A stretch of DNA of 64,000 nucleotides from Rheinheimera sp. 4Y26. GTDB taxonomy: Bacteria; Pseudomonadota; Gammaproteobacteria; Enterobacterales; Alteromonadaceae. The notes beneath the pieces were generated by a model. The model was not told where the DNA came from. It searched no databases and worked only from the letters and a program-made list of their open reading frames with translations. Numbering within the stretch: position 1 is the stretch's first letter; the number at the start of each line of letters is the position of its first letter. Shown in pieces: positions 1 to 64,000 of this stretch. Location of the stretch: the NCBI RefSeq assembly GCF_025245835.1, contig NZ_JAOBWS010000001.1, positions 310,001 to 374,000 on the forward strand, given 5' to 3'. A program made the position numbers and the translations under genes.

Positions 1-442
1 CGTAATCGTCACCATCGTCATGGCCCCCCTTGCTGCGTTGCACAGGGCTGGATGTTTCATTCGACAATAGAAAAAGCACGGCACAGGCTTCAATTAACAG
101 GCTTTCGTTATAAGCGCGGATGGTTTTTACCAGCGGTAAATCGGCGTTGTTAAAGGCCACTGTGGTTTTAAAATCGTCCCATGCCGGAGCATTGCCGCTT
201 TTTAACCACTGCGACCATTTGAGTTTGGCTTCACCCGGAAACTTCACCCGGCCATAAAGTGCCACCGGTAGATATTCCGGCACCGACTGCAGCATATCAG
301 GCGCTGCCTGCAAAATGCCTTTGATTTGTTCAGTAAAAGCGGCCAGCGCTTTTGGGGTGTCCGGGTCGTTATAAGAATCAATGTTTTCAAAGGCATCGGT
401 TTTCAGTTGTTCTAACCGTGCTGCGTTAAATTTCTGGCTCAT
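1..442 (-). CDS. Unrecognised protein, N-terminal 147 residues only
   Basis: An open frame starts at the ATG complementary to 440-442 and stays open to the window edge, so the C-terminus is missing. An AGCAGGA-like ribosome site lies just upstream of the ATG. The visible part is soluble and mixed-charge (begins MSQKFNAARLEQL), with no signal peptide. It becomes Gly/Asp-rich near the edge (KGGHDDGDDY). I recognise no family. It follows the J-domain gene on the same strand after 145 bases, so co-transcription is possible. The frame was translated base by base and contains no stop. Confidence 0.7.
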   Translation of the reverse strand, partial: MSQKFNAARLEQLKTDAFENIDSYNDPDTPKALAAFTEQIKGILQAAPDMLQSVPEYLPVALYGRVKFPGEAKLKWSQWLKSGNAPAWDDFKTTVAFNNADLPLVKTIRAYNESLLIEACAVLFLLSNETSSPVQRSKGGHDDGDDY

Positions 443-587
443 GGTGGGTCCTGCTGTATTTTATTGCCAACTGAATGGCATGGTTCCCGCTGTACTTTTT
501 GTTTTGGGCCGCTTTTTTGCCCGCAGCTCTGTGCTGTGGTCTTTGCAGAGCTGGTCGCTTTAACTGCTTGTGGTCTGCAGCGCCGGG

Positions 588-878
588 TTAGCGCGGCGGA
601 TAATATTGCTCCCACAGCTCCTGCATGGCTGCAGTTGGGTCCGGCACTATCACGTTATTAAAATCTTTAATAAAAGCAGCACGTTGCTTTGGGTCTGACA
701 ACACATCATAGGCTTCTTTGACGCGCTGCAGCTGCACTGCGGCCTGCTCTTTGTCATCTTCAGAGCTGCCCTGTAATTTGTCCGGGTGGTATTTATTGGC
801 AAGCCTTTTATAGGCTTTTTTAATCTCTTCTTCGCTGGCGCTGGCTTTTACGCCAAGCACACGGAAATAGTTGATCAT
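588..878 (-). CDS. Small J-domain (DnaJ-like) co-chaperone, 96 aa
   Basis: The protein is almost entirely a J domain. Helix II is basic ([12 protein letters not shown]), the invariant HPD triad is at residues 31-33, and helix III ends in the typical [17 protein letters not shown] domains dock on a DnaK-type Hsp70 and stimulate its ATPase. There is no Gly/Phe linker, zinc-finger or substrate-binding C-terminal domain, only about 25 extra residues ending EQYYPPR. It is therefore a single-domain J protein whose client specificity cannot be read from sequence. The start MINYF is supported by the J domain beginning immediately after it. Confidence 0.9.
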
Positions 879-975
879 ACAAGGTTCCTGCAGGTGGCGG
901 CCTGTTGATTGACTGTTGCAGTCGCAGGTCGGTGAATGGCGCGATCATAGCAGAAAACCGGCCCTTATCAGCAGG

Positions 976-1620
976 CTAATCTGCGTCCATTAAACATTGT
1001 TGTAGCTGACTGACCGTTTCGACCACTTGCCAGGCACCGGCAAAATCGTAATGGCGGCAAAAGCTGTGTTTGATCACCACACAACGCAAACCGGCGGCGA
1101 TGGCGGCCTGCAGGCCGCGCGGCGAGTCTTCCACCACGATAACCTGCTCTGCTGGCTGGCCGCTTTGCGCCAAACCGCGTAAATAAGGCTCAGGATGGGG
1201 TTTGCCTTGCTTTACTTCATCGCCGGTCAGTACAAACTGAAAATGCGCCAATAGGTTAGTGTGTCTGTGGATCAGCTCAAAATGCTGACGATGTGCGCTG
1301 GTGACAATGCCATGCTGATAACGGGGTTTAAGCTGTGCCAGCAGCGCCGCCATGCCGGGCACAGGGGCAATGTTAACTTCACTGAGCATACTGGCGTAAC
1401 GGCGGTTGCGCTCCAGGCGCAGCGCGGCAATTGCTGTTTCAGTCAGCTGCTCTGGCAATAAATGCCAGGCGCCGATGTTATCCAGTAAAAAACACTGAAA
1501 AAACTGCTGTTCGGTCAGCTCCAGCCCCAGTGTTTGATAAAAGTCGCGGTTGCACTGGTAATACAGTGCTTCGGTGTCAACCAGTACTCCATCGTTGTCC
1601 CACAAAATAAAATTAGCCAT
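976..1620 (-). CDS. HAD-superfamily phosphatase, subclass IA
   Basis: A 214-residue haloacid dehalogenase-fold hydrolase. Motif I is DNDG with nucleophile D8 and acid/base D10, motif II is VTS near residues 106-108, motif III contains K140 in GKPHPEPY, and motif IV is VVEDS (E164-D165). The helical cap between motifs I and II is the C1 type of the beta-phosphoglucomutase/YieH/YniC group. These enzymes dephosphorylate small sugar phosphates or related metabolites in the cytoplasm. The exact substrate is not predictable. It is a separate monocistron on the minus strand, divergent from rmlC. Confidence 0.88.
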   Translation of the reverse strand: MANFILWDNDGVLVDTEALYYQCNRDFYQTLGLELTEQQFFQCFLLDNIGAWHLLPEQLTETAIAALRLERNRRYASMLSEVNIAPVPGMAALLAQLKPRYQHGIVTSAHRQHFELIHRHTNLLAHFQFVLTGDEVKQGKPHPEPYLRGLAQSGQPAEQVIVVEDSPRGLQAAIAAGLRCVVIKHSFCRHYDFAGAWQVVETVSQLQQCLMDAD

Positions 1621-1813
1621 GCTGCTGCCTGTGGCATAAAAAGTTGCGGCGATTATTCACAGCAGCTTACAACAGCGCAAGTTGAATGCGGCCGGCGAAC
1701 AGCATTTGCTGCTGTGTCCTGCTCTGGGCGGCTGACTTGCGTTTTTCTGAAAATCACCGACAATGCCGCCATTGCGGCATTTTTGCCTGCAACAAGTTCT
1801 GAAAGGCCGCTTT

Positions 1814-2359
1814 ATGCAGATGATCCCAACCCAAATTCCTGATGTGGTGATATTACAACCGCGCGTTTTTACCGACGAACGGGGTTATTTTTTGCAGAGT
1901 TTTCAGCAGCAACAATATCAGCAGTTGCTGGGGCGAACGCTGAATTTTGTGCAGGACAACCATTCTCATTCCAAAGCCGGAGTGCTGCGCGGTTTGCATT
2001 ATCAGTTGCAACAGCCGCAGGGCAAACTGATCCGGGTGGTGCAGGGCGAAATTTTTGATGTGGCAGTGGATTTGCGGCGCTCGTCGCCTACTTTTGGTCA
2101 GTGGGTGGGGCAGCTGTTATCGGCGGAGAATCAGCAGCAGCTGTGGATCCCGGAAGGTTTTGCCCATGGTTTTCTGGTGTTGTCAGAAAGTGCTGATGTG
2201 CATTACAAAACTACAGATTATTACCAGCCGGCAGCCGAGCGCAGTATCAGATTTGATGATGTACAGCTTGCCATTGACTGGCCGCTCAAAGGCACGCCGT
2301 TATTGTCGGCCAAAGATGCCGCAGCGCCGGCTTTTGCCGACGCTGCCTATTTTGCTTAA
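1814..2359 (+). CDS. rfbC: dTDP-4-dehydrorhamnose 3,5-epimerase
   Basis: A cupin-fold epimerase of 181 residues, third step of dTDP-L-rhamnose synthesis from dTDP-4-keto-6-deoxyglucose. Family motifs are present: DERGYF (21-26), RGLHYQ with the catalytic-type H62, QGKLIRVV (K71), IPEGFAHGF (112-120) and the aromatic YKTTDYY (131-137). The ATG at 1814 was preferred over an upstream in-frame ATG at 1763 because a GAAAGG ribosome site lies at 1801-1806 and the cupin begins directly after it. rfbA, rfbB and rfbD are not next to it, so this copy is an orphan or has partners elsewhere. Confidence 0.9.
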   Translation: MQMIPTQIPDVVILQPRVFTDERGYFLQSFQQQQYQQLLGRTLNFVQDNHSHSKAGVLRGLHYQLQQPQGKLIRVVQGEIFDVAVDLRRSSPTFGQWVGQLLSAENQQQLWIPEGFAHGFLVLSESADVHYKTTDYYQPAAERSIRFDDVQLAIDWPLKGTPLLSAKDAAAPAFADAAYFA

Positions 2360-2377
2360 CGGCTTTATCCGCTTCTT

Positions 2378-3265
2378 TCAGGGCTGATAAGTGACGGTAA
2401 ATAAGGTTTGGGCGCCCGGCAAATGCCGTTGTGTTTCTTGATTGGCGGCCGTGATAAACACATGCGGAATACCGGGTAACTGCGGTAATACCTGCATATA
2501 ATCAAAAGGTTCCGGTGCTTTTTTCAGCAGCAGGTGATCAGGCGTGCCGCCCAGTTCAATTTTCCGGTATTGATAAGCTGGGTATTGTTGTTGATACCAG
2601 GCCAGGATCTCAGTGGCGGATGCCGTTGAAGCAAAAGATACGCCGGGTAAACTTTTTACACTCTGATCGCCAAATTGCACCATGCCCTGCGCCGGTAAAT
2701 GCACCAGCACTTTACTGCCCGGATACATAGGCGCCGGAATACCGGCCGTAGTGCCCTGGCTGGCGTTCACCAGCATATCCACGTTCGAGCGCAGTTGTGC
2801 TATGCCTTCCTGCTGCAATTTATTGGTTAACTGTTCAATTTGCATTTGTTCGGCGGCAGTTGGCTCTCTGTCGCCAATTTTGTCAAACAGCGCGTCCAGC
2901 TGAGTTGCGGCCGAAGTTTGCTGTTGTTGCTGCTGTGCCTGTGCTGCCAGTTGTTCACACTTTTTCACCGCCGCGGGTGATACGCCAGTGCTTTGGATCA
3001 GTTTGGTTTTGACACATTGTTCGCTTGGCATGCCATTGGCGGCGAGCGGACATTGTTGTAAAGCGCGGGCTAAATGTTGTTTTAAGCTGGCGTTGCTCAC
3101 CCCACTACAATTGGCCGCCTGTTGTAATAAGCCTGACTGCTCAGCCATTTGCAGTAACAATTGTTGTTGCGCCGGGGGGATAGTTTGCGCGCTGACTGTG
3201 GTTGCAAAAAGCACCACAGTGGTCAGGCATAATACTGGGGTTAACAACGGTTTGAACTGATACAT
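2378..3265 (-). CDS. Secreted protein of unknown function, Gln-rich
   Basis: A 295-residue protein with a Sec signal peptide (MYQFKPLLTP..., hydrophobic stretch, likely cleavage after VSA near residue 26). The N-terminal half is helical and Gln/Ala-rich with four cysteines (NCSGV, QQCPL, EQCVK, KKCEQ). These could form two disulfides in the periplasm. The C-terminal half is a compact mixed region (PGVSFASTASATEILAWYQQ, then YQYRKIELGG). I recognise no family. AAGGAA lies just upstream of the ATG. It is convergent with rfbC. Confidence 0.75.
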   Translation of the reverse strand: MYQFKPLLTPVLCLTTVVLFATTVSAQTIPPAQQQLLLQMAEQSGLLQQAANCSGVSNASLKQHLARALQQCPLAANGMPSEQCVKTKLIQSTGVSPAAVKKCEQLAAQAQQQQQQTSAATQLDALFDKIGDREPTAAEQMQIEQLTNKLQQEGIAQLRSNVDMLVNASQGTTAGIPAPMYPGSKVLVHLPAQGMVQFGDQSVKSLPGVSFASTASATEILAWYQQQYPAYQYRKIELGGTPDHLLLKKAPEPFDYMQVLPQLPGIPHVFITAANQETQRHLPGAQTLFTVTYQP

Positions 3266-3436
3266 ATCGCTATTTCCTTGCTGTAAAAGTTAAAAATACA
3301 GTATCTGGCTGTTCGCTGACTATCGGATGAACAAAGCCAATCAAATTATCATCGCTTACAAATTGCAGCGCAGCATCTGAGCCTGACGGTTATACCAGCA
3401 ACATTGTTTTTGCATGGTTCAACAAGGCATGAATAA

Positions 3437-3613
3437 ATGATGAAAAAAACTTTCCCGGTTGCTGCTTGTGTGGTTACTGCGGGTGCAAGTGCAAGTGCAA
3501 GTGCAACGCTAAGAAAACCTATTGATGCCCAACAGCGGCTATGACGGTAAATACAATGCAGCATTGCATATTGCCGAACACGAAAAAACGGTAAGGCTTT
3601 TGAACTCAACTGA
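3437..3613 (+). pseudogene. Frameshifted remnant of a small secreted protein
   Basis: The ATG at 3437 opens a classic signal peptide (MMKKTFPVAACVVTAG followed by Ala-Ser repeats) but hits a stop at 3542-3544. An overlapping frame then reads sensibly (MPNSGYDGKYNAALHIAEHE from 3525). Within the A-run at 3583-3588, one extra A would restore a sensible C-terminus (EKNGKAFELN) ending at the TGA at 3611-3613. Two frame changes in under 180 bases, with protein-like sequence in each segment, suggest a recently decayed gene. Alternatives are a programmed shift or sequencing indels in the repeat and homopolymer. Confidence 0.35.
3485..3505 (+). repeat. Hexanucleotide direct repeat (GCAAGT)
   Basis: Three perfect GCAAGT units plus a partial GCA encode alternating Ala-Ser just before the likely signal-peptidase site of the degraded frame. 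Changes in unit number keep frame, so the repeat itself does not explain the later frameshift. Confidence 0.7.
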
Positions 3614-3743
3614 AGCTTTAGTCTGGCTGGGGGCGGCAACTTTGGGCTAGCCATTGGGTGTGTTTTACACCAGAAGTACAAAGTGTGGCGACGCAAAAAT
3701 TCTGCAGTTTAAACCTGCAGTGCCAGTTATACTGTCGCCCCAT

Positions 3744-3760
3744 CGCCTGACGTTCAGGCG
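3744..3760. promoter_or_regulatory. Perfect 7-bp inverted repeat upstream of the metzincin lipoprotein
   Basis: CGCCTGA and TCAGGCG arms are separated by three bases, about 105 bases before the lipoprotein ATG. No T-tract follows, so it is not an obvious terminator. An operator or a leader hairpin is possible. No known regulator consensus was recognised. Confidence 0.4.
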
Positions 3761-3864
3761 AATAGTTTGGAAAATCAAGTGCATAGTCAGGCCTGCAGCC
3801 CGACAAACAGAGTAACCCATATCAAGGACGACGCCGCAGTTGCGGTAGTCACAGGAGTAACAAT

Positions 3865-6800
3865 ATGAACAACAGAATCTGGTTATTTCTGCTGGTTATC
3901 ATTGCTTTAACGGGCTGTGGTGGCGGTAGTGGTGATGACAGTACTGTCACAGAGAAGCCGGTTGTATCAGAGACCTCAAACTTTCTGATAAGTACCGAAG
4001 CAGGTTCAGGTGGTACGATCAGCCCGGCGAGCGCTCAGGTAAAAGCCGGGCAAACTGCAACTTTTAGCGTATTACCACAAACCGGTTTTGTTATTGATAG
4101 CGCTACGGGTTGTAATGGCACACTCGATGGCTTGAGTTATAGCACTGCTGCGGTCAATGCAGCTTGTACCGTTAAAGTCAGCTTTAAAAAACAAATTTTG
4201 TTATTAACTGCAACTGCCAGTAGTGGCGGCAGTATTTCGCCCAGTGAGCAAAATATTGCTTATGGCGAGCCGGCAGAGTGGACTTTGTCGCCATCTCAAG
4301 GTTATTTAATTGACAGTGTCACGGGTTGTCATGGCAGCCTGAATGGCAATCTGTACAAAGTCGCGGCTGTAACAACGGCCTGTCAGGTGCGTGCTGTTTT
4401 TAAATTGCAAACATTTGTGGTGAGTGCGAGCTGGGGCTTGGGCGGGCGCTTAACACCTGTGAGTCAGGTTGCTGAGTTGGGGGCTACCGCTCGGTTAAAT
4501 GTGCTCCCTGACAAAGGGTATATGCTGGATCAAATTAGTGGTTGTGGCGGCAATATGATGGGTGATCTGTACCAAACGGCACCCATGAAGGCTGATTGTC
4601 AGGTGGCCGCCACTTTCTCCCCCATCAGTTATCAGGTCAGTGCCAGCAGCAGCGAAGGTGGACGCATCAGTCCAGCCAGCCAGCAAGTGCAACATGGTGA
4701 TCAAGTACGATTCACTCTAACAGCCGACAGTGGCTTTGATATCACTACGGCCAGCGGCTGTAATGGAGTGCTGAATGGCAATATTTACACCACAGGCCCT
4801 GTCACTGCACCTTGTGCTGTTACTGCCAGTTTTAACCCCGATTCTGTGGTGGTGTTCCCTGATCCAAATCTGGACTCAGCTATTCGGGGGTGGTTAAAAA
4901 TTGATGCCGGCGCAGCTATTCCCAAGAGCCGGTTGGCAGCTTTAACTGAGCTGGATATTTTTTTGCAAAACGTTGTCGATTTGCAGGGGTTGCAACATGC
5001 GGTAAACCTAGTTTACCTGAACTTAAGTTACAATAAAATTGAACGGCTGGAACCGCTGCAGAATTTAAGTAAACTGCGTAATCTTTTTTTGGAATACAAC
5101 CCCATCGTGGATTTTTCGCCGCTAAAAGACCTGTCGGCACTTCGTCAATTAAGGATTCGTCAGCCGAAGACGACGGATTTGTCACCACTGCAAGGTTTAG
5201 CGCTGACTAGCCTTGAATTGTCTCACCCGGCCGCGATGGATTTAACGCCGTTGCGTGGTATGCCTCTGAAATACTTTTCGCTATTGTGGAGTGCTACTTC
5301 GGATATTAGCCCTTTAGCCGACGCACCTTTAAAGTCTTTGGATCTGCACGGCAGTAAAGTGCAGGATATTTCTGCGCTGCGTAATTTAGGGCAGTTAGAG
5401 CGTGTTGATCTCGGCGGAAGCGAAATAACTGATTTAAATCCGTTGTTGCAGGCGGACACTTTGCTTTCAGTGAGTCTTTACCGCAGTTTGTTAACTGACT
5501 TTTCAGTGCTGAAAAATCTCAATTTTGCCCAAAATGCTTCGTTGTCAGTGTCTGGATGTATTGATCAACAAGGTTATTCACTGCATCTCGACGAACTGAA
5601 TGCGCTTAAAGCCAAATACAATTTAAATTTGTCCTTGTACGATGACAAACGTGATGATTGCCCTGATACCTTTGCTGGCGTGACGCTGAATGCACAAGGG
5701 CAAGTGCAAAACCGTCAGCTCAGTTACAACTGGCAGGCCAGTGGCAGTAGCACAACTTTGCATTGTGCCTTGTATCTGGACTTGGATGATCAGATGCCAG
5801 GAACCCCTGTTAGTCCAATGCAAGCCTGTGGTAACGGTGGTCAGCGGTTGTTTAGCGGTTATCAGGCCGACCAGTTCAGGCCTGCCATTTTGTTTGACAA
5901 CGGCATTGGCGGTGAAAAGCTGGTGCGGATGGCTGAAGTGGGGGCAGCACCTGCTGTTGCTGCGTTGCAATCAGTGGATTTAAGTCAGGTCACGTTGTCG
6001 AAAAAACCTTTGTTAACACAACAACGTGATGGCTTGTTACGACTGCACGTCACCGCAGCGACAGCCCCGGCAGTGCTGCCGAAGTTACAGGTGCAATTGA
6101 GTTTAAATGGCAGCACCACTTTGCTGGATGCCATAGCACCGACTCAGCCTTTACCTGCCAGTAAAGTGCATAGCAGTCTGAATCACAGTTATAAACTGAC
6201 AGTGCCGGCCAGCTGGATGAAAACCGGTGTAGTGTTGAAAGTATTACAGGATGGCGTACAAGTCAGAGAGCTTACGCCGGCATTTGCTGCGGAACGGCCC
6301 TTAGCCATTCGGATAGTGCCTTTCCAGCTGGGTGACAGCGTGGCGACATTGCCTGCAGTGGACTTTGTGCAGCACACTGTGCAGAAGTTCTGGCCTTTTA
6401 CCGCTGTGGATGTACGACCCCGTGCGCCTTATCAGTTGCAGGTGGATGGAACAAAAACAACGGCTTACGTGATGCTGGACCAGTTGTCTGACCTGCGTTC
6501 TATCGAAAACGAACAGGTTTATTATTATGGATATTTTAAACCTGAGATGGGAGATGGCTGTTGTGCTGGTCTGGGGTATATCGCCTTTCCGGCCGCTGTT
6601 GGTTTTGATACCGACAATGACGGCAACACGTTGGCGCATGAACTTGGTCACAATTTTGGTCGTCCGCATGTTGATTGCGGCAATCCTTCCGGCACTGATC
6701 CAATGTATCCCTACAACCCCAAATCAATTGGCTCTTATGGTTTGGCGCCGGATTTTAGCAGTACCTTTTCGCCCGGAACTTACAGTGATGTGATGTCTTA

Positions 6801-7497
6801 TTGCCGCCCCAGGCATGTATCCGATTACAACGTGGCAGCGGTACAGGATTTTGTGCTTAAAAACCCACCAGCCTCTTTTCCTGCCGCTTTGACAGCACCA
6901 ACGCAGCAACAAAGTTTAACCGCGGCAAGCGCACAAGGCGCTGGCGCTTTGTATCTGAGTGGCAGTTTTAGTCAGGGAAAAATGAATATCCGTAGTTTAG
7001 TGCCGTTATCGCGCGCGCCCAATGACATAGCGCAAAGTGATGTCGTGCTTCGGCTACTGGATGCACAGGGGCGCTGGCATCAGTTTAATGTGCTGCTGCA
7101 ACAATATGACCATGCCGAGGGGCAAGTGGAGCAACGTTTCCAGCTGGAAATCCCGGCGTTAACCATTAGAAAAATGCAAATATGGCGGGCGAATGAGCAG
7201 CTGGCGGAGTTATCTCAGGATGCTCAGTTATTGGCTCAATCGCAACAACAGCTACAAAGCCTTGCTCGCAATATCAAAGTGCAGGAAAAGTCCAATGAAG
7301 TTTGCGTCAGTTGGCCTGCTGATGGTGCTGCCAGTGTCACTTTATTACATCGGCAGAATGGTCAGGATTTTGTGTTGGCGCTTAATGAAAAATCTGCCGA
7401 TTTCTGCCGTGACAGCAGCACATTACCGCCAGGCGGGGAATGGCGGCTGAGCTGGCGGCAGCAATTGTTGCTTCGAGAGTTTGTACAACAACGTTAA
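3865..7497 (+). CDS. Large surface lipoprotein: four InlB-like repeats, LRRs and a metzincin-type protease domain
   Basis: 1210 residues with a lipoprotein signal (lipobox LTGC, Cys18; Gly at +2, so outer-membrane sorting is expected). Residues about 40-324 hold four tandem repeats of the divergent InlB-B type. The cysteine pairs C83/C101, C155/C173, C227/C245 and C299/C317 recur every 72 residues, probably one disulfide per repeat. Residues about 330-600 are internalin-like leucine-rich repeats (LxxLxxL with DLSPL steps). Residues about 800-1010 form a zinc protease domain: HELGHNFGRPH with ligands H925, H929 and H935 and catalytic E926, and a Met-turn at M977 (DVMSYC). The C-terminal 200 residues are unassigned. 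All catalytic elements are intact. It is probably a secreted or surface-tethered metalloprotease that binds polymer or protein ligands; the target is unknown. It is monocistronic with its own terminator. Confidence 0.85.
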   Translation: MNNRIWLFLLVIIALTGCGGGSGDDSTVTEKPVVSETSNFLISTEAGSGGTISPASAQVKAGQTATFSVLPQTGFVIDSATGCNGTLDGLSYSTAAVNAACTVKVSFKKQILLLTATASSGGSISPSEQNIAYGEPAEWTLSPSQGYLIDSVTGCHGSLNGNLYKVAAVTTACQVRAVFKLQTFVVSASWGLGGRLTPVSQVAELGATARLNVLPDKGYMLDQISGCGGNMMGDLYQTAPMKADCQVAATFSPISYQVSASSSEGGRISPASQQVQHGDQVRFTLTADSGFDITTASGCNGVLNGNIYTTGPVTAPCAVTASFNPDSVVVFPDPNLDSAIRGWLKIDAGAAIPKSRLAALTELDIFLQNVVDLQGLQHAVNLVYLNLSYNKIERLEPLQNLSKLRNLFLEYNPIVDFSPLKDLSALRQLRIRQPKTTDLSPLQGLALTSLELSHPAAMDLTPLRGMPLKYFSLLWSATSDISPLADAPLKSLDLHGSKVQDISALRNLGQLERVDLGGSEITDLNPLLQADTLLSVSLYRSLLTDFSVLKNLNFAQNASLSVSGCIDQQGYSLHLDELNALKAKYNLNLSLYDDKRDDCPDTFAGVTLNAQGQVQNRQLSYNWQASGSSTTLHCALYLDLDDQMPGTPVSPMQACGNGGQRLFSGYQADQFRPAILFDNGIGGEKLVRMAEVGAAPAVAALQSVDLSQVTLSKKPLLTQQRDGLLRLHVTAATAPAVLPKLQVQLSLNGSTTLLDAIAPTQPLPASKVHSSLNHSYKLTVPASWMKTGVVLKVLQDGVQVRELTPAFAAERPLAIRIVPFQLGDSVATLPAVDFVQHTVQKFWPFTAVDVRPRAPYQLQVDGTKTTAYVMLDQLSDLRSIENEQVYYYGYFKPEMGDGCCAGLGYIAFPAAVGFDTDNDGNTLAHELGHNFGRPHVDCGNPSGTDPMYPYNPKSIGSYGLAPDFSSTFSPGTYSDVMSYCRPRHVSDYNVAAVQDFVLKNPPASFPAALTAPTQQQSLTAASAQGAGALYLSGSFSQGKMNIRSLVPLSRAPNDIAQSDVVLRLLDAQGRWHQFNVLLQQYDHAEGQVEQRFQLEIPALTIRKMQIWRANEQLAELSQDAQLLAQSQQQLQSLARNIKVQEKSNEVCVSWPADGAASVTLLHRQNGQDFVLALNEKSADFCRDSSTLPPGGEWRLSWRQQLLLREFVQQR

Positions 7498-7503
7498 AAA
7501 AAC

Positions 7504-7536
7504 AGGGCGCCGCTAGTTGGGCGCCCTTTGTTTTTC
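7504..7536 (+). terminator. Rho-independent terminator of the metzincin lipoprotein gene
   Basis: AGGGCGCC (7504-7511) pairs perfectly with GGCGCCCT (7520-7527) across an 8-base loop and is followed by a T-rich run to 7535. It lies 7 bases after the lipoprotein stop codon. Confidence 0.85.
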
Positions 7537-7560
7537 CCGCTTTTGTGCCAAAAGACAGCC

Positions 7561-7604
7561 TTGTTGCAGATGCCGCACAACGGCATCGCACCTTGCTGCA
7601 ACAA
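7561..7604. repeat. Nested inverted repeat in the spacer before the M23 peptidase gene
   Basis: Outer arms TTGTTGCAG (7561-7569) and CTGCAACAA (7596-7604) are perfect. An inner ATGCCG/CGGCAT pair (7570-7575, 7581-7586) sits inside them. There is no T-tract and it lies about 180 bases before the next ATG. It could be a leader structure or a leftover repeat element. Nothing else was recognised in the spacer. Confidence 0.5.
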
Positions 7605-7783
7605 CGATGTGTTGCAGCCTTGTCGCTGGAACTGTTGTTACCCATGTTGTTCCGTCAGCTGTTTGTGACATCAGGCTGACAAATTTGTGATATTTATTTT
7701 TCGTCGCTTTTACCCTTATCTGCTGCGGCTAGAGTGAAGATTGGCTGCATAGGGCCAGACTCAAACCTCAGAAGGACGAACCG

Positions 7784-8926
7784 ATGAAAATCAGGAATAT
7801 CAGCATTTGTGTTATTTGTGCGCTTAGTCTCCAGGCCATGGCAACAGGCGTTTTGCTGGCGGCAGAACCTATCCGGCCACCGGAATCTGTCGAGCTGGTG
7901 CATCCGCTGGTGTACAGCTACGACGAAATGTTTAATTTTGATATCGAAGCTTATCTGGCTAGTCAGGCGCCGCATTTGTTGCCTTACGCTGAGCATATTT
8001 CCCACTGGGCCGGTTACAGCAGTATCAGCCCGCGGGTGCTCATTACATTAATCGAGCAGCACAGCGGCATAGTGACAGACGGCAAAGCCGATGAAGCCAG
8101 AATGCAGCGTCCTTTTGCTTCCTTGTCGGCAAAACTTGGTTTTAATGCACAGCTGCAGGACGTGAGTCATCAGCTGGCCGAGCGTATATACAGCGGTCAG
8201 AAGTTGCCGGAAGCCAGAGAGTTTTTACAAAATCAAGACGCCGATCCGCTGGGTTATCTGTTTAGCCAGAACTCAGAGTTCGCCAGACCTGTGGTGCAAC
8301 AGGTACGATTTAACCAGTTGTATCAAAAGCTGTTTGCCGAAGATTTTAAAGCGGCTCAGGTGAAAATACGCCAGCCGGAGTCGAGGTTACTGGCTGGGCC
8401 TGCCAATGGTTTTTTACAGTTTCCGTTCCCTACCGGTCAGTCCTGGCATGTCGGTGGCGCTCATACCAATACCGGATCCGGCAGTTATCCGATGTCGTCG
8501 CTGGATATGAGTCAGGGCGGCGGTTGGGGCAGCAATCAGTCCGGTGTCTGGGTGGCGGCTTCTGCAGCTGGCAGTTTTAAACGGCATTCGTCCTGTTTTG
8601 CCGAAGTGGTGCACAGTGGCGGCTGGTCGACTACCTATTACCATCTGATGAATATTCAGTACGGCACAGGGGCCACAGTGTATAAAAACACCCGCATTGC
8701 CAATCCGGCTAACAGCAAAGCGCAGGCCTTGTGTAATGGTGGTTCTTCCACCGGTCCCCATCAGCACTGGAGTTTAAAACAAAATGGCAGCTGGACCCAT
8801 TTGCATGGGGTGTATTTGTCGGGCTGGCAAATCAGTGCAACCGGCAGCAGCTACGACACCAATTGCAGCCGTTATTACCTGACCAAAAACGGGGTAAAAC
8901 GTTGTGCCGGTTATTTTAGTCATTAA
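7784..8926 (+). CDS. Secreted M23 beta-lytic (LasA-like) metalloendopeptidase precursor
   Basis: 380 residues: signal peptide (about 1-27), a propeptide of about 175 residues, then a mature domain closely resembling Pseudomonas LasA and beta-lytic protease. Zinc ligands are H227 (GGAHTNTGSG), D241 (SSLDMS) and H328, with H326 as the second histidine of GPHQHW and the conserved TTYYHL segment between. Four cysteines of the mature domain match LasA-type disulfide positions (SSCF, ALCNGG, TNCSRYY, KRCAG). Family members cut glycyl bonds in staphylococcal peptidoglycan or elastin, and are usually exported by Sec and the type II system. A role in lysing other bacteria is inferred. The start has GAAGGA upstream. 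Confidence 0.9.
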   Translation: MKIRNISICVICALSLQAMATGVLLAAEPIRPPESVELVHPLVYSYDEMFNFDIEAYLASQAPHLLPYAEHISHWAGYSSISPRVLITLIEQHSGIVTDGKADEARMQRPFASLSAKLGFNAQLQDVSHQLAERIYSGQKLPEAREFLQNQDADPLGYLFSQNSEFARPVVQQVRFNQLYQKLFAEDFKAAQVKIRQPESRLLAGPANGFLQFPFPTGQSWHVGGAHTNTGSGSYPMSSLDMSQGGGWGSNQSGVWVAASAAGSFKRHSSCFAEVVHSGGWSTTYYHLMNIQYGTGATVYKNTRIANPANSKAQALCNGGSSTGPHQHWSLKQNGSWTHLHGVYLSGWQISATGSSYDTNCSRYYLTKNGVKRCAGYFSH

Positions 8927-10025
8927 CTGACAGCGGCTGCAGCTGTTGGTTTTTCAGCCTGACCAGAAATACCTGGGTTGAAGCCTGATGGCGTTTTTGA
9001 TCGTAATTGAGTTCAAAATCATAGAGCTTCTGAGCCGGTAATGTTTTTAATAAACAGCTCCGGCTGATATCTTCGGAACATTGCTGCAGCGCCTGCACCA
9101 GCAGTGTGGCTGCAGCAAAACCTTCGAAGGCAATATCTGTTAACGGCACCTTGTCGCCGGCTGCTTTGCGGTAAGCCTTTGCCAAAGCTAATGGGCTGCT
9201 TAGCGGATCTGGCATCACCATAGAGGCCACCACTTTGTCCTGGCTGCTGAGCATCAGTGCCAGCTCCGACACCCCGGTAAAAGACACCACACTGTACATA
9301 GGACGGAATTTTTTCAGATTGGCCAGTTTAATCGCCTGGGCCAGTACCTGATAAGTGCCAACTGTCAGCACCAGCTCCGGTTGGTATTGCACCAGTTGTT
9401 TCACCGCAAGGCTTAAGTCGCCGCTGTTGCGCTGAAATCTGCTGATCACCAAGGGTTTAATGCCACGATAACTTAGCTCGGTTAAAAAGCTTTGCTCCAG
9501 CGTGGCACCAAATTCATCGGCCTGGATCAACAACGCCACTTTACGTAATTTTTGTTTATCGACCAGATAGGCAATCTGGGCTTTGGCTTCTTCAGCATAA
9601 CTGGCGCGGAAGTTATAAATAAAATGGTCTTCGCTCTGGCGTAATAAGTCGGCACCGCTAAATGGCGCCAGATAAGGCACCTGTTCATGCCTGAGCATCG
9701 GCAGCACAGCGCTGGAGGTTGGTGTACCTATATAACCAAATAATGCCATCACTTGATGAGAAAACAGCAGTTGCCTGGTATTAGCGACAGTGCGCAGCGG
9801 CTCATAACCATCATCCAGCGCCACCAGTTGCAGCGGCCGGCCGGCAATGCCACCCAGTTGATTTTGCTTTTGAAACACCAGTTCGGCGCCATGACGGTAA
9901 CTTAAACCCAGTTGCGCCGCCGGGCCGGAGAAAGGGGCAGACATCCCCAGGATAATCGGCAGTTTATCTTCTGCGCTGACCAGGGTGCTGCAACACCATA
10001 ACAACAGGGACCATAATCGCCACAT
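8916..10025 (-). CDS. LivJ-type periplasmic binding protein (Peripla_BP_6), orphan
   Basis: A 369-residue class I periplasmic binding protein. It has a signal peptide (about 1-18, ...TLVSA), then the LGMSAPFSGPAAQLG opening and GGIAGRPLQLVALDDGYEP segment that define branched-chain amino-acid/amide-type receptors. No permease or ATPase gene is near, so it may feed a remote transporter or act as a sensor. A TTG three bases upstream (10028) is the alternative start. The 3' end overlaps the end of the convergent M23 gene by 11 bases. Confidence 0.82.
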   Translation of the reverse strand: MWRLWSLLLWCCSTLVSAEDKLPIILGMSAPFSGPAAQLGLSYRHGAELVFQKQNQLGGIAGRPLQLVALDDGYEPLRTVANTRQLLFSHQVMALFGYIGTPTSSAVLPMLRHEQVPYLAPFSGADLLRQSEDHFIYNFRASYAEEAKAQIAYLVDKQKLRKVALLIQADEFGATLEQSFLTELSYRGIKPLVISRFQRNSGDLSLAVKQLVQYQPELVLTVGTYQVLAQAIKLANLKKFRPMYSVVSFTGVSELALMLSSQDKVVASMVMPDPLSSPLALAKAYRKAAGDKVPLTDIAFEGFAAATLLVQALQQCSEDISRSCLLKTLPAQKLYDFELNYDQKRHQASTQVFLVRLKNQQLQPLSVND

Positions 10026-10099
10026 CAATACAAATGCCCACCCTGATATATCTAAGCTGAAGTAAAAGCTGAACTCATTCGTACTATAGCCTAGATCCT

Positions 10100-12316
10100 T
10101 CAGAGCCTGTCTGTTTTGATACAGGTCAGGGGATCTGCAGCAAACAACGGTTCAGATCCAACAATAAAGTCTGATACGGCTTGCTGTATGGCAAGGATCA
10201 ATGCCTTTTTGCCGGTATGACCTGATCCCAGGCTTTGCCAGCTGTGTTTTTGCCAGAGTTTTTTCACAAAGATGGCGGCAGTCGCCGCCGGAAGATGTTG
10301 ATAATTCAGGTTAAACCAGTGCAATAACCAGACTTCCACCAACTCATAAGGCCTGTGCCCGGCGCTGAATAACTGCAGTTGCTCATGTGCGGTGGCCGGC
10401 AAGGGGATTGCAGGAGGTATTGCCAGTTTTACTGCCAGAGCCGGACACAGTTGGCGCTGGCTGTCGGCCAGTTGCCAGTACAGCTGCTGGCTAAATTGTT
10501 GCTGCAGCGCCTGAATGCTGGCCTGCCACTTGGGTTGTACAGCTTTGAGCATCAGTATCGACGCTTCACTGCTGGCTTGTTCGGTTTGCTGACTGAGTTT
10601 GACCGGCAGATAACCGGCGCGCTGCCAGAAATGCAGCAAAGCGCTGGTGCAGCCAAAGCTGCTGCCCAGCAGCGCCACATCAGTGCTGGCAAAATATTGT
10701 TGCAGAAGCGCTAACATCCTTGTGCCAAGCCCCTGCGACTGCAACACAGGGCTGACGGCAATCCGCTGAATGCGTGCCATTTTCAGCCGGGCAAGTTCCG
10801 GGCTTGCCAAATGAAATGCCAGACTTTGCGCCATTAAATGGCCTTGCACCCGGCGCTCGCCCCGATAAATCTGCTTAGTTAAAGCATCGGGTAAAGCTCC
10901 TTCCAGACTGATCACAGCACAAGCTAATAGCTCATGCTGCTGCCACAGCGTAAAAAGTTGCAGTGCCGGATTATCCAACAGTGCCCATAAATCTGTGGTA
11001 CTGGTTTGATAATGCGCCAGGCTCAGCAGTGCCATCATTTGTGCAAAACGGGGATATTGCGCCAGTTCTGTCTGTGGTATCAGCTTCAGCTGCAGCGGCT
11101 GTGTGGGCTGATATTGTGGCAACTGATACTCGGTGGCTAGTAAAAAACTTTGGAAAATAAGCTGTTCCAGCGGGCAGTCGGCGGCGTATCGAATAGCTTG
11201 TTGTAACTGAAATTTTTGCCAGCCCGGGCAGTGGGCATCAAGATAAGGCTGAAACTTTAATAAAAAACCACGGCCTGTGCCTTCGTAACCATGTTCTGTG
11301 CTGGCCAGCACCACGCGGCTGTAATGCGCCACCAGTTGTTGCAGCTGTGGAGTGGGAATGGCCGCCGCTTCGTCAATCAGCAATAAATCAAGTTTGGGTT
11401 TTTCCGCCAGTAACACATCAACAGGCCAGAAGCTAAGCGCCAGCTCAGTGTCTGGTGCCAGCTGTTGCAGCTGTTGTTTTGCCATCTGAAGCGCCACGGC
11501 GGCATTGTCGGGGTGGGGCGCACAAATGGCCAGCCGGTTTTTGCCTTGTTGCTGCAACAACGCTGCTGCTATACCGAGCGCTGCCGATTTTCCGCGCCCG
11601 CGGTGTGCTGTTAACAGTAAAGGCCGGCGTCTGTGGCCTGCAAGCAGTTGAAAAATAGCGGCCACCGCCTGTTGCTGGTGCTGACTTAAATAAGGTGGCT
11701 CTGGCTGTTGCGATTGAACATCTGCATCTGTTGCCGCTGCAGGCAAGGTTAAATCCTGCAGCAGCAGATTGTTGTGGTATACCAACCAGTTGTGATGCGG
11801 GCTTTTATTAAGCCAGCTTTGTAAAAATGCCGAGGGGCCGGCTTCATAAGGATAAGAGCGCAGTTTACCGGCTTTGGGGTTAGGCAACTTCAACCAAAAC
11901 TCAGCAACCGGGCTATACAACAGCCACAAACCACCGGCTTTGACACAACCAGCGCTGGCGGCCACTAAATCCCAGTCGATGCCTTGCCAGGTGTTAATCA
12001 CCAGCACGTCACATTCAGCGCCCAGCAGCTGGGATTTTCGCTCTATCTGCTGAATTTGCCACCAAGGACAAGCCTGTTGCACTTCAGGCAAAACATCACC
12101 CAACCAAAATACTGTGGCCTGTGGTGGCTGGGTTTTTAGTAAAGCCAGCAGCAATGGATGAGTTGCGGCTGTTTGCTCAGCGGCTTCGGTGCTGTGCTCA
12201 GTTGCCGCAGTGCTTGTTTGTAACCAAAGCGGTAAACGCCAGCCCAGCGCCCGGCATTGCTGCTGGCGCTGTAACAGCAGCGCTGGCAAAGAAACAACAG
12301 CTGCCCCGGCAGTCAT
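10100..12316 (-). CDS. tmcA: tRNA(Met) cytidine acetyltransferase TmcA
   Basis: 738 residues, somewhat longer than E. coli TmcA because of loops rich in Ala, Thr and Gln. Order of domains: N-terminal DUF1726 part, an RNA-helicase-like module with Walker A (TAHRGRGKS, about 237-244) and Walker B (LLIDEAAAIP), a GNAT acetyltransferase segment (RIAVSPVLQSQGLGTRML) and the C-terminal tRNA-binding tail. It makes N4-acetylcytidine at the wobble position of elongator tRNA-Met using acetyl-CoA and ATP. Its ATG lies one base after the uvrD stop, so the two are almost certainly translationally coupled. Confidence 0.93.
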   Translation of the reverse strand: MTAGAAVVSLPALLLQRQQQCRALGWRLPLWLQTSTAATEHSTEAAEQTAATHPLLLALLKTQPPQATVFWLGDVLPEVQQACPWWQIQQIERKSQLLGAECDVLVINTWQGIDWDLVAASAGCVKAGGLWLLYSPVAEFWLKLPNPKAGKLRSYPYEAGPSAFLQSWLNKSPHHNWLVYHNNLLLQDLTLPAAATDADVQSQQPEPPYLSQHQQQAVAAIFQLLAGHRRRPLLLTAHRGRGKSAALGIAAALLQQQGKNRLAICAPHPDNAAVALQMAKQQLQQLAPDTELALSFWPVDVLLAEKPKLDLLLIDEAAAIPTPQLQQLVAHYSRVVLASTEHGYEGTGRGFLLKFQPYLDAHCPGWQKFQLQQAIRYAADCPLEQLIFQSFLLATEYQLPQYQPTQPLQLKLIPQTELAQYPRFAQMMALLSLAHYQTSTTDLWALLDNPALQLFTLWQQHELLACAVISLEGALPDALTKQIYRGERRVQGHLMAQSLAFHLASPELARLKMARIQRIAVSPVLQSQGLGTRMLALLQQYFASTDVALLGSSFGCTSALLHFWQRAGYLPVKLSQQTEQASSEASILMLKAVQPKWQASIQALQQQFSQQLYWQLADSQRQLCPALAVKLAIPPAIPLPATAHEQLQLFSAGHRPYELVEVWLLHWFNLNYQHLPAATAAIFVKKLWQKHSWQSLGSGHTGKKALILAIQQAVSDFIVGSEPLFAADPLTCIKTDRL

Positions 12317-12317
12317 G

Positions 12318-14486
12318 TTAAATTGCCTCTAACCTGGCATAAGCAGTGACCAGCCATTTGCTGCCTAAGTCGTCAAAATTCACCTGAATTCTCGACTGAT
12401 TGCCTGTGCCTTCGTAGTTCAGCACTGTGCCTTCACCAAATTTTTCGTGAAATACACGCTGGCCCAGTTTAAAACCGGTGTTTTCAAAAGCGCTGTGGGT
12501 AGCGGCGCTGCCAAAACGGTTAAATTGGGTCGGACGGCTGACGCTGGTGGTCAGGCGGATTTCTTCGACATATTCGGCCGGAATTTCGCGTAAAAAGCGC
12601 GATGGTTTGTTGTATTGCTCCTGGCCATATAAACGCCGGCTTTCAGCGTGGCACAAATACAGTTTTTGCATGGCACGGGTCATGCCAACATAACAAAGCC
12701 GGCGTTCTTCTTCGAGCCTTGTTGGGTCGTCGCCCGACTGCTGGCTTGGGAACATGCCTTCTTCCAGACCACAGACAAATACCAGCGGGAATTCCAGACC
12801 TTTGGCAGTGTGCAGTGTCATCAGCTGCACAGCGTCTGAATGTTCTTCTGCCTGATATTCACCGGCTTCCAGTGCCGCCTGGGATAAAAAGGCCGACAGC
12901 GGGCTCATTTCTTCATTGGCGGCAAAATTCTGGTTGGCGCAGGCGTTCACCAGTTCGTTTAAGTTTTCAATGCGGGTCTGGGCTTTTTCGCCTTTTTCCG
13001 CCTGGTACATGGCATAAAGACCAGATTGATGAATGACATGGTCGGCTTGTTCATCCAGCGGTAAATCGCGGATGTCGTCGTCCAGTTTATTAATCAGCTC
13101 CATAAAAGCCGACACCGCATTGGCGGCGCGGCCGGTCAGCTCTTTCTGGAACAACATCTGCTGCAGACTTTGCCATAAAGTTTGTTGTTCACGGCGGGCA
13201 AATTCACGCACTTTATCCAGGCTGGAATCACCAATACCGCGGGTTGGGGTATTGATAATACGCTCCAGTGCCGCATCGTCCTGCCTGTTGTTAATCAGCC
13301 GCAAATAAGCCAGCGAGTCTTTAATTTCCTGACGTTCATAAAAGCGCAGGCCACCATAAATGCGGTAGTTCATGCCGTCCTGTATCAGCGCTTCTTCCAG
13401 CACGCGCGACTGGGCGTTGTTACGGTACAACACTGCAGCCTCAACAAGTTTACCGCCCTGACGGCGCCACTCGCGGATACGGCTGACAATAAAACGCGCT
13501 TCATCCAGCTCGTTAAAGGCGGTGTATAACGAAATGGCTTCGCCATCGTCGCCATCTGTCCATAAGTCTTTGCCTAAGCGACTGTTGTTATTGGCAATCA
13601 CTGCATTGGCAGCTTTGAGGATAGTGCCGGTAGAGCGGTAGTTTTGTTCCAAACGGATAGTGACAGGGTCCGGAAAGTCTTTTAAAAAAGTCTGGATATT
13701 TTCTACCCTGGCACCACGCCAGCCGTAAATGGACTGGTCGTCGTCACCCACTATCATCACGCGGGCATGGTTACCGGCCAACAAGCGTAACCACTGATAC
13801 TGAATAGCGTTGGTGTCCTGAAACTCATCGACCAGAATTTGCCGGAACCGCTGCTGATAATGGCTGCGGATTTCGCTGTTGTTTTTCAAAAGCTCAAAAC
13901 TTCTGAGTAATATTTCAGCAAAATCGACCAAGCCGGCGCGGTCGCACAGGTCCTGATAAGCGGCGTAAATTTTAATCATGGTCTCAAGGTTATAATCGCC
14001 ACCATGCGCCATTTGGTTCGGGCGCTCGCCTTCGTCTTTACGGCCATTAATAAACCATTGAATTTGTTTCGGTGGCCAGTGCTTTTCATCCAGATTTAAA
14101 GCTTTGAGCACCCGGCGCACTAAACGGTATTGGTCGTCTGAATCGATGATCTGAAAACCCTGTGGCAAATTAGCTTCGGCATAATGGGCACGCAACATGC
14201 GGTGCGACAAGCCGTGGAAAGTGCCCATCCATAAGTTGTTTAAACTGACACCGACTGTTTGCTCTATACGGGCGCGCATTTCCTGGGCTGCTTTATTGGT
14301 AAAGGTCACTGCCAGCAAACTATAAGGGGCCACACGTTCAACTTGCATCAGCCAGGCCAGCCGGTGCACCAGCACCCGGGTTTTGCCCGAGCCGGCGCCG
14401 GCCAGAATCAGCATATGCTGGCTGGGCGCTGCCACCGCATCACGCTGTTTGTCGTTTAAACCATCAAGTAATAAAGAAACGTCCAT
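12318..14486 (-). CDS. uvrD: DNA helicase II (UvrD)
   Basis: 722 residues, normal UvrD length. It opens MDVSLLLDGLNDKQRDAVAA with the Q-motif, Walker A GAGSGKT at 30-36, the Walker B DEFQDTN, QSIYGWRGA, and the C-terminal TLHTAKGLEFPLVF and YVGMTRA motifs. It is a 3'-5' SF1A helicase that removes UvrB-UvrC-oligonucleotide in nucleotide excision repair and MutS/L products in mismatch repair. In enterobacteria uvrD follows yigB; here an 8-kb block separates the two. A degenerate SOS-box-like dyad precedes the start. Confidence 0.97.
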   Translation of the reverse strand: MDVSLLLDGLNDKQRDAVAAPSQHMLILAGAGSGKTRVLVHRLAWLMQVERVAPYSLLAVTFTNKAAQEMRARIEQTVGVSLNNLWMGTFHGLSHRMLRAHYAEANLPQGFQIIDSDDQYRLVRRVLKALNLDEKHWPPKQIQWFINGRKDEGERPNQMAHGGDYNLETMIKIYAAYQDLCDRAGLVDFAEILLRSFELLKNNSEIRSHYQQRFRQILVDEFQDTNAIQYQWLRLLAGNHARVMIVGDDDQSIYGWRGARVENIQTFLKDFPDPVTIRLEQNYRSTGTILKAANAVIANNNSRLGKDLWTDGDDGEAISLYTAFNELDEARFIVSRIREWRRQGGKLVEAAVLYRNNAQSRVLEEALIQDGMNYRIYGGLRFYERQEIKDSLAYLRLINNRQDDAALERIINTPTRGIGDSSLDKVREFARREQQTLWQSLQQMLFQKELTGRAANAVSAFMELINKLDDDIRDLPLDEQADHVIHQSGLYAMYQAEKGEKAQTRIENLNELVNACANQNFAANEEMSPLSAFLSQAALEAGEYQAEEHSDAVQLMTLHTAKGLEFPLVFVCGLEEGMFPSQQSGDDPTRLEEERRLCYVGMTRAMQKLYLCHAESRRLYGQEQYNKPSRFLREIPAEYVEEIRLTTSVSRPTQFNRFGSAATHSAFENTGFKLGQRVFHEKFGEGTVLNYEGTGNQSRIQVNFDDLGSKWLVTAYARLEAI

Positions 14487-14497
14487 TGAGCTCGCCT

Positions 14498-14513
14498 ATG
14501 GATAAATGTACAG
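14498..14513 (-). promoter_or_regulatory. Possible degenerate LexA (SOS) box upstream of uvrD
   Basis: On the uvrD strand the 16 bases read CTGTACATTTATCCAT. The left half matches the CTGT of the gammaproteobacterial SOS consensus and the A/T-rich core is typical, but the right half is CCAT instead of ACAG. It sits 12 bases before the start codon. E. coli uvrD is LexA-regulated, which makes the position sensible. The imperfect right arm keeps confidence low. Confidence 0.35.
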
Positions 14514-14698
14514 GGGTACTGAGATAACGGCAGTATATCAGGGCTTGCCAATGGGCTAAACCCGTTTGTTTTTTGTTGGGCAGCTTGATAGCTGCATGAG
14601 TTTTGTGCGAAGGGGCACAGTCTTCAGGCGGCAAGTATCCGGATAGCACAGGCCGGCGCTTTTGGTTATGCTGCAAAAAAAATTTTTTCAGGTGCAGG

Positions 14699-15304
14699 AT
14701 GCGGGCAAAAGGCAAAATCAGCGAGTGGCAGGACGCAAAAGGATTTGGTTTTATCCGGCCTATGCTGGGTGGTTCAGATGTTTTTTTGCATATTTCAGCG
14801 CTGCAAAATAAACAACGCCGGCCGATACCGGGCGATCTGGTGACTTATCGTAAAACGACGGACAGAGCAGGCCGGTCGCAGGCCAAAGAAGTGACTTTTT
14901 CCGGTGAAAAACTGCAAGCTACAGGCGAAAAACCCGCGACAATACCGGACTTTCTGGCGTGGAGTTTTTTGTTGTTGCTGGGCGCTGCTGCAGTGTTCCG
15001 GCTGCTACCCTGGCAAATCGCCTGTTATTATCTCGGGTGGTCGGCGCTGACTTTTGTCAGCTATGCCAGCGATAAAAAAGCGGCAAAACAACGGCGTTGG
15101 CGCACGGCAGAATCCACTTTACAGTTATTGGCAGCGCTTGGCGGCTGGCCGGGCGCTGTGCTGGCGCAAAACAAGCTCAGACATAAATCCAGTAAACACA
15201 GCTTTTTATGGTTATTCCGTCTGATGATCCTGCTGAATTTGGCGGCTTTTTTTTGGTTGATGCTGGCGGATAGTGCTTTGCCGCTGCGTCAGCTTCTGGG
15301 GTGA
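14699..15304 (+). CDS. Cold-shock domain fused to DUF1294 membrane domain
   Basis: 201 residues from the ATG at 14699, chosen because the cold-shock fold begins right after it (MRAKGKISEWQDAKGFGFI, with the RNP1-like KGFGFI and DVFLHIS). The cold-shock domain (about 1-68) binds single-stranded nucleic acid. The C-terminal half has hydrophobic helices and the DUF1294 signature (SYASDKKAAKQRRWRTAESTL...GGWPGA). This fusion is common in proteobacteria and its role is unknown. AGG precedes the start by 6 bases. Its stop overlaps the next gene's ATG (TGATG). Confidence 0.88.
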   Translation: MRAKGKISEWQDAKGFGFIRPMLGGSDVFLHISALQNKQRRPIPGDLVTYRKTTDRAGRSQAKEVTFSGEKLQATGEKPATIPDFLAWSFLLLLGAAAVFRLLPWQIACYYLGWSALTFVSYASDKKAAKQRRWRTAESTLQLLAALGGWPGAVLAQNKLRHKSSKHSFLWLFRLMILLNLAAFFWLMLADSALPLRQLLG

Positions 15305-16050
15305 TGATGAACGGCAATACACTGCTGTTGGTGCCAGGCACCTTATGTGATGAAAGGTTGTGGTTGCCTATGCTCAGTACCCCGGCCGGGCAGCAACTGC
15401 AAACAACTTTTGCAATGCAGCATGCCCATATCTGGCAGGCACAAAACCACGCTTTGATGATGGATGCTATTGCCACTGCGGATGCAGAACATCTGGTTGG
15501 TTTTTCGCTGGGCGGTTATTTGTTGTTATCCCATCTATTGTCACTCACGCCAGAAAAAGCCAGTCAAATCAAATCGCTGGTATTAATAGCCGCAAGCGCC
15601 GGAGCTTTAACGGCAGCAGAGCAAAAAATACGGCAACAAACGCTGAGTTGGTTACAGCATCATCAATATCAGGGCATGTCGCAAAAAAGGCTCAGTGAAT
15701 TTGTGCACCCGTCCAGGCTTAATGATCCAACAGTCACTGCATCCATTCGGCAGATGGATAAAGAGCTTGGCCATCCAGTGTTACTGAATCAGCTGATACA
15801 AACCAGCAACAGGCCCTCGTTGCTGGACGAGATTTATCAGATCCAGTGCCCCGTGCTGATTATTGGCGCCGCTGAGGATCAAAAAGTGCCTTTGACCGCT
15901 TTGGAGCAGATCGCTAAGCGTTTGCCGGATGCGCGCTTAGTGGTGCTGCCGCATTGTGGCCATATGCTGCCTTTGGAACAGCCAAAGCAACTGGCCAGCC
16001 TGTTGTTGTCGTTTTATCAGCACTGTGGTGTTGTCACCGCTTTGGCATAA
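15304..16050 (+). CDS. Alpha/beta-hydrolase
   Basis: 248 residues. Nucleophile elbow GFSLGG with S68, an acid position in IIGAAEDQKVP and the catalytic histidine in PHCGHMLPLEQP. An oxyanion-type strand LLLVPGTLCDERLW opens the protein. There is no signal peptide, so it is cytoplasmic. Substrate is unknown; the sequence resembles small esterase or BioH-like hydrolases only in general architecture. The ATG at 15304 overlaps the previous stop, indicating translational coupling. An in-frame GTG at 15301 is the alternative start. Confidence 0.82.
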   Translation: MMNGNTLLLVPGTLCDERLWLPMLSTPAGQQLQTTFAMQHAHIWQAQNHALMMDAIATADAEHLVGFSLGGYLLLSHLLSLTPEKASQIKSLVLIAASAGALTAAEQKIRQQTLSWLQHHQYQGMSQKRLSEFVHPSRLNDPTVTASIRQMDKELGHPVLLNQLIQTSNRPSLLDEIYQIQCPVLIIGAAEDQKVPLTALEQIAKRLPDARLVVLPHCGHMLPLEQPKQLASLLLSFYQHCGVVTALA

Positions 16051-16205
16051 TAGAGGCGGTGTCTGCTTTTCACCTGGCAAAACGGCACTATCAGAAAAAG
16101 TCGTGGATAAATCTGCGTTTCCTTTGATGTAAATCCTTGCCTAAGCGTTTGATAATTTGCTGAATATGTTTACACTGGTTTTCTTCGCTTTTGGACGGAT
16201 GTGAT

Positions 16206-18206
16206 ATGCCAGGTTGTAAACCCTACCTCTTATTATTCAGCCTTACCGGCTTTGTCATCAGCCCTTTCGCATGGTCTGCTAATTCAGTGGAAAAAATGTT
16301 GTGGGAAAATGGCCTGGCGAGCTACGAAGCCACAAAAGCCAGCCTGAAAAACAACATGGACTTAAGTGATGTTTCCAGAATTTTATCGTCCCGTTGTGAT
16401 GCAAAATGGTCCAATACTGATGAAGTTCATGCTTTAGAGCAACAATCGGCGGCTTATAACAGTGATGTTGGTCTGGAGTTTCGCGCCGGTTATACCTCTA
16501 AGGATATTCAACGGAATCCGGACGAAAACGAAGGCAATACCTATATGGAGTTGTCCTGGGAGTTGCTGGACAGTGGTTATCTCGATAATCAGTATCAGGC
16601 CACCGATTATAAAAGACAGGCCGCCATCAAAGCCGTGCACGGCAAATTAAAACAACACGAAATTAACTACCAATGTCGTCGTTTTAATTTAAACCGGCAT
16701 TTTGCCGGTTTAGAGCTGCATCTGAATTCAATCAAATTAAAGTTTATGGAAGCAGTTTACGGTGTTGAAAAACAAGCTTATTTTTCCGGCGCCAGTTATC
16801 TGGATGAATTGATGATCCCGGAAGAGGACATCATGCTGGCGCGCCAGACACTGGCCCGTTTACATGCAGATCCTACTCTGGCGACCAGCGAGCTGGAGTT
16901 GATCAACCCGCCGGTCATTGATGTTGATTTAGCCGCCATACTGCAACAAATCGGGCAAAATAAAGACTTTGCGGAGTCGCATCGTCTGCAGCGGCTAAGG
17001 ATTGAAGATCAGGCACAACAAGAAGACTCTTTTTTACAGGGCAGCCGTTTTCGTTTGTTTTTAAGAAAAGAGTTTGATGTGTTCAACAGTGGCCAGGAAG
17101 ACCTGGTGGCCGGTGCCCGCTTGCAGATGCCCATCACTTTTGGCGAAAAAGGATCACAATCTGAAGCAAAGTTAAATCAGCTTGAGCAGGATTTTAGCCA
17201 CGAACAGTGGGAAATCATGACCCGCACCCGCGTTGCCTATGTGGCTTTGCAGGAGCAGCTGGAACGCACCACCAGGCAGCAATACAGAGTGCTGCGGGCA
17301 CAGGAAGCGATGCGCCGGGTACAAAGTTATACGGCGCTTGATATGCCGCTGGATATAGCAGCTGTGAATGTGCGTGTTAAATCCTATATTGACGCTGCCA
17401 TTGAGTTGGGCAACGCCAAACAGGAACTGTACCGCAGAGTGAATGAAATATTTCTGGTCGCGCGGGTGGAATACAACGAGAAGTTTATCAAAGTGAACTC
17501 TTTGAATGAGACTGAACACAGGGCTCGCCCCGGTGAGCGTTCTGTGTATATCTGGTCGGAGCAATTTAACCGTTATTCTAACGCAGAGCTCTTTGCGTTA
17601 TTTGAAACCAAAGGGCTGAAGCATGCATTAGTCAGCGTTGGCAAAAAAGTAGACGCAAAAAAATTATTTGAATTTATGCAAGAGGCTGCTCAGCATCAGG
17701 TTCGCGTCAGTCAGTTATTAGGTGAAGCAAAATGGGCGCTGCAAGAACACCACAACGAGGCGCTGGCAGCCGTTGAAGCCAGAGTGCGATATGGGGATGG
17801 CATTCATCTGGATATAGAACCGCATGCCCTGGCAGAGTACAAAGCCAATCCAAAGCAGGTGCTGCAGGATTTAACTAAGTTGGTTACTGCCATACGCCAG
17901 CGGCATCCGGATATCAATTTAACCCTGTCTGTGCCGCATCATTGGCCGGCTGAAGTGTTGCGCACCCTCGGCAATGATGTCGACCGCGTGTATTTAATGG
18001 CCTATGAAACCAGCGACGCTGAAGTGATTAGCCGCCGGATTAAAACCGTGCTGGCTTCAGTACCCCGGGAAAAGCTGGTGGTCGCGCTTCGAAAGCAGGA
18101 TTTTAATACCGAGTTGCAATTAGAAGCGGCGATAGAGTTATTAGGTCAGGCGACAGGCGTCACCCAATTTGCCGTTCACAAGCTTGATATTTATACACAG
18201 GAGTAA
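16206..18206 (+). CDS. TolC-like outer-membrane protein fused to a GH18-like TIM barrel
   Basis: 666 residues from the ATG at 16206; a TTG at 16191 is the alternative. Signal peptide about 1-25 (PFAWSA). Residues about 40-430 look like a TolC-family efflux duct: long Gln/Glu/Arg-rich helices in two halves, with short strands such as SDVGLEFRAGY and RLFLRKEFDVF where the barrel segments should be. From about 440 on, the sequence changes to an alternating beta/alpha pattern. It carries DGIHLDIEP (D531, D536, E538), resembling the GH18 DGxDxDxE motif with the central Asp replaced by His, then LTLSVPHHW and DRVYLMAYET as later strands. E538, the GH18 general-acid position, is kept. It could trim or bind the exported glycan; the barrel could also be non-catalytic. 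Confidence 0.65.
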   Translation: MPGCKPYLLLFSLTGFVISPFAWSANSVEKMLWENGLASYEATKASLKNNMDLSDVSRILSSRCDAKWSNTDEVHALEQQSAAYNSDVGLEFRAGYTSKDIQRNPDENEGNTYMELSWELLDSGYLDNQYQATDYKRQAAIKAVHGKLKQHEINYQCRRFNLNRHFAGLELHLNSIKLKFMEAVYGVEKQAYFSGASYLDELMIPEEDIMLARQTLARLHADPTLATSELELINPPVIDVDLAAILQQIGQNKDFAESHRLQRLRIEDQAQQEDSFLQGSRFRLFLRKEFDVFNSGQEDLVAGARLQMPITFGEKGSQSEAKLNQLEQDFSHEQWEIMTRTRVAYVALQEQLERTTRQQYRVLRAQEAMRRVQSYTALDMPLDIAAVNVRVKSYIDAAIELGNAKQELYRRVNEIFLVARVEYNEKFIKVNSLNETEHRARPGERSVYIWSEQFNRYSNAELFALFETKGLKHALVSVGKKVDAKKLFEFMQEAAQHQVRVSQLLGEAKWALQEHHNEALAAVEARVRYGDGIHLDIEPHALAEYKANPKQVLQDLTKLVTAIRQRHPDINLTLSVPHHWPAEVLRTLGNDVDRVYLMAYETSDAEVISRRIKTVLASVPREKLVVALRKQDFNTELQLEAAIELLGQATGVTQFAVHKLDIYTQE

Positions 18207-18209
18207 CCG

Positions 18210-19208
18210 GTGAATTTATATAACCGCAAAAGTCTGATCACTGCGGCACCGGAAGGTACACCGGTGACGTCATATAAACCCAGTATTACCAAGTGGATTT
18301 ATTTTAGCCTGGTGATTTTGCTGGTTGCTTATCTTATCTACCTGTTGATAAAACCTTATTACCTGATTGAAGCACAAGGCTTGGTTGATGTTGAGGTTCG
18401 TGATGTGCTGGCTGAGCGGGATGGCATCATGCTGCAACTGGCAGTAAAACAAGGCCAGAGCTTTAAAAAGGGTGAGCTGTTAGCGAGCTTTGCCGCAGAA
18501 AAACGCTGCACTGCCGAGCCCGATCCGGTGCTGGAGAAGCTGTCATTTGATATGCAGCTTGTTAATAATGACATTCAGGCATTACAACGTGAAAAAGCCG
18601 CTTTAGCTGCGATGCCAGCGACTACAGATAGTATGCAACGGGCTCTGGAGGTGAATGCTTCCTTGTTCCGTCAGCAGCAACAACAACAGCAAAAACAGCA
18701 GCAAGAGCTGGATAAGCTAAATCTGGATATTAACAAGGAACAAGAGCGGCTGGCCATTATGGTCGGGCGGCACAGTCGTCTGCTTGAGGCAAAACGGCAA
18801 CAACCTGTCGATGAAGCTTGTCTGGAAAAACACATTTATGCCGGCGAAGATGGGCAGGTCAGGGAAGTCAAAGTATTAGCGCAGGATTTTGCGGTGAAAG
18901 GCCGGCCCATTTTGAAATACAGCCCGGCAGAAGCTCAGGTGCGTGTGGTGTTTCTGGCGGATGCCAAGTTGTATCGTTCTTTTGCTCAGCAATCACAGCT
19001 GGTGGTGTCCTTCCCGGATGGTTCCGAAAGTTTTGGCCGTGTTGAGCAGATTGAATCTGTGGCGAGTCAAATCAGCGGTAATCTGAATGATTTACTTGCG
19101 AAGGACAAGGTGCAATTACGCATGACGCTGGTGCCGGTCAACCCCGCCGATAACAGTTTGTGGCGCATGTTTGAGAGACTACCGGTAGCAGTGAGAGGGT
19201 CATTATGA
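18210..19208 (+). CDS. HlyD-like periplasmic adaptor (membrane fusion protein)
   Basis: 332 residues with a GTG start and a good GGAG site (18200-18203). One transmembrane helix (29-49) follows a short cytoplasmic tail. Two half-lipoyl motifs (about 61-94 and 208-238) flank a coiled-coil hairpin containing a Gln tract at 155-165. The beta-barrel part ends the protein. Such adaptors bridge an inner-membrane machine to a TolC-type duct. Here the usual ABC or RND pump is missing and the only large inner-membrane partner in the operon is a glycosyltransferase, which recalls the adaptor-like part of alginate Alg44. The coiled coil is short. Confidence 0.8.
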   Translation: MNLYNRKSLITAAPEGTPVTSYKPSITKWIYFSLVILLVAYLIYLLIKPYYLIEAQGLVDVEVRDVLAERDGIMLQLAVKQGQSFKKGELLASFAAEKRCTAEPDPVLEKLSFDMQLVNNDIQALQREKAALAAMPATTDSMQRALEVNASLFRQQQQQQQKQQQELDKLNLDINKEQERLAIMVGRHSRLLEAKRQQPVDEACLEKHIYAGEDGQVREVKVLAQDFAVKGRPILKYSPAEAQVRVVFLADAKLYRSFAQQSQLVVSFPDGSESFGRVEQIESVASQISGNLNDLLAKDKVQLRMTLVPVNPADNSLWRMFERLPVAVRGSL

Positions 19209-20608
19209 TGAAGCAGCCGTTGCAATTGGTGTTTGCACAAAACAATAAACCTCTCCTGCAAGCGACAACAACATTTGAAAGCCTGGATAAGGTCGACTGG
19301 CAGCAGGTATCCTGTTTGTTGCTTGACGCTGCTGACATCAGCACAGCTTATGCGGCACTGGTGAAGTTGCGGCAACATAGTTCGCCACATTGCTATTTAA
19401 GGCCGGTGGTGTTTGTTGCTGATACAGAGCGTCAGAGCGGTTGGCAATGGCATTCTGCTGATGCGGTGTTAGTGCTGCAGGGTGACCAGCTGTTTGAGCA
19501 GGTTGCAGTGCCGGATCAGCTGGAAATGATTAACCGCTGGATTGACAATCTGCCGCAGCAGGAAAGAGGCGCAGATGGTCATTTACAGGTCAAAGTGCTG
19601 CGGTTGTTAGCCAGCCGTCAGTCAACTGCCGAACCCCAGGCAACACCAACAAATTACAACGGTTATGTTTATCCGCTGTTACAGCCGGTGTTTTCAATAC
19701 AAGACATGGGCGTGATGCAAACGCTGGGTTTTCTGGAACAGCAGAATTTATTATCAGCGACCTTGTTTGATCGGGCACATTTTTGTATTCACTGTGACAG
19801 CGCCTTTCTCAATTTTAAAGAAACTTGTGTGGCCTGTGGCTCCCACGACCTGGATGTGGTTGAGTTGGTGCACCATTTTAGTTGTGGTTTCACCGCTGAC
19901 ATAACCCGTTTTAAAGCTGGCGGCGACGCATTAATCTGCCCAAAATGTGATAAACATCTGCGCCATATCGGTGTCGATTATGACAAACCATCGACGGTGA
20001 ATAAGTGCCGCCTTTGTCAGCATGTCAGCCAGGAAGGCAATGTGGTGGCGAAGTGTTTTAACTGCAACTGCACGACTGAAGCAAAGTTTCTCGATTTGCG
20101 ACGCATTAATAGTTACAAGCTGACTTCTGTTGGTTTAAATGCCGCTTTTTATGGTCTGAAGACCTATTTTACCGATATTCTGGAAAATGAACTGCAACTG
20201 CTGTCGTTGCGCGAGTTTGAGTTGTTTGCCAATGTTGAAGCTGCCCGCATCGCCCGTTACGGCAAGTCACAAAGCGCGTTGGCGATAGTCCGGTTTGTCG
20301 GACTGGATAAAATACATCTGGAACTGGGGAGCAAAGCCAAACAAATTTTTACTGAGCTGGCAGGGATATTTAAAACCATATTGCGTGAAACCGATATTAT
20401 CACCGCCTACAACGAAAGTATGTTTGCGATTTTAATGCCGGAAACCAGTCAGGATAACGCTGCATTAGCTCTTTCCAGGCTGCAAAAATCTGTTGAGCAG
20501 TTATTTACCGAAAACTTTGACCGCTCGTTGGACATCCAACAGCATGCGCTGGCTGTGACGTCAGAATTGCAGGTACGGGATGCATTAGAGCGGTTTTTAA
20601 ATCAATGA
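19205..20608 (+). CDS. REC-like / TackOD1 zinc-ribbon / degenerate GGDEF regulator
   Basis: 467 residues, cytoplasmic. Residues 1-120 look like a degenerate receiver domain. Residues about 155-300 carry a cysteine-rich module with C194xxC197, C208xxC211, C227, C245xxC248, C268xxC271 and C284xxC287xC289, the layout of the TackOD1 metal-binding output domain. Residues about 340-467 keep the diguanylate-cyclase fold pattern, but the active-site signature is AYNESM (about 401-406) instead of GGDEF. c-di-GMP synthesis is therefore unlikely; it may bind nucleotide or act as a scaffold controlling the synthase. Its ATG overlaps the adaptor stop; a second ATG follows at 19208. Confidence 0.72.
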   Translation: MMKQPLQLVFAQNNKPLLQATTTFESLDKVDWQQVSCLLLDAADISTAYAALVKLRQHSSPHCYLRPVVFVADTERQSGWQWHSADAVLVLQGDQLFEQVAVPDQLEMINRWIDNLPQQERGADGHLQVKVLRLLASRQSTAEPQATPTNYNGYVYPLLQPVFSIQDMGVMQTLGFLEQQNLLSATLFDRAHFCIHCDSAFLNFKETCVACGSHDLDVVELVHHFSCGFTADITRFKAGGDALICPKCDKHLRHIGVDYDKPSTVNKCRLCQHVSQEGNVVAKCFNCNCTTEAKFLDLRRINSYKLTSVGLNAAFYGLKTYFTDILENELQLLSLREFELFANVEAARIARYGKSQSALAIVRFVGLDKIHLELGSKAKQIFTELAGIFKTILRETDIITAYNESMFAILMPETSQDNAALALSRLQKSVEQLFTENFDRSLDIQQHALAVTSELQVRDALERFLNQ

Positions 20609-20618
20609 GACTTTACTC

Positions 20619-21923
20619 TTGATTGAACAAGCCTTTGTATTCTTTATCAATCTGAGTGGCTGGCAACTGTTGGGTTACTTTTGGCCGTTTTTTATGATTG
20701 ATATGGTGCGCTACGTGCTGCTGGAAGGCGTGGTGTTACTGCAATATTTACCGCAGCGTAAGCGAAAGGCGGCATTATACGCAGCGGCAAGGCAGCAGCT
20801 GTTCAGTCAAAAGCCTCTGATCTCAGTGATAGTGCCGGGTAAAAACGAAGGCCGGTATATTCCGAAACTGGTGCAAACCTTGCGTCAGCAAAGTTACCCT
20901 TTTTACGAGCTGATTGTGGTGGATGATGGTTCAGATGATGCCACGCCTGAAATTTGCCGGGAATTAGAGCGTAATGGCTTGATTGACTGTTTTATCCGCA
21001 ACGAAATTCGTGGTGGAAAAGCATCGGCCGCCAATACGGCCCTGCAGTTTGCGAAGGGCCGTTATATTGTGCATATCGACGCTGATTCACACATGGAGCG
21101 GGATGCGCTGGAAACAATTTTATTGCCTTTTTTAATGGATGCCGACGTTGGCTGTGTGGGTGGTGATGTGCGGGTGGCGAATTATGAGGATAGTTTTGCC
21201 GCCCAGATTCAGCGGATTGAGTACAGCAAAAGCATCATGGTGGGTCGTACCGTGGCTTCCCATCTGGGTCTTCTGCGTATAGTGTCGGGCGCTTATGGTG
21301 CATTTCGCCGGGATATTCTCGAGGCCATTCATGGCTGGGACGTTGGTCCTGGATTAGATGGTGATATTACGCTGAAGATCCGCAAAATGGGTTTTAAAGT
21401 GGTGCATGAACCGGCCAGTGTTTGTTATACCAATGTGCCAACCAGTTACACTAAGTTAGCCAAACAGCGCTACCGTTGGGATAAATCCATGATTAGGTTT
21501 CGTCTGCGCAAACACCGCGACATCCTGTGGCCGTCTGAATCCTTTCGCTGGCGCAACTTTATAACAGTGGCTGACAATTTATTTTTTAATTTGCTGCTCG
21601 ACATTAAGTGGGTGATTTACTTTTTCCAGATTATTCAACTCAGCTCTGGTTATATTGCTTTTTTAATCATCCTCAATTATTTCTTTTATGTGTGTGCAAA
21701 TTTGGTGCAGTGGTTGTTCTCGGCAATGATGCTACGGAGCCTCAACCAAAAACCAATGTATCAATCGGTCATGTTTATTCCACTGATGCCGATATATACA
21801 GGAACCTATTTAAGGTTGATTCGCACCTTTGCCTATGTGATGGAATTGCTGCATAAACGTTCTTATGTTGACAGGTGGAATCCGTGGAAAGTTTCGAAGA
21901 TTGCAAAGCGGAATAAACTGTAA
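20619..21923 (+). CDS. Processive family-2 glycosyltransferase (polysaccharide synthase)
   Basis: 434 residues, inner membrane. One N-terminal hydrophobic segment (about 10-44), a GT-A catalytic domain (about 66-300) and at least two C-terminal helices (about 325-385). Motifs of processive synthases are complete: VVDDGSD (D102-D103), the metal-binding DAD at 154-156, a GDI acid region at 248-250 (in place of the usual TED) and QRYRW at 283-287. The layout resembles PgaC/IcaA and NodC. The polymer is not predictable; hexosamine or hexose are both possible. The start is a TTG 10 bases after the previous stop; the ribosome site is weak and ATGs at residues 26 and 29 are alternatives. Confidence 0.85.
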   Translation: MIEQAFVFFINLSGWQLLGYFWPFFMIDMVRYVLLEGVVLLQYLPQRKRKAALYAAARQQLFSQKPLISVIVPGKNEGRYIPKLVQTLRQQSYPFYELIVVDDGSDDATPEICRELERNGLIDCFIRNEIRGGKASAANTALQFAKGRYIVHIDADSHMERDALETILLPFLMDADVGCVGGDVRVANYEDSFAAQIQRIEYSKSIMVGRTVASHLGLLRIVSGAYGAFRRDILEAIHGWDVGPGLDGDITLKIRKMGFKVVHEPASVCYTNVPTSYTKLAKQRYRWDKSMIRFRLRKHRDILWPSESFRWRNFITVADNLFFNLLLDIKWVIYFFQIIQLSSGYIAFLIILNYFFYVCANLVQWLFSAMMLRSLNQKPMYQSVMFIPLMPIYTGTYLRLIRTFAYVMELLHKRSYVDRWNPWKVSKIAKRNKL

Positions 21924-21975
21924 GATAATTGTCGAAATTTTGCTCTCCTTTATTCGCTAACAAGTGAAGGTCATG

Positions 21976-22716
21976 ATGAAGAAGTATGTTGTAGGACTTT
22001 TGTTGTCTGTTATCTCAGCAACTGCAAGCGCGGGTATTATCAAGATTGATACCGCTCAATGGTCACACCAGGCTGGCCCATCGAATGACCTCACCACGGG
22101 GAATTGGGTTGGCGTAAAAGGTCAGGCACCGGAAAAACACAGTAATTCTTCCGGCGCCTTGGTCAGTGACTTCCGGGTTTTTGGCGATTTCCTGTTCAGT
22201 GGTTTTTTTTCACCGACCAAACGAGAGTACGATGACAATGACATCGTTGGTCTGGTATTTGGCTGGCAGGATCCAAAAAACCACTACCGTTTAGGCTGGA
22301 CTCAAACCCAGCGCCCGGGCACAGACGATGATAAATCCTTTGCCGATATTACCGGTCGTACCGGGTTGTTTTTGATTCGCGAAGTGAACGGTAAGTCAGA
22401 AACTTTATTTAATATCAAAGATTTGTTCTGGGAAGATAACGCAAGTTACAGCTTTAACGTTAAACGTGAAGCGAACCAGTTAAAGCTGGATTTTGCCGGC
22501 AACGTATTTGCTGTGACAGATTCAACCTTCCTCAGTGGCCATCTTGGTGTTTACACTGAAAGCCAAACAGCCAAATTCTGGAATTTAAAGGCCGAAGATA
22601 AAACAACATTAAAACCACCACTATCAGTCCCTGTATCTGAGCCGGGAGCTGTGATGTTTTTTTCAGGTTTAGTGATAGCTGCAGCAGTTCGTCGCAGACG
22701 TGAGCAGAATGCCTGA
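21976..22716 (+). CDS. Secreted concanavalin-fold-like protein with PEP-CTERM-like tail
   Basis: 246 residues from the second ATG of a pair (21976), which has AAGG five bases upstream. Signal peptide about 1-19 (SATASA). The middle part (DDNDIVGLVFGWQDPKNHYRLGW..., then SGHLGVYTES and AKFWNL) resembles thrombospondin C-terminal/LamG-like jelly-roll domains, which bind sugars or Ca2+. The tail is SEPG, a hydrophobic helix and an RRRR cluster: the three-part PEP-CTERM sorting signal with Ser in place of the first Pro. Such proteins are processed by an exosortase and are usually linked to exopolysaccharide loci. No exosortase gene is in the window. Confidence 0.75.
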   Translation: MKKYVVGLLLSVISATASAGIIKIDTAQWSHQAGPSNDLTTGNWVGVKGQAPEKHSNSSGALVSDFRVFGDFLFSGFFSPTKREYDDNDIVGLVFGWQDPKNHYRLGWTQTQRPGTDDDKSFADITGRTGLFLIREVNGKSETLFNIKDLFWEDNASYSFNVKREANQLKLDFAGNVFAVTDSTFLSGHLGVYTESQTAKFWNLKAEDKTTLKPPLSVPVSEPGAVMFFSGLVIAAAVRRRREQNA

Positions 22717-22738
22717 AGCTCGTTAAATCACCCGTCGA

Positions 22739-22768
22739 AACGCCGCTTAAATAGCGGCGTTTTTATTT
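22739..22768 (+). terminator. Rho-independent terminator of the polysaccharide-like operon
   Basis: AACGCCGC (22739-22746) and GCGGCGTT (22754-22761) form a perfect 8-bp stem with a 7-base loop followed by TTTTATTT. It lies 22 bases after the PEP-CTERM-like gene and separates it from convergent yigB. Confidence 0.9.
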
Positions 22769-22820
22769 GCGTTTTGCCGCCTGCTGCCTGAATCCATCTA
22801 TCCCCTGGTAAACAACAGTC

Positions 22821-23528
22821 TCAGCCAAATGTGGCCAAATCGTCCAATTGATGCAATTCAACATGGGGCAATGTTTTAAGCTTTGCTGTTGTGTCAGGTG
22901 TCAGATTCAGCCAGGCCGCCTGACAACCGGCGCTCAGCGCGCCTAATACATCAGATTTAACATGGTCACCAATATGCAAAATATGTTGTGCTGGCAACGC
23001 TAAGCGCTCAGCGGCCGTTAAAAACATATCCGGATAAGGTTTCATCCGGCCATCTGGCCCGGCGCGCAGCGAAAACTGAAATAAATCGGCAATGCCCATT
23101 TTTTCAATGTCGGCATTGCCATTGGTAATGGCTACCAAAGGAAAACGTTCTGCCAGCTGCTGCAACAACGGCCGTACATGGGGCGCTAACTGAATATCGG
23201 TGCGCGCCTGCAAAAATGCCGACATGGCAAGTTCAGCAATTTCCGTGGCCTGCGCCGGGCGCATGCCCTGAGCTGTTAAACCGCGTTGCAGCGCCAATAA
23301 ACGCCAGCGGCTGACGTCGTGGCGTACCTCTGCATCCTCTGTTGCCAGAATTTTACGCTGCTCAAACCAATAAACAGTGTTGTTATGAAAAGATACCGGT
23401 AATAACTGCGCCAGCTGCTGCTGCATCGCAACTTCAGCTTTGGCAATCACTGCCGTATTGGCGTACAGCGTATCGTCCAGGTCAAAGGAAAGGGCTTTGA
23501 CCGGGGCAAGGGCTTTGTATATCCGCAT
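22821..23528 (-). CDS. yigB: HAD phosphatase YigB (5-amino-6-(5-phosphoribitylamino)uracil phosphatase type)
   Basis: 235 residues that follow E. coli YigB closely: the MRIYKALAPVKALSFDLDDTLY opening with D16 and D18, the VRHDVSRWR cap segment, LVAITNGNA, RAGPDGRMKPYPDMF with the catalytic Lys, and HIGDHVKSDVLGA. YigB-type enzymes dephosphorylate the riboflavin intermediate and other small phosphates, including FMN. In enterobacteria the gene lies between xerC and uvrD. Here it keeps the order and strand, but xerC is 19 kb away on one side and uvrD 8 kb away on the other. Confidence 0.88.
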   Translation of the reverse strand: MRIYKALAPVKALSFDLDDTLYANTAVIAKAEVAMQQQLAQLLPVSFHNNTVYWFEQRKILATEDAEVRHDVSRWRLLALQRGLTAQGMRPAQATEIAELAMSAFLQARTDIQLAPHVRPLLQQLAERFPLVAITNGNADIEKMGIADLFQFSLRAGPDGRMKPYPDMFLTAAERLALPAQHILHIGDHVKSDVLGALSAGCQAAWLNLTPDTTAKLKTLPHVELHQLDDLATFG

Positions 23529-23705
23529 TAATTTTCAGGTCCTGATTCGAAACGGCAGGTTGGATTATCCGGCGGCCGCATATTTTTGACCAGCGGCAAG
23601 CTGATTTTAATTCAGGAAATTATGTTATTCAGATGTTTCTTTTGTTATGCTCCAACCGCCTTTTTGGCGGCGGTATAGCCAATATTATTAATCTAACTAC
23701 AAGGA

Positions 23706-24311
23706 ATGACTGTGATTTTTCGTGGACTTATTTTAACCCTTATGTTGCTGCTCGGTGGTTGTGCTTCATCTTCAATGGTCAAAGCTCCCAATCAACAACT
23801 GGCGGCGGTACCTGCTGATAAAGCGCAGGTTGTGTTTTTGCGTTCGTCGTTGTTCGGCGCCGCAATTAGCGCACCTATGTTTGATGTCACTCAATCAGAA
23901 CCGGCTTTTATTGGTATTCTCGACAACTCCAGCAAATTGATGGTGGAAGTTCCGGCGGGCAAAAATACCTTTATGGTGGTTTCCGAAGCTGCGGATTTCC
24001 TGGAGGCCGATCTGGTGGCAGGGAAAAGGTATTATGCGGTGGTCACACCAAGAATGGGGGCCTGGAAAGCCCGTTTTTCCATTTGGCCGGTCCGTGCCGA
24101 CGGCAATGCTGAATTTAAAAAAGCAGATCCAAAGGTGCAAAAAATAATCAGCAATACAGTGCTGATGCAAAATTCCCCGAAATCTGAAGCCTGGTTTGAA
24201 AAAAACAAAACCGACATCAAGAGCAAACAAGCTGAATACTGGCCGGTATGGCAGCAAAAAGCACCGGGTGAATTGTTAGAGCGCACGCTGTTACCAACAG
24301 ACGGCGAATAA
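23706..24311 (+). CDS. Lipoprotein of unknown function (DUF2846-like)
   Basis: 201 residues with a lipoprotein signal (MLLLGGCASSS; lipobox LGGC) and AAGGA before the ATG. The body begins with a strand ending VVFLRSSLFG, then VPAGKNTFMVVSEAADFLEADLVAGKRYYAVVTPR. That pattern of an extended sandwich domain is seen in DUF2846-type lipoproteins. Function is unknown. It ends two bases from the convergent phosphopantetheinyl transferase, with no visible terminator between them. Confidence 0.75.
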   Translation: MTVIFRGLILTLMLLLGGCASSSMVKAPNQQLAAVPADKAQVVFLRSSLFGAAISAPMFDVTQSEPAFIGILDNSSKLMVEVPAGKNTFMVVSEAADFLEADLVAGKRYYAVVTPRMGAWKARFSIWPVRADGNAEFKKADPKVQKIISNTVLMQNSPKSEAWFEKNKTDIKSKQAEYWPVWQQKAPGELLERTLLPTDGE

Positions 24312-24313
24312 GC

Positions 24314-24943
24314 TTAAGGAAGCTGCAGCAGCTGTTGTTGCTGCAGTGATATAAGACGTTGCTGGCTGGCAACACAAAACTGATAGCCCAGTTGTTGCCA
24401 GCACTTTAGCTCTGGGGCAAGTTCAGGCTCTGGTTGTGCCAGCAGTGCAAATAAATCACCGCCACTGAGTTTGAGAGTCGCTTCCAGCGCCGTCCAGCGC
24501 AGATAAAACTGCTCATCTGAAGCACAATAATTGCCAAGCGCCGGATATAAAGTGGCATAAGGTTGTTTATCCCGCTGCGGGCAAATGTACTCAACATCCA
24601 GGCCAACAGCACCAATGCTGCTCAGCACGACAGCCACCATATCTTTGCTGTGGCTGACAGAACAATAATATTTTGTACCTGCCACCCACAGTTCCGGCTT
24701 TTGCTCTGCCGGCAGGCTGATCAACACTTGCTGCTGAGTCACGTTCAATTGCTGGCAGCATAACTGTCGTAATAAAGCCCTGGACCAGACAAAACTCTGA
24801 GTGCGCTTGGCTGATTTGCCGTTTAACCATTGTAATTCTGTGTGATTTAACCAGTGCAAAGGCAGAGGTTGTGCTGACTTTAACAGCACAAAATGCAGTG
24901 ATAATGCATGAACTTGGGCTGAATCTGGCTTGGTTGTTGGCAT
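24314..24943 (-). CDS. 4'-phosphopantetheinyl transferase (Sfp/AcpS superfamily)
   Basis: 209 residues. It carries the family signatures GLDVEYI (magnesium-binding Asp and Glu) and WTALEATLKLSG (the WxxxEAxxK motif), plus YYCSVSHSKDMV before them. It transfers the phosphopantetheine arm of CoA to the active serine of carrier proteins. Its divergent position directly in front of the aryl polyene operon makes the two carrier proteins ApeE and ApeF its likely substrates; this is inferred from context. Confidence 0.88.
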   Translation of the reverse strand: MPTTKPDSAQVHALSLHFVLLKSAQPLPLHWLNHTELQWLNGKSAKRTQSFVWSRALLRQLCCQQLNVTQQQVLISLPAEQKPELWVAGTKYYCSVSHSKDMVAVVLSSIGAVGLDVEYICPQRDKQPYATLYPALGNYCASDEQFYLRWTALEATLKLSGGDLFALLAQPEPELAPELKCWQQLGYQFCVASQQRLISLQQQQLLQLP

Positions 24944-24972
24944 AATAAGGCGCTCGGCTTTGTATTCTTGGG

Positions 24973-25002
24973 TTTACAAATTTGCTGCGATTTGGGTATG
25001 AT
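24973..25002 (+). promoter_or_regulatory. Candidate sigma-70 promoter of the aryl polyene operon
   Basis: TTTACA (24973-24978) and TATGAT (24997-25002) are separated by 18 bases, each one mismatch from consensus. Transcription would start near 25009, about 75 bases before the first operon ATG. No other comparable site was seen in the 142-base gap. Confidence 0.5.
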
Positions 25003-25085
25003 GTGGCGATTGCATGCAGCTATTGTCGGCGAAGCCGCGTTGTTTTAGAAGAGCTTCATGAACATGTTTTGGTTGAGTAGTTTTT

Positions 25086-25796
25086 ATGGATTTTTTTATC
25101 AAAGGCTGGCAATTCTGGCCAGCTGAACCCGGCCCGGACGCCGGCGCTTTCGACCAGACATCTGCAGAGCCGGCATGGCCAGCCTTACCTCAGGTTCCCG
25201 CCATGCAAAGGCGAAGATTAAGTCCCTTGACCAAAATTGCCTTTGATGTTGCCTTTAGTCAGGCGATTGATGCCGGCACACCGCTGGTATTTGCCTCCCG
25301 TCATGGTGATTTGCCTAAAACAGCAGAATTGTTGTTTGATGTGGCGCAGCAACAGCCCTTGTCACCCACCCAGTTTGCTTTGTCGGTGCATAACGCCATT
25401 GTTGGTCAATACAGTATTTTTCAGCAGCATCAGGCGGCACATTCATCAGTGGCCGGCGGCGACAGTAGCTTGCATTACGCTGTGCTTGAGGCTTTTGGCC
25501 TGATGTCTGATGCCCAGGTGACTGAAGTGCTGGTGGTTTATGCCGACCAGCCGGTGCCTGAGTTATACCAGAGTTTTTGCCCGCAGCCAGTCAGTGCCAG
25601 AGCCGCAGCTTTGTTATTGTCCAAAACCGAAGGTGAAGCGATGCGGCTGAATTATCTGCCTGCTGCAGCTGAGCCGGCGCAGGATGAAGTGGCAGCCTTG
25701 CAGGCATTTTTGCAGTCGGCGCAATCAGGCTGTGCCATTCAGACCCAAAGTGCGCTCTGGCAGTGGCAGCGGAGGCATCATGTGGCAGAAGCTTAA
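25086..25796 (+). CDS. apeC: Chain-length-factor-like ketosynthase subunit (ApeC type)
   Basis: 236 residues matching the truncated beta-ketoacyl synthase N-terminal family found at the head of aryl polyene clusters. It keeps the KS-fold segments RRRLSPLTKIAFDVAF, VFASRHGDL, SVHNAIVGQYSI and GGDSSLHYAVLEA. The active-site cysteine position holds Ser-rich GGDSS instead of the CSS of true ketosynthases, and the C-terminal half with the two histidines is absent. By analogy it pairs with the ApeO ketosynthase as a non-catalytic subunit. The 3' end overlaps apeD by 17 bases. Confidence 0.82.
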   Translation: MDFFIKGWQFWPAEPGPDAGAFDQTSAEPAWPALPQVPAMQRRRLSPLTKIAFDVAFSQAIDAGTPLVFASRHGDLPKTAELLFDVAQQQPLSPTQFALSVHNAIVGQYSIFQQHQAAHSSVAGGDSSLHYAVLEAFGLMSDAQVTEVLVVYADQPVPELYQSFCPQPVSARAAALLLSKTEGEAMRLNYLPAAAEPAQDEVAALQAFLQSAQSGCAIQTQSALWQWQRRHHVAEA

Positions 25797-26571
25797 TCAC
25801 CTCTACCGCATTCTGGCCACGGGTTTTTGTTTTAGTGTTTTTGGGCTCGGTGGTCTGGTGTTGTCGCTGCTGGTGTTTCCGGTGCAACGCTTGTTAATTC
25901 CGGATCAGCATAAACGCCGTCAGGTTGCCCGTTATACAGTGCATCGCAGTTTCAGGTTTTTTATTGGCCTGATGCGTGGCCTCGGGGTATTTAATTTTGA
26001 TTTTCCGGCCAAAGCTGAGCTGGAACAAAGTAAAGGTAAAATTCTGATCGCCAATCACCCCAGCCTGATTGATGTGGTGGCGCTGATTTCAATGTTGCCG
26101 CAGGCAGATTGTGTGGTGAAAGCGCAGTTGTTTCGCAACCCTTTTATGCGCGGGGTGATTCAGTCCACCGGTTATCTGACCAATGCCGACCCGGATTTGT
26201 TATTGCACGACTGCGCCGCTTCGTTAAAAAGTGGCAATACGCTGATTATTTTTCCGGAAGGCACCCGCACCACACCAGGGCTGGCACAGCATTTTCAGCG
26301 CGGCGCGGCCAATATAGCGCTGCGCAGTGGTTGCAATTTTTTTGCTTGTTTTATTCAATGCAAACCAAGCACTTTAACCAAAGATGAAGCCTGGTATCAG
26401 GTACCGGCGCAAAAGCCGACGTTAAAAATCCGGGTATTGCGTGAAATTGATATCCAGCCATTTTTACAACTGGAATCGGCGTCTCTGGCTGCACGGCAGC
26501 TCAGCCGCGAATTAGAAACTTTTTATCATCAGGTAATGACAACTCATGGAACAACTGAAAACCGAACTTAA
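25780..26571 (+). CDS. apeD: 1-acyl-glycerol-3-phosphate-type acyltransferase (ApeD type)
   Basis: 263 residues from the ATG at 25780, chosen for its GGAGG ribosome site at 25771-25775; a longer frame from 25684 would overlap apeC by more than 100 bases. A hydrophobic N-terminal helix anchors it in the inner membrane. PlsC-family motifs are complete: NHPSLID (the HX4D catalytic pair) and FPEGTRT. It probably moves an acyl or polyene group onto a glycerol- or lipid-type acceptor during assembly of the membrane-bound pigment; the acceptor is unknown. Confidence 0.85.
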   Translation: MWQKLNHLYRILATGFCFSVFGLGGLVLSLLVFPVQRLLIPDQHKRRQVARYTVHRSFRFFIGLMRGLGVFNFDFPAKAELEQSKGKILIANHPSLIDVVALISMLPQADCVVKAQLFRNPFMRGVIQSTGYLTNADPDLLLHDCAASLKSGNTLIIFPEGTRTTPGLAQHFQRGAANIALRSGCNFFACFIQCKPSTLTKDEAWYQVPAQKPTLKIRVLREIDIQPFLQLESASLAARQLSRELETFYHQVMTTHGTTENRT

Positions 26572-26812
26572 ACAGCTGATTATCAGCAGTCTGGAATTAG
26601 AGGATATCAGTGTGGATGATATTGACGATGCCGCCCCGCTTTTTGTTGACGGGCTTGGGCTGGATTCAATCGACGCACTGGAGCTGGGTCTGGCAATTAA
26701 AAAACGTTACAACATCAAAATAGATGCCAACGAAAAACAAACCCAACAACATTTTGCCAGCATTAACAATCTGGCGGCTTATGTCAAACAGCAAGCAGTA
26801 CTGGAGAACTGA
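26546..26812 (+). CDS. apeE: Acyl carrier protein 1 (ApeE type)
   Basis: 88 residues with the carrier motif GLDSIDALELG; S41 is the phosphopantetheine attachment site. Acidic helices typical of type II carriers surround it. It starts inside the end of apeD (26-base overlap), so translation is probably coupled. One of two consecutive carriers that hold starter and growing polyene chains. Confidence 0.92.
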   Translation: MEQLKTELKQLIISSLELEDISVDDIDDAAPLFVDGLGLDSIDALELGLAIKKRYNIKIDANEKQTQQHFASINNLAAYVKQQAVLEN

Positions 26813-26813
26813 C

Positions 26814-27062
26814 ATGAAAACTAAAGAAGACGTACTCAAGCTGTTAACCAACATTCTGGTTGAAGAGTTTGAACTGGATGCAGGACAAATTCATCCGGAC
26901 GCGCATTTATATCAGGATCTGGATTTAGACAGCATTGATGCTGTGGATCTGGTGGTGAAGCTGCGCGAGCTGACAGGACGCAAAATAGAGCCTGACGCTT
27001 TTAAACAGGTTCGCACCGTTGGCCATGTGGTTGACGAAGTTTATCAGTTAACTCAAGCCTGA
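26814..27062 (+). CDS. apeF: Acyl carrier protein 2 (ApeF type)
   Basis: 82 residues with DLDSIDAVDLV; S40 carries the phosphopantetheine. The ATG at 26814 lies one base after the apeE stop with GGAG upstream. A longer in-frame start at 26724 lies inside apeE and was rejected. Confidence 0.92.
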   Translation: MKTKEDVLKLLTNILVEEFELDAGQIHPDAHLYQDLDLDSIDAVDLVVKLRELTGRKIEPDAFKQVRTVGHVVDEVYQLTQA

Positions 27063-27072
27063 TTCATCTGAA

Positions 27073-27609
27073 GTGAAATCATTGCTGCTTGGACTTGGCA
27101 CACTGTTGTATCCGGTGTGGGTGTATGCCTCCGTCAGTTATGGCTGGTTATGGCTGGCCCCTGTGCCTTTATTGCTGTTGTTATTGGCCAGGTTATGGCA
27201 GCACAAAGATCCGCAGCAACGCGGTTTTGCCGCTCTGACTCTGCTGGTGCTGCTGCTTGCACTGCTGGCCGGTCAGACCGAGCTGGCGCTGCTGTATTAT
27301 CCGGTGTGGATCAACGCCGGTTTGTTGCTGATATTTGCCTGGTCGTTATATTTCCCGCCAACAGTGATTGAACGGCTTGCCCGGCTGATGGAAGGTGAAT
27401 TGCCCGAATCCGGCATACGCTACACCCGCAAGGTGACTCAGGTCTGGTGTCTGTTTTTTTTCGGCAATGGCAGTGTTGCTGCCTGGTTGGCCTGGTACGG
27501 CAACTGGCAGTGGTGGCTGTGGTACAACGGCGCACTGTCTTATCTGCTGATGGGTTTGCTGTTTGGGGCTGAATATCTGGTGCGCCGTCGGGTGAGACAA
27601 CATGGCTGA
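27073..27609 (+). CDS. apeG: Aryl polyene cluster membrane protein (ApeG/COG4648 type)
   Basis: 178 residues, almost all hydrophobic, with about five transmembrane helices rich in Leu and Trp. A conserved cytoplasmic stretch RLARLMEGELPESGIRYTRKVTQVW lies in the middle (quoted here as landmarks RLARLMEG and YTRKVTQVW). This family of small membrane proteins of unknown biochemical role sits at the same place in most ape clusters. The start is a GTG at 27073. Confidence 0.8.
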   Translation: MKSLLLGLGTLLYPVWVYASVSYGWLWLAPVPLLLLLLARLWQHKDPQQRGFAALTLLVLLLALLAGQTELALLYYPVWINAGLLLIFAWSLYFPPTVIERLARLMEGELPESGIRYTRKVTQVWCLFFFGNGSVAAWLAWYGNWQWWLWYNGALSYLLMGLLFGAEYLVRRRVRQHG

Positions 27610-29020
27610 GTTCTGGCATTTTGCCTGGCCTTCGTTTGCCGAGCCGTTGTTTCTGGCCGGTGATGCCGACCTGACTGACAGCGTTGCAGCAGGCCTGCAT
27701 CCGGGGCAGGCCACAGTCACAGCAGGAGATTTCCTGCTGCTGTTACAGCAGGCCACACAACAAGCTTTGCAATTACCCGGACAGCGCGTGATGCTGTATC
27801 AGCCAGACAGTTATCTGTTTGTGGTGTCATTATTTGCATTATTGCAAGCCGGTAAAACAGTGTTGCTGGCGCCTAATGGTTTGCCGGACACGCTGGCGCA
27901 GGCCGCTGTATTTACCGACGTTCAGCTTGCTGCAGATTGGCTGGCGGAAGCTGCTCAGTCTGGCGGCAGTCTGGTCAGTTCTGCTGCCGGCTGTCAGTTG
28001 CCGCTTGCTGGCGAGCTGGTGTTTTTTACCTCAGGCTCCAGCGGCGCACCCAAGCTGGTCAGTAAAAAACTGTGGCAATTGCAGCGGGAAATTGACGTCT
28101 TGTCGCAAACCTTTGCTCAGTTTGGCGCAACAACCAAGCCGTTGGTCGCCGCCACTGTGCCACCTCAGCATATTTATGGTTTGTTATTCCGGTTGTTATG
28201 GCCGCTGAGCCGTGGCTGGACACTGGCGCGCGGCACAGTGCATTTTGTCGGGCAATGGCTGGCGCTGTGCCGTTATCAGCAGCCTGTGCTGTTGATCAGC
28301 AGTCCGGCGCATTTGTGCCGTTATCAGGATGCGGCTGAGTTATTACAACAACAACCAGCACTGCGCCAACAGTTACTGGCGGTGTTCAGTTCCGGCGGCC
28401 CGCTGGCAAGTCAGGACGCCGCCCGTTTTTATCAGCAGACAGGGCTGGCACCTCTGGAAATTTATGGCAGCACTGAAACCGGTGGCATAGGCTGGCGCCA
28501 ATACCAGCCTGAGCAACCTGAGCCGGCCTGGCAGGCTTTTGCGGCCATCAAGCTGCGACAGGATGAACAGGGCTGTTTAGAGTTAATCTCACCTTATTTG
28601 CCGGATGACACCTGGTTTCAAACGGCCGATCTGGTGAGCTTAGAGTCGCCGCGGCATTTTCGTTTGCATGGCAGAGCCGACCGTATTGTGAAACTGGCAG
28701 AAAAACGCCTGGCGCTTGGCGAAGTTGAACGCTGTTGTGCTGAATTGCCTTATGTTGAGCAGGCGGTCGCTTTGGTGTTGCCAGGGCGCAGCGCTACATC
28801 AAGGCCGCAGCTGGCGCTGGTGGTGCTGTTAAATCAGCAGGGCCGGCTGTTGCTGGCACAACTTGGTAAATTGCAGCTGAATCAGCAGATAAAGCAGAAG
28901 CTGGCCGCCCGTTTTGAAACTGTGTTATTGCCACGACGTTTTAGTTATCCGGCTCAGTTGCCATTTAATGCGCAGGGCAAATTACCACGCCAGGCGCTGG
29001 AGTTATTGTTTTTATCATGA
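27602..29020 (+). CDS. apeH: Aryl-acid AMP-ligase / acyl-ACP synthetase (ApeH type)
   Basis: 472 residues of the ANL adenylating family. The phosphate-binding loop is FFTSGSSGAPK, followed by the EIYGSTETGGIG motif and a C-terminal RADRIVKLAEKRLALGEVE hinge with the conserved Asp-Arg. ApeH activates an aromatic acid and loads it on a carrier protein; 4-hydroxybenzoate in E. coli. With an ammonia-lyase in this operon, a cinnamate-type acid is a plausible alternative substrate here. Its ATG overlaps apeG by 8 bases. Confidence 0.87.
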   Translation: MAEFWHFAWPSFAEPLFLAGDADLTDSVAAGLHPGQATVTAGDFLLLLQQATQQALQLPGQRVMLYQPDSYLFVVSLFALLQAGKTVLLAPNGLPDTLAQAAVFTDVQLAADWLAEAAQSGGSLVSSAAGCQLPLAGELVFFTSGSSGAPKLVSKKLWQLQREIDVLSQTFAQFGATTKPLVAATVPPQHIYGLLFRLLWPLSRGWTLARGTVHFVGQWLALCRYQQPVLLISSPAHLCRYQDAAELLQQQPALRQQLLAVFSSGGPLASQDAARFYQQTGLAPLEIYGSTETGGIGWRQYQPEQPEPAWQAFAAIKLRQDEQGCLELISPYLPDDTWFQTADLVSLESPRHFRLHGRADRIVKLAEKRLALGEVERCCAELPYVEQAVALVLPGRSATSRPQLALVVLLNQQGRLLLAQLGKLQLNQQIKQKLAARFETVLLPRRFSYPAQLPFNAQGKLPRQALELLFLS

Positions 29021-29367
29021 ATAAACTGTTCCCGACTATTGTGCAGCAACAGCAAACAGAGCAGGGCGTGACCCTGCTGCTGGCTATCGACGCTGATTTA
29101 CATTATTTCCAGGGCCATTTTCCGGGCGCGCCTGTGCTGGCAGGTGTGGCGCAGCTGGATTGGGCTGTGCAATTTAGTCAGCAGTTACTGATGGGACCAC
29201 GTGCAGTGCAGGCGGTGGAAGTGCTGAAGTTTCAGGTGATGGTGCAGCCGGGTTGCCAGCTGAGTCTGGAATTACAACAACAAAAAACCGACACCAGCAC
29301 TTTTTGTTATTGGCTTGATGGCAACAAAGTGGCGTCAGGCCGGTTAAAGTGGGAGACGTCGGTTTGA
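29017..29367 (+). CDS. apeI: Hot-dog fold dehydratase (ApeI type)
   Basis: 116 residues. The FabA/FabZ-like signature QGHFPGAPVLAGVAQ carries the catalytic His34. It dehydrates the beta-hydroxyacyl chain after each reduction round. The first ATGA overlaps the apeH stop by 4 bases. Single hot-dog domain, so an oligomer is expected. Confidence 0.87.
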   Translation: MNKLFPTIVQQQQTEQGVTLLLAIDADLHYFQGHFPGAPVLAGVAQLDWAVQFSQQLLMGPRAVQAVEVLKFQVMVQPGCQLSLELQQQKTDTSTFCYWLDGNKVASGRLKWETSV

Positions 29368-30104
29368 AACGTTGTTTTGTGATTCCGGTTTACAACCACC
29401 CCGACACTATTGCCGCTACTGTCCGTTCTTTATTGCAGTTTGAGCTGCCCATTATTGTGGTGGATGACGGCTCTGATGAGCGCACCAAAGCTGAACTTTC
29501 CAAACTGGCAGCAGAGCTTTCTACACTTGAGCTGGTGACTTTGCCAGAAAACCTCGGCAAAGGTGGTGCTGTGATGGCTGGTTTAAGCCGGGCCTTTGCG
29601 CGTGGTTTTAGCCATGCGCTGCAGGTGGATGCCGATGGCCAGCATAATCTGGCTGATATTCCGCTGTTGTGGCAACGTTCTGTCGAGCAGCCGCTGGCGC
29701 TGATCAGCGGTGCGCCTGTCTATGACAACTCAATTCCAACGGGCCGCAAAATTGGCCGCTATATCACCCACTTCTGGGTCTGGGTTGAAACCTTAAGTTT
29801 TAGTGTGAAAGACACTATGTGTGGTTTTCGGGTTTATCCACTGGCGTCCTGCATGCAGTTATTTGCCAAAAAACGGCCGGGCCTGCGGATGGACTTTGAT
29901 ATTGAAGTGATGGTGCGGCTTTATTGGCAGCAGGTGCCGCTGCTGTTTGTACCGACCAAAGTGATTTACCCCGAAGGTGGCCGTTCGCATTTTATGGTGG
30001 TGCGGGATAACTGGCTGATCAGCAAAATGCACAGCAGATTGTTTTTTGGCATGTTATGGCGCCTGCCGCAGTTGTTATGGCGAAAATGCAGGAAATCCGG
30101 TTAA
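29364..30104 (+). CDS. Family-2 glycosyltransferase (N-terminal half of ApeJ-type function)
   Basis: 246 residues. The dolichyl-phosphate-mannose-synthase-like GT-A core shows VIPVYNHPDT, VVDDGSDE, the metal-binding DADGQHN, and DTMCGFRVYP. There are no clear transmembrane helices. The start is placed at a TTG overlapping the apeI stop (TTGA), because GGGAG lies 8 bases upstream; the GTG at 29349 is the alternative. In several ape clusters this domain is fused to the following acyltransferase; here they are separate genes with overlapping ends. Confidence 0.82.
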   Translation: MKRCFVIPVYNHPDTIAATVRSLLQFELPIIVVDDGSDERTKAELSKLAAELSTLELVTLPENLGKGGAVMAGLSRAFARGFSHALQVDADGQHNLADIPLLWQRSVEQPLALISGAPVYDNSIPTGRKIGRYITHFWVWVETLSFSVKDTMCGFRVYPLASCMQLFAKKRPGLRMDFDIEVMVRLYWQQVPLLFVPTKVIYPEGGRSHFMVVRDNWLISKMHSRLFFGMLWRLPQLLWRKCRKSG

Positions 30105-31066
30105 TGCAGCAGCAAGAACACTGGGCCAAACAACAGGAAAGCGGCAGTTACAGCGGTATCCGCTTTTTGCTGTTTTGCTACCGTATTGGCGGTAAATTTT
30201 TGATTTTGTTGGTGCTTGCTCCGGTGCTTTGGTATTTCGTCTGCAGCAACAGCCGTGCCCGTCAGTCGTCGTTAAAATTTTTGCAAAAAGTCCATCAGCA
30301 GCTGGGGGCGGCGAGCCCTTTTCAAAGTACGCCGGGTTATCAACAGGCTTATCTGCACTTTCGCAGTTTTGCGCTGGAAGCGCTGGCCAAAATTGATGGC
30401 TGGCTTGGGCGTATTCCCGCTGACCACATTCAGCAACAAGGCCAGGTACAGTTTGCCGATTTAGTGGCGGGCGGCAAAGGCGGCATTTTAATGGGCAGCC
30501 ATCTGGGTAACCTGGAATTGTGCCGTGCTATGTCAGCCGGCAAATACCATACCCGTATTCATGTGTTGGTATTTACCCGCCATGCTGCGGCTTTTAATAA
30601 AGCTTTGCGCCAGACCAACCCGCAGGTGGAAGTGAATTTAATTCAGGTCGACAGCATCAACCCTGTGCTGGTGATGCAACTGAAAGAGTGGGTTGAACAA
30701 AACGAATTTATTGTCATTGTGGGTGACCGGATTTCGGTGACTGCACCGGAACGAATGGTATTTGCGCCCTTTTTGGGCGAGCCTGCGCCTTTTGCCATAG
30801 GGCCCTGGGTGCTGGCCAGTGTGCTGGAGTGTCCGGTGTACCTGATGTTTTGCATGCGTGAGGGGGACCGTTATCAGCTGACGCTGGAAGAAGTGGCAGA
30901 TCAGGTGGTGTTACCCCGGAAAAACCGGCAGCAGGCGCTGGAAGGCTATATCCGGCAATACGCCAGTGCGCTGGAGCAGTACGCGCTGCGTTACCCGCTG
31001 CAATGGTTTAATTTTTATGATTTCTGGCAGCTGCCCGCTGCTGCCAATAACAAGGATCCACAATAG
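30104..31066 (+). CDS. LpxL/HtrB-like lipid acyltransferase
   Basis: 320 residues from the ATG at 30104, which overlaps the glycosyltransferase stop (TAATG); AGGA lies 10 bases upstream. One N-terminal transmembrane helix (about 35-60) precedes the LpxL-type domain: MGSHLGNLELCRAMS carries the HX4E catalytic pair, followed by VGDRISV and FLGEPAPFAIGPW. Family members move acyl chains to lipid A; here it probably acylates the pigment's glycolipid anchor. An in-frame upstream start at 30056 would overlap the previous gene much more. Confidence 0.85.
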   Translation: MQQQEHWAKQQESGSYSGIRFLLFCYRIGGKFLILLVLAPVLWYFVCSNSRARQSSLKFLQKVHQQLGAASPFQSTPGYQQAYLHFRSFALEALAKIDGWLGRIPADHIQQQGQVQFADLVAGGKGGILMGSHLGNLELCRAMSAGKYHTRIHVLVFTRHAAAFNKALRQTNPQVEVNLIQVDSINPVLVMQLKEWVEQNEFIVIVGDRISVTAPERMVFAPFLGEPAPFAIGPWVLASVLECPVYLMFCMREGDRYQLTLEEVADQVVLPRKNRQQALEGYIRQYASALEQYALRYPLQWFNFYDFWQLPAAANNKDPQ

Positions 31067-32679
31067 TGACGTCAGTGACCTCTGCAGTTTTTACACCGGC
31101 TGAATTCTCCACTACTGAGGCTGGCCCCAGGCGCCAGCATAAGGCACAGGTATGTTTTGGTCAGGGCCGGATTTCTTTGTACGACATCACGGCGCTGGCC
31201 CGCGCCCAATGCAGCGCCACTTTAACCGGCGACAGCAGCTTCTGGCAGCGCATTGATGCCGGTGTGGCATTTCTGGACAAGCTGCTCAAAGAAGACGGTG
31301 TGATTTATGGCGTAACCACAGGCTATGGCGACAGTGTCACTGTAAAAGTGCCTTTGTCGCAAGTGTATGAATTACCAATGCATTTAACCCGTTTTCATGG
31401 GTGTGGTTTAGGCGATGAATTCAGCAAAGAACAAAGCAGGGCCGTACTGGCCACCCGTTTGTGCTCACTAAGTCAGGGTTATTCCGGGGTCAGCCGCGAT
31501 TTATTAAGCCTGCTGCAAGACTTTTTAAACCACGACATAGTGCCTTGTATTCCACAGGAAGGCAGTGTGGGCGCCAGCGGGGATTTAACGCCGTTATCTT
31601 ATGTGGCAGGTGCCCTGATTGGCGAACGTGAGGTGATGTTCCGTGGTGAACGCCGTTGTTCTTTGGATGTGATGAGCGAGCTTGGTTTAACGCCTTTAAC
31701 TTTAAGGCCGAAAGAAGGGCTGGCGGTGATGAACGGCACCGCAGTGATGACAGCTTTGGCTTGTCTGGCCTATGAAAGAGCCGAATATCTGACCCGGTTG
31801 TCCAGCCGCATCACAGCGCTGATGAGTCTGGCGCTCAAAGGCAACAGCCATCATTTTGATGACATTTTGTTTAGCGTCAAACCGCATCAGGGCCAGAATC
31901 AGGTCGCGGCCTGGATCCGTCACGATTTAAATCATTACGAACATCCGCGTAACGCCGACCGCTTGCAGGACAGATATTCCATTCGTTGTGCGCCTCATAT
32001 TATCGGCGTGCTGCGCGACGCTTTACCCTGGTTTCGTCACACCATCGAAAATGAATTAAACAGCGCCAACGACAACCCGATAGTGGATGGCATAGGTGAG
32101 CATGTGCTGCATGGCGGGCATTTTTATGGTGGCCACATTGCCATGGTGATGGACAGTATGAAAACCGCTGTTGCCAACCTGGCCGATTTACATGACCGGC
32201 AAATGGCGCTGCTGATGGACACTAAATACAACAACGGGTTGCCGGCTAATCTGAGTGCAGCTGCGCCGGAGCGTCGTTTTATCAATCATGGTTTTAAAGC
32301 GGTGCAGATTGGTTGTTCAGCCTGGACAGCGGAAGCGTTAAAACTGACGATGCCGGCCAGTGTATTTTCCCGCTCTACCGAATGCCATAACCAGGACAAA
32401 GTGAGTATGGGCACTATTGCCGCCCGCGACTGTTTGCGGGTGTTGCAGCTGACAGAACAAGTGATGGCTGCTGCTTTGCTGGCGGTGCAGCAGGGGGTAC
32501 AACTGCGTATTCAGCAACAGGAACTGGCAGAGCAGAGTTTAGTGCCCGAGCTGCAGCGGATGCTGGCGCAATTACAGCAGGATTATGGCCTGGTGACCGA
32601 AGACAGGCCGCTGGAAGGCAGTTTAAGGTCGCTGGTGAATGCTATTCAACAGCAGCAATGGCCTTTGTATCAGGAGTAA
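31066..32679 (+). CDS. MIO-dependent aromatic amino-acid ammonia-lyase (TAL/PAL-like)
   Basis: 537 residues with a GTG start overlapping the previous stop (TAGTG). The Ala-Ser-Gly that cyclises to the MIO prosthetic group is at 170-172 (GSVGASGDLTP). The catalytic Tyr is Y81 in YGVTTGYG. The selectivity pair is Phe110-His111: histidine lyases carry Ser-His, tyrosine lyases His-Leu and plant phenylalanine lyases Phe-Leu. The Glu that binds imidazole in histidine lyases is Q443 here (HNQDKVSM), as in Tyr/Phe lyases. It should release ammonia from Tyr or Phe to give coumarate or cinnamate, a starter for the aryl head group. Exact substrate is open. Confidence 0.87.
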   Translation: MTSVTSAVFTPAEFSTTEAGPRRQHKAQVCFGQGRISLYDITALARAQCSATLTGDSSFWQRIDAGVAFLDKLLKEDGVIYGVTTGYGDSVTVKVPLSQVYELPMHLTRFHGCGLGDEFSKEQSRAVLATRLCSLSQGYSGVSRDLLSLLQDFLNHDIVPCIPQEGSVGASGDLTPLSYVAGALIGEREVMFRGERRCSLDVMSELGLTPLTLRPKEGLAVMNGTAVMTALACLAYERAEYLTRLSSRITALMSLALKGNSHHFDDILFSVKPHQGQNQVAAWIRHDLNHYEHPRNADRLQDRYSIRCAPHIIGVLRDALPWFRHTIENELNSANDNPIVDGIGEHVLHGGHFYGGHIAMVMDSMKTAVANLADLHDRQMALLMDTKYNNGLPANLSAAAPERRFINHGFKAVQIGCSAWTAEALKLTMPASVFSRSTECHNQDKVSMGTIAARDCLRVLQLTEQVMAAALLAVQQGVQLRIQQQELAEQSLVPELQRMLAQLQQDYGLVTEDRPLEGSLRSLVNAIQQQQWPLYQE

Positions 32680-33096
32680 ATGATGAAAAAGGCCAGTGTC
32701 ATTATTGAAGTGCCGTTTTTTGATGTGGATGCCATGCAGATTGTCTGGCATGGCCATTATGTCAAATATCTGGAAATTGCCCGTTGTGCTTTGCTGCGCA
32801 CTTTTGACTACGACTATCCACAAATGCAGCAGTCGGGTTATTTGTGGCCCATTGTGGATTTAAACCTGAAATACCGCGGTTCAGCCCGTTTTGGCAAACA
32901 AATTGAAGTAACTGCCACTTTGGTGGAGTGGGAACACAGGCTGAAAATTAACTACCGTATTGTTGATATCGAATCCGGCCAAACCTTAACCAAAGCCAGC
33001 AGTATTCAGGTGGCGGTTGATATACAAAGCCAGCAAATGTGTTATGAATCGCCGGCGGTATTGCTGCAAAAGTTGGGGCTGACCGCTGATGAATAA
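32680..33096 (+). CDS. apeK: 4HBT-family thioesterase (ApeK type)
   Basis: 138 residues, single hot-dog domain of the 4-hydroxybenzoyl-CoA thioesterase type. The opening is FFDVDAMQIVWHGHYVKYLEIAR with the catalytic D17. It probably releases or edits thioester-bound intermediates. ATG directly follows the ammonia-lyase stop; CAGGAG lies just upstream. Confidence 0.87.
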   Translation: MMKKASVIIEVPFFDVDAMQIVWHGHYVKYLEIARCALLRTFDYDYPQMQQSGYLWPIVDLNLKYRGSARFGKQIEVTATLVEWEHRLKINYRIVDIESGQTLTKASSIQVAVDIQSQQMCYESPAVLLQKLGLTADE

Positions 33097-33700
33097 CAAA
33101 AAACCTTCCCTGCTGTTTGTGCTGGCGCTATTGATCTCTAGCCTGCCGGTTGCAGGTATGGGCACTGTACTGGCGCAGACAAGCCAGCAACAGGCATTGA
33201 CCGCTCAGGCTCAGCTGGCGTTATGGCAGCTGCCGGCAGGGCGTTTTGAGTTTCAGCAACAAAAATGGATCCGTGGTTTAAAGCGACCCTTACAGAGCAG
33301 TGGTTATCTGCAACTGGCGCAGGATAGTGTGCAATGGGTGACAGAAAAACCGGTGCAGCAGCAGGTGTTACTGAATAAACAGGGTGTACAGCAGCAGCTG
33401 GGCACTGAGCTTAAACTGCAACCGGGCAGTGAGTTGATTGGCCAGCTGATGCTGGCGGTGATGCAGCAGGACTTAGCCTTTTTGCAGCAACATTTTGTGT
33501 TAAAAACCGCCGAAGATTCTTGTGTGCAGTTACAGCCACTGAAAGCACCGCTGACCGGTTTTTACCGTTATATCGCACTTTGTGGCAAAGAGCGGCTACA
33601 GCAAATAGAGCTGCTGGAAGTCTCCGGCAATCGCAGTGAAATTAAGCTCAGCCCCCCACAGGCTGCGAACACCAATCAAGTTGCAGGCAAAACACAGTGA
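33089..33700 (+). CDS. apeL: LolA-like periplasmic carrier (ApeL type)
   Basis: 203 residues with a signal peptide (about 1-29, ...GTVLAQ). The body has LolA/LppB-like beta-strand pattern (FEFQQQKWIRGLKRPLQSSG, then WVTEKPV) and a Gln-rich middle. In ape clusters such a protein is thought to ferry the lipid-linked pigment across the periplasm together with the MMPL exporter. Its start overlaps apeK by 8 bases. Confidence 0.8.
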   Translation: MNNKKPSLLFVLALLISSLPVAGMGTVLAQTSQQQALTAQAQLALWQLPAGRFEFQQQKWIRGLKRPLQSSGYLQLAQDSVQWVTEKPVQQQVLLNKQGVQQQLGTELKLQPGSELIGQLMLAVMQQDLAFLQQHFVLKTAEDSCVQLQPLKAPLTGFYRYIALCGKERLQQIELLEVSGNRSEIKLSPPQAANTNQVAGKTQ

Positions 33701-36003
33701 GCCGGTTTTTGTCCCCTGGTCGCTGGCTGAAATGGGGCTGCTGGCTGGGTACCCTCTTTATGCTGTTGGCGTATTTAGCCTGGCAGCTGCCACAGCGGCA
33801 CTGGAGCAGCAGTATCACAGCGGCTTTTCCGGCCGCAGCGGATTGGCAACGGGATGTGCTGGCCGACCACAACGCCAGCCGTCAGTTGCGACTGGTGCTG
33901 ACCGGCCTTGATGCCGAAACTCTTGCCCAGGTGGCGACAGCCTTACAACAAAACATGTTATTGCCATCAGATGGTGTGGCCCCGGCCGTGCTGAGCTGGA
34001 TCACGCCGGAGCAGCAGCTGGCGCAGCTGCAGGCTTATATTAGCCGCACTGCCGGTTTACTGATAAGCCCTACAGCACAACAACAATTGGCTAATGGCCA
34101 GTACGCTCAGCTGACTGAGGCCGGCTGGCAAAGGTTGTTCAGCCCGGTGCCTTTTCAGGAGACGGCATTGCCACAGGATCCGCTGTTATTGTCGCAGCAG
34201 GCCATTGAAACCCTGCTGGCTTCGTTGCAGCAACCAGGGCAGCAGTTAACGGCCGCCGGCGGTTTTTTGACCGGCAACAGCAATGGCCAGCATTTTGTGT
34301 TGTTACACGCACAAATGTCGATTGACCCCTTTGATACTGCGCTGGCTGTGCCGCTGCATGCTGCTTTACAGCAGCAACTGACGAAGTTGCAACAGCAATA
34401 TCCGGCTTTGCGCTGGTATCACAGTGGGGTGTTATTTCATGCAGTGAAAGCCGCGCAAAGGGCGCAGGCAGAAATGAGCTGGTACGGTGGTTTGTCGTTA
34501 CTGGCCATTGTACTGTTGCTTGGGCTGGTGTTTGCCAGTGCCACGCCTTTGTTGCTGGCGCTTGCCACTTTAACCACAGCTGCGCTGGCAGGGCTTGCTG
34601 CTGTGGTCTGGTTATTTCCGGCGCCTCATGTGCTGGCTTTTGTATTTGCCACCACGCTGATTGGCGTTGCCATTGATTATTCGTTTCATGGTTTATTGGC
34701 AGTGCAGCAGGGCGCCGCTTTTTTCCGCCGCATGTTGCCCGGGTTGAGTCTGAGTTTGTTGTCCACTTTATTGGGTTATGCCGCTTTATTGTTATTACCT
34801 ATGACCATTCTGAATCAGGTGGCGGTGTTTATGCTGACCGGCCTGACAGTGGCTTACCTGATGGTGCGTTGGTTATATCCGGCTGTGTTGCAACAGGGGG
34901 GGCTGCCGGTGTCGGCTGTGGCCAGACGCTGTGCAACTGCCATCATTCGTTGCTGGCAGCGGCTGACGCTGCGCCAGAGCTGGAGCTTGCTGCTGGGCGC
35001 CGCTGGCTGCTCCGGGCTGGTTTTTCTGTCGGTGTATCAGTTCAGTGATGATGTGCGTGCTTTTAATCAGCCCGATCCACAACTGAAAATACATGAACAA
35101 CAAGTGCAGCTGTATAGCGGCCAGAGCTTTGACAACAAATTTCTGCTGGTATCGGCCGACAATCCACAAACCTTATTACAGCGCGAAAGCCTGTTAAAGC
35201 CATTGTTGCAAAGCTGGCAACAACAGGGTGTGTTGGCGGGCTGGCAAGCGGTATCCGACTGGCTACCGTCACAGCAGGCGCAGCAGCAACTGCAACAGCA
35301 GTTACAGCAGGCTTATCAGTCGGTGGTATTCAGTCGTTATTTCAGTGAGCTGGGTTTGGCCGTGCCGGCGCCGATCAGCCAATGGCTGAGTACGGCAGAT
35401 CTGCCGGATTTTCTGGCGCAGCAGTTGTTTCAGCCAAAAGCCGGGCTTGGTGCACCGCCTTATGTCAGTGTGATTTTATTGCGTGATGCCAGGTTGGATG
35501 CAGCGCAGTTAACACAGCTGCCCGCCAGTGCCAACGCCATGTATTTTGACCCCGTGGCTGATGCATCGGCCCGGGTGGCTGCGGTGCGGCAGTTATTGCT
35601 GCAAGGCTTGATGCTGGCGGTAGCTGCGGCTTTATTGTTGTTGTGCTGGCGGTACGGTTTGCGCCAGAGTGCCGCTATTGCGTTGTTTTTGCTGGTGGCT
35701 GTGCTCAGTGCGCTGAATGTCAGTCTGCTGCTGGGTCAGGCGCTGACTTTGTTCCACCTGGTGGGGGTGCTGCTGGTGGTGGCGCTGGCTTTTGATTACG
35801 CCATCTTTTTTGTATCGGGGCTCGATACGGAAGAAGTGCAGCTCGCCGTTGGTCTGTCGGCGCTGACCAGTATGCTGGCTTTTGGCATGCTGGCGTTTAG
35901 CCAGACGCCGGTGATCGCAGGTTTTGGCCTGACAGTGTTAACGGGCATCCTGGTAGCTGTGTTGACAGCGCCAGTATTAATAAAAATCGGGGTTAAGGAG
36001 TAA
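33697..36003 (+). CDS. apeM: MMPL/RND-type exporter (ApeM type)
   Basis: 768 residues. It shows two repeats of one helix, a large periplasmic domain, then five helices (periplasmic parts at about 38-265 and 465-625; helix bundles near 265-400 and 635-765). The second bundle has FDYAIFFVSG with the conserved Asp of MMPL proteins; the first has IDYSFHGLL. It probably flips the pigment lipid out of the inner membrane using the proton gradient. The GTG start overlaps apeL by 4 bases (GTGA). Confidence 0.87.
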   Translation: MSRFLSPGRWLKWGCWLGTLFMLLAYLAWQLPQRHWSSSITAAFPAAADWQRDVLADHNASRQLRLVLTGLDAETLAQVATALQQNMLLPSDGVAPAVLSWITPEQQLAQLQAYISRTAGLLISPTAQQQLANGQYAQLTEAGWQRLFSPVPFQETALPQDPLLLSQQAIETLLASLQQPGQQLTAAGGFLTGNSNGQHFVLLHAQMSIDPFDTALAVPLHAALQQQLTKLQQQYPALRWYHSGVLFHAVKAAQRAQAEMSWYGGLSLLAIVLLLGLVFASATPLLLALATLTTAALAGLAAVVWLFPAPHVLAFVFATTLIGVAIDYSFHGLLAVQQGAAFFRRMLPGLSLSLLSTLLGYAALLLLPMTILNQVAVFMLTGLTVAYLMVRWLYPAVLQQGGLPVSAVARRCATAIIRCWQRLTLRQSWSLLLGAAGCSGLVFLSVYQFSDDVRAFNQPDPQLKIHEQQVQLYSGQSFDNKFLLVSADNPQTLLQRESLLKPLLQSWQQQGVLAGWQAVSDWLPSQQAQQQLQQQLQQAYQSVVFSRYFSELGLAVPAPISQWLSTADLPDFLAQQLFQPKAGLGAPPYVSVILLRDARLDAAQLTQLPASANAMYFDPVADASARVAAVRQLLLQGLMLAVAAALLLLCWRYGLRQSAAIALFLLVAVLSALNVSLLLGQALTLFHLVGVLLVVALAFDYAIFFVSGLDTEEVQLAVGLSALTSMLAFGMLAFSQTPVIAGFGLTVLTGILVAVLTAPVLIKIGVKE

Positions 36004-36010
36004 TCAACCG

Positions 36011-37258
36011 ATGTCGACCACATTTTTACCTTTATACGATGTGATTATTATTGGTGCCGGGCCTGCCGGCGCCTGTGCCGGTGCTTTATTAAGCCGCGCC
36101 GGAAAAACCGTGCTTTGTCTGGAAAAATCCCATTTCCCGCGGTTTTCTATTGGCGAAAGTTTATTGCCTCATTGTATGGAGTTTTTAGCCGAAGCGGGTT
36201 TGCTGGAAGGTCTGGAGCAACAGGCGCAAACTTTAGGTTTTCAGTTTAAAAATGGCGCCGCTTTTTTAAAAAATGGCATGCGCACTGAATTTGATTTTAC
36301 CCGCAAGTTTTCCCAGGGCCCTGGCACTACTTATCAGGTAAAAAGAGCGCCTTTTGATGCTTTGCTGGCCGATGGTGCTGCAGCGCAGGGGGTGGACATC
36401 CGTTACGGGCTGGAAGTGACAGATTTTGTTTATCCGGATGCTGATTCGGTGCAACTGACAGTGCAGGATGAGCAAGGTGTACAACACAGCTTAGCCTGCA
36501 AATTTGTGCTGGACGCTTCAGGTTTTGGCCGGGTGTTGCCGCGGTTATTAGACTTAGAAACACCGTCTGGTTTTCCGGTGCGTCAGGCCTGTTTTTGCCA
36601 TATCCGTGATGGCATCACAGATCCGGAATTTGATCGCAATAAAATTTTAATTACCGTACACCCCACTTTGCATGATGTCTGGTACTGGTTGATTCCATTC
36701 AGTGATGGTACTGCCAGCTTGGGTGTGGTTGGCGCAACAAATCGTTTTGCTGCAGATGCCAAAGCGTCGGACTCGTTATGGCAAAAAGTAGCGGATGAAG
36801 CGGATTTAGCGCTGTTATTGGCCAATGCCGAAGCTATTAATGACGTCCGCAGTCTGGTGGGTTATTCCGCCAATGTGGGCGCTCTGGCCGGTGACAGGTA
36901 CGCCCTCCTTGGCAATGCCGGTGAGTTTCTCGACCCGGTATTTTCCTCAGGTGTCACTATTGCACTGCGTTCGGCCAGCACTGCAGTACCGCTGGTGCTG
37001 AAGCAGCTGGAGGGTGGAGAAGTGGATTGGGATAAAGCATACACCCAGCCACTGCGTCAGGGCATCAGTACCTTCCGGCAGTTTGTGGAGGCCTGGTATG
37101 ACGGTCGGTTCCAGAACATTATTTTTAATGAACAGCGTCAGGAGCAGGTCAGTCAGATGATTTCAGCCATTCTGGCCGGTTATGCCTGGGATCAAAAAAA
37201 TCCTTATGTGGCAGAAACGAAAAAACGTTTACAAACCCTGAGTGAAATATGCGCTTAA
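36011..37258 (+). CDS. Flavin-dependent halogenase-like FAD enzyme
   Basis: 415 residues of the FAD monooxygenase fold. GxGxxG is IIGAGPAGACAG near residue 15, followed by FPRFSIGESLLP, which is shared by pyrrole/phenol-type halogenases and geranylgeranyl-reductase-like enzymes. The WxWxIP motif regarded as a halogenase hallmark is present (WYWLIP, 224-229). The FAD-phosphate motif GDRYALLGNAGEFLDPVFSSG follows (key part GNAGEFLDP). The chloride-channel lysine could not be placed with confidence. In this operon it would halogenate or hydroxylate the aryl head or polyene; desaturation is also possible. Xanthomonadins are known brominated aryl polyenes. Confidence 0.8.
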   Translation: MSTTFLPLYDVIIIGAGPAGACAGALLSRAGKTVLCLEKSHFPRFSIGESLLPHCMEFLAEAGLLEGLEQQAQTLGFQFKNGAAFLKNGMRTEFDFTRKFSQGPGTTYQVKRAPFDALLADGAAAQGVDIRYGLEVTDFVYPDADSVQLTVQDEQGVQHSLACKFVLDASGFGRVLPRLLDLETPSGFPVRQACFCHIRDGITDPEFDRNKILITVHPTLHDVWYWLIPFSDGTASLGVVGATNRFAADAKASDSLWQKVADEADLALLLANAEAINDVRSLVGYSANVGALAGDRYALLGNAGEFLDPVFSSGVTIALRSASTAVPLVLKQLEGGEVDWDKAYTQPLRQGISTFRQFVEAWYDGRFQNIIFNEQRQEQVSQMISAILAGYAWDQKNPYVAETKKRLQTLSEICA

Positions 37259-37809
37259 CCCTGCTGTTGCTGCTGACGCTGACCTTAAGCGCCTGCCAGT
37301 TATGGCAACAAGGCCCTTTGTATTACCCCTACGCTGGCGGCGGTTATCAGTTACAGACCCGCTGGCCCGGCCCTTCCCAGCAGTTGTTGCAGCAGGTGCA
37401 GTTTGAGGCCGGTTCGCACCAGCAGGAGTTTTTACTCAGTGTGCAGTTATTGCCGGAGCAAATTTTGCTGGTGGCTTTGTCGCCACTGGGTCATGAGCTG
37501 GGCCGGGTGGAATTAACAGCGCAAGGCAGGTTACAGCAGCAGGGGCAGGCGCCTTTTTCTGAGCGCTCTTTTGCCGTGCAGTTGCTGGCGCAGATGCAGT
37601 GGACTTTGTGGCCGCTGGCGCAAATTCAGCCAGGGCTTGATGATTTACAGATAAAACAGCAGCAACAGCAAAGGTTATTGCTGGATAAAAATGCTCAGGC
37701 TGTATTAACCATCAACGGGGCCGGAGTGCTGATGACAGGGCAGGTGACCGAAATCAGCCAGCCAGAATACCGGCTCAGGCTGACGACAGTGCAACAGGAT
37801 TTTTTATGA
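37249..37809 (+). CDS. apeN: DUF3261 lipoprotein (ApeN type)
   Basis: 186 residues with lipobox LSAC (Cys16) and Gln at +2, so outer-membrane sorting is expected. The rest is LolB-like in pattern (short beta strands, many Gln). This family accompanies LolA-like and MMPL genes in ape clusters and probably receives the pigment lipid at the outer membrane. It starts 10 bases inside the halogenase-like gene. Confidence 0.82.
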   Translation: MRLTLLLLLTLTLSACQLWQQGPLYYPYAGGGYQLQTRWPGPSQQLLQQVQFEAGSHQQEFLLSVQLLPEQILLVALSPLGHELGRVELTAQGRLQQQGQAPFSERSFAVQLLAQMQWTLWPLAQIQPGLDDLQIKQQQQQRLLLDKNAQAVLTINGAGVLMTGQVTEISQPEYRLRLTTVQQDFL

Positions 37810-39041
37810 GCGCAGAGTTAACCACAACGACTGCAGCGCCGGTGTTGTCGGCACTGGGGATCTGTTGTGCTTTGGGCACTTCCAAAAGTGAGGTGTGGCA
37901 GGCCGCCGTTGCCGGCAGCAGAGCCGGCATGTTGTGGCGTGATGATTTATTACAGGCAGCGCAGCCCGTCGTGGTGGGTGCTGTCAGTGGCGAATTGCCA
38001 AAGCTGCCTGCGGCCTTGTTGTCGCAGCAAAGCCGCAATAACAGCCTGGCCTATTGTGCTTATCTGCAAATTGCAGCAGAAGTGGCGCAGCTGAAACAAC
38101 AATATGGTGCACACCGTATTGCCGTGGTGATTGGCAGCAGTACCTCCGGCATTGCCGAGGGTGAACAGGCATTACAACAGCGTTTGCAAAATGGCGACTG
38201 GCCGGCGGATTATCATTATCAAAAACAGGAAATGGTGGCGCCTGCTCATTTTATTGCCGCCGCCGCCGGTGTGACCGGGCCTGCTTATGTGATTTCCACC
38301 GCCTGTTCGTCCAGTGCCAGGGCTTTAATCAGCGCCGCCAATTTATTAACCACAGGTTTGGCCGATGCCGTGATTGTCGGTGGCGTCGATTCGTTATGCC
38401 GTATGACGCTGCAAGGGTTTGCTGCGCTGGAGTCTGTGGCCGCAGGTTTTTGTCAGCCTTTTGCGGCAGGTCGGGACGGCATTAATATTGGTGAAGGGGC
38501 CGCACTTTTTGTGATGCAACGAAAGGCCGATACAGAGGCTTGTGGTAAATCGCAGCAACTGATTGAACTGGCCGGAGCCGGCGCTGCTGCTGATGCTTAT
38601 CATATGTCAGCGCCGCATCCAGAAGGGCGGGGGGCAGAAGCGGCTATCCGTAAGGCGTTGGCGCAGGCCGGGCTCAACGCCGCTGAGCTTGGTTATATCA
38701 ATTTGCACGGCACTGCGACACCGCTCAATGATGCGATGGAAAGTGCGGTGCTGCAGCGCCTTGGTGCAGATCAGGTACCGGCCAGCTCCACTAAAAGTCT
38801 GACCGGTCATACGCTTGGGGCCGCAGGCGCTATTGAAGCCGCCTTATGCTGGTTGTTATTGTCGGACTATAATGCGGCTTTTGATTTATTGCCGCAGGTG
38901 CGGGACAAAGCGCCAGACCCTGAATTGCCAGCGCTGAATTTTGTTCAGCCAGGTCAGCGCCAGCTGGTATCGGCATGCCTGAGTAATTCTTTTGCTTTTG
39001 GTGGCAACAATGCTGCCGTGATTTTGAGAAGACAACGATGA
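37806..39041 (+). CDS. apeO: 3-oxoacyl-ACP synthase (ApeO type)
   Basis: 411 residues, FabF-like. The catalytic triad is complete: C167 in STACSSSARA, H301 in HGTATPLND and H335 in TGHTLGAAG. By analogy it forms a heterodimer with the ApeC-type subunit and extends the polyene with malonyl units. The ATG overlaps apeN by 4 bases. Confidence 0.9.
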   Translation: MSAELTTTTAAPVLSALGICCALGTSKSEVWQAAVAGSRAGMLWRDDLLQAAQPVVVGAVSGELPKLPAALLSQQSRNNSLAYCAYLQIAAEVAQLKQQYGAHRIAVVIGSSTSGIAEGEQALQQRLQNGDWPADYHYQKQEMVAPAHFIAAAAGVTGPAYVISTACSSSARALISAANLLTTGLADAVIVGGVDSLCRMTLQGFAALESVAAGFCQPFAAGRDGINIGEGAALFVMQRKADTEACGKSQQLIELAGAGAAADAYHMSAPHPEGRGAEAAIRKALAQAGLNAAELGYINLHGTATPLNDAMESAVLQRLGADQVPASSTKSLTGHTLGAAGAIEAALCWLLLSDYNAAFDLLPQVRDKAPDPELPALNFVQPGQRQLVSACLSNSFAFGGNNAAVILRRQR

Positions 39042-39493
39042 TAAGCGGTTATTCGCTGGAGCAATTATTGCCCCATGATCACCCGATGATTTTACTGAGC
39101 CGTTTTATCGGGGCCGATGAAAACTCAGTGTACACCGAAGTGGATATCAGCAGTGCCAGCCCTTTTTATCAGGCTGAGTTACAGGCTGTACCTGCTTATG
39201 TCGGGCTTGAGTATATGGCGCAAACCATTGCCTGTTATGCCGGCGCCAAAGCGCTGGCAGAGGGCGGTTCTGTGAAAATTGGTTTTTTGCTTGGCTGTCG
39301 CAAATATGCACCTGCCATCAGCCATTTTGCCACAGGTACAGTGTTACAGCTGAAAGCCGAACAGCTGGTCACTGAAGACTCAGGCCTGAGTGTGTTTTTA
39401 TGTGAAATTTCGGCCAACGGCAATTTGCTGGTGCAGGCCAATTTAAATGTGTTTCAGCCAGAAAATCATCTGGACTGGTTAAAGGAGTCTTAA
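39038..39493 (+). CDS. apeP: 3-hydroxyacyl-ACP dehydratase (ApeP type)
   Basis: 151 residues, hot-dog fold. LPHDHPMILLSRF and YVGLEYMAQTIACYAG contain the catalytic-type His and the helix Glu. It is the second dehydratase of the operon, next to the ketoreductase. Start overlaps apeO by 4 bases. Confidence 0.87.
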   Translation: MISGYSLEQLLPHDHPMILLSRFIGADENSVYTEVDISSASPFYQAELQAVPAYVGLEYMAQTIACYAGAKALAEGGSVKIGFLLGCRKYAPAISHFATGTVLQLKAEQLVTEDSGLSVFLCEISANGNLLVQANLNVFQPENHLDWLKES

Positions 39494-40216
39494 ATGCAAC
39501 GTTGTTTAGTGACAGGCTCGGGCCGCGGAATTGGCCGGGCCATTGCATTGCAGTTAGCCAAAGATGGTTTTGATGTCACAGTGCATTGCCGCAGTGATGT
39601 GGCAAGTGCGCAAGAGGTGGCAGCGCAAATCCGCGCTATGGGGCGCCAGTCTCATGTATTGCAGTTTGATGTGGCTGATCGCGCCACTGCCAAAAGCGTG
39701 CTGGAGCAGGATGTAGCAAGTCACGGTGCTTTTTATGCTGTGGTCTGCAATGCCGGTATCAGCCGCGACGGCGCTTTCCCGGCTTTAACAGAACAAGACT
39801 GGGATCAGGTGATCCACACCAATCTGGACGGTTTTTACAATGTGTTGCACCCGCTGGTGATGCCGATGATCCAGCTGAGAAAAGGCGGTCGTATCGTCAC
39901 TATTGCTTCTGTGTCCGGTATTGCTGGCAACAGAGGCCAGGTGAATTATTCCGCGGCGAAAGCCGGTTTAATGGGGGCCACCAAGGCGCTGGCACTGGAG
40001 CTTGCCAAACGCAAAATTACCGTCAATTGTGTGGCGCCTGGTCTGATTGAAACTGAGATGGTCAGCGACCTGCCTATTGATGACATGTTGCAGCTGGTGC
40101 CGCTGCGCCGCATGGGTACAGCCGAAGAAGTGGCGGCTACTGTCAGCTTTTTATGTTCAGAGCCTGCGGCTTATATTACCCGGCAGGTTATTTCAGTAAA
40201 CGGCGGGATGATCTGA
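39494..40216 (+). CDS. apeQ: 3-oxoacyl-ACP reductase, FabG-like (ApeQ type)
   Basis: 240 residues of the classical short-chain dehydrogenase family. Cofactor motif GSGRGIG (8-14), NAG in VVCNAGIS, and catalytic S139, Y152 and K156 (YSAAK). It reduces the beta-keto group with NADPH during each polyene extension. It starts on the base after the apeP stop. Confidence 0.92.
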   Translation: MQRCLVTGSGRGIGRAIALQLAKDGFDVTVHCRSDVASAQEVAAQIRAMGRQSHVLQFDVADRATAKSVLEQDVASHGAFYAVVCNAGISRDGAFPALTEQDWDQVIHTNLDGFYNVLHPLVMPMIQLRKGGRIVTIASVSGIAGNRGQVNYSAAKAGLMGATKALALELAKRKITVNCVAPGLIETEMVSDLPIDDMLQLVPLRRMGTAEEVAATVSFLCSEPAAYITRQVISVNGGMI

Positions 40217-41469
40217 TGAAAAGAGTGGTTGTGACCGGCATGTCGGCCATTACGGCTTTAGGTCAGGATTGGGCCAGTTTCCGGCAGAATCTGGCGCTTG
40301 GCAAAAGTGCCACCCGTTATATGCCAGAGTGGGATTGTTATAGCGACTTAAGCACCCGGCTGGCCGCACCTGTTACCGATTTTGAACGGCCGGCGCATTA
40401 TTCCCGTAAATTAACCCGCTCTATGGGGCGGGTGTCGCTGATGGCCACCCGGGCGACCGAAGTGGCGCTACTGGACGCTGGATTAACTGAGCATCCGGCG
40501 CTCACGGACGGCCGTTGTGGTATTGCCTATGGCTCTTCCACCGGCAGTACCGAGCCTATCAGTGCCTTTGGCCGTATGCTGGAACAACACAGCATGGCCG
40601 GGGTGACAGCCACCAGTTATATCCAGATGATGGCCCATACCACAGCGGTGAATCTGGGGGTATTTTTTGGCATTAAAGGCCGGATCTATACCACAAGCTC
40701 AGCCTGTACCTCGGCATCCCAGGGCATTGGTTATGCGTATGAAGCCATTAAATTTGGCCGTCAGACGCTGATGGTGGCCGGTGGTGCCGAAGAGCTTTGT
40801 GTTACCGAAGCTGCAGTGTTCGACACCCTGTACGCCACCAGCACCCGTAATCAGCAGCCTGAGCTCACCCCCAGACCATTTGACCGCAACAGGGATGGTC
40901 TGGTGATAGGCGAAGGGGCTGGTACTTTAATTCTGGAAGAGCTGGAACATGCCTTAGCCCGTGGCGCCAAAATTTACGCTGAAGTGGTCGGTTTTGGCAC
41001 CAACTCCGACGGTTTGCACGTGACCCAGCCGTCGGCGCCGACCATGGAGCAGGCGATGCGACTGGCACTGCAGGACGCCGCTTTAGCGCCAGGCGCTATT
41101 GGTTATGTCAATGCCCATGGCACCGCAACCGACAGAGGGGATGTGGCAGAAACCGAAGCCACGGCCAGGGTGTTTGGCTCCGCCATGCCGATCAGTTCGC
41201 TGAAAAGTTATCTTGGCCATACACTGGGCGCTTGTGGTGCTATTGAAAGCTGGGCCAGCATCAATATGATGCGTGATAACTGGTATGCACCCACGCTGAA
41301 TCTGACTGAGGTGGATAACGCCTGTGCACAACTTGACTATATCAGGGGCACAGGCCGCGAATTTCAGTCTGCGTATGTGATGAGCAATAACTTTGCGTTT
41401 GGCGGCATCAATACCTCCTTGATTTTCCGCAACTGGAACGACACCACCTCAGCGCAGGGCAACGACTGA
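40216..41469 (+). CDS. apeR: 3-oxoacyl-ACP synthase, FabF-like (ApeR type)
   Basis: 417 residues from the ATG at 40216, which overlaps the apeQ stop (TGATG); a longer frame from 40153 was rejected because the ketosynthase fold starts with MKRVVVTG. Nucleophile C164 (SSACTSASQ), and histidines in HGTATDRGD and GHTLGACG. By analogy a homodimer that performs early condensations with the aryl starter. Confidence 0.9.
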   Translation: MKRVVVTGMSAITALGQDWASFRQNLALGKSATRYMPEWDCYSDLSTRLAAPVTDFERPAHYSRKLTRSMGRVSLMATRATEVALLDAGLTEHPALTDGRCGIAYGSSTGSTEPISAFGRMLEQHSMAGVTATSYIQMMAHTTAVNLGVFFGIKGRIYTTSSACTSASQGIGYAYEAIKFGRQTLMVAGGAEELCVTEAAVFDTLYATSTRNQQPELTPRPFDRNRDGLVIGEGAGTLILEELEHALARGAKIYAEVVGFGTNSDGLHVTQPSAPTMEQAMRLALQDAALAPGAIGYVNAHGTATDRGDVAETEATARVFGSAMPISSLKSYLGHTLGACGAIESWASINMMRDNWYAPTLNLTEVDNACAQLDYIRGTGREFQSAYVMSNNFAFGGINTSLIFRNWNDTTSAQGND

Positions 41470-42257
41470 TGCAACAGCTGTTGCCGCGCATATTGTGTAG
41501 CACATTGCTGCTGGCCACCGGCGTTGTTTTGGCGGCGCAGGGTGAATATCAGCTCGGAGTAGGCACGCTGGTGGCGACTCAGCCGCATTATCCGGGCTCA
41601 GCGCAGTCGGCGAATTTTGTCTGGCCTGTACCTTATTTTACTTACCGCAGTGCGCAGCTGCAGATTGACCGGCAGGGCGCCACAGGTTTATTGGCGCAAG
41701 GTGAGCACTGGGCGCTCAACCTGAGTCTGGCCGGAGCTTTGGCTGTCGACAGTGACAAAAACCAGTTGCGTCAGGGCATGCCGGCGCTCGACTGGATCGC
41801 AGAAATTGGCCCTGCACTGGATATTCAGCTGACGCCCAAGCTGCAATTACGCTTACCGGTCAGAGCTGCTTTTGCCACAGATTTTAAACAAGGCTCAGCT
41901 ATTGGCTGGCGGTTTGAACCTCAGCTACGTTACCAACAGGAAGTGGCGACAGGCTTGCAGTGGGAGTCGGTGTTGTCGCTGGCGGCAAGCAGCAAAGCTT
42001 TTCATCAGTATTTTTATGGGGTTGCACCAGAGTACAGCCTGGCCACCAGGCCTGAATACAGCGCCAGCGGTGGTTTTAGTGGTTGGCGTTTTGCCAATGG
42101 TCTGAGTTTGCGACAAGGCGACTGGTGGTTTGCTGTGTACAGCAGATATGACTATCTGGCCGATGCTACTGTTGCCGATAGCCCATTATTGGTGAAAGAA
42201 CATCAGCTCAGTGCCGGTTTTGTCGTGGTAAAAATTCTCAAAACCGGCCTCTGGTAA
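41469..42257 (+). CDS. MipA/OmpV-family outer-membrane beta-barrel protein
   Basis: 262 residues with a signal peptide (about 1-22, VVLAA). Alternating amphipathic strands follow (YQLGVGTLVATQPHYPGS, VPYFTYRSAQLQIDRQG and the C-terminal HQLSAGFVVVKIL). MipA/OmpV proteins are barrels linked to murein-synthesis scaffolds or porin-like roles. Its ATG overlaps the apeR stop, so it is the last gene of the operon. It could help place the pigment in the outer membrane; that is inference. No clear terminator follows in the 19 bases before the convergent gene. Confidence 0.8.
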   Translation: MQQLLPRILCSTLLLATGVVLAAQGEYQLGVGTLVATQPHYPGSAQSANFVWPVPYFTYRSAQLQIDRQGATGLLAQGEHWALNLSLAGALAVDSDKNQLRQGMPALDWIAEIGPALDIQLTPKLQLRLPVRAAFATDFKQGSAIGWRFEPQLRYQQEVATGLQWESVLSLAASSKAFHQYFYGVAPEYSLATRPEYSASGGFSGWRFANGLSLRQGDWWFAVYSRYDYLADATVADSPLLVKEHQLSAGFVVVKILKTGLW

Positions 42258-42276
42258 CACTATCAGGCGAAGCGGC

Positions 42277-42666
42277 TTATTTAGCTAAGCTCAGCTGATT
42301 CATCCGAACCCGGATATCCTGGCGCAGATTGGTCACCCAATTGACGTACTGGCGATGAATTTTGCCTTTTTTCGCGTCCATATTAACCGAGTCGACATAG
42401 GTAATAGAAAAAGACTGCGGGTTGTAAGTCACGCTGGTGATGACCTTATGAGAGCGGATGTTCAGCTCGGCGTGAATTTTGCCAGGCCCCTGAGGCGTCA
42501 TCAGCCAGCCGCGGCCTGCACCAGCTTGCAGAATCGCCTGTTCCAGTTGTGGCTCTGTCAGGTTATAAGGCACAGGATCTGTGTACACTTGTTGTAACGG
42601 GGTAGACTGACAGGCGGTTAAAGCCAAAGCCAATGCGGCTGCGCTGATCAACTTCCAAAATTGCAT
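42277..42666 (-). CDS. Small lipoprotein of unknown function
   Basis: 129 residues with lipobox LTAC (Cys19). The mature part contains QAILQAGAGRGWLM and ITSVTYNPQSFSITYVDSVNM, a small alpha/beta pattern seen in unnamed gammaproteobacterial lipoproteins. GGAG-like site (AAGGAGAG) precedes the ATG. It lies 166 bases downstream of xerC on the same strand and may have its own promoter. Confidence 0.8.
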   Translation of the reverse strand: MQFWKLISAAALALALTACQSTPLQQVYTDPVPYNLTEPQLEQAILQAGAGRGWLMTPQGPGKIHAELNIRSHKVITSVTYNPQSFSITYVDSVNMDAKKGKIHRQYVNWVTNLRQDIRVRMNQLSLAK

Positions 42667-42832
42667 GGTGCTCTCCTTGTGGTAAAAAGGGCGCCATTGT
42701 TAAAGATTTAGCCGGAAAATTCCAGTATTTGTTAGCTTGCAATGGTGCTCTGGCTAACAATTTCTCCGGGTTGTCTGAGCCAGCAACCTTTGGCCTGTTA
42801 TTCAGCTCTGTGTGCAGCTCAGGCTGTCAGCG

Positions 42833-43738
42833 CTATTTTTTTGCCCTTGGATGTGCGGCATCATACACCTTGGCCAGATGCTGAAAATCCAGATGGGTAT
42901 ACACCTGAGTGGTGCTGAGGTTGGCGTGGCCTAAAAGTTCCTGCACGGCGCGCAGGTCGCCGCTTGATTCGAGCATATGGCTGGCAAAAGAGTGGCGCAG
43001 CATATGCGGGTGTACGTTTTGCTCCAGGCCCTGGCGTGCCGCCCAGAGTTTGACTCTGCTACGCACATGGCGCGCACTGATGCGGCTTTTTTGCCGGCTT
43101 AAAAAGAGCGCATCCGGCTCAGGTCCGACAAAAGCCGGCCGCAGCGCGAGCCAGCGCTGCAGTGCCTGCATCGCCAGCCGGCCAATAGGTAAAATGCGTT
43201 CTTTATTGCCTTTACCCCGCACGCGAATTTGTTGTTCGCTAAACGAAATATCCTGCAGATTGGCATTCACCAGCTCTTCAAGGCGCAAGCCAGAGCTGTA
43301 AAACAGTTCCATCATGGCCTGATCGCGACAGGCTAAATCATCATCCGGTTCCTGAATATCCAGCAGCCGGTTCATCTGATCAACATCAAGGTTTTTTGGC
43401 AAAGGCCGCGCCGATTTGGGCACTTTTAAATAAGCCGCCGGATTATCCTGCAGCTGTTTTAACGCAACAAAATAACGATAAAAACTGCGCAGCGCTGCAG
43501 CCCGCAGTGCCAGACTGCGTGGTTTTAAACTGGTGCGGCAGGATAACAAATGTTGTTGCAGCTGTTGCTGGCTGAGATAACGCCAGTGACTGGCCTGGCT
43601 TTGCAGCTGACTGGCCACAGCGCTCAGTTGTTGCTGATAACTGGCCAGGGTTTGTTTGCTATAACCGCGTTCAAACTGCAGATAAGCCAGAAACTGGCTA
43701 AGCCAGGGCTGGAAATCGGCCAGTTCAGTTTTTGTCAT
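42833..43738 (-). CDS. xerC: Site-specific tyrosine recombinase XerC
   Basis: 301 residues from the ATG at 43738, which overlaps the DUF484 gene by 14 bases; the frame extends upstream without homology. Catalytic residues are all present: R152, K176, H245, R248, H271 and the nucleophile Y280. With XerD it resolves chromosome dimers at dif. The neighbours dapF and DUF484 are the usual ones; the usual next gene, yigB, is missing here. Confidence 0.95.
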   Translation of the reverse strand: MTKTELADFQPWLSQFLAYLQFERGYSKQTLASYQQQLSAVASQLQSQASHWRYLSQQQLQQHLLSCRTSLKPRSLALRAAALRSFYRYFVALKQLQDNPAAYLKVPKSARPLPKNLDVDQMNRLLDIQEPDDDLACRDQAMMELFYSSGLRLEELVNANLQDISFSEQQIRVRGKGNKERILPIGRLAMQALQRWLALRPAFVGPEPDALFLSRQKSRISARHVRSRVKLWAARQGLEQNVHPHMLRHSFASHMLESSGDLRAVQELLGHANLSTTQVYTHLDFQHLAKVYDAAHPRAKK

Positions 43739-44423
43739 AACGTGGCAACACCACGGCCAGTAATTTGGCGATATGGTCGAGAAACAGCGTGTCCATGCTG
43801 GGCTGGAAATGGTCGTCCAGCTCACTGCCAAAGGCCAGCAGCGCCAATGGTTTATCCACCTGACTGATTTGCAGCAGCGCCACCGAATGGATGGTGGGCG
43901 GGAATAAGGTGGCCATTTCGTCTTTATTGAGCCTGCCAAAATAATAACTGCGGTGTTGCAGCCGGTGCTGCAGCACCAGTTGCAGGCCGCTGAAATGTTC
44001 GCCCATGGCTTCATGATTAAAGTCGAGCAGGGTGCAGGCATGCACCTGGGGCATTTTATTGGCAAAAGCGCTGAGCGCTATGGTGATATCGGTGCGTTGA
44101 CGGGCTGACAATAAATCCAGATGCAGCTGATTCAGCGCAAAAAAGATATGTTCGTTTTGCCGGGCCACACTCATCAGCCGGGTGATGTCTTCTTCCAGGC
44201 CACGGATGCGTTCGCGCTGCATTTCCAGCTGGCGTTCCACCAGGGAGACGGCACCACGCTGGGCATGCGGCAGCCTTAACCTGTTCAGCAATTCGGGGTG
44301 ATGCTGAAAAAACGCCGGATGTTCCAGTAAATACTGATAGACCAGCTCGTCCTGCAGCATGGCTTTATCCTGGTCGTTCAGTTCGTTTAACCCGGTTTGG
44401 GCACCGGTTATTCCATCCGTCAT
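43725..44423 (-). CDS. DUF484 protein (GAF-like fold)
   Basis: 232 residues. It has the N-terminal [29 protein letters not shown] segment (landmark [12 protein letters not shown]), a helical linker with [10 protein letters not shown], and a GAF-like C-terminal part. The family almost always sits between dapF and xerC; its function is unknown. It overlaps dapF by 4 bases and xerC by 14, forming a tight operon. Confidence 0.92.
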
Positions 44424-45250
44424 AACACCAGCTGTCCGTCAAATACATGTTCTGCCGGGCCTGTCATTTTGACCGGCTGGCCTGGACCGTTCCAACGAAT
44501 ATGCAAGGTTCCGCCGGGTAAATCAACCCTGACATTGTTGCCTAAGGTTTTTTGCAATTGCCCCACCACAGCAGCAGCGCAGGCGCCAGTGCCACAAGCC
44601 AGGGTTTCACCGGCACCACGCTCCCACACCCGCAATTTAATATGCGATGGGCTTAACACCTGCATAAAACCAATATTGGCGCGTTCGGGGAAACGTTCGT
44701 GATTTTCAAACTCCGGCCCCCAGCTATGCACCGGCGCTTTGTCGATATCATCCACTGTGATCACCGCATGCGGGTTGCCCATCGACACCACACCACACAA
44801 AGTGGTGGCATTTTCGGCGTGCAGAATGTAATTCACTTCCTGTTTTTGCGCTTTAAACGGCACTTTGGCAGGTTCAAACTGGGGCACACCCATATTGACT
44901 GTGACCTGACCGTCCTGCTCCACATAAAGCACAATTTTGCCGGATTTGGTGCTGACATTAATTTTGTATTTGTTGGTCAGGCCCTTAGTGCGGACAAACT
45001 TGGCAAAACAGCGGGCGCCGTTGCCACATTGTTCTACTTCAGAGCCGTCGGCATTAAAAATCCGGTAATGAAAATCCAAATCCGGATCATAAGGCGGTTC
45101 CACCATTAATAACTGGTCAAAACCAACGCCAAAATTACGGTCGGCCAGCGCTTTGATTTGCTCTTTAGTCAGAAACACGTTCTGACTGACGGCATCGACC
45201 ATCATAAAGTCGTTGCCAAGTCCGTGCATTTTAGAAAACTGTAATAACAT
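44420..45250 (-). CDS. dapF: Diaminopimelate epimerase
   Basis: 276 residues from the ATG at 45250; AAGG lies 6 bases upstream and the protein opens with the expected [11 protein letters not shown]. The two catalytic cysteines are C75 (EQCGNGARC) and C219 (LACGTGA). It converts LL- to meso-diaminopimelate for lysine and peptidoglycan. The upstream extension to 45343 would overlap lysA and is rejected. Confidence 0.96.
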
Positions 45251-45293
45251 GCCAACCTTATCTGTTGCTGCCTGATTGCAGTTATTGTTGCCG

Positions 45294-46550
45294 TTATTCC
45301 GGCAACAATTGTTCACCTTGCCACAGGTCCTGCCATTGTTCACGGCGGCGCACCAGATAAGTGCTGCTGCCGTCCACCAGTACTTCAGCGGCGCGTGGCC
45401 TGCTGTTGTAGTTGGAACTCATGGTAAAACCATAAGCGCCGGCTGAACGCACCGCCAGTAAATCACCCGGTGCTATGGCTAAATCGCGGTCTTTGCCAAG
45501 GAAATCGCCGGTTTCACAGACCGGGCCTACCACATCATAACGTTGGGCCTTGAGTTCTGCTTTCAACTGCACAGGCACAATATTCATCCAGGCACTGTAC
45601 AGCGCCGGACGAATCAGGTCGTTCATGGCGGCATCAACAATAGCAAAATTCTTTTCCTGGCCCGGTTTTAAGTATTCCACTTTTGTTAATAACACACCGG
45701 CGTTGGCCATAATGGCACGGCCTGGTTCAAACAGCAGCGTTAAATGTGGATATTTGGCCAGACGTTTGACCACTTCAGCGGCATATTCGGCCGGATGCGG
45801 CGGCGTTTCATCCAGATAAGTCACGCCTAAACCACCGCCAATATCAATATGGGACAACATAATGCCGAGACTGGAGAGTTTATCAATCAACAGCAGCAGT
45901 TTATCCAGCGCATCTAAAAACGGCTGGGTTTCAGTAAGCTGTGAGCCAATATGACAATCCACACCACAAACTTTTAAGTGGCTGGCCTGTGCCGCCACCT
46001 GATACATGGCCACAGCGTCGTTAATATCAATACCAAACTTATTGGCCTTCAGGCCGGTAGAAATATAAGGATGGGTTTTGGCGTCGATATCCGGATTGAC
46101 CCTGATGGAAACCGGGGCAATTTTATTCAGGCGGCTTGCCACCTGCTGAATACGGTAAAGCTCGGCTTCGGATTCAACATTAAAACATTTAATGCCGGTA
46201 TTAAGCGCAAACTCAATCTCAGACTCAGCTTTACCTACACCGGAAAACACCACTTTGCCAGGGTCGCCACCGGCTTGTAACACCCGGCGTAATTCACCTT
46301 CAGACACAATGTCAAAACCACTGCCAAGCCGAGCCAGCAAATTTAACAAGGCAATATTGCTGTTGGCTTTGACCGCATAACATACCAGGTGCGGATGTGC
46401 ACCCGCCGCATTGGCAAATGCCTGATAATGCCGCTCTAAAGTGGCGCGGGAATAAACATAAGTGGGAGTGCCGTATTGGGCGGCGATATCGGCCAGTTTG
46501 ACCTGTTCGGCCAGCAGCTCTGGCCCCTGATAATTAAAATAATCCACCAA
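45294..46550 (-). CDS. lysA: Diaminopimelate decarboxylase
   Basis: 418 residues, fold-type III PLP enzyme. The PLP lysine is K61 in [20 protein letters not shown] and CETGDF with the partner-chain cysteine are present. It makes lysine from meso-diaminopimelate, the last step of the pathway that dapF feeds. It lies 2 bases downstream of lptM and 43 bases before dapF. Confidence 0.96.
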
Positions 46551-46552
46551 AT

Positions 46553-46753
46553 TTACCTTTGCGATTGGCCGGGCTGTTGGGTTGCTTCTTGCTGCGCAGA
46601 TTCAGCTGCAGTTGCACTGGTCTGTTGTTGTGATTGTGGCGTATTGCTGGCTGCTTTGGTTTTTGGCAGGGTTAAATCCCCTTTTTGGCCACAACCGGTG
46701 AGCAACAGACAAAGCGCCAGCAGGCAGAACATAGATTGAGTCACAGCTTTCAT
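46553..46753 (-). CDS. lptM: Small lipoprotein LptM (YifL family)
   Basis: 66 residues. Signal with lipobox LTGC (Cys21) followed by the diagnostic GQKGDLTLP. LptM assists disulfide maturation of the LptDE LPS translocon in the outer membrane. The C-terminus is a Gln/Ser/Thr-rich tail. First gene of the lptM-lysA-dapF-DUF484-xerC unit, divergent from cyaY. Confidence 0.88.
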   Translation of the reverse strand: MKAVTQSMFCLLALCLLLTGCGQKGDLTLPKTKAASNTPQSQQQTSATAAESAQQEATQQPGQSQR

Positions 46754-46760
46754 CGTTTCT

Positions 46761-46789
46761 GTTTCTTTAATTTTTCAGCGCTCTATAAT
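46761..46789 (+). promoter_or_regulatory. Candidate promoter for cyaY in the divergent lptM-cyaY gap
   Basis: A perfect TATAAT lies at 46784-46789, about 37 bases before the cyaY ATG. The -35 region (around 46761-46767, TTTCTT) is weak. The same 72-base gap must also contain the lptM promoter; a TTGCTT/TATAGA-like pair on the minus strand overlaps it. Confidence 0.5.
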
Positions 46790-46825
46790 CGCATCCTTAG
46801 CAGCAAAAGCAAACAGGTGAAGCCG

Positions 46826-47143
46826 ATGAATGACGTAGAATATGATGAGTTGACCGACAGCGTTTTGCTGGCGGTGGAAGAAGCCATCGAAAATATGGAT
46901 CTGGATTTGGATTATGAGAACCATGGTGGTTTGCTCAGCATCACTTTTCCGGACAAAAGCAAAATAATCATTAATAAACAACCACCGCTGCACCAGCTGT
47001 GGGTGGCGACCAAATTTAACGGTCACCATTTTGAATATCAGAACGGCCAATGGATTGATAACAGAACCGGCACTGAGTTCTGGACTTTATTAAATGACGC
47101 AGCCTCGCGTCAGGCCGGGCAGAGTGTGGAGTTTGTGCGTTAA
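46826..47143 (+). CDS. cyaY: Frataxin-like iron-sulfur assembly protein CyaY
   Basis: 105 residues from the ATG at 46826. Acidic first helix (MNDVEYDELTDSVLLAVEEA) and the conserved sheet GGLLSITFPDKSKIIINKQ and LWVATKFNGHHFEY. It binds iron and tunes IscS activity. AGG-type ribosome site upstream; an in-frame start further upstream would run into lptM. Confidence 0.93.
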   Translation: MNDVEYDELTDSVLLAVEEAIENMDLDLDYENHGGLLSITFPDKSKIIINKQPPLHQLWVATKFNGHHFEYQNGQWIDNRTGTEFWTLLNDAASRQAGQSVEFVR

Positions 47144-47812
47144 ATGAATCAGTTACCTTTTGTAGATGTAAAGTCCCCGGGCCCAACCACAGCGGCCGTG
47201 ATTTGGTTACATGGCCTGGGCGATTCCGGCCATGGTTTTGCCCCTATCGTGCCTGAGCTGCGCCTGCCAGCCGGTCATGGGGTGCGGTTTTTGTTCCCAC
47301 ACGCACCTGAGCGCCCGGTCACCATCAACAATGGTTATGTAATGCGCGCCTGGTACGACATTAAAACCATGGACTTACAAAACCGCGCTGATGAAGAAGG
47401 CGTGCGTCAGTCGGCTACTTTAGTGCAGGCGCTGATAGACAAAGTGATTGCATCAGGTGTGCCGGCAGAAAAAATTATGCTGGCCGGTTTTAGTCAGGGT
47501 GGGGTCATAGCGCTGCATCTGTTACCGCGCTTGCCTTATAAAATTGCCGGTGTGATGGCGCTTTCTACCTATATGGCGGTGCCGGATAAACTCAAAGATG
47601 AAATGAATACGCTGAATAAAACCACGCCGGTATTTTGTGCCCATGGTGTGGCCGACCCTGTGGTGCCATTGCAGGCTGGTCAGGCGGCATTTAACAACCT
47701 AAAATATGCAGGCTTTAATGTGCGCTGGCAGGACTACCGGATGGAGCACAGCGTCTGCGCTCAGGAGGTGGATGATATCAGCCGCTTTATTCAGCAGCTG
47801 TTTTGTGTGTAA
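47144..47812 (+). CDS. Carboxylesterase / lysophospholipase-like alpha/beta-hydrolase
   Basis: 222 residues of the phospholipase/carboxylesterase (EstB, APT1-like) family. LHGLGDSG at 22-29 forms the oxyanion loop; the triad is S117 (GFSQGG), D171 (GVADPVVP) and H202 (MEHSVC). Cytoplasmic. Starts on the base after cyaY, so they share a transcript. Family members hydrolyse short esters or acyl groups on lipids and proteins. Confidence 0.9.
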   Translation: MNQLPFVDVKSPGPTTAAVIWLHGLGDSGHGFAPIVPELRLPAGHGVRFLFPHAPERPVTINNGYVMRAWYDIKTMDLQNRADEEGVRQSATLVQALIDKVIASGVPAEKIMLAGFSQGGVIALHLLPRLPYKIAGVMALSTYMAVPDKLKDEMNTLNKTTPVFCAHGVADPVVPLQAGQAAFNNLKYAGFNVRWQDYRMEHSVCAQEVDDISRFIQQLFCV

Positions 47813-47854
47813 CAGCACTTTGTGCCAGCAAACAAGCGATAACCTATAACCAAC

Positions 47855-47879
47855 AGCCGGTCTGAACCACCGGCTTTTG
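47855..47879 (+). terminator. Weak rho-independent terminator after the esterase gene
   Basis: AGCCGGT (47855-47861) pairs with ACCGGCT (47869-47875) over a 7-base loop, followed by TTTT. The T-run is short, so read-through into the DUF2914 gene 20 bases on is possible. Confidence 0.45.
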
Positions 47880-47898
47880 ATGACGCCAGAGAAAAGAC

Positions 47899-48840
47899 GT
47901 GTCCGAACAATCTGCCAAACTCAGGGTAAAAGTCACTTTGCACCGCGACTTGCCAGTGCCGCCGCCGGCAAAGTTGCAATATGCCAAAGCCCCGCTGTCA
48001 AAAACCAGGCTGCTGTTTGCTACTGGCTTGTTGCTGCTGGCCGCTTTGGGGTTTTGGCAATACTGGGTTTCTGGCACTCAGAGCGAGCAATCAGCGGATA
48101 CGAAGCTAAGTGCTGAGCTGAATGCTGAGGTCGTGCCGCAAGCGGATCTGTTAAACAACACCGCGCATGTTTCCGAAGCGGAGCAGGCCGCTTTGGCAAA
48201 CAAGGCCGACACAGAAACGACTGAAACTGCAGCCGTAGGTGCAAGCACAGCGCAAAACAGTCCTGCTAAAGACGACAGTACAGCGCCGGCTACAGAAGAC
48301 TTGACCGAAAACACTGCAGAAAACTCTCCAGAAAATACGGCGCAGTTGTCGCCTGCAGCACAAAGCAACAATAGCGACATTAAAAACAGCGCTGTTTTGC
48401 TGGCAACTTCAGCTCAGGCCATGCCAAAAAGCAGCAATGCAACTGGCACACTTGCGCCACAATCTGCGGCAGAACCTCAAACAACCGCTGTTGCAACCGA
48501 CAATTTGCCCAAACTGCCGGACGGTTTTAGCCGTATTGTGCTGGCGGCCGATATGGAACAGTTAGAGCCGGGCCGTCCGGTAGCGCAGTTGGTGGCGAAA
48601 AAAGACATTCAGCGGCTGTATCTATTTACTGAACTCAAAGGTTATGCCGGACAACAACTGAAACATCGCTGGTCTTTTAATGGGGTAGTGCAAACCGAAG
48701 CCTTGCTCACTATCGAAGACTCCCCCTGGCGTACCTACAGTGAAAAATGGCTGTTACCGGACCAACTGGGCGCCTGGCGGGTCGAAATTATTGATCAGCA
48801 GCAAAATGTCCTCTACTCACACGACTTTCAATATCAATAG
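47899..48840 (+). CDS. DUF2914 single-pass membrane protein
   Basis: 313 residues, GTG start. A basic N-terminus, one transmembrane helix (about 37-57), a long disordered Ala/Thr/Glu/Ser-rich linker (about 58-205) and a C-terminal DUF2914 domain (LFTELKGYAGQQLKHRWSFNGVV, landmark HRWSFNG; then WLLPDQLGAWRVEI). Topology places the domain in the periplasm. Function unknown. It lies 83 bases before hemC. Confidence 0.85.
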   Translation: MSEQSAKLRVKVTLHRDLPVPPPAKLQYAKAPLSKTRLLFATGLLLLAALGFWQYWVSGTQSEQSADTKLSAELNAEVVPQADLLNNTAHVSEAEQAALANKADTETTETAAVGASTAQNSPAKDDSTAPATEDLTENTAENSPENTAQLSPAAQSNNSDIKNSAVLLATSAQAMPKSSNATGTLAPQSAAEPQTTAVATDNLPKLPDGFSRIVLAADMEQLEPGRPVAQLVAKKDIQRLYLFTELKGYAGQQLKHRWSFNGVVQTEALLTIEDSPWRTYSEKWLLPDQLGAWRVEIIDQQQNVLYSHDFQYQ

Positions 48841-48923
48841 CAGTTATACTAGCGCCAGTTTTTTAACCGGCAGTGTGACCTGACACACAGCCGTGTTTAG
48901 CCTTCAGACACAGGTTTTTTTGC

Positions 48924-49856
48924 ATGACTTCATTGATCCGTATCGCCACCCGTAAAAGTGCGCTTGCGTTATGGCAGGCCGAATTTGTCAAAGCACAGCT
49001 GCAGCATTTTCATCCGGGCTTGCAGGTGGAGCTGGTGCCGATGTCTACCCAGGGCGACAAAATTCTCGACACGCCTTTAGCGAAGATTGGCGGTAAAGGT
49101 TTGTTTGTGAAAGAGTTAGAAACTGCCATTTTAGAAGGTCGTGCCGATATTGCCGTGCACAGTATGAAAGATGTGCCGGTGGAATTCCCTGAAGGTTTGC
49201 AGTTGCAAACCATTTGTGAGCGCGAAGATCCGCGCGACGCTTTTGTGTCGAACAACTTTGCCAGCCTGGATGAACTGCCGGCTGGTGCTGTGGTGGGGAC
49301 TTCCAGTTTACGCCGTCAGTGTCAGCTTAAAGCCAAGAGGCCGGACCTGCAGATCCGCGACCTGCGCGGCAACGTCAACACCCGTTTAGCCAAATTAGAT
49401 GCCGGTGAATATGACGCTATTATTCTGGCGGCAGCTGGTCTTATCCGCCTTGGTTTTGCAGATCGTATCCGTACCCATTTAGCTGTGGAGCAAAGCCTGC
49501 CGGCCAATGGTCAGGGTGCTGTAGGTATTGAATGTCGCAGCAACGACAGCGCTATTCATGCCTTACTGGCGCCGCTGGAACATCTGGCCACCCGTCAGGC
49601 AGTGCTGGCCGAACGGGCAATGAACCGCCGTTTACAAGGTGGCTGCCAGGTGCCTATTGGTGCTTTTGCCGTGCATCAGAGCGATGAGCTTTGGTTACGC
49701 GGTTTGGTGGGCTCTTTGGATGGCCAGCAAATTTTACATGCAGAGGTCAAAGGCCCGGCCAGCGAAGCAGAAGCTTTGGGTTTACAACTGGCGGAACAGC
49801 TGCTGCAACAAGGTGCAGCTGCTATTCTCAAAGCTGTTTATCAGACGGCCCCATAA
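48924..49856 (+). CDS. hemC: Porphobilinogen deaminase (hydroxymethylbilane synthase)
   Basis: 310 residues. [17 protein letters not shown] opening, active-site Asp in [20 protein letters not shown], and the dipyrromethane-cofactor cysteine C241 in QGGCQVPIG. It joins four porphobilinogens in heme synthesis. A TATACT at 48845-48850 could be a -10 element, but no good -35 goes with it. Confidence 0.97.
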
Positions 49857-49859
49857 TTG

Positions 49860-50684
49860 ATGAACAACCCGGCACCATTTCAGCCTAGCCAGATACCTCA
49901 GCTTACCGGCGCAACAGATTTTCCGGTGCTGATCACCAGACCTGCCGGCAAAGCAGACAACTTGCTGGCTGGCCTGGATGAACTGGGCATTGGTTATACC
50001 TATCAGCCGCTGATCACCACACAGCTGATGCCATTACGTGCCCGGGATATCCAGCATCTGCAACAGGCGGAGCTGGTGATTTTTGTGTCTGTGTCGGCTG
50101 TAACTTGTCTGGAACAACAATTTGATTTAACCAGCCTGACCCAGCCGCTGCTGGCGGTGGGCGCAACCACAGCTTCTGTGCTGGAGCGCAGCTGTGGCCG
50201 TGCTGTGACTGCGCCTTTGGATCAGCGCAGTGAAGGGGTGTTGGCACTGCCGCAACTGCAGGATGTGGCCGGCCGCGACATAGTGATAGTGCGCGGAAAT
50301 GGTGGCCGCGAGCTGATTAAACAGGGTTTATTGGCCCGCGGCGCCAAAGTTACTTATGTGCAAAGTTATAAAAGAGTGCCCTTGCCGCTGGATGGTCAGC
50401 GCTTGTCAGACCAGTGGCGCCAGCAACAAATTCAATGTATCGTAGTGACCAGTAACGAAATTTTATCCCTGCTGCTACAATCCCTGCCCGAAACTGCCCG
50501 GCCCTGGCTGGCACAGCGGCAATGGATTATGGTCAGCCAGCGCATGGCCGAAACGGCCGTTGCCAGCGGGATCCCGATGACCAACATTTTTCTGGCAGCC
50601 AGTGCCAACGATCAGGCGTTGTTGGAAGCTATTTGTCAGTTAAGAAGGAAATTCCATGAGCGAGCTCAGTCCAATGCTGAATAA
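49860..50684 (+). CDS. hemD: Uroporphyrinogen-III synthase
   Basis: 274 residues from the ATG at 49860 (a TTG in frame three bases earlier is less likely). Two-lobed fold with VLITRPAGKA, FVSVSAVTCL, VRGNGGRELI and IVVTSNEILSLL. It closes hydroxymethylbilane with inversion of ring D. It sits 3 bases after hemC, and hemX starts inside its last 29 bases. Confidence 0.92.
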   Translation: MNNPAPFQPSQIPQLTGATDFPVLITRPAGKADNLLAGLDELGIGYTYQPLITTQLMPLRARDIQHLQQAELVIFVSVSAVTCLEQQFDLTSLTQPLLAVGATTASVLERSCGRAVTAPLDQRSEGVLALPQLQDVAGRDIVIVRGNGGRELIKQGLLARGAKVTYVQSYKRVPLPLDGQRLSDQWRQQQIQCIVVTSNEILSLLLQSLPETARPWLAQRQWIMVSQRMAETAVASGIPMTNIFLAASANDQALLEAICQLRRKFHERAQSNAE

Positions 50685-51762
50685 CGAATCTGCAGCCCCT
50701 GCTGCTGTGGCAGCAACGCCGGCAAAACCGGCCGCCAAAACAGGTTCCGGCGTGATGCTGGGCATGATGGCTCTGCTGATCGCCTTGGCTTCAGCGGCGT
50801 TGGTGGGCTGGTTTTTTTATGTCTGGCAACCGCAACTCGTTGCGCTGCAACAACAGCAACAAAGTTTGCAAAATCAGCAACAAAGCCAGACAGCACTGTT
50901 TCAGAGCAAGCAGGAAGAATTGCAGCAGGAAATGCAGCAACAGCTGGTGAATGTGGTGGCGGACTGGAATAACAAACAACAGGAACAGCTGCAAAGCACC
51001 CAACAGGAAATCGCCAGGCTGCAAACCCAGCTGGACCAGCAAAGTGGCAACGTCAAAGGCTGGCAACTGCTGGAAGTTGAGTATTTTCTGCGTTTGGCCG
51101 AGCAAAAACTGTTTTTAGAACAGAATGTCAGCGGTGTGGTGCAGGTGCTGGAGCTGGCGGAACAACGCTTAAAACAAATGCAGGATGCCAGTCTGGTGGC
51201 GGTGCGTGAGGCTATAGGTCAGGACAAACATATGTTGTCTGAGCTGAACACGCCGGATATGCATCAGTTACACCTGACCTTGTCGGCACTGCGTCAGCAA
51301 AGCCTGACTTTACCGCTGCGCCAGTCTGAGCGGGCGATGGATAATCAGGCCGAAGAAGAAATTACCGAAGATGCTGCTGACTGGCAGTCGAATCTGGGGC
51401 TGTACTGGCGCAATTTCTGGCGTGGTCTGGTGCAGGTGCGTGCCAGTTTGCCGGAAGATGGAGTCAGTTTAACGGCCGAACAACAAATCAGTGTGCGTAA
51501 TACCTTAACTCAGCAGTTGCTGCTGGCCGAGCTTGCTGCCATGCAGCACAATCAGGCGGTGTATGCGGCGGCCATTCAGCAAAGTGCTGACAGTTTACAG
51601 CGGTATTTTGCCGCCACTGAACCTGCAGTACAGCAGATGGCCGATGACTTAGTTGCGCTGTCGGCGCTGCAGGTAAGTTTACCGTTATTGGCACCGTTAA
51701 AAAGCCCACAACTGTTTGAAGCTTACCGTCAGGGCACGGCAGAAGCGGAGCTTAGTTTATGA
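50656..51762 (+). CDS. hemX: HemX-like membrane protein
   Basis: 368 residues. Ala/Pro-rich cytoplasmic tail, one transmembrane helix (about 35-56), a strongly Gln-rich coiled coil (about 60-135) and a helical C-terminal domain (WQLLEVEYFLRLAEQKL). The family occurs in hemCDXY operons; it was once called a methyltransferase, but its role is unproven. AAGGA lies before the ATG. Confidence 0.88.
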   Translation: MSELSPMLNNESAAPAAVAATPAKPAAKTGSGVMLGMMALLIALASAALVGWFFYVWQPQLVALQQQQQSLQNQQQSQTALFQSKQEELQQEMQQQLVNVVADWNNKQQEQLQSTQQEIARLQTQLDQQSGNVKGWQLLEVEYFLRLAEQKLFLEQNVSGVVQVLELAEQRLKQMQDASLVAVREAIGQDKHMLSELNTPDMHQLHLTLSALRQQSLTLPLRQSERAMDNQAEEEITEDAADWQSNLGLYWRNFWRGLVQVRASLPEDGVSLTAEQQISVRNTLTQQLLLAELAAMQHNQAVYAAAIQQSADSLQRYFAATEPAVQQMADDLVALSALQVSLPLLAPLKSPQLFEAYRQGTAEAELSL

Positions 51763-52859
51763 TTAGGCTGGCATTTTTTATCCTGGTGTTTGGCCTGGCC
51801 ATGCTGCTGGGGCCCATCCTTGCCAACCATCCGGGTTATGTGATGCTGGTGGTGGCCGGTGTCACTATTGAAGCCACTTTTATTGGCCTGATGCTGGTGC
51901 TGTTTGGCACTATTCTGGCCTGCTGGTTATTGTGGTGGGTGTTAAAACGGTTATTCCATTTGCCCCGGCTCAGTTTTAGCTTTTTGCGTTCGCGCAAAGA
52001 GCGCCGCGCCCGTCAGGCGATGCAACATGCGCTGCTCTCTTTTGCCCGGCAAGACTGGCAACAGGCCGATCAATACTTTGACCTGGCTAAAGCGGACTCT
52101 GACTGGGACAAAATCAAACAGATCATGGCCTGTTATGCGGCGCAGCGTGCCGGTGACAGCCAAAAAGCCAATCAAAAAGCGGCGCAGCTCGACAGCGATG
52201 ACAACGACAGTGCAGTTGTGGTGGCTGATTTGTTATTGCAGCAGGGAGATGCAGCAAAAGCTGTGGCTTACCTGGCACCTCGTATTGAACAAAATCAAAA
52301 AGATGGTGCGCTCGGCCGCCTTTGGCTTGCGGCTTTATTGCAGGCTGGCCAGTGGCAAACTTTGCTGGAGCAGGTGCCTGTTGCCATTAAACAACAATGG
52401 CTGAATAAAGCGCAGTGGCAGCAGTATCGTTATCAGCTGTACCCGGCAGCTGTGGCGGGTTTAGCGCAGGCCGGTCAGTTTGATGAAAACCTGCCGTACT
52501 GGAGCAATTTACCAGCCAAAGAACGCAAATCTGTGGCGGCCATTTTAGGCAAAGCCAGAGCAAAAGCGGTTAGTGGTGATGCCGAGCAAGCGGAAAAACT
52601 GCTGCTCGATAGTCTGGCGCTGGCGGATGTGCCGCTGGCTTATGCTGCTATCCGGCAAATTCCGTTAGGGCGTTCTGTGCTGGCGCTGCGCAAACAGGTG
52701 CAGCACTGGTTACGCGACCATAATAACAATGGTTATTTATATGCCCTGCTGAGTTATTGTGCCGAGCAGGAAGGTGAACAGGATCAGGCGCGCCATGCCT
52801 GGGAAAAAGCGCTGCAGTACCAGCCTGAACTGGCCAACGCTGCCGCTTTCGCTAAATAA
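51759..52859 (+). CDS. hemY: HemY-like TPR membrane protein
   Basis: 366 residues. Two transmembrane helices (about 4-25 and 38-62) are followed by a TPR domain with repeated helix pairs (LSFARQDWQQADQYFDLA and YCAEQEGEQDQARHAWEKAL). This is the proteobacterial operon protein, not the Gram-positive protoporphyrinogen oxidase of the same name. ATGA overlap with hemX. Confidence 0.9.
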   Translation: MIRLAFFILVFGLAMLLGPILANHPGYVMLVVAGVTIEATFIGLMLVLFGTILACWLLWWVLKRLFHLPRLSFSFLRSRKERRARQAMQHALLSFARQDWQQADQYFDLAKADSDWDKIKQIMACYAAQRAGDSQKANQKAAQLDSDDNDSAVVVADLLLQQGDAAKAVAYLAPRIEQNQKDGALGRLWLAALLQAGQWQTLLEQVPVAIKQQWLNKAQWQQYRYQLYPAAVAGLAQAGQFDENLPYWSNLPAKERKSVAAILGKARAKAVSGDAEQAEKLLLDSLALADVPLAYAAIRQIPLGRSVLALRKQVQHWLRDHNNNGYLYALLSYCAEQEGEQDQARHAWEKALQYQPELANAAAFAK

Positions 52860-52869
52860 TATCTGGCTT

Positions 52870-53394
52870 GTGACTATCTTTTTACCGCTGTTATCGGGGC
52901 TGGCGCCTGTGGCCCGGCCCGATGCCAAAATCCTGATCCTCGGCAGTATGCCGGGTCAGGCGTCGCTGGATGCGCAGCAATATTACGGACATCCGCGCAA
53001 TCAGTTCTGGCCTTTGATGCAGCAGCTGTTTGTGGTCGATGCCAGCCTGCCTTATCCACAGCGGTTGCTGGCACTGCAAAACGCCGGTGTTGCCCTGTGG
53101 GATGTGATTGGCCTTTGCCAGCGTCAGGGCAGTCTCGACAGTGCTATCCGCCCTGATTCAGTGCAGTTTAATGATATTGCCGGCTTGCTGACACAATTGC
53201 CAAAGCTTAAGGCTGTATGGCTCAATGGCGGCACAGCGGCCAAAAGCTGGCAAAAACTGCAAAAATCCGGTGTCACTATTCCTGCCGGCATCAAAATCTG
53301 CTCTTTGCCTTCCAGCAGCCCGGCGCATGCCGCCCGCAGTTTCAGCGATAAACTGTTGCAATGGCAACAGGCCTGGCTGCAAAGTTTAAGCTAA
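52870..53394 (+). CDS. DNA-deoxyinosine glycosylase (UDG superfamily, family 6)
   Basis: 174 residues with a GTG start at 52870, 10 bases after hemY. Motif 1 is GSMPGQASL (25-33), then QYYGHPRNQFW (37-47) with the key Asn44, and motif 2 LPSSSPAH. This is the hypoxanthine-DNA glycosylase layout, which removes deaminated adenine. The longer frame from 52759 lies inside hemY. The ribosome site is weak, so the exact start is unsure. Confidence 0.82.
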   Translation: MTIFLPLLSGLAPVARPDAKILILGSMPGQASLDAQQYYGHPRNQFWPLMQQLFVVDASLPYPQRLLALQNAGVALWDVIGLCQRQGSLDSAIRPDSVQFNDIAGLLTQLPKLKAVWLNGGTAAKSWQKLQKSGVTIPAGIKICSLPSSSPAHAARSFSDKLLQWQQAWLQSLS

Positions 53395-53415
53395 ACCCCA
53401 AAGCGGAGCGCACAG

Positions 53416-53754
53416 ATGGACCTTATCAGCTGGGATGATTTTATGCAGGTGGAGCTGCGGGTTGGCACTATAGTGGCGGCAGAAGTTTTTCCAGAGGCGC
53501 GTAAACCGGCCTGGAAGCTGACGGTTGATTTTGGCCCTGACATTGGCCAGCGTCGTTCCAGTGCCCAGTTAACCGCTTTGTATCAGCCGGAGCAGCTCAT
53601 TGGCAAACAAGTGCTGGCGGTGCTGAATTTTCCGCCAAAACAAATCGGCCCTTTTGTGTCTGAATGTCTGGTGACGGGGTTTTACCGCGACGATGGCGCT
53701 GTGGTGCTGGCAGTGCCGGACCAGCCGGTCCCCAATGGCGCCCGGCTGGCTTGA
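53416..53754 (+). CDS. csaA: CsaA-type tRNA-binding (OB-fold) protein
   Basis: 112 residues, one EMAP-II-like domain: [52 protein letters not shown] (landmarks [13 protein letters not shown]) and VPNGARL. Small dimers of this family bind tRNA; a chaperone role has been proposed. GGAG lies upstream of the ATG. Convergent with the next gene. Confidence 0.88.
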
Positions 53755-53761
53755 GTTGCAG

Positions 53762-55093
53762 TTATAACGCAGCTTTTAGCTCTTTGGCTGTGGCGTGACC
53801 TTTGGCAATAGCTGCATCCAGCAGTTTTTCCCCTTCGGCTTTTTGTCCGCTTAGAATCAGTGCTGTACCAGTCCAGGATTGCACCACAGGGTCCTGTTGT
53901 TCCAGCAGATACATCTCCCATTGTGGCTGTAAGGCAGCAAGCGCTCTTTGTGCTTCGATGCTACCGCCACGGGCGGCCTGTTCCAGCCAGTAGCTGTTGG
54001 AATAAGTTTGTGGGATACGTTGTGCACTCAGTAGTCTTGGGCTTTTATTGCCATCCTGATTTTGCAGTTTATAAAAACCAGCTGGCACCTGCTCTTTGGT
54101 CAGGCGTTTGCCCAGCAATTGCGCTGCCAGTTTGGCCTGATGTTCAGCATCATTGTCATGCACTGCCAGCACTACCGCCTGGTCATCCAGGGTGACAAAA
54201 GCATTGTGTGTAAAACCTTCAGGCAGCTGCAGATCTTTGCTGACCACTTTGCCATTTTTCACAAGTTCCGCCGTGATAGGCCCGAGCGCCGGTGGCAGTG
54301 AATCATCAATAAATTGTGTGTAGTCACTCTGGTTACGTGCCAGGTCGAGAATATGTGCCAGGGCATTCTGGTGCGCCGGCGAACCCAGGGCAGCGTATTG
54401 CCACATGTTGTGTTCGCTAACCAGCTGTTCAACTTTCCGGTGATCAACCTCACCGATATTAAAGGTCAGCATGACCCGGCTGATAAATTTGCTGTTGCCG
54501 GGTTCATATTTCCAGCGTTTTAAGGCGCGGATGGCTGCGCGGTCGAATACGTCCCTGGGGAAAGCATTCAGCACATCAACGGCTTCCACATCACCTTTTT
54601 CGTTCACCAGCAGGCGCATGATGACAGAGCCAAAAAGGCCCCGGGCCGCTGCATCTTTTGGATACTCCGGCGCAATACGTTTTATTGCTTTGCGATCGCT
54701 GCCAAAAAGCGCCATCAGTTCAGGTTTGGCTTTGTCTTTGACCTTGACTTGTTGCTGCAGCTGCGCCAGCAGGGTAGCCGCCTGTTGTTGTTCTGCCTCT
54801 GACAGCTTGCTGCGGATTTTATCGGCGGTTTGTCTGGCGCTTGGGTGTGTATTGCTGGCGGCAAATTCAAAATAAGCCAGGGCTTTGACCAAATCACGGC
54901 TCTGACCTTCAGCATTAGCTGCCATGGCGCCTAAATTAAAAGCGGCTTGCTCATTGGCCAAAGGTAATAATGCCGCAAACTCTTGCGCTGCTTTGGTAAA
55001 ATCTTTGTTTTCATACGCTTTCATTGCATCCAGCAGGTCGGCCCGACTGGCAAAGGTGCTGCATAACAACAAAAGCATCGCGAGTTGACGCAT
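53762..55093 (-). CDS. Periplasmic protein with Sel1/TPR-like repeats and a TonB C-terminal domain
   Basis: 443 residues. Signal peptide (about 1-18, ASRA). Residues about 20-120 are Sel1/TPR-like (YENKDFTKAAQEFAALL, NLGAMAANAEGQSRDLVKALAYFEFAA). Residues about 140-225 are a TonB-C-type domain (PEYPKDAAARGLFGSVIM, FDRAAIRALKRWKYEP). More TPR-like helices end the protein. Unlike TonB there is no N-terminal membrane anchor or Pro-rich spacer, so it is not a standard energy transducer. Its role is unknown. Confidence 0.78.
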   Translation of the reverse strand: MRQLAMLLLLCSTFASRADLLDAMKAYENKDFTKAAQEFAALLPLANEQAAFNLGAMAANAEGQSRDLVKALAYFEFAASNTHPSARQTADKIRSKLSEAEQQQAATLLAQLQQQVKVKDKAKPELMALFGSDRKAIKRIAPEYPKDAAARGLFGSVIMRLLVNEKGDVEAVDVLNAFPRDVFDRAAIRALKRWKYEPGNSKFISRVMLTFNIGEVDHRKVEQLVSEHNMWQYAALGSPAHQNALAHILDLARNQSDYTQFIDDSLPPALGPITAELVKNGKVVSKDLQLPEGFTHNAFVTLDDQAVVLAVHDNDAEHQAKLAAQLLGKRLTKEQVPAGFYKLQNQDGNKSPRLLSAQRIPQTYSNSYWLEQAARGGSIEAQRALAALQPQWEMYLLEQQDPVVQSWTGTALILSGQKAEGEKLLDAAIAKGHATAKELKAAL

Positions 55094-55502
55094 AAGAATT
55101 CCCTCTCCGGTTTTGTTCGTTTTAAGTCGGCGTTATTGTTACATAAAAAGCAAAAATAATTGATGTTTTGTTTTCTAAATTCCCGTTTTTCGTTGGTTGA
55201 CAGCGCTTTAGCTGTGCCGCATATTAAAACTCCGCTGATAAATTTTTATGCAGAGTATTTGTGAAAAAGCTGATGCCACTTTCAGGGTTACCGCTGTCAC
55301 AACAGGTGCACAAACCTGCCAATCTGCACGCCTGCGCCACCGACTACCACTTATCGGAGTGGTTTGATCTATAAGTTTTTCCCCCGCTGAAATACCCGGA
55401 ATTCCGGAGTTATGCCGTTTTGCGCCGGCATAACGCCTGAAACCATGGGCCATTCTGGCCTTTCACCACGATCGTCAAAACAACAAAAACAGGAAAGCAA
55501 CA
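55094..55502. other. Intergenic region with divergent promoters and structured leader
   Basis: 409 bases without a gene. It contains a TTGACA (55197-55202) with an A/T-rich ATATTA at spacing 18, a possible promoter about 270 bases before the peptidase gene. Near 3' is a structured leader: palindrome 55396-55407 and hairpin 55409-55434. An AAACAGGAAAG ribosome site precedes the ATG at 55503. Nothing recognisable as an RNA gene or riboswitch was seen. Confidence 0.5.
55396..55434 (+). promoter_or_regulatory. Palindrome plus 9-bp hairpin in the leader of the S51-peptidase gene
   Basis: CCGGAATTCCGG (55396-55407) is a perfect 12-bp palindrome. It is followed directly by GTTATGCCG (55409-55417) and CGGCATAAC (55426-55434), a perfect 9-bp stem with an 8-base loop. 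No T-run follows. It could be a regulator site, an RNA stabiliser or an attenuator-like element. Confidence 0.5.
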
Positions 55503-56894
55503 ATGAAAGCAATGATAAAAGCTGTCGCTATGGCGACGCTGTTGTCAGCGGCTGGCCATGCCAGTGCCGCTTGTCTGCAGCAGGAAACAGAAAATAACAA
55601 CACTGAAGCAAAAGCCAATAGCGGCCTGTGCAGCGGCCAGACTGTGAATGGCAGTATCGGTAGCAGCAGTGATATTGACTGGTACAAATTTGATACCACC
55701 AGCAGCGGCGATATCAGCGTCAGCCTCAACCATGGCAGCGGCGCCGATTTTGATTTTTATCTGTATCGCAGCAGCGGCAGTTATATTTTGTCCGGTCAAA
55801 GCAGCGCCCGGCCTGAAACCGGCACTTACCGCGCCGCCAGTGCTGGTACGCATTTTATTAAAGTCAGCCGTTACAGCGGCACCGGCAGTTACACCCTGAA
55901 TGTCACTTTTAACGGTGATGGCGGCGGTAGCACACCACCGGCCAGTTGCAGTTATGGTGTAAGGCCGGCCAAACCCAGTAACCTGACCAGCTATCTGTTG
56001 GGCGGCAGCAGTGATGTTTGCCCGGTGTTAACCTCGGGTCAGGGCTCATTGTTATTGATGGGCGGTGGCACCGATGTCGACGCAGCCTTTAGTAACCGCA
56101 TGGCACCACAAATCAAAGGTGGCAATATAGTGGTGCTGCGCGCAGCCGGCACCGACGCATACAACAGCTATTTGCAGGGGCTGACAGGTGCAGCTTCAGT
56201 GGAAACCCTGATTGTGGATACCCAGACCAAAGCAAATTCCGCTTATGTGGAGTGGGCCATTAAAAGTGCGGAGGCGGTATTTATTGCCGGCGGTGACCAG
56301 TCGGCTTATCTGAATGCCTGGCAGGGCACGCTGGTGCAAAGTGCTATAGCGCATGTGTATGCCAAAGGTGGTGTGGTTGGTGGCACTTCGGCAGGTGACC
56401 ATGTGCTGAGCCAGTATGTCTATGATCCGGATGGGGTTAATGGTGCCATCAGTTCTGAAGTGGTGACAGATTATTGCCATAACACTATTAACATCAGCAG
56501 CAATTTCCTGAGCTTCCCACTGCTGGCCAATACGCTGAATGACACCCATTTCCGCCAGAGGGATCGGATGGGCCGCTCTGCCGTGTTTCAGGCCAAACTG
56601 GGACAAAATGGCCGGGTGATTGCGGTATCTGAAGCAACGTCTTTGTTTGTGACCGCAGACGGACAGGGCATAGTGGATGGCACTAACGAAGTCTATGTGC
56701 TGCGTGCCGACAGCCAAACCCAATACACCCAGACCAGCTGTGGTCAGCCGGTGATCATTAAAGACTTATTACGCTTTAAGCTGTTGCCGGGCGACAGATT
56801 TAATCTGCTGGATAACAGCACCACAGTGACGCCCATCCGTATTGGCATTGATGGTCGCAACACATCGTTTTATAGCCCGGTCAGTCCGTACTAA
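55503..56894 (+). CDS. Secreted PPC-domain / peptidase S51 (cyanophycinase-like) protein
   Basis: 463 residues. Signal peptide (about 1-23, GHASA). Residues about 28-138 form a pre-peptidase C-terminal (PPC) beta-sandwich (DIDWYKFDTTSSGDISVSL, landmark DWYKFD; ADFDFYLYRSSG; GTYRAASAGTHFIKVSRY). After a Gly-rich linker, residues about 165-420 are an S51-like domain: LLMGGGTDVDAAF, FIAGGDQSAYLNAW and the nucleophile S296 in GGTSAGDHVLS. S51 covers dipeptidase E and cyanophycinases, which cut Asp-linked polymers. Substrate unknown; secretion and a binding domain suggest an extracellular polymer. Confidence 0.85.
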   Translation: MKAMIKAVAMATLLSAAGHASAACLQQETENNNTEAKANSGLCSGQTVNGSIGSSSDIDWYKFDTTSSGDISVSLNHGSGADFDFYLYRSSGSYILSGQSSARPETGTYRAASAGTHFIKVSRYSGTGSYTLNVTFNGDGGGSTPPASCSYGVRPAKPSNLTSYLLGGSSDVCPVLTSGQGSLLLMGGGTDVDAAFSNRMAPQIKGGNIVVLRAAGTDAYNSYLQGLTGAASVETLIVDTQTKANSAYVEWAIKSAEAVFIAGGDQSAYLNAWQGTLVQSAIAHVYAKGGVVGGTSAGDHVLSQYVYDPDGVNGAISSEVVTDYCHNTINISSNFLSFPLLANTLNDTHFRQRDRMGRSAVFQAKLGQNGRVIAVSEATSLFVTADGQGIVDGTNEVYVLRADSQTQYTQTSCGQPVIIKDLLRFKLLPGDRFNLLDNSTTVTPIRIGIDGRNTSFYSPVSPY

Positions 56895-56909
56895 CAGCGC
56901 CGAACAACA

Positions 56910-56940
56910 GGTTGTAAAGCCTGCCACAGGTTTTACAACC
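56910..56940 (+). terminator. Hairpin after the S51-peptidase gene, possible terminator
   Basis: GGTTGTAAA...TTTACAACC arms with an additional CCTG/CAGG pairing form a stem of about 14 bp with one G-T pair and a 3-base loop. The bases that follow are G/T-mixed instead of a clean T-run, so it may be a weak terminator or an mRNA-stabilising hairpin. Confidence 0.45.
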
Positions 56941-56998
56941 GTTGTGCTGTTATTAGGCTGTTTAAAATCGAGGCAAATAAAGGATAAAACCGGCTGGT

Positions 56999-57313
56999 TC
57001 AGGCCAGGCGCTGATAGGGGGTGGTGTTTTTGCTGGTCATCACCTGCAAGCGGCGTGAATGGCGTTCAAAACTGCGGGCCGGAAATGCATCCTGGCGTGC
57101 CGCTGCGTCTGCGGCGGCATTTTCTTTCATCAGATAATGAAACTGTACTGCACTCACAGGTTGGGATAACGGCAGTTTTTTCCCATTGTGGGCGGAGAGT
57201 TCGCTGTTTGGTTTATTCAGGCTAACGCCAAGGCCGGTGATCAGCAGCACAAATAAAGAGCGCCGCCAGAAGGCACTGTGAAGCTTGTGATTTTTGCTGC
57301 TTTGGTGTGGCAT
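56999..57313 (-). CDS. Small single-pass membrane protein of unknown function
   Basis: 104 residues from the ATG at 57313. A basic N-terminus (KNHKLHSAFWRRS) is followed by one hydrophobic helix (about 17-31) and a polar, Lys/Arg-rich tail ending TPYQRLA. It recognises no family. The ribosome site is weak and the frame can be extended upstream to 57376. Composition is like its neighbours, so it may be a real gene, but this is uncertain. Confidence 0.45.
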   Translation of the reverse strand: MPHQSSKNHKLHSAFWRRSLFVLLITGLGVSLNKPNSELSAHNGKKLPLSQPVSAVQFHYLMKENAAADAAARQDAFPARSFERHSRRLQVMTSKNTTPYQRLA

Positions 57314-57452
57314 CTTTGTTTCATCACCATCAAATATAACAGGCTTGAGCCTAACCCAAGCCTTGGCAATGTGCAATCACCCTGGGCTTTTTTGCGGCAA
57401 AGACTTGCCGTTTTACTGCCAAATACCCAGATGAATCAAACGGATGGCAAAC

Positions 57453-57860
57453 TCAGTCGTTCAGGTGTTGTTCCAGTCGTTCTTTCAGCGCACCTTCAAT
57501 TAAAGCGGCTTTGCCGGTGCTGCGGTTCAGGCAAACAAAGGTAATATCGGCATCGGCCACCACAGTGTCAGTGCCCTGAATTTTAATCACCTGATGGATC
57601 ACTGCACTTTTACTGCCGATCTGGCTAAATTGGGTGGCGATTTCCAAAGTCTGGCCATTGGTGGCGGCAAAGCGGTAATTGATATTGATGTTAACAATCA
57701 CCCAGGCCAGGTTCAGTTGCTCAAAATAAGCCACATCACCGCTGTCTTCCAGATAACTCCAGCGTGCTTCTTCTAAAAACTCCAGATAACGGGCGTTATT
57801 GACATGCTGATAAATATCTAAGTGGTATCCACGAACTTTAATCTGGGTCAGGTGTGGCAT
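57453..57860 (-). CDS. FadM/YbgC-like acyl-CoA thioesterase
   Basis: 135 residues from the ATG at 57860. Single hot-dog domain with RGYHLDIYQHVNNARYLEFLEEARW (landmark HLDIYQHVNNARY) carrying the catalytic Asp, and INYRFAA. Family members hydrolyse long-chain acyl-CoAs. It is 90 bases downstream of fre on the same strand. A longer start at 57950 abuts fre and is less likely. Confidence 0.87.
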   Translation of the reverse strand: MPHLTQIKVRGYHLDIYQHVNNARYLEFLEEARWSYLEDSGDVAYFEQLNLAWVIVNININYRFAATNGQTLEIATQFSQIGSKSAVIHQVIKIQGTDTVVADADITFVCLNRSTGKAALIEGALKERLEQHLND

Positions 57861-57950
57861 ATTGCTCTCTCTGGTTAGACCTGTTGGGGCGAGATTGTGC
57901 CGCAAATTGCCACTGACGACAACCACAAGGGCGTCAGTGGCAGCTGGCAA

Positions 57951-58688
57951 TCAGAGCCAGGCAAAAGCGTCGGCGTACATCTGCTCGCGTTTGGCGCCCT
58001 GAGCTAAAAAGGCGTCGCGCACCACACCCACCATGGCAAAAGGCCCGGCGATGTAAATATCATAAGCGGCTAAATCGGCATGGTCATCCAGCACCGCCTG
58101 ATGGACAAAACCTGTGCGGCCCTGCCAGTTGGCATCCGGCTCCTGCACCACCAGATTCAGCTGATACTGCACGTTTGATGCTTGCCAGGCGGCCAGTTCA
58201 TCAGCAGCATATAACGCCTGAGGGTTTCTTAAACCCCAGTACAGCTGCACGCTGCGGTTCAGATTGGCATTGGCAATAGCGCTGGCAATGCTGTGTACAT
58301 AAGAAAAACCGGTGCCACCGGCCAGCAAAATAATGGGATTTGTGCTTTCTTCACGCCAATACGCTTCGCCTAAACCGACTTGTACCAGCACTTCAGTGTT
58401 GTCTGACAGATGCGCTAAGGCCTGACTTGCGTAATTGTCAGTGACAGCGCCACCAATCTGCAGCTCCAGTGCTGGTTTGCCTTCAAAGCTAAAACCAGGC
58501 GCACAGGCAATAGAAAACGGCCTTTTATCGCTGTCGGATAAATAAATCTGCAGATACTGGCCTGCTTTAAATTCCACCGGCGCTTTGGGCGTTAAAATCA
58601 CCTGCTGCACTGTAGGCGTCAGCGGCTGAATACGGCTGACGGTGCATAACACTTTGTTCGACGCGGCTTTTAATTGTGATTCAGTCAT
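57951..58688 (-). CDS. fre: NAD(P)H-flavin reductase Fre
   Basis: 245 residues of the ferredoxin-reductase fold. RPFSIACAP binds flavin, LLAGGTGFSYVHSI is the nucleotide-binding loop, and YIAGPFAMV lies near the C-terminus. It reduces free FMN/FAD with NAD(P)H. In E. coli fre directly follows ubiD; here a ferredoxin gene lies between. Reduced FMN from Fre is needed by UbiX for the UbiD cofactor, which explains the grouping. Confidence 0.92.
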   Translation of the reverse strand: MTESQLKAASNKVLCTVSRIQPLTPTVQQVILTPKAPVEFKAGQYLQIYLSDSDKRPFSIACAPGFSFEGKPALELQIGGAVTDNYASQALAHLSDNTEVLVQVGLGEAYWREESTNPIILLAGGTGFSYVHSIASAIANANLNRSVQLYWGLRNPQALYAADELAAWQASNVQYQLNLVVQEPDANWQGRTGFVHQAVLDDHADLAAYDIYIAGPFAMVGVVRDAFLAQGAKREQMYADAFAWL

Positions 58689-58736
58689 GGGTTCTGTTCT
58701 TTGGTTCCGTGCTTTGGCGTTGTGTTGTTACTGGCA

Positions 58737-59015
58737 TTAGCCGCGAATAAAAGGGTGGTGTAATACCAGATCGCTGTCGGCATAAGCCAAACAGCAATAG
58801 GTAAAATTCTGGCTTTTGTCGAGGTCGGTTAAAGGCTCAGGTGGTAAATAATGCACCTGGCCGCTTTTGAGTTTGCAAACACAAGAAGTGCAAACCCCTT
58901 GCCGGCAGCGGTTGGGAAAATCGATGCGGTGGCTGAGCGCCGCCTGCAATATAGTTTCGCCTTCGCGCACCTGAAAACTCAGGCCGCTGGGTAAAATAGT
59001 GACCAGATGGCTCAT
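58737..59015 (-). CDS. Plant-type [2Fe-2S] ferredoxin
   Basis: 92 residues. The cluster ligands follow the Cx4Cx2C...C pattern: C37, C42 and C45 in NRCRQGVCTSC, and C74 or C75 in TYCCLAY. Acidic and Leu residues typical of the family surround it. It probably accepts or donates electrons with the adjacent Fre, forming a split version of the ferredoxin-fused reductases. It begins 2 bases after ubiD. Confidence 0.9.
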   Translation of the reverse strand: MSHLVTILPSGLSFQVREGETILQAALSHRIDFPNRCRQGVCTSCVCKLKSGQVHYLPPEPLTDLDKSQNFTYCCLAYADSDLVLHHPFIRG

Positions 59016-59017
59016 TT

Positions 59018-60505
59018 TTACAATTTTCCTTTGGCCGGCAGTTGAATGCCAAGGCTGGACCAGAGTTCGTCCACTTTGTGTTTCACCTCTGGTGTCATTT
59101 CAATAGGCACACCCCATTCACGGCTGGTTTCCCCCGGCCATTTATTGGTAGCGTCCATGCCCATTTTTGAGCCTAAGCCTGAAACGGGTGACGCAAAATC
59201 CAGATAATCAATGGGCGTGTTTTCAATTAAAGTGGTGTCGCGCGCCGGGTCCATCCGCGTGGTAATGGCCCAAATCACGTCCTGCCAGTCGCGGGCATTG
59301 ACATCGTCATCACAGACAATCACAAACTTGGTATACATAAACTGCCGCAGGAAAGACCAAACACCCATCATCACGCGTTTGGCATGGCCAGGATATTGTT
59401 TTTTCATCGTCACCACAGCAAGGCGGTACGAACAACCTTCAGGCGGCAGATAAAAATCGACAATTTCCGGAAACTGCTTTTGCAAAATAGGCACAAAAAC
59501 TTCATTCAGCGCTACACCTAAAATGGCCGGTTCATCCGGCGGCCGGCCTGTGTAAGTGCTGTGGTAAATCGGGTCTTCTCTGTGGGTAATATGGGTAACG
59601 GTAAAAACCGGGAACGAATCCACTTCGTTGTAATAACCTGTGTGGTCGCCATAAGGCCCTTCAGGCGCCATTTCGCCAGGCTCTAAATAACCTTCCAGCA
59701 CAAATTCAGCGCTGGCCGGTACCTGTAAATCATTGCTTAAACATTTCACCACTTCGGTGTTGTCACCACGCAATAAACCGGCAAAAGCATATTCCGACAG
59801 CGTGTCTGGCACTGGCGTTACTGCGCCCAAAATAGTGGCTGGGTCGGCGCCTAAAGCTACAGCCACCGGAAAACGCTCACCCGGATGGGCTTTTTGCCAC
59901 TCGAGAAAATCCAAAGCACCACCACGGTGGGACAACCAGCGCATAATGACTTTGTTTTTACCCAGCACCTGCTGGCGGTAAATACCGAGGTTCTGCCGCT
60001 CTTTATGCGGGCCGCGGGTGACAGTTAAACCCCAGGTAATAAGCGGCGCTGCGTCACCTGGCCAGCAGGTCATCACCGGCAATTTAGTTAAATCAACAGC
60101 GTCACCTTCCAGCACCACTTGCTGGCAACGGGCTTTTTTCACCACTTTGGCGGCCATATTTAACACTTGTTTAAATATCGGCAATTTGTCCCAGGCGTCT
60201 TTTAAACCTTTTGGTGGTTCCGGCTCTTTTAAAAAAGCCAATAATTTGCCCACTTCACGCAAAGCGCTGACATCAGGCTGACCCATACCAAGCGCCACCC
60301 GCTCTGGGGTGCCAAATAAATTCGCCAGTACCGGAATGTTGTAACCTTTTGGATTTTCAAACAATAACGCCGGGCCGCCGGCACGCAGGGTGCGATCGGC
60401 AATTTCGGTCATTTCCAGCACAGGGTCTACTTCCACTGTCACACGGTGTAATAAACCCCGTTGTTCCAGCTGAGCGATAAAGTCGCGCAAATCTTTATAT
60501 TTCAT
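59018..60505 (-). CDS. ubiD: 4-hydroxy-3-polyprenylbenzoate decarboxylase UbiD
   Basis: 495 residues from the ATG at 60505 ([17 protein letters not shown]). UbiD-family signatures: [12 protein letters not shown], the prFMN and metal region [11 protein letters not shown], and [22 protein letters not shown] (landmark [12 protein letters not shown]) with the catalytic glutamates. It removes the carboxylate in ubiquinone synthesis using prenylated FMN. The upstream in-frame extension to 60577 has no homology. Confidence 0.95.
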
Positions 60506-60681
60506 GAGGTTCCAAAAGTTATTTGCAGCCTGGGGCCACAGCAAAGTTGGATTGGGCACAATGCCGGCATTATACATGGCAAGCGCGCGCTTGCCATGCT
60601 GCTGTATCTACGGATAGCAAGACCAACCTGATCGGTTCTTTGTGTGTGAATCTGCATGTTGTTTTGCTCCCGCAAAATTTG

Positions 60682-60711
60682 TTTACAAATTGTGCTGTTG
60701 TGCTCTGTAAT
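60682..60711 (+). promoter_or_regulatory. Candidate promoter of the TrmB-like regulator operon
   Basis: TTTACA (60682-60687) and TGTAAT (60706-60711), each one mismatch from consensus, are 18 bases apart. Transcription would start near 60718, just before the dyad at 60725-60745. Confidence 0.45.
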
Positions 60712-60724
60712 GAACATTACTAGT

Positions 60725-60745
60725 ATCATAGGCTACTACTATGAT
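60725..60745. promoter_or_regulatory. Inverted repeat, likely autoregulatory operator of the TrmB-like gene
   Basis: ATCATAG (60725-60731) and CTATGAT (60739-60745) are perfect arms with a 7-base spacer, located between the candidate promoter and the ATG. Half-site spacing fits a dimeric winged-helix protein on one face of the helix. Confidence 0.5.
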
Positions 60746-60756
60746 TGGGATTGATC

Positions 60757-61668
60757 ATGACACAGGTCCGGCTACAGCATCTTGGCTTTACTGCACTGGA
60801 AACAGATATTTACCTTGCTTTGCTCAGGCATGGTGAAATGACGGGTTATGCGGTGGCCAAAGAGGTGGGGAAAGTGGTGGCCAATGTGTATAAAGCACTG
60901 GCGTCTTTACACCAAAAAGGTGCTGTGTTGCAGGTGCAGCAAGATCAAAAACGCTACGCTGCTGTGCCATGGCGTCAATTGCTGGATCACGAACAACAAA
61001 AATTCAGCCAGGTATTAACTGAACTGGCGACTGAATTGGAAGCCCTGCCGGTGGCAGATGAGCAGGAAGGGGTGTATCAGCTGAAAAACCCTGACCAATT
61101 GTTTTATGACAGCCTTCAGTTGTGTCGTGAAGCGCAAGGCCTGCTGCTGGCAGACATTCAGCCTGCAGTATTGCCCTTACTGGCGCCAGAGCTGATAGCG
61201 GCGGCGGCCCGGGGTGTTGAAGTGCGGGTGAAAATTTATGAGCCTGCCGACTTACCCGGTGTGCAGCTGACCCTTCGCGCCAATGGCAAAGAGGTTTATG
61301 GCAAAAATTCCGGTGTCAGTTTTAAGCTGGTGGCAGATGGCAATCATTTTGTGATTGCGTTGCTGAGCGCCGACCTCAGCCGGGTGATCCAGGCCTTTAA
61401 AAGCCGCAGTGCACTGTTAAATATGAGTATGTTCTGTGGCCTGACTTATGAGCTGATCCTGACCGAGCTCAAACAATCGTTAGCACAAAACGATTTGGCT
61501 GCTTCCCAACAAATTCTGGCCAACACCGCTCATTTACACCCTTTTAGTACTGAAAACCAGGTGTTTAACCAATTCCGTCAGCGTTATCACCAACAACATA
61601 ATGACAACACCTCTACCGACCACAATCTCAGCCAGCAACCTGTTGATACCGGAGCAAAAAAGCCATGA
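60757..61668 (+). CDS. TrmB-family transcriptional regulator
   Basis: 303 residues from the ATG at 60757 (GGGA 6 bases upstream). The N-terminal winged helix reads LGFTALETDIYLALLRHGEMTGYAVAKEVG (landmarks LETDIYLALL and TGYAVAKEVG), with recognition helix VANVYKALASLHQKG. The C-terminal part (about 110-260) is the TrmB effector-like domain (AAARGVEVRVKIYEP, NMSMFCGLTYELIL). TrmB proteins are mostly archaeal sugar regulators, with scattered bacterial copies. The gene overlaps the serine hydrolase gene by 4 bases, so it probably controls it. Confidence 0.82.
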   Translation: MTQVRLQHLGFTALETDIYLALLRHGEMTGYAVAKEVGKVVANVYKALASLHQKGAVLQVQQDQKRYAAVPWRQLLDHEQQKFSQVLTELATELEALPVADEQEGVYQLKNPDQLFYDSLQLCREAQGLLLADIQPAVLPLLAPELIAAAARGVEVRVKIYEPADLPGVQLTLRANGKEVYGKNSGVSFKLVADGNHFVIALLSADLSRVIQAFKSRSALLNMSMFCGLTYELILTELKQSLAQNDLAASQQILANTAHLHPFSTENQVFNQFRQRYHQQHNDNTSTDHNLSQQPVDTGAKKP

Positions 61669-63188
61669 TGCCAATTCCTTTTATCGCCTTACCCCGCGGT
61701 TGTTCACGCAGCACACTGCTGGCACTTTGTACCTCGTTTAGTGTGATGTTTAGCCCGGTGTCACAAGCGCTGGAAAACAAAGATTTTGCGGAACTGGAAC
61801 AAGCGCTTGCCGACATTAAAACTCAGGCCGCTTTACCCTTTGGCACTGCAATTGCGTTGGTACAGAACGGCCAGGTGGTGTATCAGCATTACAGTGGTTA
61901 TGCCGATATTCAGCACAAAAAAGCGGTGAGTGCAAAGACTGTGTTTTATATCGCTTCGGCAACGAAGCCTTTTACTGCACTCGCTTTTTTGCTGTTAGCC
62001 GAACAGAAAAAACTCGACATGCAGATGAGTCTGCAGCAAATGTGGCCCCAGCTGCATTTTAAACATATCAATGCCAGCCAGGTGACTTTGCGCCAGTTAT
62101 TAACACATCAGTCGGGTGCGGATAATCAACCTCTGGTGTGGGCGACCGCTTATAGTGGTGAGCATAACCCTTCAAGCCTGCTACAGTTGGTGGCACAGTC
62201 TGTGCCGGATGCCAGCGCAAAAAACGGCGACTTCAGCTACAGCAATGTGGGTTATAACATTGCCAGTTTGTGGCTGGATACTATCAGTGGCCAACCCTGG
62301 CAACAGCAGTTGCAACAGCTTATTTTTGACCCGCTGCAAATGAAACAAACCAGCGCAAGCCGCTCTGCTGCCAAAGACTGGCCTTTGGCTTTGCCTTATT
62401 CTCTGATGCAAACCACAGCACCTTTATATCTGCAAAAAACCGATCAAACGATGCATGCAGCGGGTGGCATGTTGTCCAGCGCGCCAGACCTTGCCAAGTT
62501 TCTGCTGGCACAAATGCCTTCGGCTAAAACTGCATTGCCAGCGCATGTCATCCGCCAATCGCAGCAGCCACAAGCCAGCACCGACAGCAGTTATGGTGAT
62601 TTTGAGCGCAAAGGTTATGCCTATGGCTGGTACACAGGCCCATATAAAAACCAGCAGATGTTGCATCATTTTGGTGCTTTTGCCGGTTTTAGCGCCCATT
62701 TGTCGTTGTTACCGCAGCAACAGATGGGGCTGGTGATTCTGCATAACGAAGACATGCTGAGCAAAGACTTAAATAACCTGATTGCCGACTATTGTTACGG
62801 CTTGATGCTGGGTGACAACACAACCAAAACCCGTGTGCTGGCTGGTTTTGCCAAACTGCAACAAAAGCTGGCGCAGTTGCCGCAAATCAAACAGGCGCAT
62901 CAGCAGAAAATTCTGGCCCGCAGTTTTCAACTGAGTTTACCTGTTGCCGCCTATACCGGGCTTTATCAACACCCTGAGCTGGGCAAAGTGAAGGTAAGCC
63001 TGAATGCGCGACAACAGCTGTTATTTCAATGGGGAGCGCTGCAGGCTGTCGCCACAGGTTTTGATGAAAAAGAGTCAGTCCGGCTGGAATGGGTGCCCAA
63101 TTCCGGTGAAGTGCTGCGTTTTGAGGTGCAACAGGGCAAGGTGCAGCAGCTTGTTTTGGGTCAGATGGTTTTTTATAAACAAAATTAG
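61665..63188 (+). CDS. Secreted class C beta-lactamase-like serine hydrolase
   Basis: 507 residues. Signal peptide (about 1-35, SQA). Beta-lactamase/transpeptidase fold with SATK (S98, K101) as nucleophile and base, YSN at 192-194, and a HHFGAFAGFSAHLSL segment at the third motif position. The last 100 residues form an extra beta domain (GLYQHPELGKVKVSL). Family members are esterases, D-aminopeptidases or penicillin-binding-like enzymes; beta-lactam hydrolysis is not implied. Translation is coupled to the TrmB-like gene by an ATGA overlap. Confidence 0.87.
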   Translation: MMPIPFIALPRGCSRSTLLALCTSFSVMFSPVSQALENKDFAELEQALADIKTQAALPFGTAIALVQNGQVVYQHYSGYADIQHKKAVSAKTVFYIASATKPFTALAFLLLAEQKKLDMQMSLQQMWPQLHFKHINASQVTLRQLLTHQSGADNQPLVWATAYSGEHNPSSLLQLVAQSVPDASAKNGDFSYSNVGYNIASLWLDTISGQPWQQQLQQLIFDPLQMKQTSASRSAAKDWPLALPYSLMQTTAPLYLQKTDQTMHAAGGMLSSAPDLAKFLLAQMPSAKTALPAHVIRQSQQPQASTDSSYGDFERKGYAYGWYTGPYKNQQMLHHFGAFAGFSAHLSLLPQQQMGLVILHNEDMLSKDLNNLIADYCYGLMLGDNTTKTRVLAGFAKLQQKLAQLPQIKQAHQQKILARSFQLSLPVAAYTGLYQHPELGKVKVSLNARQQLLFQWGALQAVATGFDEKESVRLEWVPNSGEVLRFEVQQGKVQQLVLGQMVFYKQN

Positions 63189-63341
63189 GGCTGGCAGTCC
63201 TTGAGCGCCGACATAATACCCATGGTTCAACTCAGATTTCGCCCGGCATTCATGGCTCAATAACAGCTAATTTTCGCATAAAGCTTTGCAAAGCGCTTAA
63301 ATGTGCCCACACTAAGGAAAAAGTGCCAAAACGAGGCTGTG

Positions 63342-64000
63342 ATGGAATTTCCGAGTCAAATCAAACAACAAAGTTGTATGGACTGCTTAAGTGGGCAGTC
63401 ATTGGGGTTTGAGATCCGCATGGCATTTCAGCCTATCATCGACTGGCAAACACGGCAGATAGCGGGTTACGAAGCATTGGTGCGCGGGCCTTTGGGCGAA
63501 GGGGCCGGTTGGGTGTTTGAACGTATTAACGATCAAAACAAATATTATTTTGACCAGGCCTGCCGGGTAAAAGCCATTGAAACCGCCTCTAAGCTTGGTC
63601 TGGATAAAATGCTCAGCATTAACTTTTTACCCAATGCGGTATATAACCCCGAAACCTGTATTCGCGCCACTATTGAAGCGGCCGATATGTTTGGTTTTGA
63701 TATCCGCAATATTATGTTTGAAGTGACCGAAAGTGAGCAGATTGTTGACCATAAAAAGCTGCTGAAGATTTTCGACAGTTATGCCAAAAGAGGTTTTATT
63801 ACTGCCATTGACGATTTTGGCTCAGGTTATGCCGATTTATCCTGGCTGGAGTCGTTGCGGCCCAGGGTGCTGAAACTGGATATGGGGCTGATTCGTAATA
63901 TCAACCAGCATCCGGCTAAACAGCAGCTGGTGGCGGATGTGCAAAAGCTTTGTCTGGATATGGGCACAGAAGTTTTGGCCGAAGGCATAGAACACAAAGC
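63342..64000 (+). CDS. EAL-domain c-di-GMP phosphodiesterase, C-terminus cut by window
   Basis: 219 codons visible, beginning with the ATG at 63342 (GAGG 5 bases upstream); the frame is open to the edge. The EAL domain starts almost at once. Metal and substrate residues look intact: YEALVRGP, SINFLPN, FEVTESE, DDFGSGYADL, LKLDMGL and AEGIEH. It should cleave c-di-GMP to pGpG. No sensory domain precedes it, only a short stretch with SCMDC. Any C-terminal partner domain would lie outside the window. Confidence 0.9.
   Translation, partial: MEFPSQIKQQSCMDCLSGQSLGFEIRMAFQPIIDWQTRQIAGYEALVRGPLGEGAGWVFERINDQNKYYFDQACRVKAIETASKLGLDKMLSINFLPNAVYNPETCIRATIEAADMFGFDIRNIMFEVTESEQIVDHKKLLKIFDSYAKRGFITAIDDFGSGYADLSWLESLRPRVLKLDMGLIRNINQHPAKQQLVADVQKLCLDMGTEVLAEGIEHK

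Follow-up and report, generated by a model that had tools for sequence, protein, structure and literature searches.

Envelope crossing of synthase-made polysaccharides has been described for the pga, bcs, alg and pel systems, each with its own porin, and the hydrolases of pga, bcs and pel trim or clear chains. HlyD/TolC pairs usually work with ABC, RND or MFS pumps. In Shewanella oneidensis, mxdABCD is an exopolysaccharide/biofilm operon (PMC3691769, PMC7666153; these and the other papers are cited from the sections available to us). Aggregation is lost in mxdA and mxdB mutants, and in the available text the need for the operon in biofilm formation and aggregation is reported for S. oneidensis only (PMC3691769). 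Binding of c-di-GMP by MxdA has been reported (mutant and binding sources PMC3691769, PMC7666153, PMC11395469); the chemistry of the Mxd polymer was not found in the available parts of the Mxd literature searched. For the cyanobacterium Thermosynechococcus, a GT2-HlyD-TolC route of cellulose export, XcsAB-TolC, has been proposed (Maeda 2018, via PMC12430437), which the accessible part of that review terms unproven (PMC12430437). In the sfz twisted-stalk cluster of Zetaproteobacteria, Sfz1 and Sfz2 are assigned to exopolysaccharide synthesis and regulation, and Sfz4 is a GH10 protein (PMC8250860).

The DNA analysed here (the window) is a stretch of 64,000 nucleotides from Rheinheimera sp. 4Y26. 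The ORF listing contains five co-directional genes at 16206-22716 on the + strand, with gaps of 3, -4, 10 and 40 nt in turn:

16191/16206-18206, + strand: ORF1, duct protein, ATG at 16206; signal peptide (by eye), predicted TolC/OEP fold at about residues 50-420, and C-terminal GH18-like TIM barrel at about 440-666 with H534-x-D536-x-E538-P and M598-x-Y600
18210-19208, + strand: ORF2, adaptor; N-terminal helix 23-50 (taken as transmembrane), split lipoyl domain, helical hairpin 106-196 and beta-barrel
19205-20608, + strand: ORF3, regulator; variable N-terminal domain, TackOD1 zinc-ribbon domain, degenerate GGDEF (NESMF) and RxxD (R394, D397)
20619-21923, + strand: ORF4, MxdB-like GT2 synthase; DD, DAD, D247, QRYRW and a hydrophobic C-terminal region read by eye
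21964-22716, + strand: ORF5, secreted protein
22737-22763, + strand: intrinsic terminator-like hairpin closing the operon; 11 pairs, 6 G-C, T-rich tail

This gene set had been noticed in a preliminary description of the window, and the observation is real: the tight same-strand order (spacings of -4 to 40 nt) and the closing terminator-like hairpin were both confirmed. A promoter-like site at 16149-16176 was rejected as being at chance level (9 such sites found in the region, 12.5 expected). In Pfam, none of the five operon proteins matched an ABC, MFS or RND engine.

A published mxd-promoter primer matched one of 117 Shewanella genomes, inferred to be that of S. oneidensis. The matched primer and its reverse primer sit just upstream of a TackOD1 gene, which is followed by GT2 and HlyD genes; by sequence, MxdA is the TackOD1-GGDEF protein, MxdB the GT2 and MxdC the HlyD adaptor. 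The window likewise encodes a TackOD1 and GGDEF-like protein, a GT2 and a HlyD adaptor in adjacent genes. The preliminary description had presented the machine as a candidate undescribed one, which is not supported: these three genes correspond to Shewanella mxdABC (PMC3691769, PMC7666153), and a GT2-HlyD-TolC path has already been proposed (XcsAB-TolC, PMC12430437). The operon differs from mxd in order and content. The window order is duct-adaptor-MxdA-MxdB, whereas that of Shewanella is MxdA-MxdB-MxdC, and the window operon includes a gene for a TolC-GH18-like (TolC-GH) duct, whereas a deep model detected none within 14.5 kb spanning the Shewanella mxd locus, where the ORF after mxdC encodes 122 aa without a Pfam match.

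The preliminary description had proposed a gene-neighbourhood search for recurrence of the four-gene order. The four core genes were found in window order in 68 of 80 loci, ranging from Gammaproteobacteria to Bacteroidota; as these 80 are the closest of 500 relatives, the other 420 lying outside the counts, this is not an unbiased rate. Within the best 80 of 500 loci, GT2 was a neighbour in 78, HlyD in 77 and TolC-GH in 70, with all three in window order in the 68; a deeper model placed TolC-GH somewhere in 72. Seven of the 8 loci without it reach a contig end at or before its place, and the remaining one (L084) has another gene there. The gene order recurs across phyla, beyond chance.

Within the host's order, TackOD1 was above the cut-off in 14 of 247 genomes, after four weak sub-cut-off matches (G101, G115, G167, G181) had been dropped. 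GT2 was adjacent in 14/14, and a HlyD gene lay beside in all 13 stretches that were fetched. The deep model for TolC-GH found nothing in 12 of these 13 stretches, and when 10 ORFs neighbouring six of these loci were run against Pfam, no OEP protein was detected. Because TolC-GH was not found in these 12 stretches or in the Shewanella stretch, nor OEP at the six loci, an on-board duct is not obligatory.

A midpoint-rooted tree was built from 37 GT2 sequences: that of the window, 22 from the 80 loci, 11 from the 13 order stretches, and those of the Shewanella stretch, L145 and L146. Its two halves are an Mxd side (support 1.0) and a window side (0.99). The first loci to branch off, L145 and L146 in the former and L111 in the latter, have an OEP or TolC-GH gene. 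As the window GT2 lies opposite the Shewanella-type MxdB clade and not within it, it counts as Mxd-related and not as a strict MxdB orthologue.

ORF1 had been described as a TolC-like/GH18-like fusion, which the family and fold evidence bears out. The window protein gave zero Pfam matches above cut-off, OEP included; OEP was matched in 21 of 59 members of the duct family (window counted) and Glyco_hydro_18 in 3 of 59, with E up to 0.01. The duct models were built from the window and the 58 of 63 duct sequences passing the length cut. A solved-structure sequence search with ORF1 gave two matches, one of them weak and the other a putative GH97 (7.6e-8) covering the hydrolase part alone, so that a fold search was needed. 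In that search the predicted structure (mean pLDDT 89) was closest to TolC and related proteins, and it contains the two repeats of long helices and two-strand hairpins of the TolC fold. Lower-ranked matches were TIM-barrel enzymes (PgaB, GH191, chitinases, ENGases), with PgaB at rank 39 and a low TM-score; they were placed on the C-terminal part from the secondary structure of the model, as the fold listing gave no aligned ranges. TM-scores were modest for ORF1 and ORF2 alike.

The GH18 signature is DxxDxDxE on strand 4. In ORF1 the first two D are absent, with a variable residue at 531 and H at 534, and HxDxE alone is kept; as the full signature is lacking, the barrel is classed as 'GH18-like' only. 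D536, E538 and Y600 are invariant in 66/66 duct sequences, and H534 is present in 65 of 66. Loss of the first two D would suit a barrel that is no hydrolase and serves as a carbohydrate-binding gate on the duct, but three invariant residues are the pattern expected of catalysis, beyond binding alone, and we consider such a gate rather unlikely.

The HlyD-like nature of ORF2, also proposed earlier, agrees with a HlyD_3 match below the Pfam threshold and with matches of its model to MacA, EmrA, AcrA and MexA (E about 1e-9 to 1e-12; TM-scores low, 0.3-0.5). Adaptor models were built from the window and the 49 of 75 adaptors passing the length cut; no hairpin column was conserved at ≥85% among 76 sequences, which counts against the assembly proposed below.

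For ORF3, the proposed REC-TackOD1-degenerate-GGDEF architecture was upheld in its last two parts (Pfam: TackOD1, 1.6e-50; GGDEF, 1.2e-5, 25.5 bits, cut-off 23.8). The REC domain was not confirmed: Response_reg had no Pfam match in ORF3, nor among the 25 of 37 families listed for 22 members, and D41 is absent from the columns conserved at 85%. Designed TIM barrels matching residues 27-69 were taken as spurious. NESMF replaces GGDEF in ORF3, which lacks the motif of an active diguanylate cyclase, and an intact GG(D/E)EF motif occurs in none of the best 80 of 500 loci. The RxxD motif of the putative c-di-GMP site is retained (RETD, R394/D397); in the 14 TackOD1 sequences from the host's order D397 is invariant and R394 is conserved at ≥90%. 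The regulator alignment comprised the window, 19 of 79 sequences and two others. Among the best 80 of 500 loci, RxxD is kept in 24/24 labelled Proteobacteria/Delta versus 11/52 Bacteroidota, the labels being taken from record titles and L113 being set apart (title Kuenenia, sequence neighbours discordant). Since most Bacteroidota members are without the arginine of RxxD, c-di-GMP control cannot be general.

Hallmarks of processive GT2 enzymes are DD, DxD, a catalytic D, Q(Q/R)xRW and membrane helices. D102, D103, D154, D156, D247 and QRxRW were invariant in 74/74 aligned GT2 sequences, window counted, confirming the D102/D103, DAD and QRYRW motifs on which ORF4 had been called processive; with membrane helices judged from sequence alone, ORF4 appears to be of this type. 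Its best NCBIfam match was PgaC/IcaA (residues 20-420; 159 bits, below the cut-off of 422), weaker matches included MftF, NodC and HpnI-type transferases, and hyaluronan, chitin and cellulose synthases were among the solved-structure matches. A BcsA/cellulose identity was rejected (CelA 27.8 bits, cut-off 699; PilZ match absent).

XcsAB-TolC resembles the window in combining a GT2 synthase, a HlyD-like adaptor, a TolC-type channel and a glucanase, but according to the available text its genes are scattered, its synthase has PilZ and its hydrolase is separate (PMC12430437); a BcsA-type synthase with PilZ was not found among the window proteins. With pga (PNAG) the window shares a GT2 nearest PgaC among NCBIfam models, and PgaB is among the duct fold matches, but its duct is of TolC type, and no PgaA-type porin/TPR or deacetylase match was obtained in the five proteins. 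The predicted duct and adaptor folds resemble TolC/MacA/EmrA efflux pumps and type 1 secretion, which differ in having an ABC, MFS or RND engine. The sfz cluster is similar in its proposed c-di-GMP-linked polysaccharide synthesis; identity with it was rejected, the genes being different (available text of PMC8250860). A description of the four-gene set was not found in the open-licence papers searched, among which a search for TackOD1 turned up a single paper.

The locus probably encodes an Mxd-type synthase-dependent exopolysaccharide machine carrying its own outer-membrane duct. The data above directly support the gene content, the predicted folds, the conservation of catalytic-type residues, the recurring order and the homology with mxdABC; from these we infer polymer export, its GT2-adaptor-TolC path and a hydrolase role. 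In the cytosol the MxdB-like GT2 would build a chain from an activated sugar and extrude it via its membrane channel, taking the place of the pump engine in a tripartite assembly, and the MxdC-like adaptor would be a periplasmic sleeve linking the synthase to a TolC-fold trimer. On the periplasmic side of TolC the GH18-like domain may trim or clear chains, by analogy with the pga, bcs and pel hydrolases, and c-di-GMP at RxxD of the MxdA-like TackOD1/degenerate-GGDEF protein may switch the synthase on. The GH18-like residues, together with the top rank of PgaC among NCBIfam models, suggest that the product could be an N-acetylhexosamine polymer.

A competing explanation is that adaptor and TolC-GH work with a pump whose gene lies elsewhere, exporting the PEP-CTERM protein or some small molecule, and that the GT2 produces its polymer or glycan on its own, the genes being only co-regulated. 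HlyD/TolC pairs normally serve pumps, adaptors of ABC, RND and MFS pumps are the nearest fold matches of ORF2, and the operon is immediately preceded by a HlyD-RND pair in three loci (L053, L055, L065) and by an ABC gene in one (L067). However, no ABC or RND pump is consistently paired with the operon: when the locus ORFs were searched with a single query for each of these two pump types, RND genes were found in 3 and ABC genes in 6 of the best 80 of 500 loci, and the other 5 ABC genes are some 2.6-3.8 kb off. In 77 of these 80 loci HlyD is found upstream of TackOD1-GT2, and in 13/13 order stretches it is beside GT2, so the adaptor stays with the GT2 even without TolC-GH. We regard separate export as improbable. 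Still less probable is a GT2 that is non-processive or modifies a lipid or cell-envelope glycan, the operon decorating the surface with no free polymer secreted; the MftF, NodC and HpnI-type matches and the polymer chemistry missing from the available Mxd texts would allow it, but PgaC/IcaA as best match (below cut-off), the polysaccharide synthases among solved structures and QRxRW, typical of processive synthases, argue against it. The mxdB biofilm phenotype (PMC3691769) does so too.

For the Mxd-type machine, a broader generalisation is offered tentatively, at slightly less than even likelihood: a pump-less tripartite machine of several phyla, built from recruited efflux parts, in which the GT2 as engine pushes the chain via an adaptor of MacA/EmrA type and on into a TolC trimer of its own with three periplasmic glycoside-hydrolase domains. 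Control would be by c-di-GMP in Proteobacteria and, in Bacteroidota that have lost the c-di-GMP site, by a different mechanism based on the zinc ribbon. New here are an operon-encoded duct joined to a hydrolase-like domain whose D/E are invariant, the breadth across phyla, and an RxxD c-di-GMP site kept in Proteobacteria/Delta and mostly lost in Bacteroidota. Because a single operon holds all the parts, and many bacteria share their order, the GT2-adaptor-TolC route is directly testable by single-gene deletion. For the poorly understood Mxd machine the locus hints at an outer half; it also links the uncharacterised TackOD1 domain to polysaccharide control and indicates a matrix system in Bacteroidota, where the c-di-GMP site of the regulator is mostly gone.

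ORF5 may be a surface partner of the polymer in the Rheinheimera lineage. It has a TSP_C match (Pfam, 3.2e-8) and a PEP-CTERM-like tail scoring below cut-off (14 bits, cut-off 20.7; E 0.055), and an exosortase is encoded elsewhere in the genome (2e-64). The protein is accessory, being present in 6 of the best 80 of 500 loci (titles Rheinheimera, Aliiglaciecola and Alteromonas) and in one genome of the host's order set (G090).

The five genes reported in the preliminary description were confirmed; they are closely packed, in one order and on one strand, and are followed by a terminator-like hairpin.

16206-22716, + strand: five-gene run
22737-22763, + strand: terminator-like hairpin of 11 pairs, 3' of the five-gene run

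The genes encode a TolC/OEP duct fused to a GH18-like TIM barrel (ORF1; TolC-GH), a HlyD adaptor (ORF2), a TackOD1-GGDEF regulator (ORF3), a GT2 synthase (ORF4) and a TSP_C/PEP-CTERM protein (ORF5). By Pfam the flanking genes are of other kinds, encoding an alpha/beta hydrolase on the upstream side and, downstream on the opposite strand, a HAD hydrolase. The host genome measures 4.08 Mb in 33 contigs. The operon is best read as a widespread exopolysaccharide machine of the type of the Shewanella biofilm system Mxd, with a duct-hydrolase of its own.

ORF1 had no Pfam match above the cut-off and was absent from the Pfam OEP matches of the host genome; within its family (window included, E up to 0.01), 21 of 59 members matched OEP and 3 of 59 matched Glyco_hydro_18. 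The predicted model (mean pLDDT 89.4, pTM 0.77) has long helices and two-strand hairpins in two repeats, followed by a TIM barrel. Its best fold matches were OEP channels, TolC among them (TM-score of 0.35-0.40 normalised by query and of about 0.5-0.6 by target), with PgaB, Cwp19, GH191 and chitinase-like enzymes ranking lower. D536, E538 and Y600 were invariant among 66 aligned sequences, and H534 was present in 65. The ORF2 model (mean pLDDT 85.3, pTM 0.58) shows an N-terminal helix, a split lipoyl domain, a helical hairpin and a beta-barrel; fold matches were MacA, ZneB, EmrA and MexA/AcrA, all with modest TM-scores, and EmrA was the top sequence-profile match.

The closest NCBIfam model to the GT2 was PgaC/IcaA, far under its cut-off (159 versus 422 bits). 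DD, DAD, D247 and QRxRW were invariant in all 74 aligned GT2 sequences; the six remaining GT2 matches of the host genome were local and weak (at most 41.5 bits). ORF5 resembles TSP_C; the match of its tail to PEP-CTERM in the Pfam scan is below the cut-off, and the host genome has one exosortase match.

Of the 247 genomes examined from the host's order, 14, host included, have TackOD1 above the cut-off, and in all 14 a GT2 gene adjoins it. Among 13 stretches fetched from the order, HlyD was detected in 11 by single-sequence search and in all 13 by a profile built from other loci; TolC-GH was found in one by either method. Named genomes were then scanned with an alignment of the order regulators, and the best 80 of 500 loci were kept. 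In these 80, GT2 lies downstream of the regulator in 78, HlyD upstream in 77 and TolC-GH upstream in 70, with all three in 68; a deeper profile raised TolC-GH to 72. At six of the eight loci without it, the regulator or HlyD sits at a contig edge. Locus L104, without TolC-GH, has HlyD starting at the first base of its contig, and L084, likewise without it, has another gene (AAA_17) upstream of a short HlyD ORF. At L111 the order is regulator-GT2-TolC-GH-HlyD. The closest relatives of the regulator among the 80 are Rheinheimera-titled loci (92% and 67% identity), which makes the host probably a Rheinheimera; by title the 80 loci fall in Gamma-, Beta- and Zetaproteobacteria, Delta-labelled groups, Nitrospirae, Bacteroidota, Caldisericaceae and WOR-3. 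A TSP_C/PEP-CTERM protein is present in six of the 80 (L043, L044, L048, L051, L052, L062) and in genome G090.

The distribution of the gene set is patchy. Within the host's family (147 genomes), a full-length TolC-GH match came from the host and G090 alone; G733 had a partial one (2.9e-42), the other 19 matching genomes had E values of 2.8e-7 or weaker, and in four same-genus genomes listed without a match none was present. Class-wide, 12 of 369 genomes matched, six of them, host included, with E <1e-100. At L144 (genome G492) the four-gene set has frames broken at several places and is a decaying or mis-assembled copy. Eight Bacteroidota loci (L086, L088, L093, L096, L097, L098, L101, L107) carry an extra GT2-like gene of 316-389 aa directly upstream of TolC-GH, Pfam-checked for L088.

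ORF3 combines TackOD1 with a GGDEF domain in which NESMF replaces the GGDEF motif and RxxD is present; the REC domain previously proposed for it was not confirmed, with no Response_reg match in this protein or among the 25 of 37 Pfam families listed for 22 family members. In passages of PMC5847659, the TackOD1 domain is named and its function called obscure. Among the best 80 of 500 loci, RxxD is kept in 20/20 Proteobacteria-labelled, 4/4 Delta-labelled, 1/1 Nitrospirae and 2/2 other loci, whereas only 11/52 Bacteroidota and 0/1 unplaced loci have it, against 24/24 for the first two groups together. No intact GGDEF motif occurs in any of the 80, and we infer from both features a c-di-GMP receptor rather than a cyclase in Proteobacteria. 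Most Bacteroidota are not known to have c-di-GMP; most regulators there may work by another mode.

A published mxd promoter primer (PMC3691769, in part) matched one of 117 genomes of one genus, both tested members of which have OmcA/MtrC-family cytochromes above the cut-off. Both it and the reverse primer lie directly 5' of a TackOD1-GGDEF gene; next come GT2, HlyD and a 122-aa ORF. Pfam identified TackOD1 (4.7e-71), GT2, HlyD_3 and, barely under the cut-off, GGDEF (1e-4, 22.5 bits), and nothing in the 122-aa ORF. On this evidence MxdA, MxdB and MxdC correspond to ORF3, ORF4 and ORF2. According to excerpts of the published mxd account, MxdC is an efflux-pump homologue and MxdD is without known homology; excerpts of PMC7666153 and PMC11395469 state that MxdA binds c-di-GMP and interacts with CheY3, and that the machinery is thought to produce and secrete exopolysaccharide.

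The GT2 tree (37 sequences, midpoint root) has an Mxd-type side (support 1.0) and a window-type side (0.99). The earliest branches of the Mxd side are L145 and L146 (0.95), in both of which an OEP gene or OEP fusion sits between GT2 and HlyD; on the window side the earliest branch is L111 (0.996 for the remainder). At six Mxd-type loci, the Shewanella one among them, no OEP protein was found in the ten flanking ORFs scanned. Most simply, a duct of TolC type would be ancestral and would have been lost from Shewanella-type loci, which perhaps use the general TolC. The duct protein of L146 (2933-5443, 836 aa) has an AMIN domain N-terminal to its OEP part; at L145 (5401-7649) a gene of its own encodes the OEP part and adjoins one that matches the TolC-GH profile.

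Alternatively, adaptor and duct might serve a pump encoded elsewhere, with the GT2 working independently. A search with one RND and one ABC query, which covers RND and close ABC pumps, found none of these consistently paired with the adaptor: in the best 80 of 500 loci there were three RND genes (L053, L055, L065) and six ABC genes, one directly upstream (L067) and five some 2.6-3.8 kb from the core. At the three RND loci a separate HlyD and a 1039-aa RND-type gene, matching ACR_tran in L053, lie directly upstream of TolC-GH. Four of these nine genes thus lie directly upstream of the operon, for which reason the pump alternative gains very slightly and the preferred reading loses as little. 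The RND-bearing loci are titled Stewartia symbiont, Thiodiazotropha and Chromatiales.

The proposal that the adaptor couples the GT2 to TolC is testable. The layout had been called new, which holds in part: it has its own duct-hydrolase, and no description of the four-gene set was found in the open-licence literature searched, but the machine is Mxd-type and a GT2-HlyD-TolC route has already been proposed, though unproven, for cyanobacterial cellulose, where the genes lie outside one operon (PMC12430437, in part). The words glycosyltransferase and cellulose are absent from 300,000 of the 747,799 characters of PMC8277102.

Further along the window, a + strand gene run from 25684-27062 on to about 42000 contains genes for an acyltransferase and for two acyl-carrier proteins, and looks like the start of a lipid biosynthesis cluster, possibly of aryl-polyene type.
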